DNA of 64,000 bases, taken from positions 248,001-312,000 of IMG/VR virus record IMGVR_UViG_3300009703_004110; one strand, written 5' to 3'. The notes beneath the pieces are model-generated. The model had not been told where the DNA came from, made no database searches, and was given only the letters and a program-made list of their open reading frames with translations. The position numbers were made by a program, and so were the translations under genes. The stretch comes from a virus. This document shows positions 1 to 64,000 of this stretch, piece after piece; within the stretch, counting starts at the first letter, position 1, and every line of letters starts with the position of its first letter.

Positions 1-172
1 CGTCTGATATCTTTGCTCCAAGAGATTTTAAATAGAAAAGCCCCCAGGCATAGCACCCTCCATTTTTGAGAGAGCATGAGTCTGGACATGTTTCGATTGG
101 TGAGTAAGAAGCGATTATCTCGCCTGTCTTCTTATCTTTGGATGCAGACACCCAATGTACTTTTCTAGTCAT
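1..172 (-). CDS. Cys-rich phage protein, 3' part outside window
   Basis: Reads from ATG at 172 leftwards and runs off the window edge, so only the first 57 residues are visible. It contains the motif ETCPDSCSLKNGGCYAWG near residues 32-49. This Cys pattern resembles the phage Gp88-type family, whose function I do not know. The ATG overlaps the stop of the upstream gene (ATGACTAG), which suggests translational coupling. Family assignment is tentative; the reading frame is well supported by the overlap. Confidence 0.6.
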   Translation of the reverse strand, partial: MTRKVHWVSASKDKKTGEIIASYSPIETCPDSCSLKNGGCYAWGLFYLKSLGAKISD

Positions 173-435
173 TATTTCCTTCGGCCTCATAAAGCTCCCT
201 TGCTATCTCATCAGCTTCTGCAACATTTTTGGCATATGATAAATCACCATATCCACTTACTGAATATCCAATAAGTTGTGCAAGCTGAGAACGCTCTTCA
301 TCTGTAAATGGCATTAATGCCAGCATGTTCATATCGAATGGCCCCCGCATCTAATAGAAGACTAATTATTTTATTTTCTTTAAATCGAATAACATCATCT
401 TTGGCTATGTGTATCGGCTGTAATGGAAAATCCAT
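165..435 (-). pseudogene. conserved phage protein split by a frameshift in a G5 run
   Basis: ATG at 435 follows AAGGAG and opens MDFPLQPIHIAKDDVIRF. That frame ends early, while the next frame continues with PFDMNMLALMPF, then AQLIGYSVSGYGDLSY, to a TAG at 165. Together they make one protein of about 89 residues with a layout common in phages (a xVRFxxNxIV..LLDAG part, then QLIGYSxSGxGDLSY). The frames join if one base is removed from the five-G run (plus-strand C run 342-346). A sequencing indel, a real mutation or frameshifting could explain it. Function unknown. Confidence 0.65.
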
Positions 436-436
436 T

Positions 437-787
437 TTACTCCTTCATAATATAGCAACGCCCATCGTCTCTGAGAAAGACAAGGGACGCATCGTAAACA
501 TTAGAACCATCGGACTTAGAGAACTGCGACATGAGATAAGGATTGTATTTAACTATCTTACTTACGCTGTAAGAGTCAGCGTCCCCATACCGATAAATGG
601 TACCGCGGACAAAAGCGTGTACATTCTTTTTCTTCTCCTGCAAAACTCTTGCTCGGCCAGCTGGCTGAACAATAAATGCAACCCCCTCAACCATTAAACT
701 TTTGGCGTGCTTTGCAATTCTGCCAGTCTTTCTATTTCGTACAGACCAGCACTTTTTATGAAGATTCCAATATACGTCAACATTCAT
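437..787 (-). CDS. hypothetical protein, 116 aa
   Basis: The likely start is the ATG at 787 (MNVDVYWNLHKKCW), which overlaps the upstream stop as ATGA; longer in-frame starts would run into the upstream gene. The N-terminal half is basic (SVRNRKTGRIAKHAK) and the C-terminal half carries SLVFLRDDGRCYIMK. The layout looks like a small phage early protein. I do not recognise a domain and assign no function. One base separates it from the frameshifted gene below. Confidence 0.75.
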   Translation of the reverse strand: MNVDVYWNLHKKCWSVRNRKTGRIAKHAKSLMVEGVAFIVQPAGRARVLQEKKKNVHAFVRGTIYRYGDADSYSVSKIVKYNPYLMSQFSKSDGSNVYDASLVFLRDDGRCYIMKE

Positions 788-1110
788 TCGTCGAGACCGT
801 CTTCTTCCTGTGAAATTTCCCAAAGAAGATCTTCTGCATTATTAAGCGGATTAATGCCGCTTACGTGCGATCCCATGATCTCAGCAAACTTCTTTATAAA
901 ATCCTGGTCATCACTCATGACTGTAATGTTTTTATCTGTTAAGGCTGTTCTTGGTTGCGAGTGCTTACCAAGAGCTTCGTAAAAAAGAATCTCTTTCTTG
1001 CTTTTTATTAAGATTTGAATATTATTCCAATCTTCTTCATCTGTAACAAACAATCCTTCTAGCGTTCCTTGTCGTCCATAATATTCATCAAACTTAACCA
1101 ATCTTAACAT
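784..1110 (-). CDS. hypothetical acidic protein, 108 aa
   Basis: The start MLRLVKFDEYYG is followed by a segment with DEEDWNNIQ, and the C-terminus is acidic (SQEEDGLDE). A second window protein (56133-56426) has the same early layout: a short beta-like start, then EEEWNNAQ. The two may be distant paralogues. The TGA stop overlaps the ATG of the next gene. Function unknown. Confidence 0.75.
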   Translation of the reverse strand: MLRLVKFDEYYGRQGTLEGLFVTDEEDWNNIQILIKSKKEILFYEALGKHSQPRTALTDKNITVMSDDQDFIKKFAEIMGSHVSGINPLNNAEDLLWEISQEEDGLDE

Positions 1111-1160
1111 TTATATCTCCAACTAATTCAACTGCATGTAAGGGTTTTGCCGCCAAAGGT

Positions 1161-1436
1161 TCAGGTCATTTCGTTTAAGTGGTATACCAATTTAAGCCTA
1201 AGTGAATTGGGCAAGTAAGGCTCTACGTTTTCATAAGGTCCAACGTAGCGCCGCCCCTTCGCGTCTAAATTATCACCAATATATTCTTGAACACTCCAAA
1301 TTGGTCTATACCGAAGATCAGTATGCAGAGGGCAAAATACTTGTATGTGTATCCCATAGTAACGAAAACTATAAACCCCGCTGGCCATATGATCTTCCTT
1401 AAAGCCATACTTTAATAATGTATCTTCAAGCGTCAT
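1161..1436 (-). CDS. small protein of the C-terminal 'LxxLxF-tail' family
   Basis: The ATG at 1436 (MTLEDTLLKYGF) overlaps the TGA of the upstream gene as ATGA, so I prefer it over a longer upstream start. The protein is 91 residues. Its end, YLPNSLRLKLVYHLNEM, matches the tail shared by about eleven small proteins in this window (pattern LP..hp..hhaHhn). The first 20 residues also resemble the C-terminal third of the upstream ferritin-like gene. Function unknown. Confidence 0.75.
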   Translation of the reverse strand: MTLEDTLLKYGFKEDHMASGVYSFRYYGIHIQVFCPLHTDLRYRPIWSVQEYIGDNLDAKGRRYVGPYENVEPYLPNSLRLKLVYHLNEMT

Positions 1437-2155
1437 AACAAGTCCAGAAAGTATACCATTTCCTCTGTAATATTTGCCGGCAGGTGCGGCTCTATATCGT
1501 AATAGGTTTGGCCGAAATAACATACCGATCTAGGAGTGCTAAGCATCCAGCTCGTCTTTATAGATTCTCGTAATATATCTATTCGAACAAGGCTCCCGTC
1601 AGATAGTGGCGCTATCCAACTAGAACCAGAGCCGTTATATGATTGAAAGCCTATCTTTTTTAAAACCCTTAAGAAAATAACTATAGCTACCGGCTCTACC
1701 ATAAGCTGCACACCTAATAGCTTCTTAGGCAGCGAACCTGCTTGAATAATCTTGCTAAAACCAACCTCTGCAGTTTTTGAAATACCGGCGTCTCTCGGAT
1801 GAACGCCCAAAACTCTTTCCATGTAATCACACATCACATAAAAATGTCTTGCTTCATCATGGACCTGAGAAGTTGCCGCCATTTTGGCATCAAAGTCATC
1901 TAACTCAAAAGCTAAACTTCCAGAGGTCTGCCACGCAGCAAACTCTCCCCATAAAATGAGAGATAAAACTTTTGCTAAAGCTATTTTAACTTCCGGCTCT
2001 AAGGATGGTATGCCATGCTTTTCGATTAGATCATCTAAAACCTGCTTTCCGTCCCAACCATTTCTGTGACCCTTGTGATAGACCGTAGATAAATTTCTAT
2101 AATCATTACTGGAGTTATAGTCATCTACAAATCTATAGTCTATCATAATTTTCAC
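1433..2155 (-). CDS. ferritin-like domain fused to the LxxLxF-tail domain
   Basis: This is a protein of 240 residues. Roughly residues 40-165 look like a four-helix ferritin-like domain: WGEFAAWQTSGSL, HDEARHFYVM, then LLGVQLMVEPVAI supply Glu/His positions of diiron type. From about residue 170 (IGFQSYNGSGSSW) to the end (LPANITEEMVYFLDLL) it matches the small tail family, for example the gene at 1161-1436. Its ATG overlaps the stop of glutamine synthetase. A diiron oxidase or ferritin-like role is inferred from the helices; no substrate can be named. Confidence 0.65.
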   Translation of the reverse strand: MKIMIDYRFVDDYNSSNDYRNLSTVYHKGHRNGWDGKQVLDDLIEKHGIPSLEPEVKIALAKVLSLILWGEFAAWQTSGSLAFELDDFDAKMAATSQVHDEARHFYVMCDYMERVLGVHPRDAGISKTAEVGFSKIIQAGSLPKKLLGVQLMVEPVAIVIFLRVLKKIGFQSYNGSGSSWIAPLSDGSLVRIDILRESIKTSWMLSTPRSVCYFGQTYYDIEPHLPANITEEMVYFLDLL

Positions 2156-3177
2156 TCTTCTAATATAACCGTTGTTATCATAGCTGTCATGATTCGATAT
2201 GGGTCCGCATTAGCTCCGGGCCTACGATCTTCAAGATACCCTCTTCCGGCCTCAGAAACATTCCATGGGATTCTTACCGAAGCACTACGATCAGAAACTC
2301 CCCAAGAAAAATTATCATACTTGGCAGTTTCATGATCACCAGTTAAGCGATTTTCATATCCGTCGCCATATGCCTCTAAGTGCCTGTCTATTTGTTCGCC
2401 CAACAGTACGCACCCACGCTCTATTGCTTCCATTCCACCAGCAGACCTCATAGCGTGCGTACTAAAGTTGGTATGCATACCACTTCCATTCCAGTTGCCA
2501 TCAACTGGTTTTTGCTCTAATGAAATATAGTATCCGCTCTCTGTTTGTCTATGCAAAAGATATCGAGATACCCACAGATCATCACACGCCTTTAGAGCGC
2601 CGACCTTAACTCCGCCAATTTGATATTCCCACTGGCCTGGAGCAACTTCAGCATTAATTCCGCAAAGGGAGATTCCCGCATCAAGACACTGTTCTGCATG
2701 AGCATCAACTAACGCTCGTCCATGCGCGTTAGTGCCGCCAACACTACAGTAGTATGGTCCCTGAGGCTCTGGCTCCCCATCCGTATAAGGAAATCCCAAA
2801 GGACGCTTGTCACCTTCTCGCATAATAAAGTATTCTTGCTCAAAACCAACCCTTGGTAATGAAGCCTCTACTTCTTCTAAGACTGCAAGTTTTGATAATG
2901 CATTGCGAGTATTAGACTTATGCGGTGTACCGTCAACATTGAAAACTTCACACATAACAAGATAGCCATTCGTGTATCTGCTGTCTTTATACTGTCTTAC
3001 TGGTCTGAGAATAATGTCGGTGATCTCACCTGGGCCGGCCTTCGCCTGACCGGTTGAAGAACCATCCGCAATCCACTCTTCTTCCATTCCTTTCTTAGAC
3101 AGTAAAAATTTTGTTTTACCTCTAAGCTGGGCGGTTGGCTTTGACCCGTCCAACCAAATATATTCACAACGTATCAT
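2152..3177 (-). CDS. glnII: glutamine synthetase, GSII (eukaryotic) type
   Basis: Makes glutamine from glutamate, ammonia and ATP. At 341 residues it has the length of GSII, not bacterial GSI (about 470). Visible motifs in order: ADGSSTGQA (about 38-46), GFEQEYF (metal ligands), GINAEVAPGQWEYQ, NGSGMHTNFST, KYDNFSWGVSDR and EDRRPGANADPY. All are hallmarks of the GSII beta-grasp and catalytic domains, and the active-site residues look intact. It heads a run of overlapping genes (stop overlaps the ferritin-like gene). A viral GSII is unusual; horizontal transfer is likely. Confidence 0.93.
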   Translation of the reverse strand: MIRCEYIWLDGSKPTAQLRGKTKFLLSKKGMEEEWIADGSSTGQAKAGPGEITDIILRPVRQYKDSRYTNGYLVMCEVFNVDGTPHKSNTRNALSKLAVLEEVEASLPRVGFEQEYFIMREGDKRPLGFPYTDGEPEPQGPYYCSVGGTNAHGRALVDAHAEQCLDAGISLCGINAEVAPGQWEYQIGGVKVGALKACDDLWVSRYLLHRQTESGYYISLEQKPVDGNWNGSGMHTNFSTHAMRSAGGMEAIERGCVLLGEQIDRHLEAYGDGYENRLTGDHETAKYDNFSWGVSDRSASVRIPWNVSEAGRGYLEDRRPGANADPYRIMTAMITTVILEE

Positions 3178-3184
3178 TTCATCC

Positions 3185-3457
3185 TCAAAACAATTCTATA
3201 TTAAAAAGAATTGTGTTCTGAATATCCTTCGGAAGCTCTGATAAAGCCTCATCAACAGTGGATGGGCGCCAGCGTCGAAACACTCTTTTTCCCCAATAAA
3301 AATTACCAGTTTTAGATATACCAAGTTTCGAATCAAAGATTTCATTCCCATATGGAAAATACTCAAAACTTGTACCTGTCAATTTTAATCTGCCGTGACC
3401 TTTCTCTTTAAAGATATTCAGTTCTAAAAGTTTTTTATATTTTGCTTCCGTCATCAT
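3185..3457 (-). CDS. small protein of the LxxLxF-tail family
   Basis: Ninety residues starting MMTEAKYKKLLELNIF. The end, LSELPKDIQNTILFNIELF, is one of the best matches to the shared tail of this window's paralogous family. It overlaps the upstream gene by about 20 bases. The basic middle part (YWGKRVFRRWRP) has no domain I recognise. Function unknown. Confidence 0.8.
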   Translation of the reverse strand: MMTEAKYKKLLELNIFKEKGHGRLKLTGTSFEYFPYGNEIFDSKLGISKTGNFYWGKRVFRRWRPSTVDEALSELPKDIQNTILFNIELF

Positions 3458-3704
3458 TTAGCCTTCCAACATACTTTGTATCCAGCCAATTCTCTACTTC
3501 TTCTACACTTCTGAGATATGTTACCAGAATCTCTACGCTTCTTCCCCATTTTCTTTGGGCATCAAGCTGGCAATATCGAGACTTGGGGTAGCTTCCCCCT
3601 ATGCTCTCTATATGCTTATCACCTGCGTATAGATCTACGGTCCACAAACCTCGTTCATCCAGTCTGGTGACTGCAACTAATTCAGCGTTATCCAACATTT
3701 TCAA
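3435..3704 (-). CDS. hypothetical protein, 89 aa
   Basis: Starts MKMLDNAELVAVTRLDERGLW; the second Met could also be the start. The sequence alternates strands and helices, with CQLDAQRKWGRSVEIL and SVEEVENWLDTKYVG. No recognised domain. It sits just downstream of the fibre-like gene with nine bases between them. Confidence 0.7.
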   Translation of the reverse strand: MKMLDNAELVAVTRLDERGLWTVDLYAGDKHIESIGGSYPKSRYCQLDAQRKWGRSVEILVTYLRSVEEVENWLDTKYVGRLNDDGSKI

Positions 3705-3712
3705 CCTCTTAT

Positions 3713-5014
3713 TTAATAAGTGTTTTTAATACCAATGGCACAACGTACTTTCCCAAGCCCGTCTGCATTTTCTGACCAAGCCGTTCCTATGACTTTCATA
3801 TAGTCTTGGAACGATATATCTTGTGGAGATATGGCAGTGCAATAGTGCCTGCCATTTGAAATTAAAAAGTCTCCATCATTAACTTCACCACTAACCATTA
3901 CTTTGATCTGGCCAGAGAAAGAGAATATCTCTCCGATAAAATTCTCCATATCTCCTACCTCATTACCCACAAGAAAGGCGCTTTTGGTAACAACCATTGG
4001 TGTCCCCGGGCCTTCTTTATAAAACTTATTACCTCTGACATAGCAAATATGTCCTTCTGGTAATCCAAAGAATGGAGCCTGCTCTTCTATAAACTTAGCA
4101 TGTGCGTCACTGATGTTCCATTCTTTTATATCGCCTAATTCGATCCACTCTCCATAATCACCACCGCCAGAGGCGTAAACGGCGCTTCCAGAGTCGCCAA
4201 CCGTTCCTCCGCCGTCAGTTCCACCAACAGTTGTATCCGACTGAAAGGTGACAGTTGAATCAGAATCAGAACCACGAATTCGACCTCTGGTTGTTTGACT
4301 CGCATCTGTGCCAGAAGTAAATCTTGCCCAAACATTAGTTGATCCAGGCTCATTGGCCCTTAATCGTATACGTATTCCATCGGCCTGAGTATCGTCCCAA
4401 TCATTAGCCACATCTAAAACATGACTTGTAGCTCCAGACGTGCTATTCGTGCCATATATCGTTACCATAGTAAGTGGGATCAGATTAACCTGGCCATGAG
4501 ACGCAATACTTGTATTGGCAGAAAAAGATGAAATATCTATATTATAATCAGTCAGTTTTATTACAGAAGCTCCACTTCCACTATCAACAGTATTTGTATG
4601 GGTCGTTTTACTATTTATAATCGTACTAGTTTCCGCTTCTAATTTAACACTTCCACCAGAAGAGTCAAGCTCAATATTGCCCGCAGCGTCTACAGAAATA
4701 TTGTCTGCTGAGTCAATATCTACATTGCCATTTGCATTGATAACTATATTTCCGCCACTCGTTGTAGATAAAGTGAGGGTATTTCCTGCGGTCTGTATAG
4801 TAGTAGCACCCGTTCCAGAGTTCAAACTTAAGAGTGAATCATTAGATATAATGTTATTAACAGTTAACTCACCAGTGACAGTAAGGTCTGTCATTGTACC
4901 ACTGGAAAGCGAAACGGTACCTGCAAGTGTAATAGTATCCGCAGTCAATGTAAGTGCGTTACTACCAGCTACTTCTATATTATGACTTTCTTGATATAGG
5001 TTTCTAGTCGCCAT
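3713..5014 (-). CDS. fibre-like structural protein with beta-repeat stalk
   Basis: This protein has 433 residues. Residues 1 to about 270 are rich in Thr, Ser, Asn, Gly and Asp, with short repeats (ALTLTADTITLAG, NTLTLSTTSGGNI, NANGNVDIDSADN, DAAGNIELDSSGG), typical of a trimeric beta-helix stalk. Then comes GGGDYGEWIELGD, and a globular C-terminus (about 285-433) with GDFLISNGRHY and KVRCAIGIK. This resembles tail-fibre or capsid-decoration proteins that end in an intramolecular chaperone or G2-peptidase-like domain; cleavage is not shown. Likely a virion surface or receptor-binding component. Confidence 0.75.
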   Translation of the reverse strand: MATRNLYQESHNIEVAGSNALTLTADTITLAGTVSLSSGTMTDLTVTGELTVNNIISNDSLLSLNSGTGATTIQTAGNTLTLSTTSGGNIVINANGNVDIDSADNISVDAAGNIELDSSGGSVKLEAETSTIINSKTTHTNTVDSGSGASVIKLTDYNIDISSFSANTSIASHGQVNLIPLTMVTIYGTNSTSGATSHVLDVANDWDDTQADGIRIRLRANEPGSTNVWARFTSGTDASQTTRGRIRGSDSDSTVTFQSDTTVGGTDGGGTVGDSGSAVYASGGGDYGEWIELGDIKEWNISDAHAKFIEEQAPFFGLPEGHICYVRGNKFYKEGPGTPMVVTKSAFLVGNEVGDMENFIGEIFSFSGQIKVMVSGEVNDGDFLISNGRHYCTAISPQDISFQDYMKVIGTAWSENADGLGKVRCAIGIKNTY

Positions 5015-5843
5015 TATCTCCCCAACTTATCTGAAACTTATGTTCTAGTATTTCATTAATACCAGAATCATTACCAGATAAGTTGAGGTAATGTATTATA
5101 TCGTCTTTTTGCATCTTTGAGAGGATGTTTCTTACGACCCGGCCCTCTACCCACTTAAGAGACTTCCCGCTCTTAATCTTATTAGCCGCCTCATCTAAAA
5201 TGGGTTTATAATCAATAAGATGTAATGGCGCAGCCAAGATTGCAGAACTTCTAATTTCCATACTTACATCATCAATAAAGTCTGGATAACAATTAGCTAT
5301 ACCAATGCGCTTAATAGCAGACTTTCTTACCGATGCAACAGGGTCATTTAAAAGCTTCTTAGAACTGGATAAAGAGACGTGCTTCACAGAGGCCTTTCTT
5401 ACTCCGCAATCTTTTGAGCGCAAGCCCCTTTTGCTGGCCATAATTAAAGTTGGACCATGAGCGTTTTGTATCAATACTTTTAGCATTAAGCCGCGCCCAT
5501 GCTTGGCAATAAACTTTGCAAACTCTTTATCCATATAAATAAGCCTGCTGATTGCAGAAGTAATTATAGCCCCATACCAATTCCAAGACAATTCTTCACT
5601 TTCATATACGTCTTCTAGCTCCTCTTTGCTTCTAGTGTCTTTATAACTCGGATAGTCTACCCATATTTTATCTGAAATAATACGTCTAAATTCTTCTTGA
5701 CTGATATCTCTAAGATAATTAACAATTGCATTGACCATTTTAGTTCTCGGCGGCCCCCATTGATGCCTATAACTTTGTGCTTCATTTTCAAACAAAACGG
5801 AGAAGAACTTTTTAGTTTCCTTTCTTGATGTAGTTCGCCTCAA
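5004..5843 (-). CDS. alpha-helical repeat protein (HEAT-like)
   Basis: Starts at TTG 5843, seven bases after GGGAG and two bases after the upstream stop. The 279 residues contain successive helical repeats, for example CGVRKASVKHVSLSS, DPVASVRKSAIKRIG and SMEIRSSAILAAPLHL, typical of HEAT/ARM-like scaffolds. Three other helical proteins in the window (9756, 28655, 42050) share this style. A protein-protein interaction role is inferred. It ends in TAG, overlapping the fibre gene start. Confidence 0.65.
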   Translation of the reverse strand: MRRTTSRKETKKFFSVLFENEAQSYRHQWGPPRTKMVNAIVNYLRDISQEEFRRIISDKIWVDYPSYKDTRSKEELEDVYESEELSWNWYGAIITSAISRLIYMDKEFAKFIAKHGRGLMLKVLIQNAHGPTLIMASKRGLRSKDCGVRKASVKHVSLSSSKKLLNDPVASVRKSAIKRIGIANCYPDFIDDVSMEIRSSAILAAPLHLIDYKPILDEAANKIKSGKSLKWVEGRVVRNILSKMQKDDIIHYLNLSGNDSGINEILEHKFQISWGDNGD

Positions 5844-5844
5844 A

Positions 5845-5991
5845 TTACACTCCCCTAAAGGCTCTCAACAGAATTACCACATAAATCATCAGCATAATTA
5901 TCACCCAAGACGTTACTGAGATTCCTACTTCGAGAATCTTATCTGCAACCTTAAATGTTTTTCTTGCCGCATTCTTTAACAGCCTTCTCAT
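5845..5991 (-). CDS. small single-span membrane protein, 48 aa
   Basis: ATG at 5991 opens a 48-residue protein. It has a basic N-terminus (MRRLLKNAARKTFK) followed by one hydrophobic stretch (VTSWVIIMLMIYVVILLRAF) and a short basic end, so it should insert with the N-terminus inside. It is packed between the RNA methylase and the helical-repeat gene, two bases before the latter's TTG. Small phage membrane proteins of this kind include holin-like and superinfection factors, but nothing here identifies which. Confidence 0.6.
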   Translation of the reverse strand: MRRLLKNAARKTFKVADKILEVGISVTSWVIIMLMIYVVILLRAFRGV

Positions 5992-6004
5992 ATTTACCTC
6001 TTTA

Positions 6005-6553
6005 TTACTTACCGGATTTTATTTGTAGCTTAAGCATGTTAGCGCCCATAAACTGGCGACTATATTCTGTAGCAAAAGCTGTTCCGCTCTGGCTTGTATT
6101 CAAACAAAAACCAGGCCCCGGCATCGGGATGAAAACTTCGTCACTATTTATTATAATTTCAATCGGAATACCAGACGTTTCATTTCCTAAAACAATAGAC
6201 GTGTGACGACTAAAGTCAAACTGGTATTCATATAGGCTTTCTGCATCATCAGATATGTCTGCCGATACTAAAGCTGTCTTTGTCCCTCTAACGCTTTGTA
6301 AAAAGTCGAAAGGATTAGGAAACTGCCTAATGTCCACATAGTCATATAAGCTGCCAGATCTCGGGTTCAAATAGCTTCTTGGAGAAACTGAACCAATGAC
6401 ATTAATGTGTGAAAAACCATAACATGCGGCAGTTCTAATTAAGAATGCCAGATTATCATCAAAATCAAAACATATGGTAGTGAAGCTAACAGGTAGGGCT
6501 TGCGCCTTACCCTTCTTCCTGTTGTACCTCTGCCTTCTCGTTTCCTCTCTCAT
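6005..6553 (-). CDS. SpoU/TrmH-family RNA 2'-O-methyltransferase
   Basis: The family methylates ribose 2'-OH in tRNA or rRNA using SAM, through a knotted SPOUT fold. Visible: an N-terminal basic tail (REETRRQRYNRKKGK), motif 1 region DNLAFLIRTAACYGF, motif 2 TSIVLGNETSGIP and motif 3 IPMPGPGFCLNTSQSGT. Length 182 is typical of the catalytic core. I place the start at the third codon of the open frame because GGAG is eight bases from it. It overlaps the 3' end of the upstream gene. With the tRNA set nearby, a tRNA substrate is plausible (inference). Confidence 0.85.
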   Translation of the reverse strand: MREETRRQRYNRKKGKAQALPVSFTTICFDFDDNLAFLIRTAACYGFSHINVIGSVSPRSYLNPRSGSLYDYVDIRQFPNPFDFLQSVRGTKTALVSADISDDAESLYEYQFDFSRHTSIVLGNETSGIPIEIIINSDEVFIPMPGPGFCLNTSQSGTAFATEYSRQFMGANMLKLQIKSGK

Positions 6554-6968
6554 CGCCATACTCCACTATTTTATAGCCAAAACCAAACAAGTTAAATGTC
6601 TTTTGATCATTCAAAAATTCGGCTAAGCGATGTAAAAACAAAACTTGTCTTTCTGGCCACTCAGTATCTTCGGCCAATGCTTCTGATGTTTGGTATTTCT
6701 CTAAGAACTTAGGCACTTCAAGACCAGTTAAAGAAACAAAATACTGGTGATAGTCTGCTAAGGTTGTGGCACTTCTTCCCGCACTTCTAGCGGCTATCCT
6801 ATCGTCAACAGATGTACTTTTTGACTTTGATGGATATGTAATTACGATTTGCTTAGTTAAATCAATCGCATCTGCGTGTGCCCAACCGAACTGAATCTTG
6901 GTTCTTCCGATAGTGTAAAACTTATACAGCTTATCTATTCTATGTTTCTTTAAAAAGTCGTCAAGCAC
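6507..6968 (-). CDS. hypothetical protein, 153 aa
   Basis: Begins MLDDFLKKHRIDKLYKFY directly after the protease gene, without a gap. It contains KQIVITYPSKSKSTSVDDRIAARSAG, a helical middle and a charged tail (EYGDERGNEKAEVQQEEG). No domain recognised. The 3' end overlaps the methylase gene by about 50 bases. Confidence 0.7.
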   Translation of the reverse strand: MLDDFLKKHRIDKLYKFYTIGRTKIQFGWAHADAIDLTKQIVITYPSKSKSTSVDDRIAARSAGRSATTLADYHQYFVSLTGLEVPKFLEKYQTSEALAEDTEWPERQVLFLHRLAEFLNDQKTFNLFGFGYKIVEYGDERGNEKAEVQQEEG

Positions 6969-7871
6969 TTAGAACCTCATATTCATATAATAGCTTGTGA
7001 GATCAAGCACAACATCCTTGGCTAACTTAGCAAGGCTAAAGCGAAGCTTGTCTCCAAACTGACGCGGCGGTGTATACTTAATATGTAAAACTTCGCGCTG
7101 CGAAATTGCGTGCATAATGTAATCTTCACTGGTAAGGACATGATCAACTAGTCCCTTGTCCTTGGCATCTATTCCATGCCAATACTCTCCAGTAGCAACT
7201 TCGTCCATATATAGATTCTGACGGAATCTCTTTACGTGATTCTTAAACAAAGTATGCACACGTTCCAGATCACCTTCAAACTTTTCTTCTGCTTCCTTGG
7301 TAATTGGACCAAGAGGACCAACAGTTCTCTTGTACTTACCAGCAGTATACTGCTGATAGTTAACGCCAAGTCGCCCAAGTAAGTCATTAAAGTTCATAAA
7401 CTCAGACACTACACCAATGGATCCAATAATAGCGTATGGTGCCGAGATAATCTTGTCACCAATACATGCCATCATATATCCACCAGAAGCGGCCACCTTG
7501 TCAACCGCTACAGTCAGCGGAATTCCACGGTCCTTTAGCCTCTGTAATTGCGATGCTGCGTATCCATATGCGTGCGCGGCTCCGCCCGGACTTTCAATCC
7601 TGACCAATACTTCGTCCGTAGTTGGATCGGCATTAGAAAGAACGGCGGTAATCTCTTCTGACAGTGCTGTGGCTTGTGTCGCCATAACATCACCGTTGAA
7701 GTCGATAACAAAAAGTCTTCCAGCGCCGCGATGGACTAGTCGTTTGATTGACTTTAAGTCTATACCTGAGCCGGAGCCTTTCGAAAGAATAGCTCCATAA
7801 GCAGCGAATCGGTTATTCATGTTCGTCACCTGAATCGGTGATCGAGTCTTACTAAATAAGAAGTCAAGCAT
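6969..7871 (-). CDS. sohB: S49-family serine protease (SohB/SppA-like)
   Basis: SppA and SohB are Ser-Lys proteases that degrade signal peptides or membrane proteins. This 300-residue protein has FVIDFNGDV, VRIESPGGAAHAYG, then AVDKVAASGGYMMAC with the nucleophile Ser, SAPYAIIGSIGV, and a Lys in the GKYKRTVGPLGP region as candidate general base. The N-terminal transmembrane helix usual in SppA is not obvious. The C-terminus is amphipathic (LAKLAKDVVLDLTSYY). It is one of three different protease folds in the window (with M50 and ClpP). Confidence 0.88.
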   Translation of the reverse strand: MLDFLFSKTRSPIQVTNMNNRFAAYGAILSKGSGSGIDLKSIKRLVHRGAGRLFVIDFNGDVMATQATALSEEITAVLSNADPTTDEVLVRIESPGGAAHAYGYAASQLQRLKDRGIPLTVAVDKVAASGGYMMACIGDKIISAPYAIIGSIGVVSEFMNFNDLLGRLGVNYQQYTAGKYKRTVGPLGPITKEAEEKFEGDLERVHTLFKNHVKRFRQNLYMDEVATGEYWHGIDAKDKGLVDHVLTSEDYIMHAISQREVLHIKYTPPRQFGDKLRFSLAKLAKDVVLDLTSYYMNMRF

Positions 7872-7954
7872 GTAGTTTGCCCTTGTTACAGTCTAGAGTG
7901 AAGTATATCCATCTGATAGAATAAATATACCGGAGTCTTCAAAAATTTCAACCC

Positions 7955-8656
7955 CTATGGGGCATTTTTCTGAAAATAGTTTAGTGTCGGCTGAGCTACG
8001 ACAGGTTGCCGAGTCCAATGTTGTGTGGTCTGAACGTGATTCTTGCGAACCCATTTACCAACCCCAACCATTTTACGCCCTTCCTTCTCAAGCCTAATGT
8101 CCTTTAGCTCAGCCGTATGTCTGACCACCAGCCCCTCTCGGGTAGGGCCATAAATAGAAGACAGCCCCGAAAGCCCTGTTACAACTTTTTCGAAAATATC
8201 TTTGCCAGGAAAGGCACCTCGCAGTATAACAGGTACAGTGGGTAGTCTTAAAGCTGATGAAGAAAAGTCTTCTACATCATCCCAAGACCACCAAAAGTCC
8301 AGATCATCATCCCTTACTCCGAAAATCATTAGGTGGGATGGTAATATCGAATACTCAATTGAATGGACTGCGTAGACCCACTCACCAAACACAGAGAGAC
8401 CACTCGGAATGGAGTTTTTCAAACGTGAATGTAATGGCTTTAAGGTGTTAAACGATTTATGCGCTGGAGCACCTGCGTGCGAACGCGCGTATACATCCGT
8501 GCGCGTCAGACACACGTTAGAGCCGTCCATCTTTTCTGTTAATACAACTTCCTCACCCAATAGTACATCTAGATCATCTGCGGTCATAAGGCGATCGTCA
8601 GATGTTGTACCTGGGGAGAACGGAAGGTGCATTGTTCTTGGATATTTTGCAGACAT
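7955..8656 (-). CDS. RNA ligase, Rnl2-like nucleotidyltransferase
   Basis: Seals RNA ends through a covalent lysyl-AMP. The adenylylation motif EKMDGSN places the catalytic Lys at about residue 42. Further motifs are visible: VFGEWVYAVHSIEY (motif III region), EGLVVRH (motif IV) and KMVGVGKWVRK (motif V Lys). At 233 residues it contains mainly the catalytic domain. A second, different RNA ligase lies at 60203. In a phage with many tRNAs, repair of cleaved tRNA is a likely role (inference). It ends in TAG. A promoter and a hairpin precede it. Confidence 0.85.
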   Translation of the reverse strand: MSAKYPRTMHLPFSPGTTSDDRLMTADDLDVLLGEEVVLTEKMDGSNVCLTRTDVYARSHAGAPAHKSFNTLKPLHSRLKNSIPSGLSVFGEWVYAVHSIEYSILPSHLMIFGVRDDDLDFWWSWDDVEDFSSSALRLPTVPVILRGAFPGKDIFEKVVTGLSGLSSIYGPTREGLVVRHTAELKDIRLEKEGRKMVGVGKWVRKNHVQTTQHWTRQPVVAQPTLNYFQKNAP

Positions 8657-8680
8657 GGCAACCTCCTTTAGATAAAAATG

Positions 8681-8714
8681 AAGCCGGGACAGTTTTTTAC
8701 TTCTGTCCCGGCTT
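8681..8714 (-). terminator. strong hairpin in the leader of the RNA ligase gene
   Basis: A perfect 12-bp stem (AAGCCGGGACAG with CTGTCCCGGCTT) and a ten-base loop. On the minus strand it is followed by CATTTTTATC, a U-rich tract. It lies between a promoter-like sequence and the ligase start, so it may attenuate ligase expression as well as end upstream transcripts. Confidence 0.65.
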
Positions 8715-8738
8715 AATCGAAAATGAGATTAGTCAGGA

Positions 8739-8767
8739 TTAGTACGTATATTCTTCAACTTTTTCAA
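8739..8767 (-). promoter_or_regulatory. sigma70-like promoter upstream of RNA ligase
   Basis: On the minus strand TTGAAA and TACTAA are separated by 17 bases. The -35 is near consensus and the -10 is a fair match. It is the only such pair I see in the 8715-8904 gap, which otherwise holds AT-rich sequence without a convincing gene. Confidence 0.4.
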
Positions 8768-8904
8768 CCCTCGTTTAAATCCTTTCTAATGCTACATTGT
8801 GAATCTTTTTTTGATTCTTTTGTTTTTTATTTTTTGTCTATTTCAGTGAGCGACCGGGCTGCCGCTCGATGTATCAGACACTTTATTCGAGCTAGTTTTC
8901 AATC

Positions 8905-9105
8905 TTAATCATCAAGATTGTCGACTAGAAAGTCCCGAAGAGCCCTTGCCTGACGAATGGTAAGACGCATAGAAATATCAGAACGTTCACCGTCCATTGA
9001 AATATCTAGTCGGTTGCTTAGTCGTTGCTTGCGCTTGCTACCAGTGGTTAGATCAACGGAAAACCCGGAATAGGCTTTGCTGGTGGTCTGTAATTCTTTA
9101 TTCAT
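8905..9105 (-). CDS. hypothetical protein, 66 aa
   Basis: Starts MNKELQTTSKAYSGF and ends with a helical acidic part (TIRQARALRDFLVDNLDD). It overlaps the stop region of the upstream gene. The C-terminal helix preceded by strands (RLDISMDGERSDISMRL) suggests a small folded protein. Not recognised. Confidence 0.65.
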   Translation of the reverse strand: MNKELQTTSKAYSGFSVDLTTGSKRKQRLSNRLDISMDGERSDISMRLTIRQARALRDFLVDNLDD

Positions 9106-9385
9106 GTGTTATTTCTCCTTTTGGTTTTAACTCTACACTAATACAAATACCATATTTATTTTTACGCTGTTTCCTGCGCTTTTTCTTATTTGATATTGTA
9201 ATTTTTGGTTCTACTTTTGGAATCTCCAATTTATCTTCGGGGATTCCGCTAAGACTTGCTTGCTTTTTTAATTCCTGACACATGCCTTGGGGCACTAACT
9301 TATTTCGAGCATCAACCCAAAATTCAGTTTCATCTTGAATTACAAAAGCATACTCTGCTCCTTCATATTCAACAACTACTGCCAT
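9098..9385 (-). CDS. hypothetical protein, 95 aa
   Basis: Begins MAVVVEYEGAEYAFVIQDET and carries a highly basic stretch near the end (NKKKRRKQRKNKYG), which could bind nucleic acid. The frame is continuous with the upstream gene except for that gene's TAG stop, with four codons between. No family recognised. Confidence 0.65.
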   Translation of the reverse strand: MAVVVEYEGAEYAFVIQDETEFWVDARNKLVPQGMCQELKKQASLSGIPEDKLEIPKVEPKITISNKKKRRKQRKNKYGICISVELKPKGEITHE

Positions 9386-9397
9386 ACTTCTCCCTTC

Positions 9398-9658
9398 CTA
9401 TCGCTCAAGCCACCCTCTTTCTGGAGCTTGTAGGAAGGTTACGTCGTTTAATCTCGCAGGCACGGTTTCGCCGTTGATATCGGTAAGGACAATAGAAATA
9501 GGACGCTTGGTTGTGCCAACCACAATACCCTTCGTCTTTACTCCTGTTCTGCGATTTCTTACAATCACATTGTCGCCTTTACGGAAGTCATTGATATTAA
9601 AACATTGGAATTCATCCCACGCTCCTCTATCATTCCCTCTTCTCTCATATTTTGCCAT
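9398..9658 (-). CDS. hypothetical protein, 86 aa, SH3/KOW-like
   Basis: Contains NDFRKGDNVIVRNRRTGVKTKGIVVGT followed by TINGETVPARLNDV-like strands: a small beta-barrel pattern with KGDxVxVR and KGIVVG resembling KOW/SH3-type domains of nucleic-acid proteins. Inference only. It ends in TAG. Confidence 0.6.
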   Translation of the reverse strand: MAKYERRGNDRGAWDEFQCFNINDFRKGDNVIVRNRRTGVKTKGIVVGTTKRPISIVLTDINGETVPARLNDVTFLQAPERGWLER

Positions 9659-9755
9659 TTTGTTTCCTTACTACAAGGGTTTCAATTGAATAGGCTACTA
9701 CTCTATTACTCTTTAGTTTTTGTTTTTATCTTAAGCTTTAGAACGGTGACGAACC

Positions 9756-10403
9756 TCATGCCAATCGCTGCTCTAAGACCTTTATTGTCTTGGGATCTTT
9801 TGAATTCAGAATATACACAAGATCATTCTTCGGTAGAAGATACGCCAAAGTGTATTGGACCATACTTGCTTTTGAATCTATAAATCTACGAAGCTTATCA
9901 AGCTTCTTTAGTGTCTCCATATACGTTATTTTTGGTCTGCCATAATCATTATCAAAATATGAAGAACGAACAAAGTCAACAATCTCGTTGTCAAAATAAT
10001 TCTTTTGAATAAAATAAGCAACCAAGTATTGTCTATCATTGAGACATACTCTGTGATAAGACTTTAACTCTCCCATATTTAGGATTATCTTCATATAAGA
10101 CTCTCGCCCGTACTCAGCCTCTATCTTCTCTACAAATTTAGTCCAGTGACTAAAGCGTGCCGATAAAGCCACTGCAAGCATGGCTGCGATATCATGGTCT
10201 AAGTTACCGTCTTCGTCTAGCGGTATATTCGGTTCTGATGCCAACATAAAGTCTTCTCGTAGCGACTTTATCTGCTTTGGCAACTGAGAAGAAGCGGTAT
10301 CAAAGCCTTTTCTTTTGGCTTTAGTCCACTTGACTTTCCCGGCCACAATAGCATCGGCCATAAACATGTGAGCTAACGCATGAGTGTCTAATTCGATTAT
10401 CAT
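9756..10403 (-). CDS. helical protein, 215 aa, HEAT-like group
   Basis: Mostly helical, starting MIIELDTHALAHMFMADAI. The end, LPKNDLVYILNSKDPKTIKVLEQRLA, resembles the end of the 42050-42775 protein (LPFLLGTKNKKLLALLEKKL), so the two are probably paralogues. No catalytic motif seen. Function unknown. Confidence 0.65.
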   Translation of the reverse strand: MIIELDTHALAHMFMADAIVAGKVKWTKAKRKGFDTASSQLPKQIKSLREDFMLASEPNIPLDEDGNLDHDIAAMLAVALSARFSHWTKFVEKIEAEYGRESYMKIILNMGELKSYHRVCLNDRQYLVAYFIQKNYFDNEIVDFVRSSYFDNDYGRPKITYMETLKKLDKLRRFIDSKASMVQYTLAYLLPKNDLVYILNSKDPKTIKVLEQRLA

Positions 10404-10604
10404 TAAATAATCCAGGTTAAAGGTGATAAACTATCAACTGGATTCAAACCAGTCACAACTCAAGAACGTTCAGTTATGTTCGATTGGTACGAACATGCTT
10501 TGTACGATGATCATTCGTACTCATGGAGATACCCTACTTGTCCGCGCTGTCTCGCTCCCGTCCCACGGCAGCGAAGGTGTTAATACACACTCGTGATAGT
10601 TTAA
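10404..10604. other. intergenic stretch with a decayed tRNA-like 3' end
   Basis: No convincing gene. On the minus strand ACTGG-TTTGAAT-CCAGT (10441-10457) forms a perfect T-arm-like hairpin, but there is no matching acceptor stem or CCA. A GTTCG/CGAAC hairpin lies upstream. I read it as a remnant of a lost tRNA at the border of the tRNA cluster. Confidence 0.35.
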
Positions 10605-10679
10605 TGGTACTCCGTAGGGGAATTGAACCCCTCTTTCCAGGTTGAGAACCTAGCGTCCTAACCGATAGACGAACGGAGC
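10605..10679 (-). tRNA. tRNA-Glu (CTC)
   Basis: Complete cloverleaf with encoded CCA: acceptor GCTCCGT/ACGGAGT, D-arm GTCTATCGGTTAGGAC, anticodon loop TTCTCAA (CTC) and T-loop TTCAATT. The discriminator is A rather than the G usual in bacterial tRNA-Glu. Confidence 0.9.
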
Positions 10680-10686
10680 ATATAAA

Positions 10687-10761
10687 TGGCACTGAGGACG
10701 GGAGTTGAACCCGCACAGCTTTGGGTGAAAACCAAAGAGACTACCATTATCCTACCTCAGC
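10687..10761 (-). tRNA. tRNA-Glu (TTC)
   Basis: Cloverleaf with acceptor GCTGAGG/CCTCAGT, discriminator G and encoded CCA. The anticodon loop TTTTCAC gives TTC. It lies seven bases from tRNA-Glu(CTC); together the pair reads both Glu codons. Confidence 0.9.
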
Positions 10762-10800
10762 ATATTAACGTTCTGCCTTCGGCGGCAAAATCTTTGAAAA

Positions 10801-10892
10801 TGGTACACCCGGTAGGATTCGAACCTACGATGAAGGATCTCTCCTTGCCTGGTTAAGAGCCAGGGGCGATCGGCCTCTCCGCTCACGAGTGC
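10801..10892 (-). tRNA. class II tRNA with CTT anticodon
   Basis: This tRNA is 92 bases: acceptor GCACTCG/CGGGTGT, discriminator A, encoded CCA. The anticodon arm is CCTGG-CTCTTAA-CCAGG, so positions 34-36 read CTT (Lys codon AAG). The variable region contains a real extra stem, AAGGA-GAGA-TCCTT, which in bacteria belongs to Ser, Leu and Tyr tRNAs and not to Lys. The tRNA structure is well supported; the amino acid it carries is not clear. Confidence 0.8.
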
Positions 10893-10899
10893 ATATAAT

Positions 10900-11244
10900 T
10901 TATAAAAATATATTCATATTGAAGATCAAAAGGTCTGCTACACTACCTTTTATTTCGTCCAAAGCTTCTTCAAGACTAATCATACTAGCTAACAATAAAA
11001 TACCCAAGGCATCATTCTCTTTAATTAAATCTGGTATATGATCTAAGACCTTCTTGTCTTTCATTTTAAATATTTTTAATTCGTCAGGCTTGTCTGTAGA
11101 ATTAATCAAAAATAAGAAGTATGGAGAATTATTAACTATAAAAGTTGTTACCAGCTTAGTGCCACCATTCATTATCTTCTCACCAATCTTGGTAACCTCT
11201 CCAGTACCAAGTAAGCCATCGGCAAGTGACTGTACTTTGATCAT
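10900..11244 (-). CDS. hypothetical protein, LxxLxF-tail family
   Basis: The ATG at 11244 (MIKVQSLADGLLGTGEV) follows GAAGG and is preferred over a longer upstream frame that would cross the divergent gene. The 114 residues end SVADLLIFNMNIFL, matching the family tail. Before it lies a helix (ASMISLEEALDEIKG), as in other members (helix, then tail). Function unknown. Confidence 0.75.
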   Translation of the reverse strand: MIKVQSLADGLLGTGEVTKIGEKIMNGGTKLVTTFIVNNSPYFLFLINSTDKPDELKIFKMKDKKVLDHIPDLIKENDALGILLLASMISLEEALDEIKGSVADLLIFNMNIFL

Positions 11245-11295
11245 ATTGCCTTCTATTAATTTATATGTTTTGTGTGAACACTTTAGGAGCTTCTC

Positions 11296-11664
11296 ATGGC
11301 GCAAGTAACACACGTAATTAAATCAGTCTTTAGGACCGTAACCACAACAGGTGGCAACGCAGAAACTGTTTTGGATCTGCTCGGAATGAAGTCTGCTGGA
11401 ATTATCAGGCAGGTTCACGTTAGAGCTTCGTCCGGCGGCGGCGCAAACTTTGAAATAAGTATATTTGATAAAGTAGGTGAAGCAACCAACAGTGAGCACA
11501 TCATATACACCGCATCGGGGCAGTCATATGCAACTGACATTGCAGTCACAGGATACTTTGACACCCAAAGTTCCAAAACAGATGCCGACTTGCATATGAC
11601 TTTAACTCCAGCCTCTGACGGGACTTTTGAAGTTAGAATAGACGTCGAAATTCTAATGGGCTAA
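11296..11664 (+). CDS. beta-rich structural-like protein, 122 aa
   Basis: One of the few plus-strand genes, with TTAGGAG before ATG. It starts MAQVTHVIKSVFRTVTTTGG and has alternating strands (HVRASSGGGANFEISIFDK, DLHMTLTPASDGTFEVRID). The jelly-roll-like pattern and absence of motifs suggest a virion or decoration protein; it resembles short phage structural proteins in style only. A plus-direction terminator lies at 12059. Confidence 0.6.
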   Translation: MAQVTHVIKSVFRTVTTTGGNAETVLDLLGMKSAGIIRQVHVRASSGGGANFEISIFDKVGEATNSEHIIYTASGQSYATDIAVTGYFDTQSSKTDADLHMTLTPASDGTFEVRIDVEILMG

Positions 11665-11668
11665 GATT

Positions 11669-11941
11669 TTAACACATGATATGTGGTTGGGCAGTATCAT
11701 AACCTTCGTCATATCGTTCTTGACCATAACGATAAATTGCGTTATCAAGAGTCATAACCTCGTAACGATAATTCTTACCAAGCCCCATAAAGTTGTCTTC
11801 ACGGATCTTCTTCGTTCTAGTTGCTGCTACTTTCTTGGCCTCATCTTCGGAAATATAAATTTCTTCATATTCATAATCATTAGTGGCGCCACTTCTCGTA
11901 AGAACAATGACATATAGATTATATGGAGTATAAGTAGTCAC
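11669..11941 (-). CDS. hypothetical protein, 90 aa
   Basis: Starts MTTYTPYNLYVIVLTRSG, with a helical basic middle (EDEAKKVAATRTKKIRED) and a Tyr-rich end. Convergent with the plus-strand gene, four bases apart. Several small proteins here share the plan of a short strand, an acidic turn, a helix and YRYG. Function unknown. Confidence 0.65.
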   Translation of the reverse strand: MTTYTPYNLYVIVLTRSGATNDYEYEEIYISEDEAKKVAATRTKKIREDNFMGLGKNYRYEVMTLDNAIYRYGQERYDEGYDTAQPHIMC

Positions 11942-11967
11942 TTTTATTATCCTTAATTAAATTATAA

Positions 11968-12053
11968 TGGTGAGGCGTGATGGAGTCGAACCACCCGAGT
12001 CAAAAGACATCTGGTTTACAGCCAGAACCGCTACCCCTACGGTTTAACACCTC
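11968..12053 (-). tRNA. tRNA-Tyr (GTA)
   Basis: Class II cloverleaf: acceptor GAGGTGT/ACGCCTC, anticodon arm TCTGG-CTGTAAA-CCAGA (GTA), extra arm in the variable region, T-loop TTCGACT, discriminator A and encoded CCA. Confidence 0.9.
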
Positions 12054-12058
12054 TCGTT

Positions 12059-12090
12059 AAGACCAGTTTATACTGGTCTTTTTTATTTTA
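12059..12090 (+). terminator. terminator-like hairpin, plus direction
   Basis: Stem AAGACCAGT/ACTGGTCTT with a four-base loop, followed on the plus strand by TTTTTTATTTT. It would end plus-strand transcripts such as that of 11296-11664, and may also act on the minus-strand M50 gene that ends at 12096. Confidence 0.65.
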
Positions 12091-12095
12091 AGCAA

Positions 12096-12722
12096 TTAAA
12101 CTTTGCCCATACTTTGAGTAAAGAAGATTGCTAAAACTCCAACTATCATCATCAAAAAAGAACTCATAAAGAGTCCGCTAATAATAATGCCTAAGCCAAA
12201 CAAAGTTGATATACCTATCGCTATCTGCCGACCCTTTTCTCCGGGCCAAAAGTGATAACAAAAGGACTTTAATATCCTTCCACCATCCATAGGGTATGCT
12301 GGTATTAAATTAAATACACCAAGGATTATATTAATCGCTAAAGCATATGATAATATTGTAATTGTTGCCCCAGAAAGAAGCGGGGAAGTTATAAATAGGA
12401 AACTGGCCAAAATAATAGCACAAATTATATTGAACGCTGGCCCCGCTATTGAAATTAGGGCCTCTTCTTTTGGGGTCCATGAACCTGAATTTATTACTCT
12501 AGCAATACCACCTAATGCCATAATAGTAATGTCTTTTGTTCTATAACCAAACTTCTCTGCTGCAATAGCGTGAGCTATTTCGTGGCCAATCAAAAATACC
12601 ATCACTAAGGCGAATATACCGGCTCCAAAAAGCAATCCAACTAGTGAAAAATTTGGCATCATTATAAGAAGTAGAAATAGAGCACTCCAGTGAAATTTAA
12701 TAGGAATACCAAATAGTTTCAT
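12096..12722 (-). CDS. M50 site-2-type membrane metalloprotease
   Basis: Intramembrane zinc protease. The start MKLFGIPIKFHWSA at 12722 follows GAGGGTTGC and is preferred. The zinc motif HEIAH is at about residues 47-51 in a hydrophobic helix, and the second motif NLIPAYPMDGGRIL supplies the Asp ligand. At least five hydrophobic spans. At 208 residues this is the minimal SpoIVFB-like core without CBS domains. The substrate is unknown; it may act on a membrane or envelope protein of the host or phage. Confidence 0.88.
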   Translation of the reverse strand: MKLFGIPIKFHWSALFLLLIMMPNFSLVGLLFGAGIFALVMVFLIGHEIAHAIAAEKFGYRTKDITIMALGGIARVINSGSWTPKEEALISIAGPAFNIICAIILASFLFITSPLLSGATITILSYALAINIILGVFNLIPAYPMDGGRILKSFCYHFWPGEKGRQIAIGISTLFGLGIIISGLFMSSFLMMIVGVLAIFFTQSMGKV

Positions 12723-12729
12723 GCAACCC

Positions 12730-13065
12730 TCATCTGTTGTAATCATCCTCAAGTCGAACTACGTCATCTAATTCTGTAGTCGAAACTTCCATCAACTCCA
12801 CACTAGCCTCATTCGCTATAAAGCGATGCACAGTACCTGGAGAAACGTGAAAATAACTTCCGGGAGTTAACTTCTCCATTTCTCCATCAAGTTCCAAGTA
12901 AAGAATTCCTTTTAAAACATAAAGAGTTTCTTCTTTTATTTTGTGAAGTTGTTTTGATAATCTATGACCTGCATTAATATGAAGTAGTTTGCCAACATAA
13001 TTATCAGTATGTGCCCAGATTAGCTCATAACCCCACGGTTTTTCAATTCGTTTTGCGTCACTCAT
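12730..13065 (-). CDS. cupin, mannose-6-phosphate isomerase type II-like
   Basis: A 111-residue single cupin: KPWGYELIWAH, HINAGHRLSKQLHK (metal His region), EETLYVLKGILYLEL, TPGSYFHVSPGTVHRF. This matches the C-terminal cupin of sugar-phosphate isomerases/GMP. The enzymatic role is uncertain since the small cupin often works alone in sugar metabolism. It overlaps the upstream gene by eight bases. Confidence 0.8.
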   Translation of the reverse strand: MSDAKRIEKPWGYELIWAHTDNYVGKLLHINAGHRLSKQLHKIKEETLYVLKGILYLELDGEMEKLTPGSYFHVSPGTVHRFIANEASVELMEVSTTELDDVVRLEDDYNR

Positions 13066-13531
13066 TTTGCTGAGACCTCCACATTGGATCGTCTTTTTTA
13101 ACTTCTAAATAATGTTCATCACAGAGAGTTGAGTACCACGGTATATCTTGCCGTATGCGACCATCTTTACCACAAGCTTCACAGATATGATAGCAATTAT
13201 TTTCGGCTTGTTTAACTATCTGGCGAATACCTTCTTCGTTATCTCCATAAACATAGAGACGTAGACCTCCAAATTTTTCTTTTATTTGAACAATCTGCGG
13301 TTTAGTTCCGGTTTCATTAGCTATAGCTTCAATTTTTTCTATAGCGTTCCAGACCTCATTCCTCCATCCTTTGGGACAGGAAATTCCAACGGCAACGTCT
13401 CTGCATGAAATCGGGAAAGCCTCCAGGAGCGATACTAGCCAGATATAAGACTCCTTCCTATCTGGGTCCGAATCCTCTTCCGCCCACTTTTTATAAAGTG
13501 CTAAGCGCTTTTCCCATATTGATTCAGACAT
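13058..13531 (-). CDS. hypothetical phage protein with Cys motif, 157 aa
   Basis: Contains PKGWRNEVWNAIEKIEA, then KEKFGGLRLYVYG and CEACGKDGRIR...CDEHY, likely a zinc-binding site. This KFGGLRxYxxG plus C-x2-C arrangement is common in uncharacterised phage proteins. No function assigned. Confidence 0.7.
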   Translation of the reverse strand: MSESIWEKRLALYKKWAEEDSDPDRKESYIWLVSLLEAFPISCRDVAVGISCPKGWRNEVWNAIEKIEAIANETGTKPQIVQIKEKFGGLRLYVYGDNEEGIRQIVKQAENNCYHICEACGKDGRIRQDIPWYSTLCDEHYLEVKKDDPMWRSQQNE

Positions 13532-13593
13532 ATAATCTCCGGTTTGGTCTGTACAAAATAATAGAACCTACTTCTACATTACCTTTCCGATTT

Positions 13594-14262
13594 TCATTTT
13601 AAGGTACGGAAGTGATGGCTGTATCCAAAATATTTAAAATCTTTCTCATAAAGGCGTCGAACATTTTGTCGTGCCCAGCCATTAGTATAGTAGCTTTGCC
13701 ACGGCTTATGTTCCGTTTTGTTTACTACTTCTAATATCTGATAATCCATTCCTGTTCTGGCGCAAACTATTTTCCAATTTGCGTCTAGCTCTTCAACTCG
13801 TCCAACAAAGTCCACCAGTATAAAGTCTCCATATCCTATAATGTATTTATACTGTGGTGCAATCATATGATGAGGGCAGGCGACCCCAGTATGGCAATCC
13901 CACTCATATGGCGATTTCAAACTTATAGCGTACGTTAAGAAGTCCATGTCTAAAAATTGTTCAATATGCTCAGGATTACATGGATTGATTTCGGCCTTTC
14001 CACTTCTCCATAAGTCTTGATAATAATGATACCAAGAAACAAGTCTGTCATATGGGTTTCTAACCATAGCAAATTTAAAATATTCATTAAAAGCTGCTGG
14101 CTCTAAATATGCCTGCACATTAAGTATGGACTCATGCTTTTCATACTCAAGAGAGTCTTCTCCCGTCCCTTTGTTTGTTGTCCATAATCTATTTGCTATA
14201 CCGCTTCCTGCGGCTTTTGGTATATGGACAAAGATGGTTTTTAATCCTCTATAGGTAGGCAT
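13594..14262 (-). CDS. sulfotransferase-family protein
   Basis: PAPS-dependent sulfotransferases move sulfate to sugars or proteins. The 5'-phosphosulfate loop FVHIPKAAGSGI is at residues 11-22, and the 3'-phosphate binding region AMVRNPYDRLVSWYHYY lies in the middle. At 222 residues it fits the short Sulfotransfer_2 group. It sits between the cupin group and the glyoxylate genes. The substrate cannot be read from sequence; host surface glycans or phage capsid sugars are possible. Confidence 0.85.
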   Translation of the reverse strand: MPTYRGLKTIFVHIPKAAGSGIANRLWTTNKGTGEDSLEYEKHESILNVQAYLEPAAFNEYFKFAMVRNPYDRLVSWYHYYQDLWRSGKAEINPCNPEHIEQFLDMDFLTYAISLKSPYEWDCHTGVACPHHMIAPQYKYIIGYGDFILVDFVGRVEELDANWKIVCARTGMDYQILEVVNKTEHKPWQSYYTNGWARQNVRRLYEKDFKYFGYSHHFRTLK

Positions 14263-14277
14263 ATCAAATAACTCTTT

Positions 14278-15504
14278 TTAAAACTGCTCTTCTTCTGTTG
14301 AATTCCCCATTGCAAGTGTAGACGATTTGTTATTAGATATAATGCTTTTAACTGTGTCAAAATAATAAGTTCCTACTTCTCGCTGATGCTTAGTGGCCGT
14401 ATAACCTCTTGCTTCTGCTGCAAACTCACGCTCTTGAAGATCTACATATCCGGTCATAGCTTTTTCATTATAGTCAGATGCCAATTCAAACATTGAAAGG
14501 TTTAAAGAATGGAATCCGGCCAAAGTAACAAACTGAAACTTATAACCCATTGAGTTTAACTCTTGACGATACTTAGCAATAGTTTCATCATCGATATTCT
14601 TCTTCCAATTAAAAGATGGTGAGCAATTATATGCCAATATTTTTCCTGGAAATTTTTCATGTATTGCATTGGCAAATCGCCTTGCTTCTTCTAAATCTGG
14701 TGTAGATGTTTCACACCAGATTAAATCACAATATGGCGCATATGCTAAGCCTCTTGATATAGCCTGTTCAATTCCGCCAGAGATTCTATAGAACCCTTCT
14801 GGTGTTCTTTCTCCTGTCATATAAGGATGATCATAAGGATCTATATCTGTCGTAATTAACCGAGCACTGTCAGCATCTGTTCTGGCAATAAGAATAGTTG
14901 GTACATCCATAACATCTGCTGCCAATCTGGCGGCCTTTAATGTCATAATAAAATGAGAAGTTGGAATTAAGACCTTTCCACCTAGGTGGCCACACTTCTT
15001 TTCTGAAGATAACTGATCTTCAAAGTGGACACCAGAGGCTCCAGCCTCTATCATCCCTTTCATAAGCTCAAATGCATTTAACGGGCCTCCAAAGCCCGCT
15101 TCGGCGTCTGCTATAATTGGAACCATCCAGTCTCGACTAAAGTGTCCTTCTGCGCTCTCGATTTGATCAGCGCGTTGCAAAGCTCTATTTATTCGCTTTA
15201 CCACATGTGGAACACTATCTGCTGGATACAAACTCTGATCGGGATACATATGACCAGATAAATTGGCGTCAGCAGCAACCTGCCATCCAGAAAGATATAT
15301 AGCTGGTAAGCCGGCTCTAACTTGCTGCATGGCCTGATTACCTGTTAGTGCACCAAGCGCATATGTTGGCTCATCAGACTGTAAAAGTTTCCATAACTTT
15401 TCTGAGCCAGTCCTCGCTAACGAGTGTTCTATTTTAAAGTTACCTCTCAACCTGTCTACGTCTTCTATAGTCCAATCCCGTTGAACTCCGTCCCATCGAT
15501 CCAT
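14278..15504 (-). CDS. aceA: isocitrate lyase
   Basis: Splits isocitrate into succinate and glyoxylate. This 408-residue protein has the active-site motif [14 protein letters not shown] with the catalytic Cys near 171, plus [39 protein letters not shown] and YNCSPSFNW. All are conserved in bacterial short-form AceA. The end shows no truncation of catalytic parts. It starts 13 bases after malate synthase, giving the same aceB-aceA order as bacterial operons. No kinase/phosphatase (aceK) is seen. Confidence 0.95.
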
Positions 15505-15517
15505 TGCAAAATCTTCC

Positions 15518-17065
15518 TTATCGAACTCCTACCAGTATGTCATAAGCCGACGTGGTTAAAAATTCATCTGCGTCTGCCTGTAAACACAGCTCTTTAAATA
15601 GCTTTTTCGCATCATCATCTTCTGCAACAGATTCTAGAATACTTACTACAAGTTCTGGTGATACAGGCTCTCCAGTGTCTAGAATAGCATTATGTCGCAA
15701 CCACTGCCATACTTGAATGCGTGATATTTCAGCAGTTGCAGCGTCTTCCATTAAATTATTAAGCGGAACACACCCAGAGCCTGAAAGCCAGGCTTTTATA
15801 TATTTATAACCAATTTTAATATTCTTTTCAAGCATTCTTCTTGTACATACACCAACAGGAAACGTCATTAGATCCTGCTCGGAAATGACTCGATTCATAT
15901 TTTTAGAAGTCGATATTTGATTCGGCTGAGGCATATGTTCATCAAAAATATTACGAGCAATCTTAACCAAACCAGGGTGAGCTACCCATGTTCCATCATG
16001 CCCATCTAATACTTCACGTTCTTTATCAATACGGACCTTAATCATTGCTGCTTTATTTGCAGACTTATTATCTTTGATTGGGATCTGCGCAGCCATTCCA
16101 CCCATCGCATGAGCGCCCCTCTTATGACATGTCTGAATAAGAAGTCTGGCATATGAGCGCATAAAGTGATCACTCATTCCTATGTCGTCACGATCAGGAA
16201 ATGGTTCATACGCTCCTAATCTGGTATTCTTTTCTACACTTTTAATTGTACTAAATATATAATCCCAGCGTCCACAGTTTAAACCAACAGAATGATTTCG
16301 CAAAGCGTAAAGAATTTCATGCATTTGGAATGCCGCTGGCAATGTTTCAATTAAAACCGTCGCCCTTATCGACCCATTTGGAATATTAAAGTAATTTTCT
16401 GATCTTGAAAAAATATCATTCCAAAGTTCCGCTTCTCTATAGTGCTCTAATTTTGGCAAATAGAAATAGGGCCTAGTTCCATTGCTTATAAGTTTACTAA
16501 AGTTGTTAGCAAAGTATACTCCAAAATCAAATAATGATGCCGGAACATAATCGGTAAGACCTGTGTCACTATTTGTGAATGTGACGTGCTTTTCTTTTAG
16601 ATGTAATCCGCGAGGTCTTACAAAAAGCGTGGCGGTCTTTTTCTTTAACTTATAAGACCTGCCTTTTGCGTTTTTAAAAGATATCTTTTTATCTACGGCA
16701 TCTTTCAAATTAACTTGACCATTAATACAATTGATCCATGTTGGAGCGTTTGAATCTTCAAAATCAGACATATAAACTTGTGCGCCTGAGTTTAGCGCAT
16801 TAATAACCATCTTCCTAGAAGGAGGGCCGGTAATCTCTACGCGTCTATCAAGTATATCTTCTGGCACATCAGCTACGGTCCAATCAGATTCACGTATTGA
16901 AGCTGTCGAAGCGTCGAAACCACTTATAATAGAGTTTCGACGCTTCGCCATACATTGCTCAATTCTTTCGGTAAATATAATACACAGAAACTTAAGAAAG
17001 TCTGATACTTCGGGCGACAAAACTTTTGCCTGCTCATCTGTTATAACTTCACTAAATTTCAGCAT
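15518..17065 (-). CDS. aceB: malate synthase A
   Basis: Condenses glyoxylate and acetyl-CoA to malate. The 515 residues match the A isoform (about 530). Visible: [40 protein letters not shown], the family signature [24 protein letters not shown], and the C-terminal [18 protein letters not shown] with catalytic Asp candidates. SD AGAGGTAG precedes the ATG. With aceA it completes the glyoxylate bypass, which lets cells use acetate or fatty acids without carbon loss. Confidence 0.95.
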
Positions 17066-17133
17066 AAATATCTACCTCTTACAAATTAAAGGTCATAATA
17101 ATAATAGTTGTAATAAATCTTTTTTAAATTTAC

Positions 17134-18501
17134 TTAGAACTCAAGTGACCCAGGAGACCGTGGATATGGAATTGTATCTCTAATGTTTGAGACACCAGTA
17201 ACAAATTGTACTGCTCGTTCAAATCCAAGACCAAAGCCAGAGTGCGGAACAGAACCATATCGGCGTAAATCAAGATACCACCAATATTCTTTTGGGTCTA
17301 ATCCAGCAGCTTCCATTCTTTCTACTAACACATTATAGCGATCTTCTCTTTGGCTTCCACCAACAAGTTCACCGACCTCAGGAATAAGAAGGTCCATCGC
17401 TGCAACGGTTTTTTGGTCGTCGTTCAGATACATATAAAAAGCTTTAATATCCCTTGGATAATCTCTGACCACAACCGGGCCACCAATTACCTTGGTCAAA
17501 TGCTTTTCATGTTCTGATTGTAAATCAATTCCCCAAGAAACAGGAAACTGGAAGTCAACAGAAGCGCTCTTTAATATCTCAATAGCGTCGGTATAAGATA
17601 TAATTGGAATATCCCCAAAAACAATCTTCCGAAGTCTTGAGGCTAATGGCTTGCCACTGACATCTGATAGGTACGCCAATTCGTCTTTGCACTCCTTAAG
17701 AGCTTTTGCAAAAATAAACTGGATATAATCAGACGCCAGATGAGCAATGTCATCTATCTCGGCGAAAGCTACCTCGGGCTCAATCATCCAGAATTCAGAA
17801 AGATGCCTTGAAGTGTTGCTCTTTTCCGCTCTAAAGGTAGGACCAAAGGTATAAACCTTAGACATAGACATTGCATATGGCTCAACACTAAGTTGACCAG
17901 ATACAGTTAAGGCCGCCTCTTTGCCAAAGAACTCCTGTGCTCCTTGAATAGAAAACATTTCTCCTGCGCCTTCACAGTCACTATCTGTAATGATAGGTGT
18001 ATGAATCCAAAAGAAGCCTCGCTCATGAAAAAATTCATGAGTTGCCATAGCTAAGACGTGCCTTACTCTCATAACAGAAGAAAACATCATGCTTCTAGGT
18101 CTTAGATGCGCGTGCTCTCTTAAGTATTCTGGTGAGTGATCCTTAGGCTGTATAGGATAGGTTAAAGGATCTTCAACCCAGCCAACAACCTTAACGGAAC
18201 TGGCCTTAACTTCGTAATCCTGTCCTCTACCTTGGGACTCAATAAAAGTACCTATGACTTCAATTGAGCAGCCAGAAGTTAATTTAAGAACCCCTGACTC
18301 ATAACCTTCAACAGATTTAGGGACTACTACTTGAAATGGCTTGAAACAGCTTCCGTCATAAACGTGAATAAATGACAGACCTGCTTTAGAATCGCGCTTT
18401 GTTTTGACCCAACCACGGACCATAACTTCGGTACCAAATGGCACCGGCGCTTCGTGTAATGCTTTCACGCCATAGTGGCGTGAATCTTTTAATGTGGACA
18501 T
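17134..18501 (-). CDS. asnS: asparaginyl-tRNA synthetase
   Basis: Class II enzyme of 455 residues. The N-terminal OB fold (VMVRGWVKTKRDSK) binds the anticodon. The catalytic core shows HLRPRSMMFSSVMRVR (motif 1 region), FRAEKSNTSRHLSEFWMIEPE (motif 2) and GFGLGFERAVQF (motif 3). Insertion patterns fit AsnRS rather than AspRS. Its ATG directly joins the upstream gene's stop. No tRNA-Asn is visible in this window, so it may act on host tRNA or on one encoded elsewhere. Confidence 0.93.
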   Translation of the reverse strand: MSTLKDSRHYGVKALHEAPVPFGTEVMVRGWVKTKRDSKAGLSFIHVYDGSCFKPFQVVVPKSVEGYESGVLKLTSGCSIEVIGTFIESQGRGQDYEVKASSVKVVGWVEDPLTYPIQPKDHSPEYLREHAHLRPRSMMFSSVMRVRHVLAMATHEFFHERGFFWIHTPIITDSDCEGAGEMFSIQGAQEFFGKEAALTVSGQLSVEPYAMSMSKVYTFGPTFRAEKSNTSRHLSEFWMIEPEVAFAEIDDIAHLASDYIQFIFAKALKECKDELAYLSDVSGKPLASRLRKIVFGDIPIISYTDAIEILKSASVDFQFPVSWGIDLQSEHEKHLTKVIGGPVVVRDYPRDIKAFYMYLNDDQKTVAAMDLLIPEVGELVGGSQREDRYNVLVERMEAAGLDPKEYWWYLDLRRYGSVPHSGFGLGFERAVQFVTGVSNIRDTIPYPRSPGSLEF

Positions 18502-18692
18502 TATGTCTCCAGAAATATATTCAACTCATGTAAGAGTTGCTCTTGTACAGTTTTTGGTGAATTATCAAATACGGTTTGAAACGGGACAATATCCCAAGGA
18601 CGGGATGACCGACCCTTCGTATTTGAATTCATAACTGCTCTTCTGGTAATAAATATCGTCTCCTGCCTCAAAAGCAGGCGTGTAAATACCAT
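18501..18692 (-). CDS. short protein with the LxxLxF tail
   Basis: 63 residues with a basic N-terminus (TRLLLRQETIFITRRAVMN) and an end TVFDNSPKTVQEQLLHELNIF that matches the window's tail family. An internal ATG (MNSNTKGRSSRPWD) could be the real start. The stop overlaps the AsnRS start. Confidence 0.6.
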   Translation of the reverse strand: MVFTRLLLRQETIFITRRAVMNSNTKGRSSRPWDIVPFQTVFDNSPKTVQEQLLHELNIFLET

Positions 18693-18719
18693 ACCTTGAT
18701 ATTTACTTAAAAATGTTAT

Positions 18720-18908
18720 TTACATTTCTTCCCATAAATCAGCAGCTTCTAATGACTGCTGAAAACTTTCTACTAAGTTTATTGCTTCGTAAAGTTTATC
18801 TATTTGATCTTGGTCAGATAAAACCTCTTCCGGCCGCAACGTATCCGCCGTCAAATAATCCATACCAAAATCCATCGGAGCAGGAAAGAGGCTCCGCATC
18901 TTTTTCAA
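18720..18908 (-). CDS. short acidic protein, about 60 aa
   Basis: A TTG start at 18908 overlaps an upstream TGA; an ATG ten bases further in is an alternative (MRSLFPAPMDFGMDYL). The C-terminal half is a predicted helix (DQIDKLYEAINLVESFQQSLEAADLWEEM). Not recognised. Confidence 0.5.
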   Translation of the reverse strand: MKKMRSLFPAPMDFGMDYLTADTLRPEEVLSDQDQIDKLYEAINLVESFQQSLEAADLWEEM

Positions 18909-18933
18909 ATTTCCAATCCATTATTTTCTCCAA

Positions 18934-19018
18934 TGGTATAACCAAACAGATTCGAACTGTTAACTCCCGGCCTTCCACCCGACGTTTTACCAAGATAGAT
19001 CATGAATCCCATAATCAC
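18934..19018 (-). other. degenerate tRNA-like element, 85 bases
   Basis: A perfect T-arm (AACAG-TTCGAAT-CTGTT) is followed by TGGTTAT, A and CCA. An upstream GTGATTA can pair with all seven acceptor bases, but four pairs are G-U. I cannot fit a normal anticodon arm with T33. The same stretch could be read as a short ORF. Best described as a decayed or non-standard tRNA. Confidence 0.4.
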
Positions 19019-19082
19019 CATCCTTAAACTACAGTTATAAAAATGAGCATTATACTTTGCAGTGTAGTATAATATACTTGCA

Positions 19083-19161
19083 TGGTGGAGCCTATGAGAA
19101 TCGAACTCATCTGATTTTCTCGGTGCAAGCGAGACGACCACCCCATGCAGTCCCAGGCCCC
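19083..19161 (-). tRNA. tRNA-Ala (TGC)
   Basis: Acceptor GGGGCCT/AGGCTCC contains the Ala identity pair G3-U70. The anticodon arm TCTCG-CTTGCAC-CGAGA gives TGC; T-loop TTCGATT, discriminator A and encoded CCA. Confidence 0.9.
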
Positions 19162-19178
19162 ATATTTAGGAGTTTTAA

Positions 19179-19686
19179 ATGTCAAAGTCAAGATCAATTA
19201 AAAAACCATGCTCAATATGTAATACCATATTCGATGCAGAAATTAAAGAAATTAACAGAGGAAATGCAAAATTTTGTGGAAGACGGTGCTTCCATGAATG
19301 GCGAAGATAAAATCCAAAAGCTAAAGAGCCTAATTGTAAATGTGCACAGTGTGGAAATAAACTATATAGAACTGCCTCCAAATTAAAAGCATCTAAAAGC
19401 GGCTTAGTATTTTGCAACAGGATATAGTAAAGAGCTTGCCCAAAGAATTGGCGGAATTAAATCAATTCAGCCTTCACATTATACAGACAGTAGAAAGAAC
19501 TATCGTAAAACTGCTAAAATGCACCTGCCCCACAAATGCACCCATTGTGATTACACTAAGCATCCTGAAGTATTACAAGTACATCACATTGACCGTGATA
19601 GAAGTAATAACGATCTAACCAACCTTGTTATCTTGTGTCCAACCTGCCATGAGGTTGGTCACTTCTTAAATAACGATGGAAAGTGA
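19179..19686 (+). pseudogene. broken HNH endonuclease gene
   Basis: Plus strand, with AGGAG before the ATG. The frame starts MSKSRSIKKPCSICNTIF (zinc finger) and meets TAA at 19308. It continues in frame with CAQCGNKLYRTASK to TAG at 19425, then a shift near 19410-19425 leads to YSKELAQRIGG, CTHCDYTKHPEVLQVHHID, RDRSNNDLTNLVILCPTCH. That is the HNH/zinc core of a homing endonuclease. One stop plus one frameshift indicate decay. It lies immediately after tRNA-Ala, in antisense orientation to its neighbours. Confidence 0.8.
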
Positions 19687-19695
19687 TCTTGGCCA

Positions 19696-20028
19696 TTACC
19701 AATCACCAGCAATATAATGCGTAAACGACGCATACATTGTAACAGTACTCCCGCAATCATTGCAATGTTCGTATTTACAAGGATACGTCTTTCTTACTTC
19801 ATCTGAAGACATTTTGCTTGCCTTTTCTTCATCAAATTTTGGAATTGGCACTTGGGGGTGCTGGCAGGAACCAGAATCTTTTCGATCTAATAATGCATCC
19901 AACTCATCAAATATGCCATCAAGCCAGGAGTCGTCCCAATCTGCTTCCATCACTACAGGTATATCTAATACAGATTTACCATTCATCAGTTTGTCCAACC
20001 CAATCTTTGAACTTTTCTTCTCCGCCAC
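19696..20028 (-). CDS. hypothetical protein with Cys/His cluster, 110 aa
   Basis: I prefer the GTG start at 20028 because GGGGGG lies four bases upstream. Acidic middle (DWDDSWLDGIFDELDALLD). The C-terminus has CKYEHCNDCGS and a His, probably a zinc knuckle. No family recognised. Confidence 0.6.
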   Translation of the reverse strand: MAEKKSSKIGLDKLMNGKSVLDIPVVMEADWDDSWLDGIFDELDALLDRKDSGSCQHPQVPIPKFDEEKASKMSSDEVRKTYPCKYEHCNDCGSTVTMYASFTHYIAGDW

Positions 20029-20040
20029 GAATCCCCCCAA

Positions 20041-20400
20041 TCAGAATCTACCGTTAATTTGGAGCTTATTCCACCCCCGTGGATTAAAGGTCATAACAAT
20101 TCTTAGTCTGTCTGGCTCATATACATTCATCATATCATCAAAGACAACATTAATTAAGCGCTCATAAGAAAGAACCTTATCTCTAAACTGATAAAAGTAT
20201 TCTTTCATTGATTTCAACTCTATCACCTTGTCTTTTGGATAAATTGTAATATACATATTGGCAAAGTCTGGTTGACCTCTTACGCCAAGAAATGTTACTT
20301 CTGGATTCTTAATCTTAATCTCATAGCCCATAGAAGATGGGTTTCTTATTGCCTTAAGAATACCTGGGTCGCTCCACACTCTTTTCTTTTTTGCCGTCAT
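20041..20400 (-). CDS. queF: QueF-like T-fold protein lacking the catalytic Cys
   Basis: QueF reduces preQ0 to preQ1 in queuosine synthesis. This 119-residue protein keeps the unimodular QueF layout: GQPDFANMYITIYP at about 42-55, VIELKSMKEYFYQFRD (the E-KS-LK substrate motif), and LRIVMTFNPRG. The usual SLCPKTGQPDFA stretch is here TFLGVRGQPDFA, so the thioimide-forming Cys is absent. It may bind a 7-deazaguanine base without reducing it, or catalyse something else. Fold assignment is strong; activity is uncertain. Confidence 0.75.
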   Translation of the reverse strand: MTAKKKRVWSDPGILKAIRNPSSMGYEIKIKNPEVTFLGVRGQPDFANMYITIYPKDKVIELKSMKEYFYQFRDKVLSYERLINVVFDDMMNVYEPDRLRIVMTFNPRGWNKLQINGRF

Positions 20401-20839
20401 CTGACCTCCGCTCTTCTTGATTATACAATCTTCTATAGCGAATAGTCAAAACATTTTTAATATGAGTTCTTACCTTCTCTGATACATCGATCTTATCAAT
20501 GATATCCCAAAAATCATTCTTGGTCAATCCCATCACGTATCGGCGCGTTTTATTACTTTCCATCTTTTCCAATTCAACCATTAAATTGTTAAATCGGTTT
20601 ATCAAACGCCCAGCTTTATTTGCTAAATACGGATCATTTATTTCATTTAGAATTCTAGCTAAATTAACTTCTGCTCTTGCATTACCAAAAGTATAGTCCT
20701 CAAGACTTACTCTGTCCTGATCTAGGCTTTCTAATTCTTGCAAGCAGTCCTCGCAGGAAATAGCCGATTCTATATCGGTCCATTTCCCACGAACATGAGT
20801 TGCTCCGCAGAGTATCCTCCCCTGTATTACATAATGCAT
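20354..20839 (-). CDS. hypothetical protein with N-terminal Cys motif, 161 aa
   Basis: Starts MHYVIQGRILCGATHVRGKW with a CEDCLQEL pair (possible zinc site), then a long helical region and a basic tail that overlaps the QueF-like gene. The adjacent gene at 20700 begins with a similar Cys layout (CVYRTRDLW...CELCGDCL). Function unknown. Confidence 0.65.
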   Translation of the reverse strand: MHYVIQGRILCGATHVRGKWTDIESAISCEDCLQELESLDQDRVSLEDYTFGNARAEVNLARILNEINDPYLANKAGRLINRFNNLMVELEKMESNKTRRYVMGLTKNDFWDIIDKIDVSEKVRTHIKNVLTIRYRRLYNQEERRSDDGKKEKSVERPRYS

Positions 20840-20966
20840 TAAACCTTTCCTTAGAGCTTAATAGAGCATACAAACAATCGCCGCATAACTCGCAATCCTT
20901 ATACTTCCATAAGTCTCTGGTTCTATAGACACAAGGACTGCCGCCTATATTAATCGAGCAAAACAT
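20700..20966 (-). CDS. possible small Cys-rich protein, overlapping its neighbour
   Basis: The frame MFCSINIGGSPCVYRTRDLW with CELCGDCLYALLSSKERF looks like a zinc-binding start related to the next gene. Its 3' part overlaps that gene by about 140 bases, which is far more than usual here, so the true end is doubtful. Confidence 0.4.
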   Translation of the reverse strand: MFCSINIGGSPCVYRTRDLWKYKDCELCGDCLYALLSSKERFNALCNTGEDTLRSNSCSWEMDRYRIGYFLRGLLARIRKPRSGQSKS

Positions 20967-20992
20967 GGGTATAGGGCTATCAGGATCTTCTG

Positions 20993-21018
20993 ATATATAT
21001 ATATATATATATATATAT
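20993..21018. repeat. (TA)13 microsatellite
   Basis: Thirteen TA units between the IleRS stop and the next gene. On the minus strand it can be read as an Ile-Tyr repeat upstream of 20966, but a simple AT tract or melting site is as likely. Confidence 0.9.
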
Positions 21019-21039
21019 GCCATATACCGTTATAGCCCT

Positions 21040-23724
21040 TTACCCATCCAAAGTTGAAAGACAACGCTTGCATGTTCCATCCGAAAGATCAGAGTATCTC
21101 CAGCACTTGTCACACTTCTCACCTTGATGCCTGCCTACCTTTACTGAGAACTCATGCGAAGCTCCGCCCCAAACATTGATACCCGAAACAATAAAAGCTT
21201 CTGTTAAATCTACATGCTTGGAATAAACAGCTTTTTCGATTTCGCAAGGAGGATCGTTAACCGGAAGGTATAGTGTTACATCCGCCTCTAGAGACTTATT
21301 AAGAACTCCATTAGCTCGTGCCTTTTCAACTTCTTTATTAACAACTTCTCTCATTTCAAAGATTGCATTCCACCTTGGCACAAGTGCCGCATCAAGGTGA
21401 GTATCTTCAGCCTCAGCCCATCCCGCCTGGAACACAGAGTCCCCAAGAAACATCGAACCAAACGTATCCATTTCTGCCCAAACTTCTTCAGATAGATACG
21501 AACATACTGGCGCGATCATTCTAACCATATCCTGTAGGTAATAACAAAATACAGTCTGGACAGATCTACGCGCTACACTATCTGATCTTTCGACATACAA
21601 CCTGTCTTTTGTGATATCCAGATAGAAGGCAGATAGTTTTTGGCGAATAAAATCCATAAGATCACGGTATGCACCATAGAAGTCATATTCGTCATAAGCC
21701 TGGTTAAAGCGTACTTTCAACTCTTCCAACTCATGAAGCATATATCTATCAACTTCATGCATATCTTCTAATGCAACGGAATCTGTTTCGAAATTGAAAT
21801 CGGATAAGTTACCAAGAAAGAACCTGAATGTATTACGAAGTCTTCTATAATTTTCATTAACCTGATTTAGAATTTCATCAGAGATTCTTACGTCAGTTTT
21901 GTAATCTACAGATACTGTCCATAATCTAAGTACGTCTTTATTGTACCTGCTAACAACATCGTCTGGAGAGACCACATTCCCAAGAGACTTACTCATCTTA
22001 CGACCCTTACCATCAACAACAAATCCATGAGTTACAACGGCCTTGTATGGAAGCTCACTATCGCTTGCTACCGCAGTTAGTAAGGAGGTTTGGAACCAGC
22101 CACGATATTGATCGTGACCTTCTAGATATAAGTCTGCATTTGATTTGCCAACTGCTCGGTGTGATACACCAGAGTCGAACCAAACGTCCATGATATCCGT
22201 CTCTTTTTTGAGTGAATCTACAAGTGGGTTACCACGTAGATCATACTCTAAACCAAGGGATAATCTTTCTCCAAGTAATTCTCTTGGTGACCAAGTAAAC
22301 CATACCTCTGTGCCATACTCTTCAAATACTTCGAGCAATCGCGCAAAGATTCTTTGATTATAAAGAGGCTGACCATCGTGATAAAAGACAGGGATTGGTA
22401 CGCCCCAAGCTCTTTGTCGAGAGATACACCAGTCCGGTCTACCAAGAATCATCCCGATCATCTTATCTCTGCCATGGGGCGGATAAAATTCAACTTCTTT
22501 AAGCGAAGCCAATGCCATCACTTCTAAAGTATCTTCTACCTTAACAAACCACTGATTGGTAACTCGAAAAACGATTGGCTTCTTCGTTCTCCAATCATGT
22601 GGATATGAGTGAGTAAAGTCTTCTTCATAGAGGACCGCATTTAGAGACGCACGCACGCGCTTGTCTGCCTTCATATAGAAGTCGCCAGCATATACTCCGG
22701 CGAGATCATTATAGTGACCTCTTTCATCTAAGATGCAATCACTTCCTAATCCGTGTTCTTGTCCGATCCAATAGTCATCTTCACCGTGTCCGGGAGCGAT
22801 ATGAACCAATCCGGTCCCCATTGAGTCGGTAACATGATGCCCAACTACAACAGGACATAGTTCGTTAGAGAATGGATGATAGTATTCTAAGCCTTCAAAG
22901 TCAGTAAATGGCTTTGTACGATAAGAATCTATTTCAAGCTTATCTACAAACTCTGTATAAAGGGCCCTCGCCAATACGTAACTTCTTCCATCATCCAATG
23001 TAAGCAATACGTATGGAACGTCTTTGCCATAAGCAACCGCTCTATTGGCCGGAAGAGTCCATGGTGTTGTAGTCCAGATTACCAGCTTAACTCTTGCAGT
23101 AGTTTCCAACTCGACATAAACCGCCTTAGCGGTCACGTCCTTATATTCAAGCTCTGCTTCAGCTAATGCCGTTTCAGAAGATGGCGACCAATAAACAGGA
23201 CGCTTACCTCTGTAAACATATCCGTTACGAAACATTTCATTAAAAACTCTAAGCTGCTCTCGCTTATATTCTTCATCTAATGTTTCGTATCTATGATCCC
23301 AATCAGCATGGATACCTAAGCTTTGAAACTGACGCTCTTGTTCGTCAACCCACTTACGAGCATACTTCCGGCAAGCAGCACGGACACTACTTCCGCTACT
23401 ATCTGTGGCCTCTTCCGATGCCTTTAGTTCGATTGGAAGTCCGTGAGTATCCCACCCAGGAACAAACGGTGCATTATAACCCTGCATTCTCTTTCGCTTT
23501 AAGATTGCGTCCTTAAGAACCTTATTTAAAGCGTGGCCGATATGGATATTTCCATTGGCATATGGAGGGCCGTCATGTAGGATAAATGACTCCCCGTCTT
23601 TGTTTAATGAGAGATCATAAACTTCTTGTTCGCCCCATAACTCTTCGGTATCAGAAAAGCTCTGATCGCTTGGACGCATCCCAAAGTCTGTCTTAGGAAG
23701 ATTTAGTTTGTGCTTCTTTGACAT
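21040..23724 (-). CDS. ileS: isoleucyl-tRNA synthetase
   Basis: Class I enzyme of 894 residues, somewhat shorter than E. coli IleS (about 940). The HIGH box GNIHIGHALNK is near residue 60, the editing domain contains WTTTPWTLPANRA and HIAPGHGEDDY, followed by PDWCISRQRAWGVPIP and KMSKSLGNVV. The anticodon domain is followed by a C-terminal zinc finger CDKCWR...CKRCL. All catalytic elements look intact. Two tRNA-Ile(GAT) genes at 61 kb are possible partners. Its start overlaps the end of 23693-24244. Confidence 0.95.
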   Translation of the reverse strand: MSKKHKLNLPKTDFGMRPSDQSFSDTEELWGEQEVYDLSLNKDGESFILHDGPPYANGNIHIGHALNKVLKDAILKRKRMQGYNAPFVPGWDTHGLPIELKASEEATDSSGSSVRAACRKYARKWVDEQERQFQSLGIHADWDHRYETLDEEYKREQLRVFNEMFRNGYVYRGKRPVYWSPSSETALAEAELEYKDVTAKAVYVELETTARVKLVIWTTTPWTLPANRAVAYGKDVPYVLLTLDDGRSYVLARALYTEFVDKLEIDSYRTKPFTDFEGLEYYHPFSNELCPVVVGHHVTDSMGTGLVHIAPGHGEDDYWIGQEHGLGSDCILDERGHYNDLAGVYAGDFYMKADKRVRASLNAVLYEEDFTHSYPHDWRTKKPIVFRVTNQWFVKVEDTLEVMALASLKEVEFYPPHGRDKMIGMILGRPDWCISRQRAWGVPIPVFYHDGQPLYNQRIFARLLEVFEEYGTEVWFTWSPRELLGERLSLGLEYDLRGNPLVDSLKKETDIMDVWFDSGVSHRAVGKSNADLYLEGHDQYRGWFQTSLLTAVASDSELPYKAVVTHGFVVDGKGRKMSKSLGNVVSPDDVVSRYNKDVLRLWTVSVDYKTDVRISDEILNQVNENYRRLRNTFRFFLGNLSDFNFETDSVALEDMHEVDRYMLHELEELKVRFNQAYDEYDFYGAYRDLMDFIRQKLSAFYLDITKDRLYVERSDSVARRSVQTVFCYYLQDMVRMIAPVCSYLSEEVWAEMDTFGSMFLGDSVFQAGWAEAEDTHLDAALVPRWNAIFEMREVVNKEVEKARANGVLNKSLEADVTLYLPVNDPPCEIEKAVYSKHVDLTEAFIVSGINVWGGASHEFSVKVGRHQGEKCDKCWRYSDLSDGTCKRCLSTLDG

Positions 23725-24244
23725 GCTTTCTCTCTTTTACTTTCTTTCGTTTTAATTTTCCGAGAGCCGATTTATTAGGAACAGATATCATCTGTTCTTC
23801 ATCAATCTGGTCACCAAAAGAATAGTCTGCTGGTATAGCATTACACCAACTTACTTCTTTCTCGGCAATGCGATTCCATCTTTTGACCTTTATTAAGTCG
23901 CCATGTTCTGCACCACGTACTTGCTCTATGTTTTCGAAAAGTCTGGTAATTCTATCTGAATTTAATGCAAATATAGGATCATTCAAAATTACCACGGAGG
24001 CGTTTGTACCCTCTCTGACCATATGCTTTGAGCCGTACCACCCATTATATGTAACAGTGTGAACACAATGCGAATAGTTCGAGCCGGCACCCTTGGTGAT
24101 AGAGGTGACAACGCCGACATACATATTTCGCTCGCCCTGCCCCGCCTTGCTATAGGCAATTACCTGTCCTCTGACAAGCTCATTCCCCATTATATCAAGT
24201 ACAGGTTTCTCTGAGTTTACTAGTTCATATATTTCATCACTCAT
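23693..24244 (-). CDS. hypothetical protein, beta-barrel plus basic tail, 183 aa
   Basis: Contains DIMGNELVRGQVIAYSKAGQG and MYVGVVTSITKG, the xGxxVAYxxxG...vGxVxxI pattern of small SH3-like phage proteins, and ends with a strongly basic tail (GKLKRKKVKERKHVKEAQTK). An RNA or DNA contact is plausible. It overlaps the IleRS start. Confidence 0.65.
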   Translation of the reverse strand: MSDEIYELVNSEKPVLDIMGNELVRGQVIAYSKAGQGERNMYVGVVTSITKGAGSNYSHCVHTVTYNGWYGSKHMVREGTNASVVILNDPIFALNSDRITRLFENIEQVRGAEHGDLIKVKRWNRIAEKEVSWCNAIPADYSFGDQIDEEQMISVPNKSALGKLKRKKVKERKHVKEAQTKSS

Positions 24245-24295
24245 TTATATATTACCCTCAGCTTTTTCTTTTTATGTCAGGTTTATATTCTCAAA

Positions 24296-24477
24296 TGGTA
24301 GGGGTTAGAAGACTCGAACTTCTTTGCGCCATAATAGTCCAACTCCAACTTCATGTTGCATATCGATCGCTTTGCAACTTCCATTCTTGCTGAAAACGAG
24401 CCGCCACATCACCCGTTCCTAGGTTGGGTATTGCGCACACTCTTATGGTTCGTTTTACACATATAAACTAAACCCCT
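24296..24477 (-). ncRNA. tRNA-like RNA with a ~105-base insertion in the anticodon arm
   Basis: The ends match a tRNA: acceptor AGGGGTT/AACCCCT (7/7 pairs), TA, D-arm GTTT...AAAC, T-arm AGAAG-TTCGAGT-CTTCT, variable CGCAA, A and CCA. Between CCATA(A) and (T)TATGG lie about 105 extra bases with hairpins (ACCC/GGGT; GTTGCA/TGCAAC). It starts three bases after tRNA-Gly. It is too short for a known group I intron, and I see no tmRNA tag. The anticodon cannot be read. Confidence 0.6.
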
Positions 24478-24480
24478 CAA

Positions 24481-24555
24481 TGGAGCGGATAACTGGATTC
24501 GAACCAGCGACATTTACGTTGGCAACGTAATGCTCTACCACTGAGCTATATCCGC
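24481..24555 (-). tRNA. tRNA-Gly (GCC)
   Basis: Acceptor GCGGATA/TATCCGC, D-arm GCTCAGTGGTAGAGC, anticodon loop TTGCCAA (GCC), T-loop TTCGAAT, discriminator T and encoded CCA. Confidence 0.93.
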
Positions 24556-24591
24556 AAATGGGCCAGTCCTCATTTCTTTTTAAGTCTGACT

Positions 24592-24800
24592 CACCGCCTT
24601 CTTAAAATACCAGATTAGCAGTATTCTAAGCAATTTGTTCTGGCCGCAACCCAGAACACCGCCTTTAGTAATAATTTGTCCACTCCTGATCAAATTGGTG
24701 GGACACCGCCTTTTAAATTACAATACATATGTGAGGAAGATGTATCATGCGATTGGTTCATCGACAACGCTTTTTTAGCTGGCCTTGAACACACCGTCTA
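24592..24800 (-). repeat. four diverged AAGGCGGTG-plus-hairpin elements downstream of tuf
   Basis: In the 285-base gap after EF-Tu, plus-strand CACCGCCTT occurs at 24592, 24657 and 24704, and CACCGTCTA at 24792. On the minus strand each copy is followed by a short hairpin: TTCTGG/CCAGAA, GTCCCAC/GTGGAC, GTTCAA/TGAACC and GACT-like pairs. No ORF fills the gap. Repeated RNA elements in the tuf 3' region are inferred. Confidence 0.5.
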
Positions 24801-24841
24801 TAAAAATATTAGCTTATCACATGACACACCTTCCTGTTTTA

Positions 24842-26020
24842 TTACTCTACAATACTGGTAACGTAACCGGCGCCGACAGTCTTGCCTCCCTCACGAATGG
24901 CAAAACGCATCTGCTCTTCCATACCAACAGGCTTCTGTAGACGGAAAGTAATATCCGCACGATCACCTGGGTTTACGATACCCACCTCTCCTACATCAAT
25001 AGTACCAGTTACATCAGTAGTTCCGAAGAAAAACTGAGGACTGTAACCAGTTCCGAATGGACGGTGACGGCCGCCCTCGTCCTTAGTAAGAACAAGAACG
25101 TGAGCAGTTGCCTCAATGTGAGGAACAATAGCACCAGGAGCAGTAATTACCTGACCTCTCTGGACGCCATCACGCTTCACACCACGAAGTAATAGACCAA
25201 CGTTCATACCAGCTACTGCTGCATCAACATCCTTGTGGAAAGCCTGAGTACCAGTTACCACAGTGTCTTCGCCTTCGCTGTCAAGACCAACGATCTCAAC
25301 CTTATCACCAACCCGTAGGGTTCCTCTTTCTACCTTGCCAGTAACTACGGTTCCACGACCCTTGATGTTAAATACATCTTCAATAGGCATCATGAAAGGA
25401 GAGTCATAGTCACGAGTAGGCTCAGGAATAGCATCCAAAGCTGTTACCAACTCTGTAATACAATTCAAAGCCTCGGCCTCGGCGTCTCCGGCGAGTGCGG
25501 CATTAAGAGCTTGTAGAGCGCTACCAAAGATAAAGGCCACATTGGTGTAACCATTGGACTCCAGTTGCTCTTCCACTTCCATCTCAACTAACTCAAGTAA
25601 CTCAGGATCAGCTACGTCACACTTGTTAACGAAAACAACCATGTGCTCAACGCCGACCTGACGAGCCAATAGAATGTGCTCAACGGTCTGCTTCTGTGGT
25701 CCTTGAGAACCATCGACAAGCAAGATTGCTCCATCCATCTGAGACGCGCCAGTAATCATGTTCTTGATATAGTCAGCGTGACCCGGACAGTCAATGTGTG
25801 CATAGTGACGAGTGTCACTCTCGTATTCTACGTGAGAGGTATTAATGGTAATACCACGCTCCCTCTCTTCTTTGGCATTGTCAATCTCATCAAAAGACTT
25901 AGCCTTGCTTCCCTGCAATACTGCCTGTACCTGAGTAATAGCAGCAGTTAGAGTAGTCTTACCATGATCAACGTGGCCGATGGTTCCTACATTTATATGG
26001 CACTTAGATTCTGTACTCAT
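24842..26020 (-). CDS. tuf: elongation factor Tu
   Basis: Delivers aminoacyl-tRNA to the ribosome. From ATG 26020 ([15 protein letters not shown]) it has 392 residues, full length. Visible are G1 GHVDHGKT, G2 RGITI, G3 DCPGHADY, G4 NKCD and G5 SAL, with domains 2 and 3 intact ([40 protein letters not shown]). Its ATG overlaps the TGA of an HNH endonuclease (ATGA) and its SD (AGAGGG) lies in that gene, so expression is coupled to it. A viral EF-Tu is rare. Confidence 0.95.
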
Positions 26021-26586
26021 TTTATTTTCCCTCTTTCTATTGTTGTATATGAAATAATTTTTTTCATATGTTGAATCCACTCATCAAATGAATGAGAGCG
26101 CTTCATATAGTTGCAAGTTTTGCAACATATTTTAATATTGCTTAATACATACCCAACATCATTATTGGGTCTGTCAAGCCCTATTGTATCTATTTTTGAA
26201 CCACAATATTCGCATGGTTTTTGCCACAAAGATTTAAACTCAATAAAAGATATACCAAATTTATATCCACGTCTTTCAGCTTCGTTTTTATAAATAGTGT
26301 ATTTACTGACCGGCGAATATCTGTGCCTATCTTTGCACGGTTTACAGTTGGGGTGATACCCATCCTTTCTGCTTGCTAATTTGTGATATTCAGCAATCGG
26401 TTTTTTAACATTACAATGCCCACAAACTTTTTCTGTTATAGCGGGCTTTGCCTTTGTTTTCATTTCTGATTGAATTTTCTTTACGCAGTCCTTACATCTG
26501 GCCATCACACCCAATCGGCAAGTCTTGTTTTTATAAAACTCTGAAAGCTCTTTCACCTTACTACACTTAGTACATGTTTTCGTCAT
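26017..26586 (-). CDS. HNH homing-type endonuclease
   Basis: This protein of 189 residues has two N-terminal zinc fingers ([14 protein letters not shown] and [14 protein letters not shown], the latter with CKPCKDRH) and a C-terminal HNH/zinc core [19 protein letters not shown]...[11 protein letters not shown]. Such proteins are mobile endonucleases inserted beside conserved genes. It overlaps the EF-Tu start as ATGA, and SD ATAGGAGA precedes its own ATG. The core looks intact. Confidence 0.88.
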
Positions 26587-26628
26587 AATATATTCTCCTA
26601 TAACGATTGTACCAAATAACTTTAGGAA

Positions 26629-26995
26629 CTATTGATTAATTTTAATCCCAAAATCTTGATCATTCTCTGAGGCTTTTAAGATCTCTATGAATGCATCAAT
26701 ATCTTCTTTACTAGGTGTATAGTCATCGCTACCAATATTTACAACAGTCACAGAAGATAAGTCCATAAGTGCGGCTAGTAAAATTTTTTCTCTAAGTGGG
26801 ACACCATTACCATCTGTGTACGGTGAAGCTCTAGACCAGATGCGATCACCTGTCGCATCAAGCCTTCTGCTGATTTCACATACATTCCGGTCTAACACGT
26901 CAGAATATATTAGATATAGAATTGTTAGTGACGACTATTCGTGCAGGCATATCATTGACCTGCCCTTCCCAGATAACTTTCGGATATTCGCTCAT
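26629..26995 (-). pseudogene. hypothetical gene split by a probable frameshift
   Basis: ATG 26995 opens MSEYPKVIWEGQVNDMPARIVVTNNS and stops soon after. The adjacent frame carries LYLIYSDVLDRNVCEISRRLD through LMDLSSVTVVNIGSD to a TAG at 26629. Joined near 26905-26925 they make one plausible 120-residue protein. The alternative is a shorter gene beginning at GTG 26898. Function unknown. Confidence 0.5.
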
Positions 26996-27145
26996 TATCT
27001 CTCCATATAAATAATCCTAACATAGCTTTTTAAGACTACATCAGGACATTGAATCAAGACCTCTCCATTACTAGATAGACAACGCTAACCAACTCAGCGC
27101 AAAAGAGTGTAAGTCTATAGTGGGTATTTCTACCGTCTTGAATGA

Positions 27146-27310
27146 AGTCACCAAAGGGACTCGAACCCTCGATCTCAAACGGGGGAGGTCCACCCATCGA
27201 TCGCGCCCAACCAATAGCCCCTTCCTCTCAGGACTAAAGACACCTGCTGATGACATAAAAATAGGGTGCGTTTTGTTGTAACGGTGTCCTACCATTAGAC
27301 GATCACCCCA
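27146..27310 (-). other. tRNA fragments: D-arm half and T-arm half
   Basis: The minus strand starts with GGGGTGATC-GTCTAATGGTAGGAC, a textbook tRNA 5' half. About 100 bases later it ends with GAGGG-TTCGAGT-CCCTT and TGGTGAC, a tRNA 3' half, then TTCA instead of CCA. GTCATCA at 27251-27257 can pair with TGGTGAC. I cannot fold one standard tRNA from it; the region looks like rearranged or interrupted tRNA genes. Confidence 0.4.
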
Positions 27311-27315
27311 TAAGA

Positions 27316-27388
27316 TGGTGGGGCGAGTGGGATTCGAACCACACATTACCGGCTTTTCATGCTTAACTTTGGATTGCTGTTTACACCC
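27316..27388 (-). other. degenerate tRNA-like sequence, 73 bases
   Basis: It ends with GTGG-TTCGAAT-CCCAC, CGCCCC, A and CCA, like a tRNA, and starts GGGTGT four bases after tRNA-Asp. Only part of the acceptor pairs and there is no normal D-arm or T33 anticodon loop. Probably a pseudo-tRNA. Confidence 0.4.
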
Positions 27389-27391
27389 TTA

Positions 27392-27467
27392 TGGCGGACT
27401 GTGGGGGTTACGATCCCCGTACTTCAGCGTGACAGGCCGATGTGTTACCAATTACACCACACAGTCC
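27392..27467 (-). tRNA. tRNA-Asp (GTC)
   Basis: Acceptor GGACTGT/ACAGTCC, D-arm with AATTGG, anticodon arm TCGGC-CTGTCAC-GCTGA (GTC), discriminator G and encoded CCA. The T-loop is ATCGTAA instead of TTCRAAT. Confidence 0.88.
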
Positions 27468-27520
27468 ATATTATCTTGCGCCTATTAATTTTTCAATACA
27501 GGCTTCTAACTCTTCTTCTT

Positions 27521-27688
27521 TCATCTTTTTAATGCCATGTTGTGTTCCTTGGGAGTATCTCCCAAGCGACGATCCCATTTGCAATGAGCCATATCACAAC
27601 CATGATAACAAAAGCTATCAGAGCATGGTCCCATCCACTTATCTCGTTCTTCTGAGACTATCTTATATTGTTCAGATGGGAACTTCAT
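27521..27688 (-). CDS. Cys/His-rich small protein, 55 aa
   Basis: AAGGAG precedes ATG 27688. MKFPSEQYKIVSEERDKWMG is followed by CSDSFCYHGCDMAHCKWD, four Cys and two His that could hold a metal. It overlaps the PRTase stop. A further tiny frame (MKEEELEACIEKL) overlaps its TGA. Not recognised. Confidence 0.6.
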   Translation of the reverse strand: MKFPSEQYKIVSEERDKWMGPCSDSFCYHGCDMAHCKWDRRLGDTPKEHNMALKR

Positions 27689-28050
27689 ATGTTCTCCTTA
27701 ATTTGAAATAATGCATTTATCCATTCCGGTGTAATACCCCTAGAGAATACTACCCATCCTATGACATTATCTTCATCAATTAAAGCTCTCGCTTCTTCCA
27801 TTGATTTACCAGTTGTTAAAACATCATCAACTATTAAAAAAGGCAACTTTGAATTTTCAGGTATAACATGAGCCTTTGCTAATGGTGTACCACCAGTTGG
27901 TACCCCATATACGCCTCTAAAGTTTTGATACTCGGAAATCATATATGCCAAAGTTTTCCAATCTTCATCAGTTAGGGCATCACACTCTATCTTCCAGCCA
28001 GCTAAACGTCCGGCATATGTAGTAAACTTTTTTCTTTCAAAGAGCGGCAT
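27685..28050 (-). CDS. phosphoribosyltransferase-fold protein
   Basis: At 121 residues it carries the PRPP-binding loop LPFLIVDDVLTTGKSMEEA (the two Asp and TTGKS of type I PRTases) and VYGVPTGGTPLA upstream. It is short compared with orotate or hypoxanthine PRTases (about 200), so it is a minimal core and may act in base salvage or as a regulator. It overlaps genes on both sides. Confidence 0.82.
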   Translation of the reverse strand: MPLFERKKFTTYAGRLAGWKIECDALTDEDWKTLAYMISEYQNFRGVYGVPTGGTPLAKAHVIPENSKLPFLIVDDVLTTGKSMEEARALIDEDNVIGWVVFSRGITPEWINALFQIKENI

Positions 28051-28336
28051 TTAGTCTTTCTCTCCAACCAACTACAAATTCTTCTCCGTATGTATCACGA
28101 ATAATAAACTCCAATTTATTGATTGTTCGATCAAGCTTCCAATTATGCTTAGTAGCATTTTTCAGAAAATGAATCCAGTCTGGCATCATACCGTGTTCTT
28201 TTAGGGACCATACAATTGTTTCGAGATCAATCCCTTTCTCGCTTACAAATCTAAATGCGCCTCTTACAATCTTTATACCGTCGTCAGTTTCGCCCACAAT
28301 TTCAAAATGAGGCTTTGTCTTTTTCTTTCTACCCAT
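28037..28336 (-). CDS. hypothetical protein, about 99 aa
   Basis: The ATG at 28336 (MGRKKKTKPHFEIVGE) follows GGGGGTCGTC and is preferred over an upstream TTG. The helical C-terminus (LETIVWSLKEHGMMPDWIHFL, KLEFIIRDTYGEEFV) is well ordered but not a family I recognise. It overlaps the PRTase start. Confidence 0.65.
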   Translation of the reverse strand: MGRKKKTKPHFEIVGETDDGIKIVRGAFRFVSEKGIDLETIVWSLKEHGMMPDWIHFLKNATKHNWKLDRTINKLEFIIRDTYGEEFVVGWRERLNAAL

Positions 28337-28344
28337 GACGACCC

Positions 28345-28529
28345 CCAAGGATCGTACTTTGGATAGAGGTTAGGCTGCTTCCCGCTGTGTCATAACTTCT
28401 CCCTATCTAAAATTTTAGTCGCCAAAAACTCCCGGGCTTCTGTCGTGGCGGTCGATGCTGGGTCTCTCACCCATCCAATTGAATCCCTTAATTTACCCCG
28501 GTAATGAGCACCTGCTTTCGCAGACTAAA
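28345..28529 (-). other. gap with a 5'-truncated coding-like fragment
   Basis: On the minus strand an open stretch, HYRGKLRDSIGWVRDPAST followed by EAREFLATKILDREKL and TGA, looks coding but has no ATG. It begins right after tRNA-Val with a TAG. It may be the remnant of a gene cut by tRNA insertion. A 7-codon frame overlaps its end. Confidence 0.35.
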
Positions 28530-28530
28530 A

Positions 28531-28605
28531 TGGTAGCCGATGACGGATTCGAACCGCCGACCTTCGCTTTGTAAAAGCGACACTCTCCCGCTGAGTTAAT
28601 CGGCC
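28531..28605 (-). tRNA. tRNA-Val (TAC)
   Basis: Acceptor GGCCGAT/ATCGGCT, D-arm ACTCAGCGGGAGAGT, anticodon arm TCGCT-TTTACAA-AGCGA (TAC), T-loop TTCGAAT, discriminator A and encoded CCA. Confidence 0.93.
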
Positions 28606-28654
28606 AGATACCATGATTTCTATTTCTACTAATAATACCAAAAGAAAGCAATTT

Positions 28655-29410
28655 TTAATTATCTATTTTTTCTTGGCCCCAATACCATGTGCTATGCGAC
28701 TCTGCCTTGAACCGCTCTTTGCTTTTGCTATTTATATGATTAATTCTTTCGTTGTATAGATATTCTAAGTAACCCTTTGGATCTCTTCGACTATTATAAC
28801 TTCTACCGGTAGTAGAAACTTTAGTAATGCCGCCTAGAACCATTGGCAAAACATTTTCTGGACAATTATTTATTGTATAGGTTATTACCTCTACGTTTTT
28901 TGATCTTGCAATAATATCCCATGCGCTGCCAGGAAGGTTGCCGGCTGCTAAGTTTCTATGAACCCAATCGCCATTACTTCCTGATGTAGCGTACGTCTTT
29001 ATATAATATAGCTTACCCGAATCTGGTAGCAAATCTTTATCTAACGCCCTTATTGCAACACCCTTTCTAAACTCGGAAGAAAAGCCAAAGCCTCTCTTCT
29101 TTGCCGCAAGGAATAGCTTATCCAAATAAGCCCTACAAACATCGGGATGAGAATCTAGCATTCTTGAGAACATATCTAAGAATAGCCGCGAAGCACCATA
29201 GTGACCAGTGTCAGCTAGTAAGCCCTTGCGAATTAGAAAGTCTACACCAGGATCTTCTGGAACTTTCCAATCATGCTTTAAGCTAATTTCCTTAGGAAAA
29301 GAATCAGTTAGTATCTTTGCGTCTTTCATCTCTCTAATGCCGATCATTAAGACCGCATTTATATTATCTAACTGATCTTGCGTTAATTCAATAGATATTT
29401 TATCAGACAT
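28655..29410 (-). CDS. helical protein, 251 aa
   Basis: Predominantly alpha-helical (LTQDQLDNINAVLMIGIREM, ASRLFLDMFSRMLDS, CRAYLDKLFLAAKKRG), resembling the helical-repeat proteins at 5004, 9756 and 42050 in style. No catalytic motif. Function unknown. Confidence 0.65.
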   Translation of the reverse strand: MSDKISIELTQDQLDNINAVLMIGIREMKDAKILTDSFPKEISLKHDWKVPEDPGVDFLIRKGLLADTGHYGASRLFLDMFSRMLDSHPDVCRAYLDKLFLAAKKRGFGFSSEFRKGVAIRALDKDLLPDSGKLYYIKTYATSGSNGDWVHRNLAAGNLPGSAWDIIARSKNVEVITYTINNCPENVLPMVLGGITKVSTTGRSYNSRRDPKGYLEYLYNERINHINSKSKERFKAESHSTWYWGQEKIDN

Positions 29411-29444
29411 TCTTCCTCTTGTTATTCGGCTAATATGCCGAGCC

Positions 29445-29792
29445 TTACAATGCTTTGCATATGAATCCTGACGGCATCTTTTCGTTTTTTAATGCAAACT
29501 TTAAAATTGCAATTATAGAGGCACGGAAAGAAGCGTGAGAACCTTTTGGTATTTCATCTATTATATAGAGCTGTTGCTCCGATCGTTTTAAATTATGAGC
29601 CCTTCCGCTTTCAAAAATAAAGGTATTATTTATGTAATCGTATTTACCTGTTGCGGTGATGACTCTTAATGACTTTGCATTTATTTTGGTAATTATAGCT
29701 GGATGATATGAGCAATTAGTTCTGCCCATAGCACCTTCAAGGTATAAGACTATATCACCTACTTGGATTTCTCTTCCAGTTACATCAGTCAT
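29445..29792 (-). CDS. hypothetical protein, SH3-like start, 115 aa
   Basis: Starts MTDVTGREIQVGDIVLYLEGAMG, the G-x-x-I-x-VGDxVxY pattern of small phage SH3-like proteins, with AIITKINAKSLRVIT continuing the barrel. The helical C-terminus is FRASIIAILKFALKNEK. Function unknown. Confidence 0.65.
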   Translation of the reverse strand: MTDVTGREIQVGDIVLYLEGAMGRTNCSYHPAIITKINAKSLRVITATGKYDYINNTFIFESGRAHNLKRSEQQLYIIDEIPKGSHASFRASIIAILKFALKNEKMPSGFICKAL

Positions 29793-29803
29793 GCTACTTC
29801 CTA

Positions 29804-29900
29804 TGGAGGCAGGCTGGGAGTCGAACCACGAGCAGCATAGGGTATGAACCTAGCCAGCCCAATCCCGAAGGATAACCGGGGCTATTAAGCTTTTCCTGCA
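29804..29900 (-). tRNA. tRNA-Met-like (CAT) with a hairpin inserted in the D-loop
   Basis: The anticodon loop TTCATAC (CAT) sits on TAGG/CCTA, with T-loop TTCGACT and encoded CCA. The acceptor TGCAGGA/GCCTGCC pairs at positions 2-6 but not at 1-72. The D-loop holds a 19-base hairpin insertion (CCCG...CGGG); without it the length is 77, normal for a tRNA. Two T-stem pairs are mismatched. Either an unusual initiator-like tRNA or a decaying one. Confidence 0.5.
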
Positions 29901-29937
29901 TGGAAGCGGGTGCCAGAATTGAACTGATTCACCCACT
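29901..29937 (-). ncRNA. acceptor/T-arm minihelix with CCA end
   Basis: 37 bases: acceptor AGTGGGT pairs fully with ACCCGCT, two linker bases, T-arm TCAG-TTCAATT-CTGG, then T and CCA. The D and anticodon arms are missing altogether. The ClpP gene ends four bases upstream, so nothing larger fits. It directly abuts the tRNA-Met-like gene. Confidence 0.55.
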
Positions 29938-29941
29938 ATAA

Positions 29942-30553
29942 CTATTTAAAATTATACTTAGCCTTAATCTCCAAATCAAGAGACGGTATACGAATATGCT
30001 GAATCATTCCGTGACTCTTTGCTTCTTCAGGAGTCAGCCACCAATCTGCGTGACCGCGATTGTGAGTCTCGGTTAGAAAATGCTCTTCATCTTTGCCACA
30101 GTTTCTTGCCATTCTTCTGTATACAAGCTGGTTAAGTCTTTCGGTTTCTGCGGCACCAGCTTTTATTTCCTCAACCTTACCCCATTCCATACTTGAAACA
30201 TCATGAATTAAGACAGTACTATTGGGTCCGGCAAAACGCATACCATCCTGCCCACAAGTCAAGAGGATAGCTCCACAACTCATAGCCTTACCTTCAACAA
30301 TTGTTGCTACAGGCAAAGAGGCTGACTTAATACAATCCATCATAGCAAGCAAAGAATATACTTGGCCGCCATATGAGTCAATTACAATTGGGATAACAGG
30401 CTGCCCTGTGCCATGAGCCTCTTCCATACTTTCAGTAAATTTCTTAACCGCATCTTCATTAAATTTATTAACGCGGATAATTACCGGAGGTATAACCAAA
30501 TCTTTTGGCTTACGTACAGTTAAAAGAGGGTCAATCTTGCAGGTCGCTCTCAT
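29942..30553 (-). CDS. clpP: ClpP-family serine protease
   Basis: Self-compartmentalised protease subunit of 203 residues. The Ser nucleophile lies in VEGKAMSCGAILLTCG (about residue 92), and the catalytic His in NSTVLIHDVSS. The substrate strand IPIVIDSYGGQVYSLLAMMD is also present. No Clp ATPase gene is visible in the window, so it may work with a host ATPase or in capsid maturation, where phages often use this fold. Ends in tandem TAG codons. Confidence 0.88.
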   Translation of the reverse strand: MRATCKIDPLLTVRKPKDLVIPPVIIRVNKFNEDAVKKFTESMEEAHGTGQPVIPIVIDSYGGQVYSLLAMMDCIKSASLPVATIVEGKAMSCGAILLTCGQDGMRFAGPNSTVLIHDVSSMEWGKVEEIKAGAAETERLNQLVYRRMARNCGKDEEHFLTETHNRGHADWWLTPEEAKSHGMIQHIRIPSLDLEIKAKYNFK

Positions 30554-31447
30554 CGCTTTCTCCCTTTGTATTTTCTGTCAAAGCTTGCTAATTTTTGCAA
30601 GTCAATATTGGCAGGAGAATTCCTCATCTTCCCGCCATCAATAAATAAGTCTAATGCCTGATCTCTAGTGATAATAGCCGTAGACTTATCATCTTTGCGC
30701 GGGCCCCATCCTAAGCGTAGAAGGAAGTTTAGCATAGCACCTGGATCGACTCCAGAGTCCATGTAACTAATCATAGATGCAGCACCGTCCCGTTTTACTT
30801 AACTTCTTCTTATCTTTAAACAGAAGGCCGGTATGGGCGTATTGCGGGACTTTAATTCCTGACATTGGAATAGTGCTCAAAAAATAATAAAGCACAATCT
30901 GCTTACCAGTATTCTTCTGGTGGTCAACACCGCGAATAACATAATTTACACCAATATCAAAGTCGATATCGTCACAGACATTGGCAAAGTTATATGTTGG
31001 CGATCCATTAGACTTAATTAAAACCATATTTGAAATATAATCAAAGTCTGATTGTCCAATCTTAATATCTCCAGCAATATTATCATGCCATGATTTGCAA
31101 GGAAAGTTGTCCCAATCCTGGAAATCTAAAACTACTGCTCCATCGTCTAATCGCTTTGCGAAACCGCCATCAATCAGACACTCTGCTACGTGCTGATAAA
31201 GATCGAATCGGTTACTCTGATAAACGAGCATATCATAGTCAAGACTGAGCCAGTCCATAACTTTTAAAATATCATCAACTTTGCTTTGATCATTTCTTGC
31301 AATATCTGTATCATCAATTCTTAAGATGAATTTTCCGTCTGTAGCCCGAGCTGCCAACCAATTAAAGTAAGCGGTACGAGCCGTCCCCATATGCATATCA
31401 CCCGTGGGGCTCGGTGCTATTCTTGTATTAAACATGCCTACACTCAT
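30550..31447 (-). pseudogene. gltX: glutamyl-tRNA synthetase core, frameshifted in the KMSKS loop
   Basis: MFNTRIAPSPTGDMHMGTAR (HIGH variant HMGT), LRIDDTD, VIRGVDHQ and LLFKDKKKLSKT match GluRS. The frame then ends at a TAG (30767). One base removed from the AAAA run (plus T run 30793-30796) would give KLSKRDGAAS and join it to SYMDSGVDPGAMLNFLLRLGW in the next frame, ending at 30550. Together about 298 residues: the catalytic core without the anticodon-binding domain, similar in size to GluQ-RS. Indel in data, real mutation or frameshifting are all possible. Confidence 0.75.
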
Positions 31448-31655
31448 AATGAAAGTCATCCAAAGTCATAGCCTTATATTCTGTGAACTCCGAATCTTTA
31501 TTTAATTTATGTGCAGCCAATACAGCGGTATCTTCTTTAAAGGAAGGACCAGCAGTAATGCTCCATAAACCAGGGTCATTACTATAAGGATTGCGAGACC
31601 AGCTTGCTACAACCCATAGATCGTAAACGCTTACGTCAGCTTCAGGTATTTCCAT
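31428..31655 (-). CDS. hypothetical protein, 75 aa
   Basis: Begins MEIPEADVSVYDLWVVASWSRNPYSNDPG and has DTAVLAAHKLNK near the end. It overlaps the GluRS start. The W/Y-rich core suggests a compact fold. Not recognised. Confidence 0.65.
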   Translation of the reverse strand: MEIPEADVSVYDLWVVASWSRNPYSNDPGLWSITAGPSFKEDTAVLAAHKLNKDSEFTEYKAMTLDDFHYECRHV

Positions 31656-31844
31656 TACCGCCTCTCTATCTGAGTGTTATAGATCTGTTTTTATTTGAAT
31701 TAATTCCCATCTAGAGGCTCACGTCCTCTTACTCTTGCCTCTCACTGTGATCAAACAGTCCCGGGTGCTTTACTTCTATTAGATACGTCAGTCGGCATCT
31801 AAAGACCTTAAGCCGCTGGTAGCACCGAGGTTCGGTAATCAAAC
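31656..31844. other. gene-free gap with a cloverleaf-like inverted repeat
   Basis: No coding frame. From 31764 to 31826 the ends GGTGCT/AGCACC pair and enclose TCT/AGA and CGGC/GCCG arms, a three-way fold of about 63 bases without a T-loop or anticodon. Either strand could be transcribed. Nothing else seen in the gap. Confidence 0.35.
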
Positions 31845-31973
31845 ATGAATAAATATATTACAAAAAAATGTTTAAATTGTCAAAACGATTTTGACGCATT
31901 ATTAGAAATACTTTGTCCTACTTGCCATGACGAAGAACACTATCTGAAACAAGACGGCAGATTTAATAGATGA
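31845..31973 (+). pseudogene. internally deleted HNH endonuclease remnant, 42 aa
   Basis: Plus-strand frame MNKYITKKCLNCQNDFDALLE joined directly to ILCPTCHDEEHYLKQDGRF. The second half matches the C-terminus of the broken HNH gene at 19179 (ILCPTCHEVGHFLNNDGK), and the first half looks like its N-terminal zinc finger. The HNH centre is missing. It abuts tRNA-Leu, in the same relative position as the other element beside tRNA-Ala. Confidence 0.6.
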
Positions 31974-31975
31974 TA

Positions 31976-32051
31976 TGGTAGCTCTGGTGGGAGTCGAACC
32001 CACACTGTAGCGGTTTTAAGCCGCTTGTCTCTGCCGTTGGACTACAGAGCC
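31976..32051 (-). tRNA. tRNA with TAA anticodon (Leu) and a short variable loop
   Basis: Acceptor GGCTCTG/CAGAGCT, D-arm GTC...GAC, anticodon arm AGCGG-CTTAAAA-CCGCT (TAA, reads UUA), variable loop only five bases, T-arm GTGGG-TTCGACT-CCCAC, A and CCA. Bacterial tRNA-Leu normally has a long variable arm, so this class I form is unusual. Confidence 0.85.
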
Positions 32052-32166
32052 ATAACGTACTTCTTACGTTACGAATAGATAAAAATCAAATTTCTACTCT
32101 ATTCATTACCTTCTTGTTTTTATTTTTAAGTTAAGGCGTAACTCATACTGAATTATACGGTAAGCC

Positions 32167-32190
32167 AAGGTTTTGCCGCCGAAGCGGCTG
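32167..32190 (-). terminator. hairpin after gene 32199-33548
   Basis: Stem GCCGC-CGAA-GCGGC next to GGTTTTGCCGCC. On the minus strand the hairpin is followed by CAAAACC rather than a T tract, so termination is uncertain. The GGCGGCAAAA motif recurs at three other intergenic places. Confidence 0.45.
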
Positions 32191-32198
32191 CGGAGAAC

Positions 32199-33548
32199 CT
32201 AAAGGGTCTTTAGCAGGCTATCAGACTCAGTGGCTTCCGCCACATCATTATCATCAAGCCTTTCAAAATCCGCATCAGGTACTTCTACATATCCCTGACC
32301 GATCATGCTTCTAGAAACTAGATCAATCTCCATTTCTCCGCCGCACCATTCGCAAGCCCTCTCTCCCGAGACATAATGGCTGCCGGTACTTTTCTGGCAG
32401 ACTTCACAGATGGTCGCATAAGCAAGAAGCTGATCATCACCGTTATTATCCATTGGCTCAGGATCAACTAAGGTAAGTTGTGAGCCACTGGACTTTGTAG
32501 TAGTAATTGAAGACTTAGACCACTTCTCTCTATTCTCCTTATTGATTTCTGTTTCAATCTGGCGAAGACTCTTTCCATCTCCATCCTTAATCAACCAGAA
32601 GTCTGGAGTACTAGAGCCAGGATATTCCCTATACTTAGGTAGCACTAACGGCTTATTGTAAGTAATAAGCTCTTGTCGATCCATCTTAATAGACATATGC
32701 CAGCCATCGGCACTCATCTTGGATCTTGGACCAAAGTAGTTTGAGCCGCCATTGTGACCAACTGAGGTCATACCAAACTGACGCATAGTAACGGCGCCCT
32801 TTAGAGGCTCATCAGCGCACTCAAATCTCCACATTGAAAACATTTTTTCACGCATTTCATCGCGCTTGCTTTCATCAGGAAACATCTTCTCCAGAGCTTC
32901 TTCGTTAGTAGTAGATCCGTCCACTAAGAAAAATGGGTTGCAGCCCAGAGAGGCAATAAACGGATGATAATCTTCAAAGCGCCTTGTGTTTCTTGGAACT
33001 AGAATCCTGCTAATTCCGAGTCCATAAGGTTCGATTAATTGATGTAATACAGTAAATGTATACTGCTGTTGCAATCCATCTTTGGTGCACATATCATTTA
33101 ACTTATACCACTCTCGGTCGTCTCTGTCCAGCTTCATTCCAAGCCAATGCTGCATATAATCATTGGTTGCATTATACGCACAACAGGCAACAGTTCTGTT
33201 CTTAGTAATTCTATGTGGAATGTCATTAATATCCATAGCGATGGCAGGAATATACCCTTTTCCGTGAGCATATTTCCATACCTCATCCTTCGGAGATAAC
33301 GTAACTTTCCAGTGGTCAAAATTACCACGTTCAAAAATCTCACCCATTTTATATTCGCTGAGAATCTTTATCTCTTCGAAATCGGGATCAGTTCTGTCCG
33401 TCATAACAATAGCGGCATATCCAGTCTTCTTTGGCGGGACATACTTCTTTGGCCTCGGTGTGTTACGAGAGGTGTTGCCATAATAGCCACCATACCCTCC
33501 ATATCCTCCGCCTGAGCTACCTTGTGATCTACCGTTATTCATCTTCAC
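32199..33548 (-). CDS. hypothetical protein with Gly/Tyr-rich start and zinc ribbon, 449 aa
   Basis: The N-terminus is low complexity (GGGYGGYGGYYGNTSRNTPRP). The middle shows WHMSIKMDRQELITYNKP and PSSTPDFWLIKDGDG-like strands. A C-terminal zinc ribbon CEVCQKS...CEWCGGEMEID precedes an acidic tail. It is the last gene of the operon with the E1-like enzyme, overlapping it. It could be the partner or substrate handler of that enzyme; no E2 or protease motif is clear. Ends in TAG. Confidence 0.6.
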   Translation of the reverse strand: MKMNNGRSQGSSGGGYGGYGGYYGNTSRNTPRPKKYVPPKKTGYAAIVMTDRTDPDFEEIKILSEYKMGEIFERGNFDHWKVTLSPKDEVWKYAHGKGYIPAIAMDINDIPHRITKNRTVACCAYNATNDYMQHWLGMKLDRDDREWYKLNDMCTKDGLQQQYTFTVLHQLIEPYGLGISRILVPRNTRRFEDYHPFIASLGCNPFFLVDGSTTNEEALEKMFPDESKRDEMREKMFSMWRFECADEPLKGAVTMRQFGMTSVGHNGGSNYFGPRSKMSADGWHMSIKMDRQELITYNKPLVLPKYREYPGSSTPDFWLIKDGDGKSLRQIETEINKENREKWSKSSITTTKSSGSQLTLVDPEPMDNNGDDQLLAYATICEVCQKSTGSHYVSGERACEWCGGEMEIDLVSRSMIGQGYVEVPDADFERLDDNDVAEATESDSLLKTL

Positions 33549-34266
33549 TCCCTACATGAACAGGAAAGAAATCATCATGGAGGAACATATCATCCATTTG
33601 CAACTGGCAACCATTAATGTCTATATTCCAACATGTCATAGTTCCTTCGTCCTCTGCGCCTTCAAGAATATTCCAAGGATCAAGTCCGAAAAAGAATCCA
33701 GCAGCCTTTGCAATACCCTGGACCAGCATAACTCCCGCAGTACGGTACTTATACATTTCACACGGAGGCTCTTTAATATCCTGCTCCTTCAAGGTACGTC
33801 CACCAACAACATCCGGTCGGAATGGAAAGGTATCAAAGTTGGGAGAGGCCCAATTGATAATTCCCTGTCCTTGCCTTGAGATACCTGTATGCATACAAGG
33901 TCCAGAAACTCCAGCTAATGCGAAGCCCCAAAGTAACTGACGAGTAGGAATGTTATCTACACAGTCAATAATCAGATCAGCGTCACTAAGCAGTTGCTTT
34001 GCATTAAAGGCCGTTAGCTTTTCAGTAACTGCCTCAGAAGTAATGCCAGGGTATGAACTGGCATAACGGGCACAAGTCTCAGCCTTCATAATTCCATCTT
34101 CTGCTTCAACGCCATCTACGTTTTGATTGGCCGCGTTTCTTCCTTCCCAGGTATCAAAATCAACGAACCTAAAGTTAGCTGATACGTCCTGAGAATAAAG
34201 AAGCTTCGGAATTTCATCAGCAACATGACTTCCAATGAAGCCACAACCAATTACTACAATATTCAT
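33535..34266 (-). CDS. ThiF/E1-like adenylyltransferase
   Basis: E1-like enzymes adenylate the C-terminus of ubiquitin-like or sulfur-carrier proteins. This 243-residue protein has the nucleotide loop VVIGCGFIGSHVADE at 3-17, FVDFDTWEGRNAANQN (Asp, Arg, Asn-Gln positions), LIIDCVDNIPTRQLL, and EPPCEMYKYRTAGVM holding a Cys at the usual catalytic or zinc position. It is the size of ThiF/MoeB. No ThiS/ubiquitin ending in Gly-Gly is evident nearby. It overlaps 32199-33548. Confidence 0.85.
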   Translation of the reverse strand: MNIVVIGCGFIGSHVADEIPKLLYSQDVSANFRFVDFDTWEGRNAANQNVDGVEAEDGIMKAETCARYASSYPGITSEAVTEKLTAFNAKQLLSDADLIIDCVDNIPTRQLLWGFALAGVSGPCMHTGISRQGQGIINWASPNFDTFPFRPDVVGGRTLKEQDIKEPPCEMYKYRTAGVMLVQGIAKAAGFFFGLDPWNILEGAEDEGTMTCWNIDINGCQLQMDDMFLHDDFFPVHVGSEDE

Positions 34267-34286
34267 TTATTTGCCTTGGTTAAATG

Positions 34287-35867
34287 TTATCGGCCCTGCA
34301 TGGCGCGCATCTTATTCAGAACTGCTGCCTTGCGGTCCTTCTTCTTTGACTTATTACCAAAGAATACAATTGGAGCTTCGGTGATCTGTAGATTGCATCG
34401 CTCTGCAAATGGTCCGGCAAGCCAATCCTCTAGTAACCAGTCGCCATTCTTCTGGTCGACTCTTCCTGTAGCCTTGGTCCACTTTGAAACTCTCTGACAC
34501 CAAGCGGACTGCTGCATACGCATATTACCATCCTCATCTTCGAACACTACAACGTATCCTCGCTGAGAACCTCTTACTCCAACAATGTTAGAGCCGTGAT
34601 ATGAAATAGCAATATTGAAATGAGTCCCCATCTTTCCGACACCGTAGGAATTCTTGTCCTTAACCCAGTCATGAATCTGGGCAGAGTCCTTAAATCTAAT
34701 TCCTACAGCCTCTGTGATCTTAAATCCAGGGAATCCTCGTGCAGCAAGATAGTCGTTAATCTTGCGCTTGAATACAGGACCAGCCTCTTTGGACAGAAGC
34801 TCTCTTGTGTGCGCATTATACGCCTTCTTGTTTTCTACAAGGCGTGCCTGCATTAGAGTGTGTGCTTCTTCGGCTAATTGATCAGAGCGTACAAAGGCCC
34901 CTGTCTCAATATCATAAGCGAGAATATGAAGAACGGCCTCGTAGGATCCAGTGTGATTATCTTTCATAAATGACGGCCTACCAACAGCAAACATCGAATG
35001 ACTATGAGACTCCAAATGGATAAATAGATTTACAGCCAATTGGTCCGAACCCTTGATTGCAGGTAGCACAAACTTAGTTGCACTTACAAGCTTTCGGTTA
35101 GCACCAAGATAATAAATATAATTCTTCTGACTACCCCAATCGCCAGAAGTGACGCTGTACGCTTGAACGATAACTGGAATATATCGATTGTGCAAAACAG
35201 TATACTTAGCGTACTTATCATCTGCCTTCTCAGGTGCAGCCTCAAGAACTTTCCTGCCCTTCTTTACAGCCCTCTTTGGTAGCTCAATAAAGTCAAAGTT
35301 CTTAATTTCTTTCTGGATAGCCTTAAAGGCCGCAGACTTCTTGATTTCGGCTTCTGTCTCAACACCGTAAGGCATTACCTTCTTAAACTCAGACTGCATA
35401 ATTGTAGCAAGTTCCGAATTATCAGTTGTCACATGAGCATTCTCTTGATCGATCTTAGGGCAGCTAAGAAGCTTGGGCAATCTGTCCATATAGATGCCTT
35501 TGCCGATAAACTTCTGACCGGTTCCTCGCATATACTTATAGATTCTTACCAAAGAGAACTTGCCAGCTTCAGGAAAGAATACGTATCTAAAGTTCTTTGC
35601 AGACTTCTTAATCATACTTGGAAGCTCATAAATACCGGGCTCATCAACTACGATACTCATACCCTCTCTAGAGGCGTCGCCAGGAAGACTTCCAAATGCC
35701 GCCGTGATTGGTGCGGGCATATAATAATAGCTATACCCACCTACATCAACATGCTGATAAGCATGAGCGTAGTGATTTGAATATCCATATCGATTCCTAC
35801 GTCGACGAACCGAATTAATATCTTCAAGTGAGGTTTGTAAAGACGCAATTACTTCTACCGTGTGCAT
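34287..35867 (-). CDS. large hypothetical protein of the E1 operon, 526 aa
   Basis: Starts MHTVEVIASLQTSLEDINSV, then an Arg/Tyr-rich patch (RRRRNRYGYSNHYAHAYQH), GIYELPSMIKKSAKNF and strands. A basic helix EFKKVMPYGVETEAEIKKSA leads into a beta-rich half (NRYIPVIVQAYSVTSGDWG). The basic end is KNKMRAMQGR-like. No family recognised. The position next to the E1-like gene suggests a common function. Confidence 0.65.
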   Translation of the reverse strand: MHTVEVIASLQTSLEDINSVRRRRNRYGYSNHYAHAYQHVDVGGYSYYYMPAPITAAFGSLPGDASREGMSIVVDEPGIYELPSMIKKSAKNFRYVFFPEAGKFSLVRIYKYMRGTGQKFIGKGIYMDRLPKLLSCPKIDQENAHVTTDNSELATIMQSEFKKVMPYGVETEAEIKKSAAFKAIQKEIKNFDFIELPKRAVKKGRKVLEAAPEKADDKYAKYTVLHNRYIPVIVQAYSVTSGDWGSQKNYIYYLGANRKLVSATKFVLPAIKGSDQLAVNLFIHLESHSHSMFAVGRPSFMKDNHTGSYEAVLHILAYDIETGAFVRSDQLAEEAHTLMQARLVENKKAYNAHTRELLSKEAGPVFKRKINDYLAARGFPGFKITEAVGIRFKDSAQIHDWVKDKNSYGVGKMGTHFNIAISYHGSNIVGVRGSQRGYVVVFEDEDGNMRMQQSAWCQRVSKWTKATGRVDQKNGDWLLEDWLAGPFAERCNLQITEAPIVFFGNKSKKKDRKAAVLNKMRAMQGR

Positions 35868-35909
35868 TATATACTCTCCTAAGTCTTAATTTAGTATCAT
35901 GCAAACATG

Positions 35910-35943
35910 AAACAGCGCAGGCTAACTAAAGTCTGCGCTGTTT
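35910..35943 (-). terminator. hairpin between operon genes
   Basis: Perfect 11-bp stem AAACAGCGCAG/CTGCGCTGTTT with a 12-base loop, between the stop at 35979 and the start at 35867. There is no clear U tract on the minus strand, so it may be a processing or partial termination site. Confidence 0.5.
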
Positions 35944-35978
35944 AAACAAAGTCCTGCTAAGTCGTTCTAAGGATCGGT

Positions 35979-36434
35979 TTATCGGCCCCAGGTACCCACG
36001 GCAGTAACGCGCCAGAAACGCTCGTCACCAACTTCCATAGGACCAGCGATGTTGATCGCATCCTGAGAGATAACGTAACCGTCACCCTGATCGGTGGTGT
36101 TGTAGACGTGACCCTTCGGGCGAGTATCTAGAACCCAACGAACAACAGACTCAGCTAGAGCTTCCGCAGGAGGAACCTGACCAGAGGCCAGATATTCAGC
36201 GGTAGCATCAGCGAAAGCACCCTGCATTCTTAGTGCAGCCTCCGGATCGCTTTCCAGCAACTTAGTAAAAGCAGCGGTATCAAACTCCGGTGCCGCAACC
36301 TTAACGCCACCTTTGACACCAAGATCCGCAACGGAAACCTGCTCATTAAGCTCCACGGTGGAGAGAGAATCCCTGCCGCGAAGTGTCAAACGAATAAGAA
36401 CCTTATCGGTATCAAGTACATGTAATTCAGCCAT
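35979..36434 (-). CDS. hypothetical protein of the E1 operon, 151 aa
   Basis: Begins MAELHVLDTDKVLIRLTLRG with a beta-grasp-like alternation of strands (STVELNEQVSVADLG), then a helical middle (KLLESDPEAALRMQGAF) and a beta C-terminus ending RFWRVTAVGTWGR. Codon usage and GC look higher than in its neighbours. A ubiquitin-like fold is conceivable but the end is not Gly-Gly. Function unknown. Confidence 0.65.
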   Translation of the reverse strand: MAELHVLDTDKVLIRLTLRGRDSLSTVELNEQVSVADLGVKGGVKVAAPEFDTAAFTKLLESDPEAALRMQGAFADATAEYLASGQVPPAEALAESVVRWVLDTRPKGHVYNTTDQGDGYVISQDAINIAGPMEVGDERFWRVTAVGTWGR

Positions 36435-36466
36435 TTATTCTATCTCCTGATTGTTAATTAGACCGC

Positions 36467-36925
36467 TTATCGGCCCTTGTTTCGTCTCATTCTACGAGAC
36501 TCAAACTCTCTAAGTTTGCGCTCATATCGCGCCTCAAACATACTATTCCATGCCGCAGAAATCCTACTAAGAAATCCAACCGGCTCTGTCATATCAACGT
36601 CAAGATTTTCGGAACGTTCCATCCATCTATCAATTAATTTCTGGTCTGATGCCGACACCTCCTCTTCTACCGTATCAGGTAGACTTTCCGAAGCTGTCAT
36701 CCATCTTTCAATATCTGCCATATCAGACTGAGAAAGACCGGCCATTGGGTCCGTCTTAAGTCCTTCGTAATAAGCAAGAGTGTGCTCAGAACCATCGCCT
36801 AAAGCATCAGCTCTACTATTCAGTTCCTCACTGTACGAACCACTTGAGTTGGTTACGAACCTGTCGTATCTACTATATACGCTGTCCATAAGCCCGCGAA
36901 AACTGCCGCGTCCTTCCTCTTTCAT
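36467..36925 (-). CDS. hypothetical acidic/helical protein, 152 aa
   Basis: First gene of the operon, with GAGG before its start. Residues include MSDMADIERWMTASE-like repeats: IERWMTASESLPD and IDRWMERSENLDV are an internal duplication of about 35 residues. The C-terminus is basic (RKLREFESRRMRRNKGR). No family recognised. Confidence 0.65.
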   Translation of the reverse strand: MKEEGRGSFRGLMDSVYSRYDRFVTNSSGSYSEELNSRADALGDGSEHTLAYYEGLKTDPMAGLSQSDMADIERWMTASESLPDTVEEEVSASDQKLIDRWMERSENLDVDMTEPVGFLSRISAAWNSMFEARYERKLREFESRRMRRNKGR

Positions 36926-37019
36926 TATTACCTCGCTTTATAATCGGTCGGCCTTTTCAACCTATTACCTACCGATTTTTCTTTTTATGACAAGCAATAC
37001 TCATGCTAATGAGTCTAGG

Positions 37020-37439
37020 CTATACTCTGTCGATGGTAACTGGTACATTACTTTTCTTGGCGATATTGATCGTCATATATGTTCCAGAGTACCTTGTCTT
37101 TCCGGTCCAAAAAGCGTGCATCTTATCTACTGATGAAACTATAAGTTCATTTCTAACCCTATAGTCATTCTTACCCTCAGAGCCTTTTGGGGCGTTTATT
37201 CTAACATCGCTGTTCTTGATTGATTCCCAATCAACAGCCTTCCTATTGTATGGTACAACTGCAATAACATACAGTCCGCTCTCTTTAGCTTTCTTGGCGA
37301 CCAAAGCATCGGCGCCTTCACATGCTCCGTGATATACAATAGCGTTATCCGGCAGAGACCTAATCCATGCCGTAATGGCATCATCTAATAACGGTGTGAC
37401 TGTTCTTGTTCCGGTCATACCAAACTTAGGCCGTATCAT
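37020..37439 (-). CDS. SLOG/DprA-like nucleotide-binding protein
   Basis: The 139 residues form a Rossmann-like SLOG (DUF2493-type) core: FGMTGTRTVTPLL, IVYHGACEGADALVAKKA, VIAVVPYN, and RVRNELIVSSVDKMHAFW with GTYMTINIAKK. These proteins bind nucleotides or nucleotide signals. It lies between the E1 operon and a tail-family gene, overlapping the latter. A signalling or defence-related role is inferred only from the family. Confidence 0.8.
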   Translation of the reverse strand: MIRPKFGMTGTRTVTPLLDDAITAWIRSLPDNAIVYHGACEGADALVAKKAKESGLYVIAVVPYNRKAVDWESIKNSDVRINAPKGSEGKNDYRVRNELIVSSVDKMHAFWTGKTRYSGTYMTINIAKKSNVPVTIDRV

Positions 37440-37801
37440 AATACATCCAAATGATACACAAGCTCTTCCTGTAGCTTTTTTGGAATATTCGCATGGAATA
37501 TATCTTCTATCGGAATTTCTTCAAACCCAGGGGTTGACAGAGTATGTCCAGAAAATACAATTCCACTATTCTTCTTTTCTCTTAAGAGGTGTATTTTATC
37601 TGCTATATGATTATGGGCCAGCCACACTGACGTTCCTTTGATTTTGTATAAGCTTAACTTTAGAACCTGGTTTGGAAGTGCCCTATGTACTCTATGTATT
37701 TCCATAGGCTCACCCCAATTGGCATATCCGAAATCTTCTGAAACCTCATCAAACATATGTTTAATTATCTTTTGTTTTTCAAGGTTATTCAGAAGCTTCA
37801 A
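37436..37801 (-). CDS. LxxLxF-tail family protein
   Basis: A TTG start at 37801 lies seven bases after GGAG; the longer upstream frame would be translated tRNA-Trp. The 121 residues end FHANIPKKLQEELVYHLDVL, a clear family tail preceded by the acidic IPIEDI found also at 46219 and 46830. Function unknown. Confidence 0.75.
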   Translation of the reverse strand: MKLLNNLEKQKIIKHMFDEVSEDFGYANWGEPMEIHRVHRALPNQVLKLSLYKIKGTSVWLAHNHIADKIHLLREKKNSGIVFSGHTLSTPGFEEIPIEDIFHANIPKKLQEELVYHLDVL

Positions 37802-37814
37802 TTTATATCTCCAG

Positions 37815-37890
37815 TGGCAACCGCCCAGGGAACCGAATCCCCGCAGCCCCAGGGTTTGGAATCCCAAGTGTGTCCCAAAGCACAGCGGCT
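37815..37890 (-). tRNA. tRNA-Trp (CCA), divergent
   Basis: Exactly 76 bases with acceptor AGCCGCT/GGCGGTT (including G-U pairs), discriminator G and encoded CCA. The anticodon loop TTCCAAA gives CCA. The last anticodon-stem pair is A31-C39 and the T-stem has mismatches around TTCGGTT, so it is more diverged than the others. Its 3' end is close to the SD of 37801. Confidence 0.65.
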
Positions 37891-37897
37891 ATATGCT

Positions 37898-38284
37898 TTA
37901 TACGAAGAGATCTAAATTAAACAGAAAAGTTTCTTTATCTTTTTCATCAATAATTTGCTCAAGAATATCCTGAGCATCTAATGATCCTTCCCTTAGCCCG
38001 CAGTCCTGCTCAACTATTACGTGATACCACCGAATTCGTCCACCTTCTCGAACCTCTATCCAAATAGAGGGATCGCTTTTAAGCTCAATAGAGAACTTTG
38101 TCAGATGCATATAGAACTCATATACAAGATCGTTTTCTGACATTAATTCATAATCAAGTTCTGTTTTCACTTTACTAGTGGAAACTCTGATACTTTTCGG
38201 ATTGAATAAGCCGGTATCAAAATACCGGCTTATCTTTTTAATCTTGCCACAGGCACTATGAAACTTGGCGTCCCATAGCATCAT
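37898..38284 (-). CDS. LxxLxF-tail family protein
   Basis: The ATG at 38284 overlaps the IF-3 stop (ATGATG). 128 residues ending QDILEQIIDEKDKETFLFNLDLFV, a strong family tail. The first 40 codons contain a perfect hairpin (38206-38233), so a later start such as MSENDLVYEF (38143) is possible. Function unknown. Confidence 0.7.
   Translation of the reverse strand: MMLWDAKFHSACGKIKKISRYFDTGLFNPKSIRVSTSKVKTELDYELMSENDLVYEFYMHLTKFSIELKSDPSIWIEVREGGRIRWYHVIVEQDCGLREGSLDAQDILEQIIDEKDKETFLFNLDLFV
38206..38233 (-). terminator. hairpin just after infC
   Basis: Stem ATAAGCCGGTAT/ATACCGGCTTAT with a 4-base loop; on the plus strand it is followed by CTTTTTAATCTT. It falls within the 5' part of the next frame, so it could end infC transcripts or be a translated hairpin. 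Confidence 0.5.
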
Positions 38285-38790
38285 CGAGGGACGAAAGTTA
38301 ATGTCATAAAGCGTCCGCTCATTCTTGGCGGCTGGTCTACAACGGCAACGTCTTCCACTAACGCGATAAGATCATTGCATCTTTCACGTCCAATATCAAT
38401 GTGACGCATATCCGCACCCTTAAACTTCATAGCAACCTTAACTTGGTTTCCTTTGCTAATGAAGTTCTTAATTTGGTTAGCTCGGACGTTTAAGTCTCCG
38501 TCAGCTATCCTCGGACTCATGCGAACTTCTTTCATCTTAACCCTTGTTGAAGATGCCTTTGTTGCCTTTTGCTTCTTCTTTCGGTCATAGACGTGCTTGC
38601 CCCAATCCATAAGCTTGCACACCGGGACTTGTGCATCTGATACTCTTACCAAATCTAAGCTTCTATCTGCTGCTAATTTAATAGCATCATCACGTAGAAA
38701 CTCTCCCATCTTTTTTCCGTGCTCATCAATTACGAGCACCCTTCTTGCTTTAATGTTGTAATTGATTTGCTGAACATTTTTCTTGATCAA
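38281..38790 (-). CDS. infC: translation initiation factor IF-3
   Basis: A TTG start at 38790 (LIKKNVQQINYNIKARRVLV) overlaps the upstream TGA as TTGA, with GGGAG seven bases before. The 169 residues cover both IF-3 domains: VIDEHGKKMGEFLRDDAI, DLVRVSDAQVPVCKLMDWGK, a Lys-rich linker (YDRKKKQKATKASS), then KEVRMSPRIADGDLNVRANQ and VAMKFKGADMRH. IF-3 keeps 30S subunits free and checks initiator tRNA. IF-3 genes use unusual start codons in bacteria, and here too (TTG). Confidence 0.9.
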   Translation of the reverse strand: MIKKNVQQINYNIKARRVLVIDEHGKKMGEFLRDDAIKLAADRSLDLVRVSDAQVPVCKLMDWGKHVYDRKKKQKATKASSTRVKMKEVRMSPRIADGDLNVRANQIKNFISKGNQVKVAMKFKGADMRHIDIGRERCNDLIALVEDVAVVDQPPRMSGRFMTLTFVPR

Positions 38791-39275
38791 ACTGGATTCT
38801 CCCTGAGAATTGTTGAAATTGTTATGGCATACTGAGTGCCATCTTTCATTGGATACATACAATACTTTGGGCCCATTGAATATCCATTTGTACACTGTTG
38901 AACAATGATATCTCCCGGCCTAATTTCTTCTACCGTCTCATCAAATTTATATTGACAAGATTCGAAGTTTCCCATAACTAATGTTACGGACTCTCCGACA
39001 GTATTTCTTGAATCAATATGTGGTATTACATAGTCTCCAACCTCAAGCTTCCTGATTGTTACAGTATTAAAATTCTGCTCTATTTCTAAGATATCAATTA
39101 TAGCTGTGACAGCTTTGAAAACAAGTGGGTTAATATCTTCGTTGTCTTCATTATATCTAATAGCAGTATGTCTACCTTCCCAGCTTACACCAGTATATGT
39201 CAGGTCTTCTATTTTGGATATAACGTAATTTTGCTGTCTTGTGTTTAATTTGCTTCTTATAATTCTGTGCTTCAT
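38787..39275 (-). CDS. 2OG-Fe(II) oxygenase-like protein
   Basis: 162 residues with a jelly-roll pattern: VIPHIDSRNTVGESVTLVMG supplies an H-x-D pair and IRPGDIIVQQ the later strand, and QYAITISTI is the usual position of the 2OG-binding region. The distal His is not obvious, so the metal site may be incomplete. Family assignment tentative (AlkB/prolyl-hydroxylase-like). It lies downstream of a good promoter. Confidence 0.5.
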   Translation of the reverse strand: MKHRIIRSKLNTRQQNYVISKIEDLTYTGVSWEGRHTAIRYNEDNEDINPLVFKAVTAIIDILEIEQNFNTVTIRKLEVGDYVIPHIDSRNTVGESVTLVMGNFESCQYKFDETVEEIRPGDIIVQQCTNGYSMGPKYCMYPMKDGTQYAITISTILRENPV

Positions 39276-39341
39276 AAAATGTCCATTTGTATAATATTAG
39301 ATGTTAATTTTGCAGACCGATACATCGTATCCACTATGAAT

Positions 39342-39370
39342 ATTATACGTTTTTGAGAACACTTTTCCAA
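39342..39370 (-). promoter_or_regulatory. sigma70-type promoter for the dioxygenase-like/infC transcript
   Basis: On the minus strand TTGGAA, 17 bases, TATAAT: a perfect -10 and a good -35 at ideal spacing, about 70 bases before ATG 39275. A second AT-rich box (ATATTATAC) follows nearer the start. Confidence 0.7.
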
Positions 39371-39406
39371 TCCCACAACAGGATATTACCTTCCCGATTT
39401 TCTTTC

Positions 39407-40360
39407 TTACTCGGCCTGCCATTCCCACTTGTAGCGGGTTTGATGGCTGCGGTAGTAACTGTATTCACCATAGTGATTATTGTTACCGCGAGCCACCAAG
39501 TCTTCAAACGCCTGCTTGTCATCACGGTGGTCTCTGTAAAGCTCCACGAACATCATAACCATATGACATAGATGATGTTGATTAGCAGGATTCGGCAACC
39601 AAGCCTGAGTGTACTGCCCACGATAGTTTTTGCTATAGTGTTTACCATCACCCCTTATACTTACGGGCCGCCCATGTCTGTAGAAATCTAAAAACTTTTC
39701 TACGTTATGCACGCCAAGCAAAAGCTCTAGCTCGCCAGTTTTATGATACGGTACATACTTCATAGCAGAAGTAGATTCGCCATATAGCTTATGGGTTACT
39801 ACTTCTTCGTAGACATACCAAGTAACGTACTTCTTGTGACGCTTTAGCATATCGTTTAGTTTACGATGTGCCCAGGAGTCTTCAAGTATTTCCTGCATTA
39901 CTTTGCGAATATCGGCGGCGGCAAAAACTTCTCTTGTATCTCTATGGCGGTAACTGTATCTCCAGCTATACGGGTTCTTATCGAAACCGTCTATCCACTC
40001 TAAATGAGAATAGGCGTGCTCAATAATTACGCCCTTACCTTTAATGACGCCTTTGATGTAGTCCATCTTTTCGCCATCGGGAATGTCTTTTGCCTTTACT
40101 TCTGCCCAATGACAGAAGTGATTGGTCTTATCAGCGCCACGTCTATCTGCAACGATCCAGCTTCTTTCGTGCTCGCCATCGTCCCAAAAATCAGTGTCGT
40201 CGTCCAACCAATCTTCTTCGCTTCTAATTTCACTCAATGCTTGACGTGCGTTTCTACGCAATCGTCTGTTTAATTTGGCCTTTCCTAAGCGGGCGGATCT
40301 GCGCCTACTGGAAGGTAAGATGCTTCTTACCATTTGACGTACTTTTTCGTCGCCGTACAT
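39407..40360 (-). CDS. hypothetical protein with basic N-terminus, 317 aa
   Basis: The ATG at 40360 (MYGDEKVRQMVRS) follows GGAGGATCGT and is preferred over an upstream TTG. The N-terminus is strongly basic (SSRRRSARLGKAKLNRRLRRN). The body is rich in Tyr, Trp and His (SWRYSYRHRDTREVF, WYVYEEVVTHKLYG, HYSKNYRGQYTQAW). No domain recognised. The unusual leader upstream suggests regulated translation. Confidence 0.7.
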   Translation of the reverse strand: MYGDEKVRQMVRSILPSSRRRSARLGKAKLNRRLRRNARQALSEIRSEEDWLDDDTDFWDDGEHERSWIVADRRGADKTNHFCHWAEVKAKDIPDGEKMDYIKGVIKGKGVIIEHAYSHLEWIDGFDKNPYSWRYSYRHRDTREVFAAADIRKVMQEILEDSWAHRKLNDMLKRHKKYVTWYVYEEVVTHKLYGESTSAMKYVPYHKTGELELLLGVHNVEKFLDFYRHGRPVSIRGDGKHYSKNYRGQYTQAWLPNPANQHHLCHMVMMFVELYRDHRDDKQAFEDLVARGNNNHYGEYSYYRSHQTRYKWEWQAE

Positions 40361-40365
40361 ACGAT

Positions 40366-40423
40366 CCTCCAATCGTTCGTTCTCTTGGAGGAATTTCAGA
40401 TATTATTTTATATCCAAGAGAAC
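40366..40423 (-). promoter_or_regulatory. leader with two mutually exclusive hairpins around the SD
   Basis: Hairpin A pairs GTTCTCTTGGA (40413-40423) with TCCAAGAGAAC (40379-40389). Hairpin B pairs CCTCCAA (40385-40391) with TTGGAGG (40366-40372), which contains the Shine-Dalgarno of 39407-40360. Both use 40385-40389, so they cannot form together: A leaves the SD free and B hides it. This has the form of a translational switch; the trigger is unknown. Confidence 0.6.
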
Positions 40424-40490
40424 TTAATCATAATGCACACTAGTATTTAGTGTGTTAATCTTTGTCGTCTTAGATAGGTGTAAGCGCATC

Positions 40491-40733
40491 TTACTCTCCG
40501 TAAATTAGGATCTCATCGAAATCCTTATGAAACATTACGAGCCTGACTCCATCATACTTAATTACATAATGTACGCCAGATTCTTCATCTGGATCAGGAT
40601 CGATAGAATGTATTGGTAATTTTTCTGGCATTATAGCCAATAGATTGGGTATCTTAGAAGCGGTAAACTCAAGCATACTTAGCCACACTTTTAATTTAGG
40701 GACTAAGTATCCTAAAACTACATCTTCTTTCAT
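40491..40733 (-). CDS. hypothetical protein, 80 aa
   Basis: The ATG at 40733 (MKEDVVLGYLVPKLKVWLSM) follows GAGGAATCT; the longer frame would read through tRNA-Met. It contains GVHYVIKYDGVRLVMFHKDFDEIL. Not recognised. Confidence 0.65.
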   Translation of the reverse strand: MKEDVVLGYLVPKLKVWLSMLEFTASKIPNLLAIMPEKLPIHSIDPDPDEESGVHYVIKYDGVRLVMFHKDFDEILIYGE

Positions 40734-40771
40734 AGATTCCTCTGGTGGCTTTATAGCTGCAATTTTAAAAA

Positions 40772-40848
40772 TGGTAGCTCCGGTGAGATTCGAACTCACG
40801 ATACACAGGATATGAACCTGCTGCCTTAGACCTCTTGGCTACGGAGCT
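40772..40848 (-). tRNA. tRNA with CAT anticodon (Met or Ile2)
   Basis: Acceptor AGCTCCG/CGGAGCT, D-arm GCCAAGAGGTCTAAGGC, anticodon arm GCAGG-TTCATAT-CCTGT (CAT), T-loop TTCGAAT, A and CCA. Whether C34 is modified to lysidine (Ile2) cannot be told from sequence. Confidence 0.88.
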
Positions 40849-40884
40849 ATATATATCCAATAGTACTAAGGATGCGAAAGGGAA

Positions 40885-41190
40885 TCAACCCCAAGTTGCT
40901 GATACAAGATAATGTCCAGGTTCAAGGTGCCCCTTTTTAATCAAGGCCATTATCATCATATTTAAACTTACAGTTCCGTCAGAATAGTCCGTCATTTCGG
41001 TGACAGCTTCGTCTACCCACTTCTGACGTGATTTAATTATATCACTCGTACAATCGAACAGAGTTTCTCCGCCGCTATCGTGCCCAGCAATTTCATCTTC
41101 ATATGGTTCACATGTGAATCCGAAATGCTCCTTGGCTAATGATAGAATATCTTCTATATCCGTCCAATATACTTCTAGTCTCTTTATCAT
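40885..41190 (-). CDS. hypothetical protein, 101 aa
   Basis: Starts MIKRLEVYWTDIEDILSLAKEHFGF and contains a short acidic loop (YEDEIAGHDSGGE). Helical C-terminus with LNMMIMALIKKGHLEPG. Its ATG overlaps the RF1 stop as ATGA, so the two are co-translated. Function unknown. Confidence 0.65.
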   Translation of the reverse strand: MIKRLEVYWTDIEDILSLAKEHFGFTCEPYEDEIAGHDSGGETLFDCTSDIIKSRQKWVDEAVTEMTDYSDGTVSLNMMIMALIKKGHLEPGHYLVSATWG

Positions 41191-41873
41191 TTGTTTAATT
41201 CCCCAAGCTGGCCTCTAGAGTAAGCTTTGTACGTAATAGTTTTATCATTGATGTGATCATAAACTTTGCCAGCTTGAACTCTAATGGTTCTAATCTTTTC
41301 TTCGCCTCTGCCTCCAGAACCAACTTGTTGCTTACGCTTACTTCTTCTGTTCAAATAAGCCTCTCTGTCAGCTATGGCTTGTAACTTTGCAGAAATAACG
41401 CTGAGTGCATTTTCTTTATTCTGCTTTTGACTACGTTCAGATTCGCATCGCACAATAATCCCTGTTGGCTTATGCTTAATCTGAACAGCAGAGTCAGTCA
41501 CATTTCTATGTTGTCCGCCAGCACCAGAACCTCGGGCAGTCTTTATTTCAAGCTCATCCTTTCTAAAGGATAATTGTTCAGCCTTTTGAGATTCTGGCAG
41601 CACGGCGACAGTAATCGTAGAGGTGTGCACCCTTCCTTTACGTTCAGTAGGCGGGACCCTTTGCCACCTTATAATTCCCGATTCTTTCTGAAATAACTTA
41701 CCGGCATTTTTTCCGATAACTTTAAATATAATAATTCCATCCCTACATGTAATCAAATCTATATCTAACTTATTTCTTTTTGCATACTTACAATAAATTT
41801 TGAATTGAATCTTCACTAGATCTTTTGAATCTGATCCGCCTTCGCCCGCTCTTATTTCTATAATTAATGTCAT
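41187..41873 (-). CDS. prfA: RF1-type peptide chain release factor, N-terminal domain missing
   Basis: Terminates translation at UAA/UAG. The 228 residues begin directly in domain 2 (IEIRAGEGGSDSKDL). The codon-recognition stretch WQRVPPTERKG carries P-x-T, the RF1 signature, rather than the SPF of RF2. The peptidyl-tRNA hydrolysis motif GSGAGGQHRNVTDSA (GGQ 119-121) and the basic end (NRRSKRKQQVGSGGRGEEK) are intact. Domain 1 (about 100 residues, the target of host recycling factors) is absent. It coexists with an amber-suppressor tRNA, which would compete at UAG. Confidence 0.88.
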   Translation of the reverse strand: MTLIIEIRAGEGGSDSKDLVKIQFKIYCKYAKRNKLDIDLITCRDGIIIFKVIGKNAGKLFQKESGIIRWQRVPPTERKGRVHTSTITVAVLPESQKAEQLSFRKDELEIKTARGSGAGGQHRNVTDSAVQIKHKPTGIIVRCESERSQKQNKENALSVISAKLQAIADREAYLNRRSKRKQQVGSGGRGEEKIRTIRVQAGKVYDHINDKTITYKAYSRGQLGELNK

Positions 41874-41932
41874 AATAATTCCTATGTAGTTGAAAATCTA
41901 TTTTTATTTCTACAATATATAAAGGAGTTATT

Positions 41933-42070
41933 ATGAAACTAACTGAACGCCAAACTAAAATTATCAATGGATTGATGCTTGGCGATGGAAATATCACTAA
42001 GCGTGGAAATGGGAATGGAAGACTTAGAATAAATCGTAGTTTCTCAACTTTATTTACTTATACTATATAG
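41933..42070 (+). pseudogene. truncated LAGLIDADG homing endonuclease
   Basis: Plus strand with a strong AAAGGAG before ATG 41933. The 45 residues, MKLTERQTKIINGLMLGDGN then ITKRGNGNGRLRIN, match the first LAGLIDADG helix (LMLGDG) and the following strand, then end in TAG. A full enzyme needs over 150 residues, so this is a relic. It converges into the 42050 gene. Confidence 0.7.
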
Positions 42071-42775
42071 CTTCTTCTCAAGCAAGGCCAAAAGTTTCTT
42101 ATTCTTTGTCCCAAGTAAGAAAGGTAATTTATCCAGCGGAGCCCTTTCTATCAACATTTTTTGAACAACTATAGCTCTTGACTTCCAAAATATCTCTAAC
42201 TTATCCAATTCCTCATCTGCAATTAATGCCTCCATTACTTGGACCTTTTCTTTGCCAGAAAAATACCCTCTAAGAAACAGCTTAATTACATCTTCATCTT
42301 TGTGAAGATCGTTTTCTATGACCCAACCAATTAAGCCAAATCTACAATTGGTGTTGAGATTGCCTCTATTAGTTTTAAACTCCTTTGAAGTAACCAGGCC
42401 TAGTAAGTCTTTTATTGATTCGTGCTTTAAAGCAATATCGAATATTTCATCGAATACTTTTACTCTCTCTCCTTTTCCGTACCAGTCATATCTACCTTTT
42501 GCTTCCGTTCGATGCTTTCCCCATCCATAACCACCTTGATAATAATGTCGCTGGTTATCAATGTCAAGAGATAGAATAAGAAGTCTTTCGGTAGCTCTAT
42601 CAATATTGAATACGCCATCAGGAGCTAGGAACTCCTCAAGGCCGTCCACTGTTGGTATGGAGTAGCAACGCAACAAATGACCCAAGTCTTCCGGAAGCCA
42701 CCCTTGACCATGATTATAATTTATTCGTCGTGCTAACTGGATGATGTGCTCTTCTGATAGAGTAAATTCTGTCAT
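42050..42775 (-). CDS. helical protein, 241 aa, HEAT-like group
   Basis: Starts MTEFTLSEEHIIQLARRINYNHG, Tyr/Gly-rich middle (YYQGGYGWGKHRTEAKG), then helical repeats (VKVFDEIFDIALKHESIK, DVIKLFLRGYFSGKEK, KVQVMEALIADEELDKL) and an end like that of 9756-10403 (LPFLLGTKNKKLLALLEKKL). No catalytic motif. Confidence 0.65.
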   Translation of the reverse strand: MTEFTLSEEHIIQLARRINYNHGQGWLPEDLGHLLRCYSIPTVDGLEEFLAPDGVFNIDRATERLLILSLDIDNQRHYYQGGYGWGKHRTEAKGRYDWYGKGERVKVFDEIFDIALKHESIKDLLGLVTSKEFKTNRGNLNTNCRFGLIGWVIENDLHKDEDVIKLFLRGYFSGKEKVQVMEALIADEELDKLEIFWKSRAIVVQKMLIERAPLDKLPFLLGTKNKKLLALLEKKLYSISK

Positions 42776-43086
42776 ACTATATAATGATCCGTTACAAAGT
42801 TCTCAAGACCTTGAGAGCCTGCGTGTCGCCCAACCTCTACTCCGTCCCTAAAGGCAATGATAGTTGGAATACTACGTATCCCTGCTTCTTTTGCAGTCTT
42901 TCTTGACACGCCAGTATCTGCCTTCAAGAAAGTTGCCTCTTCATATACTTCAGATAGCTCTTCATATTGTGGCGCTAATGCTTTGCACGGCCCACACCAT
43001 TCGGCCCAAAAGTCTACAAATACTAGACCTTTTGATTTCGTTACTTTTACTTCAAAGGTTTTATCCGTTACTGCTTCTACTGACAT
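42772..43086 (-). CDS. trxA: thioredoxin
   Basis: A 104-residue thioredoxin with the redox motif WAEWCGPCKALAP (WCGPC at 30-34), DTGVSRKTAKEAGIRSIPT with the cis-Pro, and GVEVGRHAGS. Full length. It could feed phage ribonucleotide reductase (not in this window) or act as a polymerase processivity partner as in some phages. Overlaps the 42050 gene start. Confidence 0.93.
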   Translation of the reverse strand: MSVEAVTDKTFEVKVTKSKGLVFVDFWAEWCGPCKALAPQYEELSEVYEEATFLKADTGVSRKTAKEAGIRSIPTIIAFRDGVEVGRHAGSQGLENFVTDHYIV

Positions 43087-43097
43087 TAATTTCCCTC

Positions 43098-43694
43098 TTA
43101 TTGCTTGACGTTTTTATTTTGCCTGCAAAAAGTTGATGTTTGGCTATGGCAATTCGGACAAAGCAATCTTAAGTTACTTATTTCATTATTGTTTGGTATT
43201 CCATCTATATGGTCTAATTGCAATACTAATTTTTTATTCTGCCATTTGCTAATATTACACACTGAGCAGTTATATTTTAAAAGACCTGCCGTTAAAAGCC
43301 TTTTCTTCAAAGAGTCGCGACTTTTGTATGGGCTATCTTTGACCAAAATTTCACTTAAATTATACTTATATGTTATACGATTCTTTTGCCAACTACCAAA
43401 ATGCGATATATCGATATTTAGCTCGCTAATATAGCGATCTATTGTTTGAAAATTTCCAGACGCATTAGGGCTTAGTCCCAATTTTTTAATTACATCAGTT
43501 TTAGTTACAGATGCTTTCACTGCTTCGATTAAGTCATCATCAGTCCATGTTCTTTGCGCCCCACGCTTATCTCCGCTCATTCCGTATTTTTTCAAATAAA
43601 ATCTAACCGTAGAGTATCCCGCCCCCATTTTTTCGGCAATTTCTTTTATAGTCTTACATTCTTTCCTATATTTCATCAAAGCTTGCTTGTCCAT
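43098..43694 (-). CDS. HNH endonuclease with N-terminal HTH-like region
   Basis: ATG 43694 (MDKQALMKYRKECKTIKEI) opens 198 residues. Residues 1-80 contain helix-turn-helix-like repeats (IAEKMGAGYSTVRFYLKKYGM, DVIKKLGLSPNASGNFQT), probably DNA binding. The C-terminal core CSVCNISKWQ...LQLDHIDGIPNNNEISNLRLLCPNCH is an intact zinc HNH. It lies 45 bases from tRNA-Phe, again pairing an endonuclease with a tRNA. Confidence 0.88.
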   Translation of the reverse strand: MDKQALMKYRKECKTIKEIAEKMGAGYSTVRFYLKKYGMSGDKRGAQRTWTDDDLIEAVKASVTKTDVIKKLGLSPNASGNFQTIDRYISELNIDISHFGSWQKNRITYKYNLSEILVKDSPYKSRDSLKKRLLTAGLLKYNCSVCNISKWQNKKLVLQLDHIDGIPNNNEISNLRLLCPNCHSQTSTFCRQNKNVKQ

Positions 43695-43739
43695 ATTAGC
43701 TCTCCCTATATTAGCTAATATATTAATAGACGGGATATA

Positions 43740-43815
43740 TGGTGGACTGAGACGGAATCGAACCGCCGACGCGAGGATCTTCAATCCTCCGCTCTACCGA
43801 CTGAGCTATCAATCC
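43740..43815 (-). tRNA. tRNA-Phe (GAA)
   Basis: Acceptor GGATTGA/TCAGTCC, D-arm GCTCAGTCGGTAGAGC, anticodon arm GAGGA-TTGAAGA-TCCTC (GAA), T-loop TTCGATT, A and CCA. Confidence 0.93.
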
Positions 43816-43845
43816 ATACAAATTGTATTATTAACGGAGATTGAT

Positions 43846-44385
43846 ATGATTAGAGACTTTGAATTTATCGGCCTTGAGTTTGGCTGCGGAAATACTCCAG
43901 CTAAGCCAGAATATTACGGAGTTGATATCAGAGGCTTTGAAAGTGTTAAGTATGTATGTAACGCCTGGGATATAACAGACCACGTTGAGCCTGAATCAAT
44001 AGACGATATATATAGCAAACATTTTCTCGAGCATCTAACTTTTTATGATGCTAACCGAACTCTCGAAAGTTGGTATAAGATTTTAAAAAAGAAAGGTACT
44101 CTTCATGTTATTGTTCCTGACTTAATATATCATATAAATCAATTTTTAGATCCAAATAGAACCAGACGAATGAAAGTCAAGAAAGGAATCTGGACCGTCG
44201 AAGATATGGCTGGATTTGGATTTTGGGGATTTCAAAGACAAGCTGAACTTGGAGAGACTTGGGATATACACAAGTCTGGTTATGACTTTGACCTTCTAAA
44301 AAGAAAGCTTATAGAGCATGGGTTTCATAAAGTCACGCGACTTGAAGCCGGAAGGGAACACCTCTCTGTTATCGCATATAAATAA
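43846..44385 (+). CDS. SAM-dependent methyltransferase (plus strand)
   Basis: ATG 43846 follows ACGGAGA; the longer upstream frame would read through tRNA-Phe. 179 residues: FIGLEFGCGNTPAKPEYYGVD (motif I), CNAWDIT (motif II), IYSKHFLEHLTFYDA and KKKGTLHVIVPDL. A second protein with the same plan is at 54981. These resemble small methyltransferases near glycan or tRNA genes; the substrate is unknown. It is one of only two apparently intact plus-strand genes. Confidence 0.82.
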   Translation: MIRDFEFIGLEFGCGNTPAKPEYYGVDIRGFESVKYVCNAWDITDHVEPESIDDIYSKHFLEHLTFYDANRTLESWYKILKKKGTLHVIVPDLIYHINQFLDPNRTRRMKVKKGIWTVEDMAGFGFWGFQRQAELGETWDIHKSGYDFDLLKRKLIEHGFHKVTRLEAGREHLSVIAYK

Positions 44386-44463
44386 TGGTCCGAGCGGCAG
44401 GAGTTGAACCTGCAATAAGCCTGCTTCCAAAGCAGGTAACCGCGCCACATGGATCGCGCCCGG
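44386..44463 (-). tRNA. tRNA-Pro (TGG)
   Basis: Acceptor CCGGGCG/CGCTCGG, anticodon arm CCTGC-TTTGGAA-GCAGG (TGG), T-arm GCAGG-TTCAACT-CCTGC, A and CCA. Confidence 0.9.
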
Positions 44464-44540
44464 ATATGGGTGCGAAGTCGTCCTATTTCACTTTTGTCTT
44501 AAGGCAGGGGAAAGTGTTCCTTTCCCGAGAGGGCGACTCC

Positions 44541-44666
44541 TCACCTAATAAATCGCTCGCTGCTCGGGAAAGGTGCAAACTTAGCACTATGCGCCACATA
44601 CTCTGCCTCGTATTTGATTCCGTTATTTATGATGTAATGCAACATAGTTGTTCTCCATTGAGGCAT
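44541..44666 (-). CDS. possible small protein, 41 aa, with overlapping hairpin
   Basis: In the 250-base gap before tRNA-Pro the minus strand has ATG 44666, MPQWRTTMLHYIINNGIKYE, and ends FAPFPSSERFIR at TGA 44541. The last codons overlap one arm of an 11-bp hairpin (CCTTTCCCGAG/CTCGGGAAAGG, 44519-44583) that may end transcription or protect the tRNA leader. Coding is plausible, not proven. Confidence 0.4.
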   Translation of the reverse strand: MPQWRTTMLHYIINNGIKYEAEYVAHSAKFAPFPSSERFIR

Positions 44667-44720
44667 AAGCCTGCTTTCACTTTCTATCTTACGCCCTCGA
44701 ATTAAGAGGGTCAAGGGAAA

Positions 44721-45185
44721 TTATGATAATTTTTTAATCAGTCTATCTACTAGGTCTTTCTGTCCCACAATTAATCTGAACTTAGCTACCTCTGCTGATA
44801 CAAATTCACCACGATCAATTTCTGGCACTTGAATCATTGTACCAGAGCCACGCGGCCATTCTATTGTAGTTAAATTAGAAACGATGATTGGGTCATCTGG
44901 TGCTAAGTATCTAGCTCCCCACGCAAACACGTCTTTACGACTTTGTCTGGCTACACCAAGATTTATCAGATTGTCGTAATTTAAATCACTAATGCCCGTC
45001 TCTTCAAGAAGCTCTCTCTTGGCCGCCTCTAATTGATCCTCACCAGCCTCAATCTTTCCTTTCGGAATTGACCAGCGGTCTTTGTCGGGGCCTCTACCGT
45101 ATGGTCCGCCAACATGACAGACTAAGAATTCTAAATTGTCATCCCTAAAACGATACAGAAGAATTCCGGCGCTTTTAGCTCTCAT
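44721..45185 (-). CDS. Nudix hydrolase
   Basis: Hydrolyses nucleoside diphosphates linked to X (e.g. ADP-ribose, ApnA, oxidised dNTPs). 154 residues with an intact Nudix box GKIEAGEDQLEAAKRELLEETGI. The WSIPKG just before it is typical of ApnA/ADP-ribose hydrolases. It overlaps the downstream reading of the frameshifted tail-family gene by 11 bases. A housecleaning or anti-signal role is inferred. Confidence 0.9.
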   Translation of the reverse strand: MRAKSAGILLYRFRDDNLEFLVCHVGGPYGRGPDKDRWSIPKGKIEAGEDQLEAAKRELLEETGISDLNYDNLINLGVARQSRKDVFAWGARYLAPDDPIIVSNLTTIEWPRGSGTMIQVPEIDRGEFVSAEVAKFRLIVGQKDLVDRLIKKLS

Positions 45186-45758
45186 TGAATTTCTCCATAT
45201 TGAATAAGATTGTATCTACTAAGGCAGAGTTCTTGGTATTATTTAGAACCTCATCTGGTTCTATTTCATAACATATATAATACAACTTATCAGAATGGAG
45301 AATAAAGTTAGGACTCTGAGCAAGAATACTGTCCAAAGCTTTAGAAACTTCTGCGGCTTTTTTCTCAGCCTTCTCTCTTCTTCCAATTGCCTTATGATGA
45401 TTCTTCTTTTTTCTTTTACCATTTAGGTTGCGAACATTACGTAAAGCTTTCTCATGAGCTTTGCGTACTTCAGTTATTTTATGAGTATATCTATCTGCCC
45501 ATTCACGATATGCTTCATGATTTCTGAAGATGCGCTTTTCAATTCTAACCCAATTAATCTCAAATAACTTATGCCAGTAATAAGATTTCGTGTTGGCGAT
45601 AATTATTCCGTGTTCATTAAAAAACTCGCATCCCTGCACGAACGATGGCATCCATAAGCTAGTCTTACCCCCTTATGAGGCTCTCCAGGTAGCTTTAAAT
45701 GCTTTTCATGCCAACCGTTGTCCTTAAGAAGCTGAGTGAATTCCTGAATTGATATCAT
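45175..45758 (-). pseudogene. LxxLxF-tail family gene split by a frameshift in a G run
   Basis: ATG 45758 opens MISIQEFTQLLKDNGWHEKH and runs to GEPHKG. The next frame continues KTSLWMPSFVQGCEFFNEHG, then a long basic helix (NLNGKRKKKNHHKAIGRREK), and ends VDTILFNMEKFNES, the family tail. The frames join if one G is added to the GGGGG run (plus C run 45668-45672). Joined length about 194 residues. Indel in the data or real inactivation. It overlaps the NADAR gene end by 35 bases. Confidence 0.65.
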
Positions 45759-46209
45759 TTTTAACTCGCGTTAGAACTTCACCAAGCCAATTCTTTCCCT
45801 GCCAGGTGCTACGGCTTTGTGCTCGCTTATCATCCTTAGCTAATCCAATTCCCCAAATTTTATCATAAGGGCTGGCTTCAACCAAAATTTTATCACCTGT
45901 TGCCAATAGAATCTCTTTAAGCTTTTCATCCTGTGTAAATTTCGCCATGCTAGCACGATAAACAATATCTTTAGCAGCGCTCTGCCACTTGCCCACATTA
46001 AAGTTTTTAACTTTGCGGCCAAGGGCCTTTTGTTCTCTTGGACTATTTGTCTTCATAATCTTACGAAGAGATTTAGCGTCCTTGAACATTCTGGCCTTCT
46101 CTGCCATCATATATTGTTCTGCGCAATTATACTTAACACCGTTAATTACAAAAGAAGATGGATGCCATTGACTAAACGGTCCGCTCCAAAAGAATTCAAA
46201 TTCTTCCAT
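45724..46209 (-). CDS. NADAR-family protein (YbiA-like)
   Basis: 161 residues with the YbiA plan: FFWSGPFSQWHPSSF, KYNCAEQYMMAEKARMF, QKALGRKVKNF, FTQDEKLKEILLATGDKILVEASPYDKIWGIGL and GKNWLGEVL. NADAR proteins cleave N-glycosidic bonds; some remove ADP-ribose from guanine and so reverse DarT-type DNA ADP-ribosylation. In a phage an anti-defence role is attractive (inference from family). The upstream gene ends at a TAG three codons before, in the same frame. Confidence 0.85.
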   Translation of the reverse strand: MEEFEFFWSGPFSQWHPSSFVINGVKYNCAEQYMMAEKARMFKDAKSLRKIMKTNSPREQKALGRKVKNFNVGKWQSAAKDIVYRASMAKFTQDEKLKEILLATGDKILVEASPYDKIWGIGLAKDDKRAQSRSTWQGKNWLGEVLTRVKNDINSGIHSAS

Positions 46210-46218
46210 TTTAAATCC

Positions 46219-46623
46219 CTATATAAATTTGTCAAGATTGTAAACTATTGATTCCCCAGCCCTCTTTGGTATTACCCCGAGAACATCTTCAATTGGAACC
46301 TCTACAATAAAGTCGTTGCCCTTATCGAAAGACATTTGGACAAAGACTCTTTTCTTTTCTTGTCTATTAGGATCTCTTTCTATTATATACAAAAAGTCTG
46401 TGCCACGTATATAATAAGCTTCTGTTCCGTTTAGAAATCCAATCAGTGGCATAAAACAATTAATATCTTCTGCTAATGGGTATTCTTTTTTAATTCGCTC
46501 TTTAACACGCGGATTGGCATAGGATAGGTAAAGATCATAATATGCCAGAGTTCTAATTAGAATGGTTATAAAACGTCTAATCGTTCGCTTTTGTAATTTA
46601 TACATTAGCTCGTTTTTGTTCAT
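46219..46623 (-). CDS. LxxLxF-tail family protein
   Basis: The likely start is MNKNELMYKLQKRTIRRF at 46623; an upstream ATG at 46701 adds 26 hydrophobic/basic residues. It contains IRGTDFLYIIERDPNRQEKKR, then VEVPIEDVLGVIPKRAGESIVYNLDKFI. The VPIEDVxxxIP part is nearly the same as in 37436 and 46830. Ends in TAG. Function unknown. Confidence 0.75.
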   Translation of the reverse strand: MNKNELMYKLQKRTIRRFITILIRTLAYYDLYLSYANPRVKERIKKEYPLAEDINCFMPLIGFLNGTEAYYIRGTDFLYIIERDPNRQEKKRVFVQMSFDKGNDFIVEVPIEDVLGVIPKRAGESIVYNLDKFI

Positions 46624-46720
46624 TCTTTTAGTGGCCCTCTTATTGTGGGTTCTTATCACCTGAATCAGAATCCATAAGATATTATATACATTAACTTTCA
46701 TACTATCTCATAGGAGCTTA

Positions 46721-46795
46721 TGGATGGGGTATTAGGACTCGAACCTAAAGTAGCAGGTCCAGAGCCCACTGTGTTGCCAATTACACCATACCCCA
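46721..46795 (-). tRNA. tRNA-Gln (CTG)
   Basis: Acceptor TGGGGTA/TACCCCA with the T1-A72 pair typical of Gln. Anticodon arm GTGGG-CTCTGGA-CCTGC (CTG), T-loop TTCGAGT, discriminator T and encoded CCA. Confidence 0.85.
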
Positions 46796-46829
46796 ATAGC
46801 ATCTTTACTTATTACTGATTTGTTATAGT

Positions 46830-47144
46830 TTAAACAAACAGGTCAAAGTGAAAGATCACTTGTGATTTTATATTTGGTGGAAGCATTTCGAAGAATTGCT
46901 CAATAGGAATTTCTACCCTGTCGCTATAAGCTTGTCCAAAATAATATCTTACTAAAGGACTCCCATCAGAATTTATTCCGCATATTTCAATTAGTAAGTG
47001 TGTTCCATTGACTTTATAAAAGCCGCGATATATCTGAGAAAGAAAGGGCAAATGATGGGCTTCTTCGGCCCCATCAACTACGCCATATCTATTCGGTATA
47101 TTCCTATAGCTCACCTTGCTATAAGCCTCTCTAAGTATTCCCAC
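46830..47144 (-). CDS. LxxLxF-tail family protein
   Basis: 104 residues, MGILREAYSKVSYRN... with strands GFYKVNGTHLLIEICG, VRYYFGQAYSDRVEIPIEQFF and the tail EMLPPNIKSQVIFHFDLFV. The Tyr-Phe-Gly-Gln stretch is shared with 1433-2155 (CYFGQTYYDI). It overlaps the HD gene by 34 bases. Function unknown. Confidence 0.75.
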   Translation of the reverse strand: MGILREAYSKVSYRNIPNRYGVVDGAEEAHHLPFLSQIYRGFYKVNGTHLLIEICGINSDGSPLVRYYFGQAYSDRVEIPIEQFFEMLPPNIKSQVIFHFDLFV

Positions 47145-47659
47145 ATTTCTGCGGGAGCATTAGTTGAGCCTTGCAGCTTTGCCTTAAAGGCAGACCATTC
47201 CTTACGATACATGCCAAGGAGATTCTTTTTCTTAGTATGACAATGCTCTATGTTGGCAATTCGATCTGCTAACTTTAGAATGATTGCATCTTTAATCTCT
47301 ATAATCTTGCCATGACTTTTGGCATGACGCTCCCTACGGTTCTTACCAGGCTCATTAGAGACGGCATAAACAAGTAATGCCACGTCATCACCGAAGACTT
47401 CCGCAACCTCTTCTCTAGTCACATGAGTATCCTCAATAACATCATGAAGAATTGCGGCAAGAATCAGCCTTCTTGATCTGGCACGTTCATAGTCGTCTTC
47501 TAACCAGGGGCCAAATCCATAACGAACCAGCACTTGAGACACTTGTACAAGATGCATAACATAAGGCACATTGCCATACATTTGATCGCCATGAGCATCA
47601 ACAGCAAACTCAATTGCTTTTTGGTATTCACTATCAAACTCTTTAATACCAAACAACAT
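47111..47659 (-). CDS. HD-domain (p)ppGpp hydrolase-like protein (MESH1/SpoT-type)
   Basis: The HD core matches the hydrolase half of SpoT/RelA and small alarmone hydrolases: AHGDQMYGNVPYVMHLVQV, AAILHDVIEDTHVTREEVAEVFG, VYAVSN and ILKLADRIANIEHC. There is no synthetase domain and the length (182) equals MESH1. It would remove ppGpp and relieve the stringent response during infection (inference). It lies between LysRS and tail-family genes. Confidence 0.88.
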   Translation of the reverse strand: MLFGIKEFDSEYQKAIEFAVDAHGDQMYGNVPYVMHLVQVSQVLVRYGFGPWLEDDYERARSRRLILAAILHDVIEDTHVTREEVAEVFGDDVALLVYAVSNEPGKNRRERHAKSHGKIIEIKDAIILKLADRIANIEHCHTKKKNLLGMYRKEWSAFKAKLQGSTNAPAEMWEYLERLIAR

Positions 47660-47706
47660 AATACACCTCGACTATATTCTATTACCTGTCAGCTTTTCTT
47701 TCTAAG

Positions 47707-49176
47707 TTAGCCGCTAGTTCTCATGGTTGGAAATAAGATTACATCCCGGATAGAGGTTCGATTTGTTAAAATCATAACCAGCCGGTCAATACCGATACCT
47801 TCGCCAGCCGTTGGTGGCATACCGAAAGTTAAAGCTCTAACGTAATCTTCATCAAAATACATTGCCTCATCATCGCCGGCATTCTTCCTCACTACCTGAG
47901 CAGCAAAGCGATCAGCTTGATCCATCGGATCATTAAGTTCGGAAAAGGCATTTGCAATTTCCATACCAGCAACAAATAACTCAAACCTATCGGTCACCCG
48001 TGGGTCGTCATCATTACGTCTAGCAAGCGGGCTGATCTCTGTTGGATAGTGAGTTACAAACGTTGGATTAATCAACTGATCTTCAATGTATGTATCAAAG
48101 ATTAATGTAAACATTTCTCCAATAGAGTCTGGTAGCTCACTCTCATAAGCTGGATTAGCTGACTGCCAAAATTCGTGCAAGTTTTGAATCGAATAAGGAT
48201 CGCCCTCAACACCAACCTTTGTTAGCAACTCATCAAACCTGGCTTCGCCCCATTGGCCGAAGTCAATTTCAGTATCACCATACGGTCTAACTAAATTACT
48301 ATAGCCAAACAAATCTCCAACCAACTCAGTAATCATATTCTGAGTCATCTTCATTAGATCACGATAAGTAGAGTGAGCCGCATAGAATTCAACAGTAGTG
48401 AATTCAGGATTGTGCTTGGTGGAAATCCCCTCATTTCTGAAATTCTTTCCAATCTCATATACACGATCTAGCCCGCCAACAATTAATCTCTTAAGATAAA
48501 GCTCTGGAGCAATTCTCATAAAGAGATCCATATCTAAAGCATTATGGTGCGTTACGAATGGCTTAGCTGACGCTCCGCCAGGAATCGGCTGTAAGGTCGG
48601 GGTCTCTACCTCTAAAAAACCTCGATCTTCTAAGTGCCGACGTACTCCGCTAACAATCTTAGATCTTGTAATAAAGACTTGCCTACTGTCATCATTGACT
48701 GCCATGTCTAAGTAACGCATTCGAGAACGTGTCTCTTGGTTAGTTAGACCGACATGCCTATCTGGCATACCCGCAATATTCTTGGAATACAAATGAATCT
48801 CTGCTACATTTACAGTCAACTCACCCATGCGCGTGCGCATCATGGTTCCAGCGAACCAGACCCAATCACCAATATCCATCGCCTTCCATTCGGCAAACTG
48901 TTCTGCACCAACAGTCTTCTTTGATACCATAATCTGAATGGCAGCATCTTGACCATTTACGCGGCCAAACCCAAGCTTACCAAGCTCATTCTTAAATCGC
49001 AATCTTCCAGCGGATGATACGGTCATATCATTCATGGCCGCAATAGAGTGCTCACTATAAGCAGTAACAATGCTCTCAACGCTGGTGTCAAATGGTATAT
49101 CATTCGGATATGGCTCGATTCCTTCTGCCCTGAGGCGTAGCGCCTTGTCTCTCATTTCTTCATTAAACTGAAACAT
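47707..49176 (-). CDS. lysS: lysyl-tRNA synthetase, class II
   Basis: 489 residues, standard bacterial LysS length. The N-terminal OB fold (AGRLRFKNELGKLGF, IQIMVSKK) is followed by catalytic motifs: TPTLQPIPGGASAKPFVTHH, LYLKRLIVGGLDRVYEIGKN, FRNEGISTKHNPEFTTVEFY (motif 2) and GEGIGIDRLVMIL (motif 3). Intact. No standard tRNA-Lys is seen here apart from the odd class II CTT tRNA at 10801. Confidence 0.95.
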   Translation of the reverse strand: MFQFNEEMRDKALRLRAEGIEPYPNDIPFDTSVESIVTAYSEHSIAAMNDMTVSSAGRLRFKNELGKLGFGRVNGQDAAIQIMVSKKTVGAEQFAEWKAMDIGDWVWFAGTMMRTRMGELTVNVAEIHLYSKNIAGMPDRHVGLTNQETRSRMRYLDMAVNDDSRQVFITRSKIVSGVRRHLEDRGFLEVETPTLQPIPGGASAKPFVTHHNALDMDLFMRIAPELYLKRLIVGGLDRVYEIGKNFRNEGISTKHNPEFTTVEFYAAHSTYRDLMKMTQNMITELVGDLFGYSNLVRPYGDTEIDFGQWGEARFDELLTKVGVEGDPYSIQNLHEFWQSANPAYESELPDSIGEMFTLIFDTYIEDQLINPTFVTHYPTEISPLARRNDDDPRVTDRFELFVAGMEIANAFSELNDPMDQADRFAAQVVRKNAGDDEAMYFDEDYVRALTFGMPPTAGEGIGIDRLVMILTNRTSIRDVILFPTMRTSG

Positions 49177-49519
49177 CTGAGGCTCCGGCGTTTAAAATAT
49201 CTTCTACTTCAACCATCATTCTGCCATAAGCATCATATGTGCCAGGCAACATCATCATGGTTTCGGCGGTAAAAAGATTATCTGCTGCACTTTCGTGAAC
49301 ACCGGACAGGTGATCCAAAGCTTCCTCTGTATCCATTCCGGTAATTGATTCAAGTAATTGTTCGTGAGCCTCTGCATATAAAGATCTGTATTCAGACGGA
49401 TCTTCCGCAGAGTCATCAACAACCTTCTGTAATGTTTGTCTAAACCTATCAAGCTTTTCTTCCGCAGTATTTCCGCGAACACGCCCTGGTCTAAAAAATT
49501 CTAATGGGTTATCCTGCAT
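49163..49519 (-). CDS. hypothetical helical protein, 118 aa
   Basis: Acidic and helical throughout (EEKLDRFRQTLQKVVDDSAED, YAEAHEQLLESITGM, EEALDHLSGVHESAA). It overlaps LysRS at its end and the deformylase at its start, so all three are co-translated. No motif. Confidence 0.7.
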   Translation of the reverse strand: MQDNPLEFFRPGRVRGNTAEEKLDRFRQTLQKVVDDSAEDPSEYRSLYAEAHEQLLESITGMDTEEALDHLSGVHESAADNLFTAETMMMLPGTYDAYGRMMVEVEDILNAGASDVSV

Positions 49520-50078
49520 TTGCTCTCTCCATAAGCCTTTTGCTAATCTTCTTCAACTTCTTATTAAAACGACTTCGTTTAAGACTGCTAGCGTGCTTAA
49601 GGAGAGTGATTCCATCTAAATGGTCAATCTCATGTTGGATAATAACTGCAACAAACCCTGTGAAAATTTCTTCTACAAAGTCGCCGGTCACTGTTTGATA
49701 TCTGACAGATACTTCATCTGGCCTTGATACTTTGACGGCCATTGAGGGCAAGGATAAGCATCCTTCTTCTGACGTGATCTCTGTTTCTGATGCTTCAAGA
49801 ATTACTGGATTGACGAGCTTTAATGCTCCTGAGGCATATCCTCCACCATAAGCTGATGCCGGAGAATAGTCTCCAACATGCCCTGTATCAATCACAATTA
49901 ATCTGCGACTATCACCAACTTGTGGCGCAGCTAATCCCACACCATTGTTGCCGTACATAGTTATCAGCATTTCAGACATATATGCGTCCAGATCATCTCC
50001 GAACTCATCTTCGGTTACATCACGAGCAACCTGATTCAAAATTGTACTGCCTGGAAATCCAGGAATTAAAATTCTCAT
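49509..50078 (-). CDS. def: peptide deformylase
   Basis: Removes the formyl group from nascent proteins. The three diagnostic motifs are intact: GNNGVGLAAPQVG, EEGCLSLP (Cys ligand) and IIQHEIDHLDG (HExxH). 189 residues with a basic C-terminal helix (LKRSRFNKKLKKISKRLM), longer than the short marine-phage deformylases. A loop YSPASAYGGGYASG is inserted before the second motif. It supports processing of phage proteins made on host ribosomes. Confidence 0.93.
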   Translation of the reverse strand: MRILIPGFPGSTILNQVARDVTEDEFGDDLDAYMSEMLITMYGNNGVGLAAPQVGDSRRLIVIDTGHVGDYSPASAYGGGYASGALKLVNPVILEASETEITSEEGCLSLPSMAVKVSRPDEVSVRYQTVTGDFVEEIFTGFVAVIIQHEIDHLDGITLLKHASSLKRSRFNKKLKKISKRLMERANAG

Positions 50079-50107
50079 AATTACTTTCCTTTATCCAATT
50101 TCTTTTA

Positions 50108-50194
50108 TGGCGGAGAGTACAGGATTCGAACCTGTGAGGCTGTTACGCCGACGAGTTAGCAACCCGTTCCCTTAAACCGCTCGGGCAACTCTCC
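50108..50194 (-). tRNA. tRNA-Ser (GCT)
   Basis: Class II: acceptor GGAGAGT/ACTCTCC, anticodon arm ACGGG-TTGCTAA-CTCGT (GCT), extra arm, T-loop TTCGAAT, discriminator G (typical Ser) and encoded CCA. Confidence 0.93.
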
Positions 50195-50199
50195 ATACT

Positions 50200-50493
50200 T
50201 TATTCTATATATTCAAATATGATATATTCACGAGACCATTCAGGAAAAGCTCTGCGTATCAGTTCTTTGACTTTAAATTCTTTATTAGATTGCTGCTTAT
50301 AGCTTTTAAACTTCTTACGCAATTTAACAGGAATAGTTAATCGCAATTGCTGGCCGCCACCTTCTGGGCAGACATAATATTCTAATCTAATGCGTTGACC
50401 AAATCGACTATAGCCGTTCATTACTTCGTGAGCAATTGATTCAATACGAGGCAGATAGTCTAAAACAATGTCGTGCGCTTTACTAGCTGTCAT
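50200..50493 (-). CDS. hypothetical protein, about 97 aa
   Basis: MTASKAHDIVLDYLPRIESI at 50493 overlaps the upstream stop. It contains EYYVCPEGGGQQLRLTIPVK and a basic helix (RKKFKSYKQQSNKEFKVKEL). Strand-helix alternation resembles small RNA-binding proteins but no family is clear. Confidence 0.6.
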   Translation of the reverse strand: MTASKAHDIVLDYLPRIESIAHEVMNGYSRFGQRIRLEYYVCPEGGGQQLRLTIPVKLRKKFKSYKQQSNKEFKVKELIRRAFPEWSREYIIFEYIE

Positions 50494-50698
50494 CAGATAC
50501 CTGCTTCTCAGCAATATCTTCCGGCATACTTTCAAGTCGCTTTAGCTCTAGCAGCCTATCATGCAGATACTTTAGTCCGGTAAGTCTCTCCATGTGAAGC
50601 AGGTAAGGCACATTTTGCGAGACAACTAGTTGCTCTAAATCGCCCAACACAAGTTCCGCTTTTTCAAATTCTGTTTCAGCACTCATAATATTCTCCAA
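50483..50698 (-). CDS. hypothetical protein, 71 aa
   Basis: Begins MENIMSAETEFEKAELVLGDL; MSAETEF (50686) is the likelier start. Leu-rich helices (NVPYLLHMERLTGLKYLHDRLLELKRL). Overlaps the next gene. Not recognised. Confidence 0.6.
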   Translation of the reverse strand: MENIMSAETEFEKAELVLGDLEQLVVSQNVPYLLHMERLTGLKYLHDRLLELKRLESMPEDIAEKQVSDDS

Positions 50699-50706
50699 AT
50701 AGGTGC

Positions 50707-50754
50707 GGCAAAGATTAGGGATCCAAACCCCTTGAAAACAACCTAATCTTTGCC
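50707..50754 (-). terminator. hairpin downstream of nadV
   Basis: 13-bp stem GGCAAAGATTAGG/CCTAATCTTTGCC around a 22-base loop, between the nadV stop (50813) and the next start (50698). On the minus strand CGCACC follows, not a T tract. Confidence 0.5.
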
Positions 50755-50812
50755 TACCTCTTTGAATAGTACCATGCAGAGTAACTTCGTTCAGAAAAAT
50801 ATTCTGTCTTTC

Positions 50813-52483
50813 TTACTCGTATGCATTCATGCTGCCACTTTCAATCTTGGCTGCTTCGACTTCCAACTTCTCTCGCATCAGTGGGCTTAGAATATCACAC
50901 TTAGCAGGACGCTTTGCCCAATCAGCATTAAGACGCTCACGCATTTGATCGAAGTCTTCGAAGACATAATCAACAGGTCCACAGTCCCAGATGACCTCAA
51001 GCAAGTCTGTCTCCATACGATAATCTTCCCAGCTTGTTCCTGTTGCAGGATATACCTTCAACTCAGAACCAACGGAATTAACGATGGTAAGTCCGGGCAG
51101 GCTCATCTTGCTAAGGTCACGACTCGGCTTCTTCATAACATCACGAACCGTTCCGTCCGCATACTCGATACGACAAAGCTTGGTTGCACACTTTAGTGTG
51201 TCACGGTTCTGCTTCTGTAGCAAACCACCGCCCATACCAAAGGCGACATTCTGAGCACTATAACCAGCATTCAAAACGGCACGGAGAATAGCGGCAAGGA
51301 TGCGAGCATCAATACCGTCTCCCTGGATTACAGCCGCTCCGTTAAGAACCTTGTAACCCTTGCTGTTAACTGTCACACCGAATGCTGCCTCGCAAGCTTC
51401 CAGTCCATCTAGAACACATCTAACAGGATCGCCAGAGTCAGGACGTACTACGAATAGAATTCCCTGCTTCTGCGCCAGTGGTGCAATCTGAGGAAGAATC
51501 GTCCAAAGGAACGATGCTCGATCAGGATTATTATAGTTATAAGAATCAGCAACACAGCTAAGGATTGCTCCCTCAGGAGTGATTCCAATAAGATGCTCAA
51601 CTGCGGCCATTTCCTTAGGCCAAGCTGTCATCACACTGTGCTCAGATGCAAGTACCGATTCACCAACCGGACGACCTTCGTTCCACTTAGTTGCAAGCCA
51701 ACCAGCAGTCATGGTATCAGTACCTTCAAAACTTAGAAGGTGACCGGCACCAGTAGTCATCGCAGTTTCTGCGCTCGATACTCCACGCGAACCAAAATCA
51801 TGCAAACGGCTGGGAAGCAAGAAGTCAAGCTCTGCTTCAACAGACTCATCAAATGCGGCACGAATCAGACGCCAAACATGACGGCTCTTAGTAGCAGTAA
51901 CGGACGGGCTCCACAGACGCATCAACGCAGTCTCAAGCCAAGTCACCAGATACACAAACTCATCGTCTGTTAGATTATCTGTGCTTGCCGTAATTGTAAA
52001 GCAAGGAACATTCGGATAAACCACTGTTCCATCACGTAGCGCCTTAATCTTGATGGGAATATATCCACCATTATCTACGACCTTCTGCCATAGATGCTTG
52101 GGCCAACTCATCGGAGTCTTTGCGACACCATGAGTCTTTAGATAGGTCTCTGCTTCATCTACTTCAAACTGCTCAATTCGATGAGAGATAACAGTTTCAA
52201 ATAGGTAGCGCATACCAAAGAAAACGATTCGCTCGTCCTCTGCTGTGAGTGGGCCACGGAATGTAAAGTACGCAGTCATTGACTTTGCGTCAGGATACAT
52301 CTGCCAGTGTCCAGTCTTATAAGTATCCGTGTCCAGTAGGAACGGGATACGTCGAGGGTCGCTTTTTAGAATGTCAATCTTAAGCTGTTCCATCAGATCC
52401 GCTAAGGCATCTGATCCTGCTGCGCCGTGTATCTGTAAGATATTACATTCTGCTTCTCTAATAATATCATTTATATTTCTCAT
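50813..52483 (-). CDS. nadV: nicotinamide phosphoribosyltransferase
   Basis: Makes NMN from nicotinamide and PRPP. The 556 residues include LLDTDTYKTGHWQMYPD near the start, FGMRYLFETVI, SPSVTATKSRHVWRLIRAAFD, LHDFGSRGVSSAETAMTTG and FVVRPDSGDPVRC, then GVTVNSKGYKVLNGAAVIQGDG. All are hallmark NAMPT positions. The N-terminal 40 residues add a helix (IREAECNILQIHGAAG). With the NMNAT-Nudix gene just upstream in transcription it forms a two-step NAD salvage pair, known in phages as a counter to NAD-depleting defences. Confidence 0.93.
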   Translation of the reverse strand: MRNINDIIREAECNILQIHGAAGSDALADLMEQLKIDILKSDPRRIPFLLDTDTYKTGHWQMYPDAKSMTAYFTFRGPLTAEDERIVFFGMRYLFETVISHRIEQFEVDEAETYLKTHGVAKTPMSWPKHLWQKVVDNGGYIPIKIKALRDGTVVYPNVPCFTITASTDNLTDDEFVYLVTWLETALMRLWSPSVTATKSRHVWRLIRAAFDESVEAELDFLLPSRLHDFGSRGVSSAETAMTTGAGHLLSFEGTDTMTAGWLATKWNEGRPVGESVLASEHSVMTAWPKEMAAVEHLIGITPEGAILSCVADSYNYNNPDRASFLWTILPQIAPLAQKQGILFVVRPDSGDPVRCVLDGLEACEAAFGVTVNSKGYKVLNGAAVIQGDGIDARILAAILRAVLNAGYSAQNVAFGMGGGLLQKQNRDTLKCATKLCRIEYADGTVRDVMKKPSRDLSKMSLPGLTIVNSVGSELKVYPATGTSWEDYRMETDLLEVIWDCGPVDYVFEDFDQMRERLNADWAKRPAKCDILSPLMREKLEVEAAKIESGSMNAYE

Positions 52484-52513
52484 GAGTCTATTCTCCTATT
52501 TGTTTTGCGGGAT

Positions 52514-52723
52514 CTATTCCCTAATTATGATGATGGTTCTCTTTCCATCTTTAATGCCCCTTCCCTTAACAGGCTTGGCATTTGTTGGGTTATCATAGTA
52601 ACCGCCTCTTCCATCGTCTATCCACTCGCCTCTATTACAGTTGCAAGTCAATACAGGTCCGTCTCCGCATCTACCATCATAGAGTGCTCCGGCACCACAT
52701 ACACTACACTTATAGTCTCTCAT
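52514..52723 (-). CDS. zinc-ribbon small protein, 69 aa
   Basis: MRDYKCSVCGAGALYDGRCGDG... has C-x2-C and C-N-C pairs (KCSVCG, LTCNCNRG), a rubredoxin-type zinc site. The basic end is VKGRGIKDGKRTIIIIRE. It sits between nadM and nadV; a role in that pathway is not shown. Confidence 0.65.
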   Translation of the reverse strand: MRDYKCSVCGAGALYDGRCGDGPVLTCNCNRGEWIDDGRGGYYDNPTNAKPVKGRGIKDGKRTIIIIRE

Positions 52724-52747
52724 ACTCCTTTTCCTTCGGGTCTATTC

Positions 52748-53881
52748 CTAGTATGCCATGCTTTCGATAATATCAAGGTGATCCTCAAACAAAAGGTGTG
52801 GCATATCATTAATGACTTCGCTTAGAGCGAACCATTGTACTCTGGTTACTTCCCTCTCAAATCCACGCTCGGGCTTAAGTTGGGGAATCTTAAACCATGA
52901 AGGAACATCCCATCGAAACGCATGTGTGAGCACACGCCCACGCTGGCTTCTCTTTGGGTGATCGAAACGGTCTTCCTTAGTCAACCATTCGTCACGTACC
53001 TTCATTCGTGTCTCTTCCTGTAGCTCGCGCTTTGCGCCAGCAACAGCCGTCTCATCCGCCTCAAGGAATCCTCCTGGCAGAGCCCACAGTCCCTTGCCGG
53101 GATGTGAGCGACGACGAACAAGTAGAATGTTACCCTGATGGATAACTACATTATCTGTCGTCATAAACTGTAGCTTATGACCAGCGGGGCTAATTTGCCT
53201 AATCCTTTCTCCGGACTCATCAATGATCCAGAGATACTGATCTTTTGGCAACCCTTCTAATGGGTCATACTTGCTTCGATACTTTAGAATATGCTTATGT
53301 CCAGCGGCCATGTTCTTGCCGTGCTCTGTGCCTATCCATTGGGACAGGAGCTCTGAAGTAGATGAGGCAACAAGGCTCATCCAGTCATTGGACTCGTTCA
53401 TATAAAGTCCGTGCATAATTTCTGCATATCGGCTTTCAATATCTTCAATAACCTCTACCTCAGAATTCCATCGAGGGAAGCTATTTAAATAGTCAGTTTC
53501 TTCATGCCTTCTATCTACACCATACAAAGTGATATTGCAATCACTTAGTCGGTGATCTGGCCCATAGGCTGACTTAATTCCTTCTGAGACAGCCTCTTGA
53601 ACCTTAGTAAGAAAACGTGTCTTATTATACCAGTAATCACGAGCCCTTCTGTATTCGACCTTGTGATAATCTAAACCGTAATCTGCAAGGGCCTCATCAA
53701 TCATGTTTGATCGTTCTGCCGCTACAAAGGGGTCTCTGGAGTCACGGGCTGTATCAGATGAGCCAAGGATAACTACTACAATGTTATTATCACTAATGGC
53801 CGGGCTGAATAGCCGCTCAATTTGTTCTAGGGTCACAGGCTGAAATCGCCCAATGATTACGCCTACATTTGGATTCTGCAT
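52748..53881 (-). CDS. nadM: NMN adenylyltransferase-Nudix fusion, altered NMNAT site
   Basis: 377 residues. The N-terminal domain has VGVIIGRFQPVTLEQIE, VVILGSSDTARDSRDPFVAAERSNMI and VASSTSELL. The C-terminal Nudix domain has LPGGFLEADETAVAGAKRELQEET. The layout matches bifunctional NadM. However the NMNAT H-x-G-H signature is replaced by TLEQ and the ISxTxxR motif by VASSTSELL, so adenylyl transfer may be impaired. In the Nudix box the final Gly is Arg. Ends in TAG. Confidence 0.8.
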   Translation of the reverse strand: MQNPNVGVIIGRFQPVTLEQIERLFSPAISDNNIVVVILGSSDTARDSRDPFVAAERSNMIDEALADYGLDYHKVEYRRARDYWYNKTRFLTKVQEAVSEGIKSAYGPDHRLSDCNITLYGVDRRHEETDYLNSFPRWNSEVEVIEDIESRYAEIMHGLYMNESNDWMSLVASSTSELLSQWIGTEHGKNMAAGHKHILKYRSKYDPLEGLPKDQYLWIIDESGERIRQISPAGHKLQFMTTDNVVIHQGNILLVRRRSHPGKGLWALPGGFLEADETAVAGAKRELQEETRMKVRDEWLTKEDRFDHPKRSQRGRVLTHAFRWDVPSWFKIPQLKPERGFEREVTRVQWFALSEVINDMPHLLFEDHLDIIESMAY

Positions 53882-53958
53882 AAGAGTCTATCTCCTAATT
53901 ATATTATTTACCACTTAACTACGACGTCGTCTCCCGAGTCGTTATCTCTCTGATCTGA

Positions 53959-54180
53959 CTAAGTACTTCTGCTGACAGTAAAGCCGTTCTCTTCAAGGGC
54001 CGCTTTGATGCCCAAATAAACACGGCCTCTATAGCTGTAGTCTATTTTCATTAGCGACACGCTTACACTTGTTCTGCCGCTTGCGGCCGCCCGCCTAATC
54101 TTTTCGTAAATAGACTCGGGATCTAGCTGCTGTGTTGCCGCATATTTATCGTTTAATTCTTTTGCCTCACTGGCTTTCAT
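53959..54180 (-). CDS. hypothetical protein, 73 aa
   Basis: MKASEAKELNDKYAATQQLD... contains a helix then VSVSLMKIDYSYRGRVYLGIKAALEENGFTV, an alternating fold seen in small uncharacterised phage proteins. It ends in TAG. Function unknown. Confidence 0.65.
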   Translation of the reverse strand: MKASEAKELNDKYAATQQLDPESIYEKIRRAAASGRTSVSVSLMKIDYSYRGRVYLGIKAALEENGFTVSRST

Positions 54181-54217
54181 TTTATTCTCTCTTCGGCGTC
54201 TGTCGCCTATTTTTATC

Positions 54218-54526
54218 TTACTTTTTTGCGGAAAGAATATCTAAATAAAATAATATCTCCAAGTCATCGTCGCCAAGACCTGACATGAATTCTTCCCCAT
54301 CGATTGTAGTCGCACAGCCTGTGTGATTAATTTTAACAAAAGTGACTTTGCCGTGATCTGATACAAAACCAACCTTATCAGAATCCATAATAACAACATT
54401 CATACGCCTTGGCGACGTAACTCTAACTTTTCGACTATTGATTAACGAAATATAAACGAGCATGGCCCGGCTCTTTTTCTTAGCACAATATTCTATAAAA
54501 GAAAGCTTCCGCCCAATCTTTATCAT
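54218..54526 (-). CDS. LxxLxF-tail family protein
   Basis: 102 residues, MIKIGRKLSFIEYCAKKKSR with strands NVVIMDSDKVGFVSDHGKVTF and an end LGDDDLEILFYLDILSAKK that fits the shared tail. Its ATG overlaps the Pth2 stop. Function unknown. Confidence 0.7.
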   Translation of the reverse strand: MIKIGRKLSFIEYCAKKKSRAMLVYISLINSRKVRVTSPRRMNVVIMDSDKVGFVSDHGKVTFVKINHTGCATTIDGEEFMSGLGDDDLEILFYLDILSAKK

Positions 54527-54984
54527 AGCAAAGGAAGGTGGCCGGTAATCCTATCAACATCTTCAACAAAACCTGGGCCAATTGCAACGGCTGTCTTTGT
54601 CGGAACACCATCAAACTCAGTGAATCCAGCGTCGGTGATTAAAGAGCACGGAAGATTAGCGGCCTTAGCCGCCTCATATAACTCCACTAACTCTTCTTCA
54701 CTATCAACACTAACACAGATCTTAGCAAACCTTCCGGCAATCCAAGCACAGACACCCTGTAGCTTTCTGATATAACTCTTAAGCCCCCTTGGACCGAAAT
54801 GTAAATCTACTACCCCGTAAATCCCGCCTTCTTCCCAAAGACCTATATCACCACTACCCCAATCAATTAGATCTAATAGTACAGCGCAAGAAGCATGAGC
54901 GCCTTGCGACACCATCTTACCTTTCCTCATATTAAGATCTTTTCTTATTATGATTACCTGCTTTGCTTTATAATTTTTGGTCAT
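54523..54984 (-). CDS. peptidyl-tRNA hydrolase, Pth2 type
   Basis: Releases peptides stuck on tRNA. Residues 8-30 (KQVIIIRKDLNMRKGKMVSQ, GAHAS) and SVDSEEELVELYEAAKAANL, SLITDAGFTEFDGVPTKTAVAIGP are the full Pth2 signature (archaeal/eukaryotic class, rare in bacteria). 153 residues. It lies between a methyltransferase and a tail-family gene, overlapping both. A second Pth2-like domain is at 56659. Confidence 0.92.
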   Translation of the reverse strand: MTKNYKAKQVIIIRKDLNMRKGKMVSQGAHASCAVLLDLIDWGSGDIGLWEEGGIYGVVDLHFGPRGLKSYIRKLQGVCAWIAGRFAKICVSVDSEEELVELYEAAKAANLPCSLITDAGFTEFDGVPTKTAVAIGPGFVEDVDRITGHLPLL

Positions 54985-55559
54985 ATATTCCTCGGTGGCT
55001 TTACGGCCTCAACATTTAAACTAACCAAAGTTCCTTTGTGCCATATTTCATCTGGCAGCTCATTACCATCCTCATCATGCCTTGGAACATAATCCCTGCT
55101 CCAGTCTCTTACATTAGCATGTGAAGTTGTAAATGGATCATATCGTTTGATATTGACAAATCCCATTTCAGACAAATCTTTTTGAAGCTGGTTGAAATCC
55201 CATCCCCAACAGTGATAGTCGTAAGGATTTCTTTGGCCACCGAACATGGTGCCTCTTATCTCAGATAGATCACCAGTCTCATTGTAGTGACGAATCAGCC
55301 CTTCAAAATCAGGAACCGAAATCCTTAGCATTCCGCCCGGTGCTAACAAATCAAGTAAGGTTGATAGAACATCTTTGTACTCGTGTCGTGAGAAGTGTTC
55401 TAAAACATGGCAAGCATAGATGTAATCAACACTGTTCTTTTCAAACTTTGTATGCAAATCTTTTATATCACATATCAAATCAGTAGCGTCAGTTTCATAA
55501 ATATCTATGTTTACAAAGCCTTCTATCTTTTTTGGTCCGCATCCTAAATGTAATTTCAT
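54981..55559 (-). CDS. SAM-dependent methyltransferase
   Basis: 192 residues: MKLHLGCGPKKIEGFVNIDI (motif I), DLICDIKDL, IYACHVLEHFSRHEY, LLAPGGMLRISVPDFEG. Class I fold with the acidic pocket intact. Same plan as the plus-strand enzyme at 43846, suggesting a paralogous pair. In this class substrates are often sugars or nucleotides; not identifiable here. Confidence 0.85.
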   Translation of the reverse strand: MKLHLGCGPKKIEGFVNIDIYETDATDLICDIKDLHTKFEKNSVDYIYACHVLEHFSRHEYKDVLSTLLDLLAPGGMLRISVPDFEGLIRHYNETGDLSEIRGTMFGGQRNPYDYHCWGWDFNQLQKDLSEMGFVNIKRYDPFTTSHANVRDWSRDYVPRHDEDGNELPDEIWHKGTLVSLNVEAVKPPRNI

Positions 55560-55575
55560 TTTCCCTTCAATTTTA

Positions 55576-55651
55576 TGGCACGCTGTAAGGGATTCGAACC
55601 CTTGACGCGGAGGTCTAGAATCTCCCGCTCTGACCGCTGAGCTAACAGCGC
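55576..55651 (-). tRNA. suppressor tRNA (CTA anticodon, reads UAG)
   Basis: Perfect 76-base cloverleaf: acceptor GCGCTGT/ACAGCGT, D-arm GCTCAGCGGTCAGAGC, T-arm AAGGG-TTCGAAT-CCCTT, discriminator G and encoded CCA. The anticodon arm is GGAGA-TTCTAGA-CCTCC, with one A31-C39 mismatch. Loop position 33 is T, so 34-36 read CTA. Shifting the register to read TCT (Arg) breaks the stem. Amino acid unknown. Suppressor tRNAs of this kind occur in some huge phages. Confidence 0.85.
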
Positions 55652-55653
55652 AA

Positions 55654-55703
55654 AATGAAATAGAAAGCTTAGGCCGAAGCCTTTGTGTCCTCTCTATTTC
55701 ATT
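55654..55703 (-). terminator. double-stem hairpin before the suppressor tRNA
   Basis: Outer stem AATGAAATAGA/TCTATTTCATT, inner stem AGGC-CGAA-GCCT. It separates 55731-56105 from the tRNA and may end transcription or direct tRNA processing. Confidence 0.55.
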
Positions 55704-55730
55704 ACCCTTTGAATTTTGTTTTTAGCTTGC

Positions 55731-56105
55731 TTACTGAAGGCTTGCCGCATACAGCGCTGTCTTGGCTGAGTAGTTGCTGTTTGAAAGTGCCCAACTTCTC
55801 ATCCAATCCCAATCACCCATCACATAGGCAGAGAATTGAGTTTCAGAAAGGTCAATCTCTGTGTCTACAGACATTTCCTGCATTCGGATAATTCTATCGA
55901 AGGTTTTGACATGTGATTGCAGTTCTGCTAAGCTAAATTGCATATTAACTTTTTCGCCATTCTCTAGTTGGCGCAGCTTCTTCATTAAAATTCTCTTGGA
56001 CTCTCGACGATAGCCCTCCATCACCTCTTCATACATTTCGATGTGCTCTTCTCGGTTAGTTCTTAGCGCCTCAAGAACATCTTTTCTTAATACTGTTACA
56101 TTCAT
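55731..56105 (-). CDS. coiled-coil-like hypothetical protein, 124 aa
   Basis: Long helices (KDVLEALRTNREEHIEMYEEV, YRRESKRILMKKLRQLENGE) then LAELQSHVKTFDRIIRMQEMS and a Trp-rich end. This plan is common among uncharacterised phage proteins. No function known. Confidence 0.7.
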   Translation of the reverse strand: MNVTVLRKDVLEALRTNREEHIEMYEEVMEGYRRESKRILMKKLRQLENGEKVNMQFSLAELQSHVKTFDRIIRMQEMSVDTEIDLSETQFSAYVMGDWDWMRSWALSNSNYSAKTALYAASLQ

Positions 56106-56132
56106 TTCGTCACGGCTTCCCCTTATATTTCC

Positions 56133-56426
56133 TCACTTTGCATATACCTCGTTCAGAGGCCAGAATCCATATCCTGTACGGATCCCTTTGATTAATCTTC
56201 TTAAGATTGCAGCTTCCTCATTAGAAACTACACGAGACCAAAAGTGTCTTAAGAAATCTTCTCTATCTTCATAGTCAAGATATTGGTTTGAACCAAATCC
56301 ATAATGAAGTGGCTGATTAGATGGAATTTTGCTTTGTGCGTTATTCCACTCTTCTTCCTCCATTAATGCTACTCCGCCAAGATTAAACTCATCAGCCCAA
56401 TTATCATTAAAGTAAATTAACAACAA
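56133..56426 (-). CDS. hypothetical protein, 97 aa
   Basis: MLLIYFNDNWADEFNLGGVA then EEEEWNNAQSKI, a layout shared with 784-1110. The C-terminus is helical (EEAAILRRLIKGIRTGYGF). Function unknown. Confidence 0.7.
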   Translation of the reverse strand: MLLIYFNDNWADEFNLGGVALMEEEEWNNAQSKIPSNQPLHYGFGSNQYLDYEDREDFLRHFWSRVVSNEEAAILRRLIKGIRTGYGFWPLNEVYAK

Positions 56427-56427
56427 T

Positions 56428-56655
56428 TCAATCTCCTTTGTTATTCAAAAATGAAATGAACACTCCAGAACGTTCATCCCACCATGTAAATTCAACATAA
56501 ATACTTGAAATAACATTTGCTGCACTACTTTTTTCAGTTACTCTCAGCCAAACTCCACCGGGCAAATTCATGGCTGATGTAACAATGTCACCACTACCAT
56601 AGCCACCATAAGATTTATCTACTCTTAACCACTTGCCCATTATGGGGTCGCTCAT
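56428..56655 (-). CDS. hypothetical beta-rich protein, 75 aa
   Basis: MGKWLRVDKSYGGYGSGDIV then VTEKSSAANVISSIYVEFTWW and a short end. Beta-strand alternation with Trp/Tyr. The stop is one base from the next gene. Not recognised. Confidence 0.65.
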   Translation of the reverse strand: MSDPIMGKWLRVDKSYGGYGSGDIVTSAMNLPGGVWLRVTEKSSAANVISSIYVEFTWWDERSGVFISFLNNKGD

Positions 56656-56658
56656 AAT

Positions 56659-57597
56659 TTAACCATTAAAAAGATGTTTACAAATAGCTCGACCTCTGCG
56701 ATCGATCTGCTTCCACTTAATCTTAAAACTATCAGATTCTCTTCCGCCAAATATCTTGGCATTACTATGAACCTCAGATAAGCCTGCAAGTAACAAAGTA
56801 ATTGCAACGATCTTATTTCTACAGAACTCTTCAGCTTCTGATGCTTTGATAGTATGAATCTCCATATCTCTCAGAATAAGCTCTCCAATAATTGGGTCGC
56901 CATTAATTTTATTCCAAGTCTGATATGATATCTTTGCGTGATCAGGAAAATGAACACGGCCTTCTTCATCCATTTCTTTACAGTAAGGCTTGCCACAATC
57001 ATGCATGGTAGCGTACTGCTGAATGATATCCGATGATAACAAACTATTTTTGATATCCTCTCTGTACCCTTCAAACCAAGAAGGCAGTTTCCAGTCTAGT
57101 CGCAACTCTTGTCCGTCCAGATAATGAAGCAAATCTTCATAATGCTTCCAGACGGATAGTCCGTGCTCGTAAATTGTTTGCCCTTTGGTCTGCTCTATAT
57201 GCTTCATATCTCGTACCACTTTTTGGTACGGCGTCTCTGGCTGACTAAATTCTTTTAGTGCCAGCGGAAGCGAGCCACAGAATCTTCGACCTTTATCTCC
57301 AGGCTCAATTGCAAGTGCAGTAATCTGATTGTTAATGTCGGGCTCTCGAAAAACAGAAAATCTAATCTTCTTCTTTTCGGCTCGTGCAATCAGCTTGATT
57401 AGCTCGTCTTCATCCTTCGCAGATAGAATTGCGATATGATTAGAAGACTGATACCATTCCGATTCGATCTCAGAATGCTCTGAAATGAATTCACGAAATG
57501 CGTGAAGTGCCTGTGCAATTTGTGTGCCAGGATCTAAATCCTTGCGAGTAATAATATATAGCTTGTCAGTTGGACAGAGGCCCTAAGTGTGTTCCAT
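56659..57597 (-). CDS. Pth2-like domain fused to HD domain, in-frame TAG at codon 5
   Basis: ATG 57597 has a strong SD (AGGAGAGGG) and reads MEHT-TAG-GLCPTDKLYIITRKDLDPG. TAG at 57583-57585 is in frame, and no start codon follows before the LYIITRKDL motif. Residues about 12-110 are Pth2-like (ITRKDLDPGTQIAQALHAF). From about 125 an HD hydrolase (EHGLSVWKHYEDLL, MHDCGKPY, HAKISYQ, ADxEIHT) follows. Either TAG is read through (a suppressor tRNA is encoded 2 kb away) or the gene is inactivated. The upstream gene ends with TAG three codons before in the same frame. Confidence 0.65.
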
Positions 57598-57606
57598 TTC
57601 CCTCTC

Positions 57607-58014
57607 CTATAAGGTCTGTTGTATGCTATCCATATCTTCTATCTCTATTTCATCAAAGCCAAAGTCGGCTTGAAATGTGCGGACGCTAGTGCTATCTGTT
57701 TCATCAGAATGAATTGAGTGCCAATACTGCCCATCATATTCTGCGTTATTTACAAGATGCACATGATGCACATGATAGACTCTTCCATTAATTTCTTTAC
57801 TTAACCAAGTAGATAAAAGACGCTTATTCTTTCCCGATTCTCCAGCTTCGCCAGTAATATACCAGCCATGCCCAAATAATGAATCGGTGTTTCCAATGCC
57901 CCACTCATCAGAAGTTAAGTTATTATAAAGATGATTCATTCTATCTCTGTAGAAATCCCATTCTCCAATCCATAGAACATTATAACCAACATCTGAATAA
58001 GTATTCCTGCCCAT
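57607..58014 (-). CDS. hypothetical protein, 135 aa
   Basis: MGRNTYSDVGYNVLWIGEWD... with NHLYNNLTSDEWGIGNTDSL, HGWYITGEAGESGKNKRLLS, VYHVHHVHLVNN and an acidic end. The HVHHVH stretch might bind metal. It ends in TAG, directly followed by the SD and in-frame ATG of the Pth2-HD gene. Function unknown. Confidence 0.65.
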   Translation of the reverse strand: MGRNTYSDVGYNVLWIGEWDFYRDRMNHLYNNLTSDEWGIGNTDSLFGHGWYITGEAGESGKNKRLLSTWLSKEINGRVYHVHHVHLVNNAEYDGQYWHSIHSDETDSTSVRTFQADFGFDEIEIEDMDSIQQTL

Positions 58015-58066
58015 CTTAATTCTCCCATGTGATATGCAGGCCGGTAGGCGGCAAAATCTTTATAGT

Positions 58067-58297
58067 CTATTCACTCTCGTCAGCTTTCTCTTTCACTAAT
58101 TTAATATAAGCAGTATAAGCAACTTGACTATATGCCATGTTAATTGAGGCGGACATTACTACCAGTGATATACCAAAGATTGCTTCTTCATCTGTGCCAT
58201 GCATCATATCATAAATGATATAAGCAAATTCCTCTGGTGTGTTTTGTTCAATTAATTTCTTACAAAACCGGGCTGGGTCGATTGACTCTAATAACAT
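58067..58297 (-). CDS. hypothetical protein, 76 aa
   Basis: MLLESIDPARFCKKLIEQNTPEE... a mostly helical small protein with a hydrophobic middle (AIFGISLVVMSASINMAYS). Could be peripheral to membrane. Ends in TAG. Function unknown. Confidence 0.6.
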   Translation of the reverse strand: MLLESIDPARFCKKLIEQNTPEEFAYIIYDMMHGTDEEAIFGISLVVMSASINMAYSQVAYTAYIKLVKEKADESE

Positions 58298-58313
58298 GGT
58301 TTCCTCGTAATTA

Positions 58314-58390
58314 TGGAGGCGACGGCAGGATTCGAACCTGCGAATAGACGAGTTGCAGTCGCCTCCCTTAAGCCTCTTGGGTACGTCGCC
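58314..58390 (-). tRNA. tRNA-Cys (GCA)
   Basis: Acceptor GGCGACG/CGTCGCC, anticodon arm GGCGA-CTGCAAC-TCGTC (GCA), T-loop TTCGAAT, discriminator T (Cys identity) and encoded CCA. Confidence 0.92.
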
Positions 58391-58420
58391 ATTATGGGGA
58401 GATTTCTCTCCCCAATTAGA

Positions 58421-58783
58421 TCAGTTCAAAAGTTCCTTCACACGTTCCAACGTCCAGTCCTTCCTTTCGGAATAACCTACGTGAGACTTAATGATGCTCA
58501 AAACCTCTTCCGCGTCAGGCGCCTCCTTGCAACTTGCTTCAATCTTACGATAAGCCATACCCCTAATGAGGCCATTGGCTACGTTAAGACTGCGAGCATA
58601 AGATGCCCGGTCAACACGAAGTGATGCTGCCGCATACGTAGTGTTGCCCCAATGCTTAGTCTCCTGAGAGTCTATCATCTTCTGCGCTGTTTGAAATAAA
58701 GTTCTGGCTCTTGCCTTCACCATACGGCGATGGTAAGCGGTTGACTTAAGTTCTGCTCTAAGTAGTTCACGATACATATTCAT
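58421..58783 (-). CDS. hypothetical helical protein, 120 aa
   Basis: MNMYRELLRAELKSTAYHRRM, basic N-terminal helix, then VDRASYARSLNVANGLIRGMAYRKIEASC. Resembles small regulatory phage proteins in style only. AGGAT precedes its ATG. No family assigned. Confidence 0.65.
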   Translation of the reverse strand: MNMYRELLRAELKSTAYHRRMVKARARTLFQTAQKMIDSQETKHWGNTTYAAASLRVDRASYARSLNVANGLIRGMAYRKIEASCKEAPDAEEVLSIIKSHVGYSERKDWTLERVKELLN

Positions 58784-58799
58784 TTTGTTTTATCCTTTT

Positions 58800-58919
58800 T
58801 TAGTTTTTTTGAATTGCTGCCATCACAGCCGACTTTGTGTGGCACGATTTAAACGCTGTTATATCAACTCCAAAACTAAAAGGTGGACCTCTTGCATAAG
58901 TCTAACAATATTCTCGCAT
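58800..58919 (-). CDS. possible 39-aa protein with in-frame TAG at codon 6
   Basis: In the 200-base gap, ATG 58919 (GGAG six bases upstream) reads MREYC-TAG-TYARGPPFSFGV, DITAFKSCHTKSAVMAAIQKN, TAA. The part after TAG looks coding but has no other good start. It repeats the layout of the Pth2-HD gene (TAG within the first six codons). Could equally be a remnant. Confidence 0.4.
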
Positions 58920-58984
58920 AACTATCTCCATATTAACAATATACCGAAGTGTACATTGTCGTTCAAAAAAATTTAATTAGTTTC

Positions 58985-59752
58985 TTACAGAAACCTACTA
59001 ACGTACTCTCTATCTTCTTTAAAGAGAGGAATCTCCCAGTCGATAGTCCATCTATTACGTTTGGCTATCACAGTTTCTTTAGCCCCATGCTTCATAAAAG
59101 TCACAGGTTCTTCAAAGCTTTTACGAGTTACAGTAAATCCTTTTTGAAAATGACTTGGGACGTCTTCCCACGGAGTACCATTATTTCTCAACATTTCTTT
59201 CATCTGCAAAACAGTTCTACCATTACATTCTTTATGAGAAAAATAATGCCTTGCATACATTGAAACAGAATTGCGCAAAGCGTCTTGCTGTCTCCATACA
59301 AAAGCATTAACAACTTCATGCTCAGGAAGATTCCAGAACCTAGAATCAAATTTTGGTCTAGAGTCTGCAAGGCTTGGATCGCTCATAACTAATGCTGCAT
59401 AAAACTCAACTGCTACAGCAGAAGCAATAACGCTATTCATCTTTCTGGTTTTATAACCAAAATAAGGCTGAGTCTGCTCTGATTCAGTATCAGTTATTAG
59501 AAAGGATATTTCATCAGACTGGACGTAAGCCATCTTACAACCTTGGATTTCTTGGCACCCAACAATGGCACCTACAGCCATAGCCAAAACAAATTTTTCA
59601 TTCCAAGGAGAATTAGCTTCTTTCTTTAGACTCTTAGTAAATTTACTAAAATTCTTTCCATCTACTCGGCCAATAACAGGAACGCCACTAACTAGCTTAA
59701 AGTTAGTTTGCTTCTCGTAACCCTTCATCCTATTTTCTAATGTATCAAACAT
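58985..59752 (-). CDS. Thg1-like 3'-5' polymerase (tRNA-His guanylyltransferase family)
   Basis: 255 residues with the Thg1 palm: GVPVIGRVDGKNFSKFTKSL (metal Asp), MAYVQSDEISFLITD (second Asp) and YFGYKTRKMNSVIASAVAVEF. Family members add G-1 to tRNA-His or, as Thg1-like proteins, repair 5'-truncated tRNAs by reverse (3'-5') polymerisation. With two RNA ligases in the window a tRNA-repair role is likely. It overlaps the RNase H gene start. Confidence 0.92.
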   Translation of the reverse strand: MFDTLENRMKGYEKQTNFKLVSGVPVIGRVDGKNFSKFTKSLKKEANSPWNEKFVLAMAVGAIVGCQEIQGCKMAYVQSDEISFLITDTESEQTQPYFGYKTRKMNSVIASAVAVEFYAALVMSDPSLADSRPKFDSRFWNLPEHEVVNAFVWRQQDALRNSVSMYARHYFSHKECNGRTVLQMKEMLRNNGTPWEDVPSHFQKGFTVTRKSFEEPVTFMKHGAKETVIAKRNRWTIDWEIPLFKEDREYVSRFL

Positions 59753-60182
59753 CGGGAGCCTCTCCGCTCTTAGTTATCTGCTCAGCTGCCGCAATACCCG
59801 CCAGCTTATCAACCACTTCGTTATATTCATTTCCAGCATGACCCTTAACCCATTTAATATCAAGGTTTGGACAGTTTTCTAATTTTTCTCTTATTGTTTT
59901 AACACGCTCGGTATTCTTCCTAGCAATCCAGTTCTTAGTAAAAAGTCCCACACAGTAACTTGAGTCGGTATATATAACGGCCTCTTCCCAATTCCTGCCT
60001 TCTCTTATTAGATAATCTATGGCATACTCTATTCCGCTCATTTCAGCAACATTATTTGTCTCGACTCCAATGTGGCCGGCACAATAGTGTATTACCTTAT
60101 CATCTTCTAAAACTATAACGCCATATCCTGCTGGACCTGGATTGGTTGGCTTGCATGAGCCATCCGTATATATTGAGATCAT
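59745..60182 (-). CDS. rnhA: ribonuclease HI
   Basis: Degrades RNA in RNA-DNA hybrids (primers). 145 residues: ISIYTDGSCKPTNPGP (first Asp), VETNNVAEMSGIEYAI (Glu), VIYTDSSYCVGLF (second Asp) and VKGHAGNEYNEVVDKLAG (His and last Asp). All four catalytic acids are present. Confidence 0.93.
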   Translation of the reverse strand: MISIYTDGSCKPTNPGPAGYGVIVLEDDKVIHYCAGHIGVETNNVAEMSGIEYAIDYLIREGRNWEEAVIYTDSSYCVGLFTKNWIARKNTERVKTIREKLENCPNLDIKWVKGHAGNEYNEVVDKLAGIAAAEQITKSGEAPDV

Positions 60183-60202
60183 CTGTTATTAGACTCCTTA
60201 GG

Positions 60203-60814
60203 TTATGCTAGCTCCTCGTAAAGAGCCTCGTCATTTCTGCATCTTTTACGTAGTTCAGTATACCAAGCTTGATTCTTAACTTTGAACATTAAGACGCCAG
60301 GCTTCTTTGGATGCTTGGCTTTGCATACTACGCCTTCGAATGTCATCCCCGGTAACGTACCGTTTCTAACTTGCTCTAAGAACGTGGCATTCGGCTTACC
60401 TCTATAGAGCATAGGTGCTATATCTAAATGTCCAAACAGCTTTAAGAATTCTTTGGGCGGAACCATTCCGCTCTTAAATAGATTGGCATCAAACAAGACT
60501 ATTTGATGCTCTTCGGTATTGTCGTGCCATCCAAAAGATGAACTCTCTCCAAAGAATTCAAAGAACAATACGACTTTATCGAGCCGTTGTTTTCTCATGA
60601 TCTTGGAAACATCATCTTCGTACTTATTTCGGATAAGACCTATGGCTTCACCAAAGGTTTCGTCGTCTGCACCAAGCATTCTCTTGCGAGTGCCAAACTT
60701 ATAGAAGCCACGCTTCTTTGACCATTCGGCTCTGATGTTGGAACCATCTAATTTGTCAAAGGCATAAACATCAAGATTAGATATCTCGCCTGTTATTGAT
60801 GGATACTGTTTCAT
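60203..60814 (-). CDS. RNA ligase, Rnl2-type
   Basis: 203 residues. Motif I is AFDKLDGSNIRAEW with Lys at about 21; LFFEFFGESSSFGW (motif III), TFEGVVCKAK (motif IV) and VLMFKVKNQAWY (motif V) are present. Different in sequence from the ligase at 7955, so two independent RNA ligases. Likely repairs tRNA cut by anticodon nucleases (family role; inference here). Confidence 0.9.
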   Translation of the reverse strand: MKQYPSITGEISNLDVYAFDKLDGSNIRAEWSKKRGFYKFGTRKRMLGADDETFGEAIGLIRNKYEDDVSKIMRKQRLDKVVLFFEFFGESSSFGWHDNTEEHQIVLFDANLFKSGMVPPKEFLKLFGHLDIAPMLYRGKPNATFLEQVRNGTLPGMTFEGVVCKAKHPKKPGVLMFKVKNQAWYTELRKRCRNDEALYEELA

Positions 60815-60815
60815 T

Positions 60816-61100
60816 TTATTTCCAGATGATTACCCTGTTCTCTCTTGAGTCTATAACATAAGAAAAATAAACCGCGCCCTCTTTGGCAGGGTCTATTTTT
60901 TCATATACTTCTATAGCCGGACCAGTACTGTAATCAATAAAGTTTACTCTTTTAAGGTTGACAATACCTGCCTCATAAAACATATCACTATAATCGTATG
61001 CCTCTACCGGAACCAGCAAGAAGCCGTTCATAATTGTTCCAGCAACCTCTTGGTAGGCGCGCTCCTCGTTATCTTCATCTACATATTTTCTTGTATTCAT
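60816..61100 (-). CDS. hypothetical protein, 94 aa
   Basis: MNTRKYVDEDNEERAYQEVA at 61100 with GAGG upstream. Beta strands (NLKRVNFIDYSTGPAIEVYEK, AVYFSYVIDSRENRVIIWK). One base before the RNA ligase ATG, so co-transcribed. Not recognised. Confidence 0.65.
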   Translation of the reverse strand: MNTRKYVDEDNEERAYQEVAGTIMNGFLLVPVEAYDYSDMFYEAGIVNLKRVNFIDYSTGPAIEVYEKIDPAKEGAVYFSYVIDSRENRVIIWK

Positions 61101-61121
61101 ATGCAACCTCAGCTTATTTTA

Positions 61122-61198
61122 TGGTAGCCCCATCAGGAGTCGAACCTGAAACCTTTCGCCTATCAAGCGACTGCTCTAGCCAATTGAGCTATGGAGCC
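61122..61198 (-). tRNA. tRNA-Ile (GAT), copy 1
   Basis: Acceptor GGCTCCA/TGGGGCT, D-arm GCTCAATTGGCTAGAGC, anticodon arm GTCGC-TTGATAG-GCGAA (GAT), T-loop TTCGACT, A and CCA. The first anticodon-stem pair (G-A) is mismatched, as in the second copy. Confidence 0.88.
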
Positions 61199-61201
61199 AC
61201 A

Positions 61202-61277
61202 TTCATAATAAGTGGTCGTGTGGTTGCCCGCAGTCCCACACGACCTTACCCTAGGTCGTAACTTTACTTATTATGAA
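61202..61277. repeat. two-level inverted repeat between the tRNA-Ile genes
   Basis: Outer arms TTCATAATAAGT/ACTTATTATGAA (12 bp) at 61202-61213 and 61266-61277; inner arms GGTCGTGTGG/CCACACGACC (10 bp) at 61214-61223 and 61236-61245. Together they form a long stem that fills the whole spacer. Could be a processing signal, terminator or recombination site. Confidence 0.8.
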
Positions 61278-61278
61278 A

Positions 61279-61356
61279 TGGTAGGGGTAGTTGGATTTGA
61301 ACCAACGGCCTTTCGCTTATCAGGCGGCTGCTCCAACCAAACTGAGCTATACCCCT
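61279..61356 (-). tRNA. tRNA-Ile (GAT), copy 2
   Basis: Acceptor AGGGGTA/TACCCCT, D-arm GCTC...GAGC, anticodon arm GCCGC-CTGATAA-GCGAA (GAT), T-loop TTCAAAT, A and CCA. The body resembles copy 1, so the two may have arisen by duplication and diverged. The stop codon of the endonuclease gene lies inside its 5' end. Confidence 0.88.
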
Positions 61357-61770
61357 AAATACTTTATTGCTTCACGCAATCTATCAACATCATCTTCAAA
61401 CATTCCAAGTCCAGTATTACAGTTGCTACAAAGCAGACCTCTTACTTTTCTAGTAGAATGGCAATGATCAACGTATGGTGTTCCTTTAAAAGTTACTTTA
61501 CAAATCCCACAAGAATTATTCTGAGCAGCTCTCATATCTTTAAAGTCTTCTAATGTAATACCATATTTATACTTCAACTGATATGACTTCTCAGTTGAAT
61601 ATTTATTTTCCTTCTTACTTTTTTGACGAGAAAGATTATAACACTGTGTCGTACAATATTTAGCCTTCCCTCGTCTAACCTTAATAGCTAAAGCAATGAA
61701 GTCTTGATTGCAACCCTGGCAAACTCTCTTAACCTTTTTTCCCGCCTCTACCTTTCGTATTATCTATCAT
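61347..61770 (-). pseudogene. endonuclease VII-like gene with frameshift in an A6 run
   Basis: ATG 61770 (SD AGGGGAT) reads MIDNTKGRGGKK and soon stops. The next frame continues KVKRVCQGCNQDFIALAIKV, CTTQCYNLSRQ and the core YKYGITLEDFKDMRAAQNNS, CGICKVTFKGTPYVDHCH, VRGLLCSNCNTGLGMF, ending at a TAG within tRNA-Ile copy 2. Joining needs one A fewer in the run (plus T run 61735-61740). The core alone is a Recombination-endonuclease-VII/HNH domain. Confidence 0.7.
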
Positions 61771-61829
61771 AGTATCCCCTCTATGTATATAGTAATAGAT
61801 TTTGGACTAGTGCGACAAACCGTATTCGC

Positions 61830-61931
61830 CTACTCTCCAAATAGAAACCATGTAACCATTGTAATAAAAAATGCAGTGACTGGATCAATTCCCATACACA
61901 TAAATAAAAAGAAAAAGAAGAAAAATGACAC
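61830..61931 (-). CDS. hydrophobic small ORF, or readthrough extension of the ArgRS-like gene
   Basis: GTG 61931 directly follows the TAG of the ArgRS-like gene in the same frame and runs 33 residues (a poly-Phe start, then FMCMGIDPVTAFFITMVTWF) to another TAG. GTGAGG lies upstream. It could be a separate small membrane peptide or a C-terminal membrane extension made when TAG is suppressed. Confidence 0.35.
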   Translation of the reverse strand: MSFFFFFFLFMCMGIDPVTAFFITMVTWFLFGE

Positions 61932-63116
61932 CTATACCTCACTTACAATATTCATTCCAAGAAAAGTCATGCCTAGTGCCAAGTCATCTAACATTGGCTG
62001 AAACAAAGCTTGTCCCTCTGGATTATTCTGAATTTTAACATCCATATAAAGTCCGTTAATTTTCTTTGCTAACTTAACCAGAGCCGTTAGTAAAGTCTTT
62101 GGATTAAGATCACTTTGTGATTTAATCAAAGCATAGATAAGCTCCGGAGACTTTAGCGCACCAGACTCTGGCTTTAGCCCGGCACTCTGTAAGCGTGCCA
62201 AAGTATAGCTCAAGTATAGGCCAGAAGATTGTTTCAGAGATTTAATCTGGTCCAAATCTAATTTCTTAGTACTCTTTGGTGAGCTATTCAAAATGAAGCC
62301 AACTAATACATTATACGCCAAATCAGGGTTTGGAAACTCGTCAATCAGTAGATCATAAACCTCTTGGGCCATGACGGTGTTGCCCTCCCTGCTTGACATC
62401 TTCTTCCCTTTAGCGATTACTAGTCCAAGCGGAACATGCGTAATTTCGCCCTCGGGAAATAGCTGTGCCAACTTCTTAAAGTGCGGGCCTTGCTCCGAAC
62501 CCGTTAGATATAACTTACTCTCACCATTCCAGGCTTGAGCTAGAGCGACGTCTTGCCAAAAATAGCTAGTACTTCCATCGCTTTTAATTCCAACAACATA
62601 CTCGTCGTCAGCTATAAAGCCTTTAGTACCTTCATACTTACCATTTCCGCTTACTAAAAGAGAATCGTCATTCAATATCATATCTGATGCAAAGAAGACT
62701 GCACCATTAATATAGTAGTCAGACCACTTAAGCCATTCTTCTAGTTTGCTTAGGGCGTCTTCTTTGGAAACATCACCATCTAATGTGTCCCCAAGGATGG
62801 CCACAAAGTCAAGGCCAATCCCCATGTTTTCAAATGCTTTGGCAATGACAAGGTTTGATAGGTGACCAATATGAAGGTGCTTATTTAGATTCGGACTAAA
62901 CCCATCAACTATCGAATAAGCCTTAGGCTCTACAAACAGATCGTGTAGACTTATACTCTCTGGAATATTAATGTTAGTAAACCTTCCAGACTTAACCAAA
63001 GTTAAGCTATGATAGTCTGCCCACTTACTGATCTCTTCTGATGGTTTGCCAAATACACATAAAGCAAAGTCCATCATCGGCGGCGTTGTAGCTACCTTTC
63101 CAATATCGATTTTCAT
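61932..63116 (-). CDS. argS: arginyl-tRNA synthetase-like protein, short form
   Basis: Class I. DGFSPNLNKHLHIGHLSNLVI corresponds to the ArgRS HIGH region, VAILGDTLDGDVSKED follows, STSYFWQDVALAQ matches the DIA region, and KGKKMSSREGNTVMAQE the KMSKS loop. At 394 residues it lacks the N-terminal Add1 domain (about 100 residues) and part of the C-terminal helical domain has drifted, compared with about 550-580 usually. tRNA specificity should be confirmed. Ends in TAG. No tRNA-Arg is seen in the window. Confidence 0.82.
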   Translation of the reverse strand: MKIDIGKVATTPPMMDFALCVFGKPSEEISKWADYHSLTLVKSGRFTNINIPESISLHDLFVEPKAYSIVDGFSPNLNKHLHIGHLSNLVIAKAFENMGIGLDFVAILGDTLDGDVSKEDALSKLEEWLKWSDYYINGAVFFASDMILNDDSLLVSGNGKYEGTKGFIADDEYVVGIKSDGSTSYFWQDVALAQAWNGESKLYLTGSEQGPHFKKLAQLFPEGEITHVPLGLVIAKGKKMSSREGNTVMAQEVYDLLIDEFPNPDLAYNVLVGFILNSSPKSTKKLDLDQIKSLKQSSGLYLSYTLARLQSAGLKPESGALKSPELIYALIKSQSDLNPKTLLTALVKLAKKINGLYMDVKIQNNPEGQALFQPMLDDLALGMTFLGMNIVSEV

Positions 63117-63138
63117 AACGACACCTTTGACATTTTAA

Positions 63139-63226
63139 TGGAGGAGGATAGAGGAATCGAACCCCGTGGCTTTTATACACACCCCAAGGGTTCAAGCCTT
63201 GTTTATCTCCGAGTGAGGTATCCTCC
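63139..63226 (-). tRNA. tRNA-Ser (TGA)
   Basis: Class II: acceptor GGAGGAT/ATCCTCC, anticodon arm CAAGG-CTTGAAC-CCTTG (TGA), extra arm, T-loop TTCGATT and encoded CCA. The discriminator is T instead of the usual G of Ser tRNAs. Confidence 0.85.
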
Positions 63227-63235
63227 GATTTTATC

Positions 63236-64000
63236 TTACCTGCGTCCGGGATCAAATCCTGGGACCAGCCTTAATGAGTTAGCAATCTCTGTTAGATTAT
63301 CTGGATCAACTTCTATTCCGTAAAAGCCATAATGAGTACCAAACTTTCCAATAGCTAGCTTAACTCCCGCTTCCGTCTTTGTTCCCCACCATCCGTCAAT
63401 ATCTCCGACGGGGATTCCCATTCTATTGCAATGAGACTGGACAGCTCTAACTCTATCACGCCTCTTAAAGTTTACGTCAAGTAACTCAGGCATTTCACAG
63501 TGCGCCTTCATTTCAATATACTTTCTAATGTATTCCCAATTAAATGCAGGACCCGGATCAGACTTTCTGTGAGGTGTAACATGTTCGTGGCCAATTACAT
63601 TCTCTGGAAGAATCTTATATTCCTTCATCCATTGCCATACCTGCCATGATACTGCTTCCATCTGAGGGTCCGGATATTTAGCCCAATACTTGTCATCCCA
63701 ATTACCCCTATGATCGGTAAACTTTGCGCACTCTTGTCTGGTAGCAACTCTGACTTTGCGGCTCCTGTAAGATTCGTCTCGATACCATTCGTCTGGACCC
63801 TGAAATACTTCTGGATCAGACTTTGATCTGTTACGATAAACACCGTGCGGAGAGGGTCCGTCCATCTTTCCATCGGCCCAGCCAAAGTTTACAACTTCTA
63901 TTCCGAAGCTATGATGGTTCATATTGGAGCGGCCACCCCATTGACCATAACCAGCGTGCCATCCTCTATCTCCATCCTTTAGATATCGATACAGTGTTCC
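63236..64000 (-). CDS. N-acetylmuramoyl-L-alanine amidase (endolysin-like), 5' end outside window
   Basis: Amidase_2/PGRP fold that cuts peptidoglycan. The open frame runs in from the right edge (RGWHAGYGQWGGRSNMNHHS, FGIEVVNFG) and continues with VIGHEHVTPHRKSDPGPAFNW, carrying the zinc His and the Lys/Asp of the AmpD site. After it RAVQSHCNRMGIPVGDIDGWWGTKTEAGV is a peptidoglycan-binding domain. Over 255 residues visible. Likely lyses the host at the end of infection or acts in the virion. Confidence 0.9.
   Translation of the reverse strand, partial: GTLYRYLKDGDRGWHAGYGQWGGRSNMNHHSFGIEVVNFGWADGKMDGPSPHGVYRNRSKSDPEVFQGPDEWYRDESYRSRKVRVATRQECAKFTDHRGNWDDKYWAKYPDPQMEAVSWQVWQWMKEYKILPENVIGHEHVTPHRKSDPGPAFNWEYIRKYIEMKAHCEMPELLDVNFKRRDRVRAVQSHCNRMGIPVGDIDGWWGTKTEAGVKLAIGKFGTHYGFYGIEVDPDNLTEIANSLRLVPGFDPGRR

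Follow-up and report, generated by a model that had tools for sequence, protein, structure and literature searches.

The window analyzed here is a stretch of 64,000 nucleotides, positions 248001-312000 of a virus record of 332,270 bases. It carries a tRNA gene in which a lysine anticodon is combined with a long variable arm. This gene, its parts and the genes that bear on its interpretation are as follows.

10801..10892, minus strand: class II tRNA-Lys(CUU) gene, 92 nt with the encoded CCA (ARAGORN, Rfam RF00005, fold)
10855..10857, minus strand: anticodon CUU in the loop CUCUUAA (ARAGORN, sequence)
10829..10847, minus strand: variable region of 19 nt, C-AAGGA-GAGA-UCCUU-CAUC, with a 5-bp stem and 4 unpaired nt before the T stem (fold, parse)
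10801..10804, minus strand: discriminator A73 (10804) and encoded CCA (10801-10803) (sequence, parse)
11968-12053: tRNA-Tyr(GUA) (ARAGORN)
17134-18501: AsnRS
21040-23724: IleRS
24842-26080, minus strand: phage-encoded elongation factor Tu (TIGR00485 544.3 bits, cut-off 522.4)
47707..49176, minus strand: phage-encoded class II lysyl-tRNA synthetase (TIGR00499 585.5 bits, cut-off 427.6; 469.6 bits to E. coli LysU chain 1e1o_A)

The ARAGORN call, a tRNA-Lys(CTT) on the minus strand, spans exactly 10801-10892, and positions 10804-10892 matched Rfam RF00005 with 43.6 bits (cut-off 29, E 3.5e-07). The minimum free energy fold and the centroid fold were the same cloverleaf, including a 5-bp variable stem, AAGGA/UCCUU, with a GAGA closing loop. 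The RF00005 alignment and the parse gave an acceptor of 7 bp and a T stem of 5 bp. The fold energy was ordinary (z -1.14, with 29 of 200 shuffles equally good); the gene is therefore supported by its matches to tRNA models, by its encoded CCA and by its relatives. These results bear out the first-pass annotation, which had described a class II tRNA with a Lys anticodon. Its wording of the anticodon as “AAG” was wrong, as the anticodon is CUU and AAG is the codon read (or the letters of the plus strand).

The window tRNA shares with canonical class I bacterial tRNA-Lys a Lys anticodon, an anticodon loop of the form YU-CUU-AA, A73, and acceptor and T stems of 7 and 5 bp. The elements of lysine identity, anticodon bases U35 and U36 (CUU, 10855-10857) and discriminator A73 (10804), are present. 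In contrast, the short variable loop of 4-5 nt that characterizes canonical class I tRNA-Lys is absent, and its place is taken by a 19-nt region with a 5-bp stem; thus, the window tRNA falls outside canonical class I tRNA-Lys. This supports the earlier statement that a Lys anticodon on a class II tRNA violates the textbook rule. With the bacterial class II tRNAs for Ser, Leu and Tyr, the window tRNA shares the long variable arm, a body profile closest to Ser or Tyr, and a Tyr-like length of the joint between the variable stem and the T stem. However, the marks of each of these isotypes are missing: G73 and the usual 1-nt joint of tRNA-Ser are replaced by A73 and a 4-nt joint, U48 (A15-U48) and the usual 1-nt joint of tRNA-Leu by C48 and 4 nt, and the GUA anticodon of tRNA-Tyr by CUU. 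The A73 of tRNA-Leu does match the window tRNA, but A73 is also common to Lys. Allo-tRNAs and tRNA-Sec have an 8/4 or 9/3 branch with an acceptor stem of 8-9 bp, which is absent from the window tRNA with its 7-bp acceptor and 5-bp T stem.

The gene adjoins two tRNA-Glu genes and lies about 1.1 kb from the tRNA-Tyr gene. ARAGORN found 19 tRNAs within the window and 5 further ones outside it, and no second Lys tRNA was found in the record, where the ARAGORN search covered the window and, outside it, the surroundings of Rfam matches. Besides LysRS, the window encodes AsnRS, IleRS and EF-Tu, all above curated cut-offs. A match to the head maturation protease phrog_53 in the record supports its phage nature.

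We searched viral genomes for relatives of this tRNA. When IMG/VR was scanned with a pattern that combined a CUU anticodon and class II spacing, 107 stretches were returned, and 54 of them held a class II CUU tRNA by ARAGORN. Three further scans (class I CUU, class II UUU and class I UUU) returned at least 120 stretches each. Together, the four scans yielded at least 165 unique class II tRNA-Lys (50 with CUU and at least 115 with UUU) and at least 317 unique class I tRNA-Lys. The scan patterns fixed parts of the anticodon loop and the T loop, and class I tRNA-Lys gathered with the same motifs served as the control. Some tRNAs were lost in parsing when the anticodon or T arm was not placed (791 of 866 were parsed in the first set, and 3953 of 4267 over the four sets); the counts also exclude duplicates and any tRNA whose T stem had fewer than 4 pairs.

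Class II tRNA-Lys occurs in named phages: the Caulobacter phages CcrColossus and CcrBL9, CcrPW, CcrSC, Brevundimonas phage Gurke and Xanthomonas phage XacN1. The CUU tRNAs of CcrColossus, CcrBL9, Gurke and XacN1 carry class II arms like that of the window tRNA and are plainly annotated as tRNA-Lys, and a phiKZ tRNA with such an arm is annotated as tRNA-Asn. XacN1 encodes the 89-nt class II CUU tRNA beside a 77-nt class I UUU tRNA; phiKZ encodes an 87-nt class II tRNA-Asn plus a 76-nt class I tRNA-Asn (ARAGORN lengths). In cells, class II CUU tRNAs are rare: the corresponding pattern gave 67 stretches across 84,980 cellular species, and 6 loci were accepted. Of the remaining stretches, 15 archaeal long CUU tRNAs were excluded by eye as intron-bearing canonical tRNA-Lys, and 46 had no long CUU call. 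At five of the six loci, the contig stretch measured 5-8 kb and contained 8 to 19 tRNAs, and the sixth stretch held only 2; such dense arrays suggest mobile elements or viruses.

The first-pass annotation had named known class II tRNA-Lys relatives as evidence that would speak against its reading. Such relatives proved numerous in phages, but no description of class II tRNA-Lys in phages was found in the titles and abstract openings of open-licence papers, and the available text of a review of non-canonical tRNAs (PMC7609411) does not contain the word “phage”. Class II tRNA-Lys is a real, conserved phage variant that has gone unremarked as far as the literature search reaches.

The relatives resemble one another beyond the anticodon. 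When the anticodon was left out of the comparison, class II Lys made up 29 of the 30 tRNAs closest to the window tRNA among 3562 unique viral tRNAs (matches listed); of 60 sampled class II Lys, 58 had another class II Lys as their nearest neighbor from a different locus (matches listed). Among the 165 class II Lys listed, stem pairs were maintained with many pair types: the acceptor pairs were formed in 158-160, and pair 27-43 was formed in only 123. The variable regions of the same 165 paired over 3.48 bp on average versus 1.83 when shuffled, far above expectation, so that the 5-bp extra stem claimed by the first-pass annotation, and given by the fold of the window tRNA, is real. In a tree of tRNA bodies over 65 columns, the class II Lys label needed 15 changes, at least 3 of them forced by starred branches, against a shuffled mean of 32.8; class II Lys therefore clusters, although a single clade is not demonstrated, and it may have arisen more than once. 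The window tRNA, with its Lys anticodon, its long arm with a 4-nt joint and its nearest bodies all but one class II Lys, belongs to this recurrent phage-associated family, which includes both CUU and UUU members.

The source of the class II body was approached with isotype profiles. In a first profile test, Tyr was the call for 71 of 77 class II Lys, but independent and larger training sets divided the bodies into Ser 93, Tyr 69 and Leu 1 of 163 (matches listed), and two masks with two draws each again split the calls between Ser and Tyr with few Leu. When the anticodon arm and variable region were fully masked, no isotype was prominent in the profile test. Since the split between Ser and Tyr shifts with the training set and the mask, we go no further on the origin than “not Leu”; a Leu origin is excluded by the profiles. 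The length of the joint favors Tyr as the source of the body.

The discriminator tracks the anticodon, not the arm. Among the class II tRNAs listed, base 73 was G in 25 of 26 Asn, U in 9 of 9 Cys, G in 9 of 9 Trp and A in 130 of 165 Lys; it was A in all 157 Leu and all 113 Tyr, and G in 170 of 197 Ser. The joint told a similar story: 3-4 nt in 122 of 165 class II Lys and 70 of 113 Tyr, but in only 6 of 197 Ser and 9 of 157 Leu, while a 1-nt joint, as opposed to the 4 nt of the window tRNA, was found in 140 of 197 Ser and 110 of 157 Leu (all among the matches listed). Base 48, which is C in the window tRNA, was U in 37 of 45 class II Leu.

Some class II Lys deviate at the discriminator, since 32 of 165 have U73 (matches listed). 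These occur in Caulobacter and Brevundimonas phages, including CcrColossus and Gurke, whose tRNA-Lys differ in this respect from the window tRNA with A73, and also in contigs of Thalassospira and Pseudaminobacter genomes that encode a class I LysRS. According to the available text of PMC9976931, lysine identity for class II LysRS consists of the anticodon and A73, while A73 is marginal for class I LysRS. However, Bradyrhizobium has a class I LysRS and yet an A73 class II Lys member, and in 8 loci a class II Lys with U73 stands beside local class I Lys with A, or with A and G. The latter loci indicate that a class I LysRS explains U73 incompletely.

The meaning of AAG in this phage was examined in a decoding test, in which the phage IleRS, LysRS and malate synthase were aligned with 30, 30 and 3 cellular homologues, respectively. 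At 62 AAG sites Lys scored +74.9 bits, and the next residue, Arg, scored -24.5. The test gives the meaning of AAG in these genes, and a poorly expressed, mis-charged tRNA could evade it. The standard residue scored best for all 61 codons, and a change in the genetic code was rejected on this ground. In 14 ORFs, AAG was used at 38.8 versus 16.9 per 1000 codons for AAA; AAG is thus the preferred Lys codon of the phage, so that the phage would pay a high price for a tRNA that inserted Ser, Leu or Tyr at it.

The statement of the first-pass annotation that LysRS is phage-encoded was confirmed by the TIGR00499 match well above its cut-off, and the enzyme is of the ordinary bacterial class II type. 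It is a likely, though not obligatory, charging enzyme for the class II tRNA-Lys. We propose that LysRS, either the phage's own or the host's, would recognize the CUU anticodon and A73, would ignore or tolerate the long variable arm, and would load the class II tRNA with lysine, after which the tRNA would read AAG. Taken together, the window tRNA is very probably a working lysine tRNA on a class II body, which accepts lysine and reads AAG; its expression and its charging by LysRS are inferred.

The first-pass annotation had also suggested that the tRNA and the phage LysRS might have co-evolved, and this does not hold in general. A LysRS match was present in at least 3 of 50 viral records chosen for carrying class II tRNA-Lys (50 of the 54 class II CUU loci initially listed), 2 of them above the curated cut-off; the count of 3 is a lower bound, because many of these records are fragments. 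This frequency indicates that a phage enzyme is not generally needed for class II tRNA-Lys. The two records above the cut-off were those of loci L026 and L118, and L026 holds the nearest relative of the window tRNA (about 76% identity). The records of CcrColossus, CcrBL9, CcrPW and XacN1 gave no LysRS match.

Our analysis also revealed frequent exceptions to the class I/II rule among phage tRNAs, in both directions: Lys, Asn, Thr, Ile and other tRNAs gain an arm, and half of the phage Leu tRNAs lose theirs. In loci not selected for class II, 82 of 164 Leu tRNAs lacked the arm, compared with 1 of 127 Ser and 2 of 67 Tyr (matches listed), and A73 was retained in 150 of 153 arm-less Leu tRNAs over all scans (matches listed). 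That half of the Leu tRNAs but almost none of the Ser and Tyr tRNAs are arm-less matches the available text of PMC9976931, in which arm sequence and folding are uncorrelated with leucylation in E. coli. We also observed two Leu tRNAs without a long arm, with anticodons UAA and UAG, at 31976-32051 (minus strand) of the window and 318043-318115 (minus strand) of record G000; UUA and CUA aligned with Leu in the decoding test. In addition, phage tRNA-Ile(UAU) is often armed with 20-25 nt (loci L059, L129, L291, L311, L334, L360, L374, L383 and others). The arm motif was CAGAT in 7 of 8 inspected cases (of 25) and TAGAT in the eighth, and 19 of 33 tRNA-Ile(UAU) in unselected loci were armed (matches listed).

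The simplest view of the arm is tolerance, that is, LysRS does not read it. According to the available text of PMC11878792, human LysRS touches the variable loop via an N-terminal helix that bacterial LysRS lacks, which fits such tolerance. A wider view is that phages keep a lysine isotype of their own, a class II lineage nearly absent from cells and maintained beside class I, in which the arm gives an advantage such as resistance to tRNA-cutting defences; more broadly, the class I/II rule would be set only by the needs of SerRS and TyrRS, and phage tRNAs would cross it freely elsewhere. We put this forward tentatively and consider it rather improbable as a whole.

It is likewise unlikely, in our judgment, that the long arm is adaptive in the narrower sense of shielding the same lysine tRNA from host tRNA-Lys nucleases of the PrrC or PARIS type, and so giving the phage a cut-resistant supply. 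In its favor, PARIS AriB cleaves tRNA-Lys(UUU), tRNA-Thr(UGU) and tRNA-Asn(GUU), and the phage T5 variants of these tRNAs evade it, according to the available text of PMC12409363; the isotypes that gain an arm include Lys, Asn and Thr (165, 26 and 15 among the matches listed). The available text of PMC11555353 reports that a phage tRNA-Lys restored infection in the presence of PrrC170. Furthermore, a class I Lys is also present in 68 of 137 class II Lys loci, and both UUU forms occur in 26 loci (matches listed), which suggests a non-redundant role for the class II form. However, the AriB site U36AAUCA41 was found in 14 of 115 class II and 23 of 174 class I tRNAs with UUU, and in 12 of 50 class II and 38 of 143 class I tRNAs with CUU (matches listed); the frequencies are similar (p about 0.85), and evasion of defence through loss of the AriB site was rejected, the two classes being alike. 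The class II excess among U36 tRNAs depends on Ile(UAU) and falls to p 0.087 without it, so that an enrichment of class II in U36 isotypes was not retained. In the text available from the cited papers, the variable arm is never named as protective.

Two further explanations concern the function of the tRNA itself. The first is mis-decoding: SerRS, LeuRS or TyrRS would charge the class II body, and a wrong residue would be placed at AAG. Judging from the available text of PMC4033280, the nearest published kind to the window tRNA is the nematode nev-tRNA, which likewise combines a class II arm with the anticodon of a class I isotype, and the class II nev-tRNA-Gly(CCC) provides the precedent, since it puts leucine at a Gly codon. 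The similarity of class II Lys body profiles to Ser or Tyr bodies points in the same direction. In the phage tRNA, however, the discriminator (A73 instead of G73), C48 and the 4-nt joint, which are unlike Leu or Ser, together with codon use, indicate lysine; a Leu call was obtained for a single Lys body in the profile test; and AAG is common and aligned with Lys here, whereas the codons of nev-tRNAs are mostly rare in the same text. Mis-decoding is thus highly improbable, and the charging by SerRS or LeuRS that the first-pass annotation had considered found no support. That the gene is a non-functional relic of a tRNA-Ser or tRNA-Tyr that acquired a CUU anticodon by drift would account for the wobbles G1-U72 (the first acceptor pair) and U5-G68, the irregular D arm and an RF00005 score below the 55-56 bits of the two tRNA-Glu neighbors, but is scarcely credible given that every stem is formed and CCA encoded, that the family retains its pairs with many pair types, and that LysRS is also present in the record of the nearest relative.

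In textbooks, the variable arm separates the tRNA classes, and it is a standard clue in isotype annotation. The large phage family of armed lysine tRNAs carries a caution for phage genomes, in which “class II” need not mean Ser, Leu or Tyr. Armed Lys and arm-less Leu tRNAs of phages provide many natural tests of which synthetases inspect the arm, and the class II tRNA-Lys family offers naturally evolved scaffolds for tRNA engineering. The family also allows a direct test of whether tRNA architecture, beyond mutation of the anticodon loop, helps phages survive tRNA-cutting defences.

Several other features of the window and record were observed. All of the following protein genes lie on the minus strand of the window: adjacent isocitrate lyase and malate synthase genes at 14278-17065, constituting a viral glyoxylate shunt; a peptide deformylase at 49509-50078; a NAMPT/NAPRTase-like enzyme at 50813-52483; and two proteins below cut-off, a GlnII-like glutamine synthetase at 2152-3177 and a short ArgRS-like protein at 61932-63116. 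A tRNA with anticodon CUA at 55576-55651 (minus strand), labeled Pyl by ARAGORN, is a possible amber suppressor. At 316238-316317 (minus strand) of record G000 (locus L020), a tRNA-Gly(UCC) has a variable region of 13 nt in which a short stem is possible. The trinucleotide TAT stands immediately 5' of the mature tRNA end in 12 of the 24 tRNAs of the record, for example at 10893-10895 of the window, against a background of 2.8% of positions, and is possibly a processing or start signal. In other viral loci, TAT preceded the mature 5' end of 563 of 2684 tRNAs.
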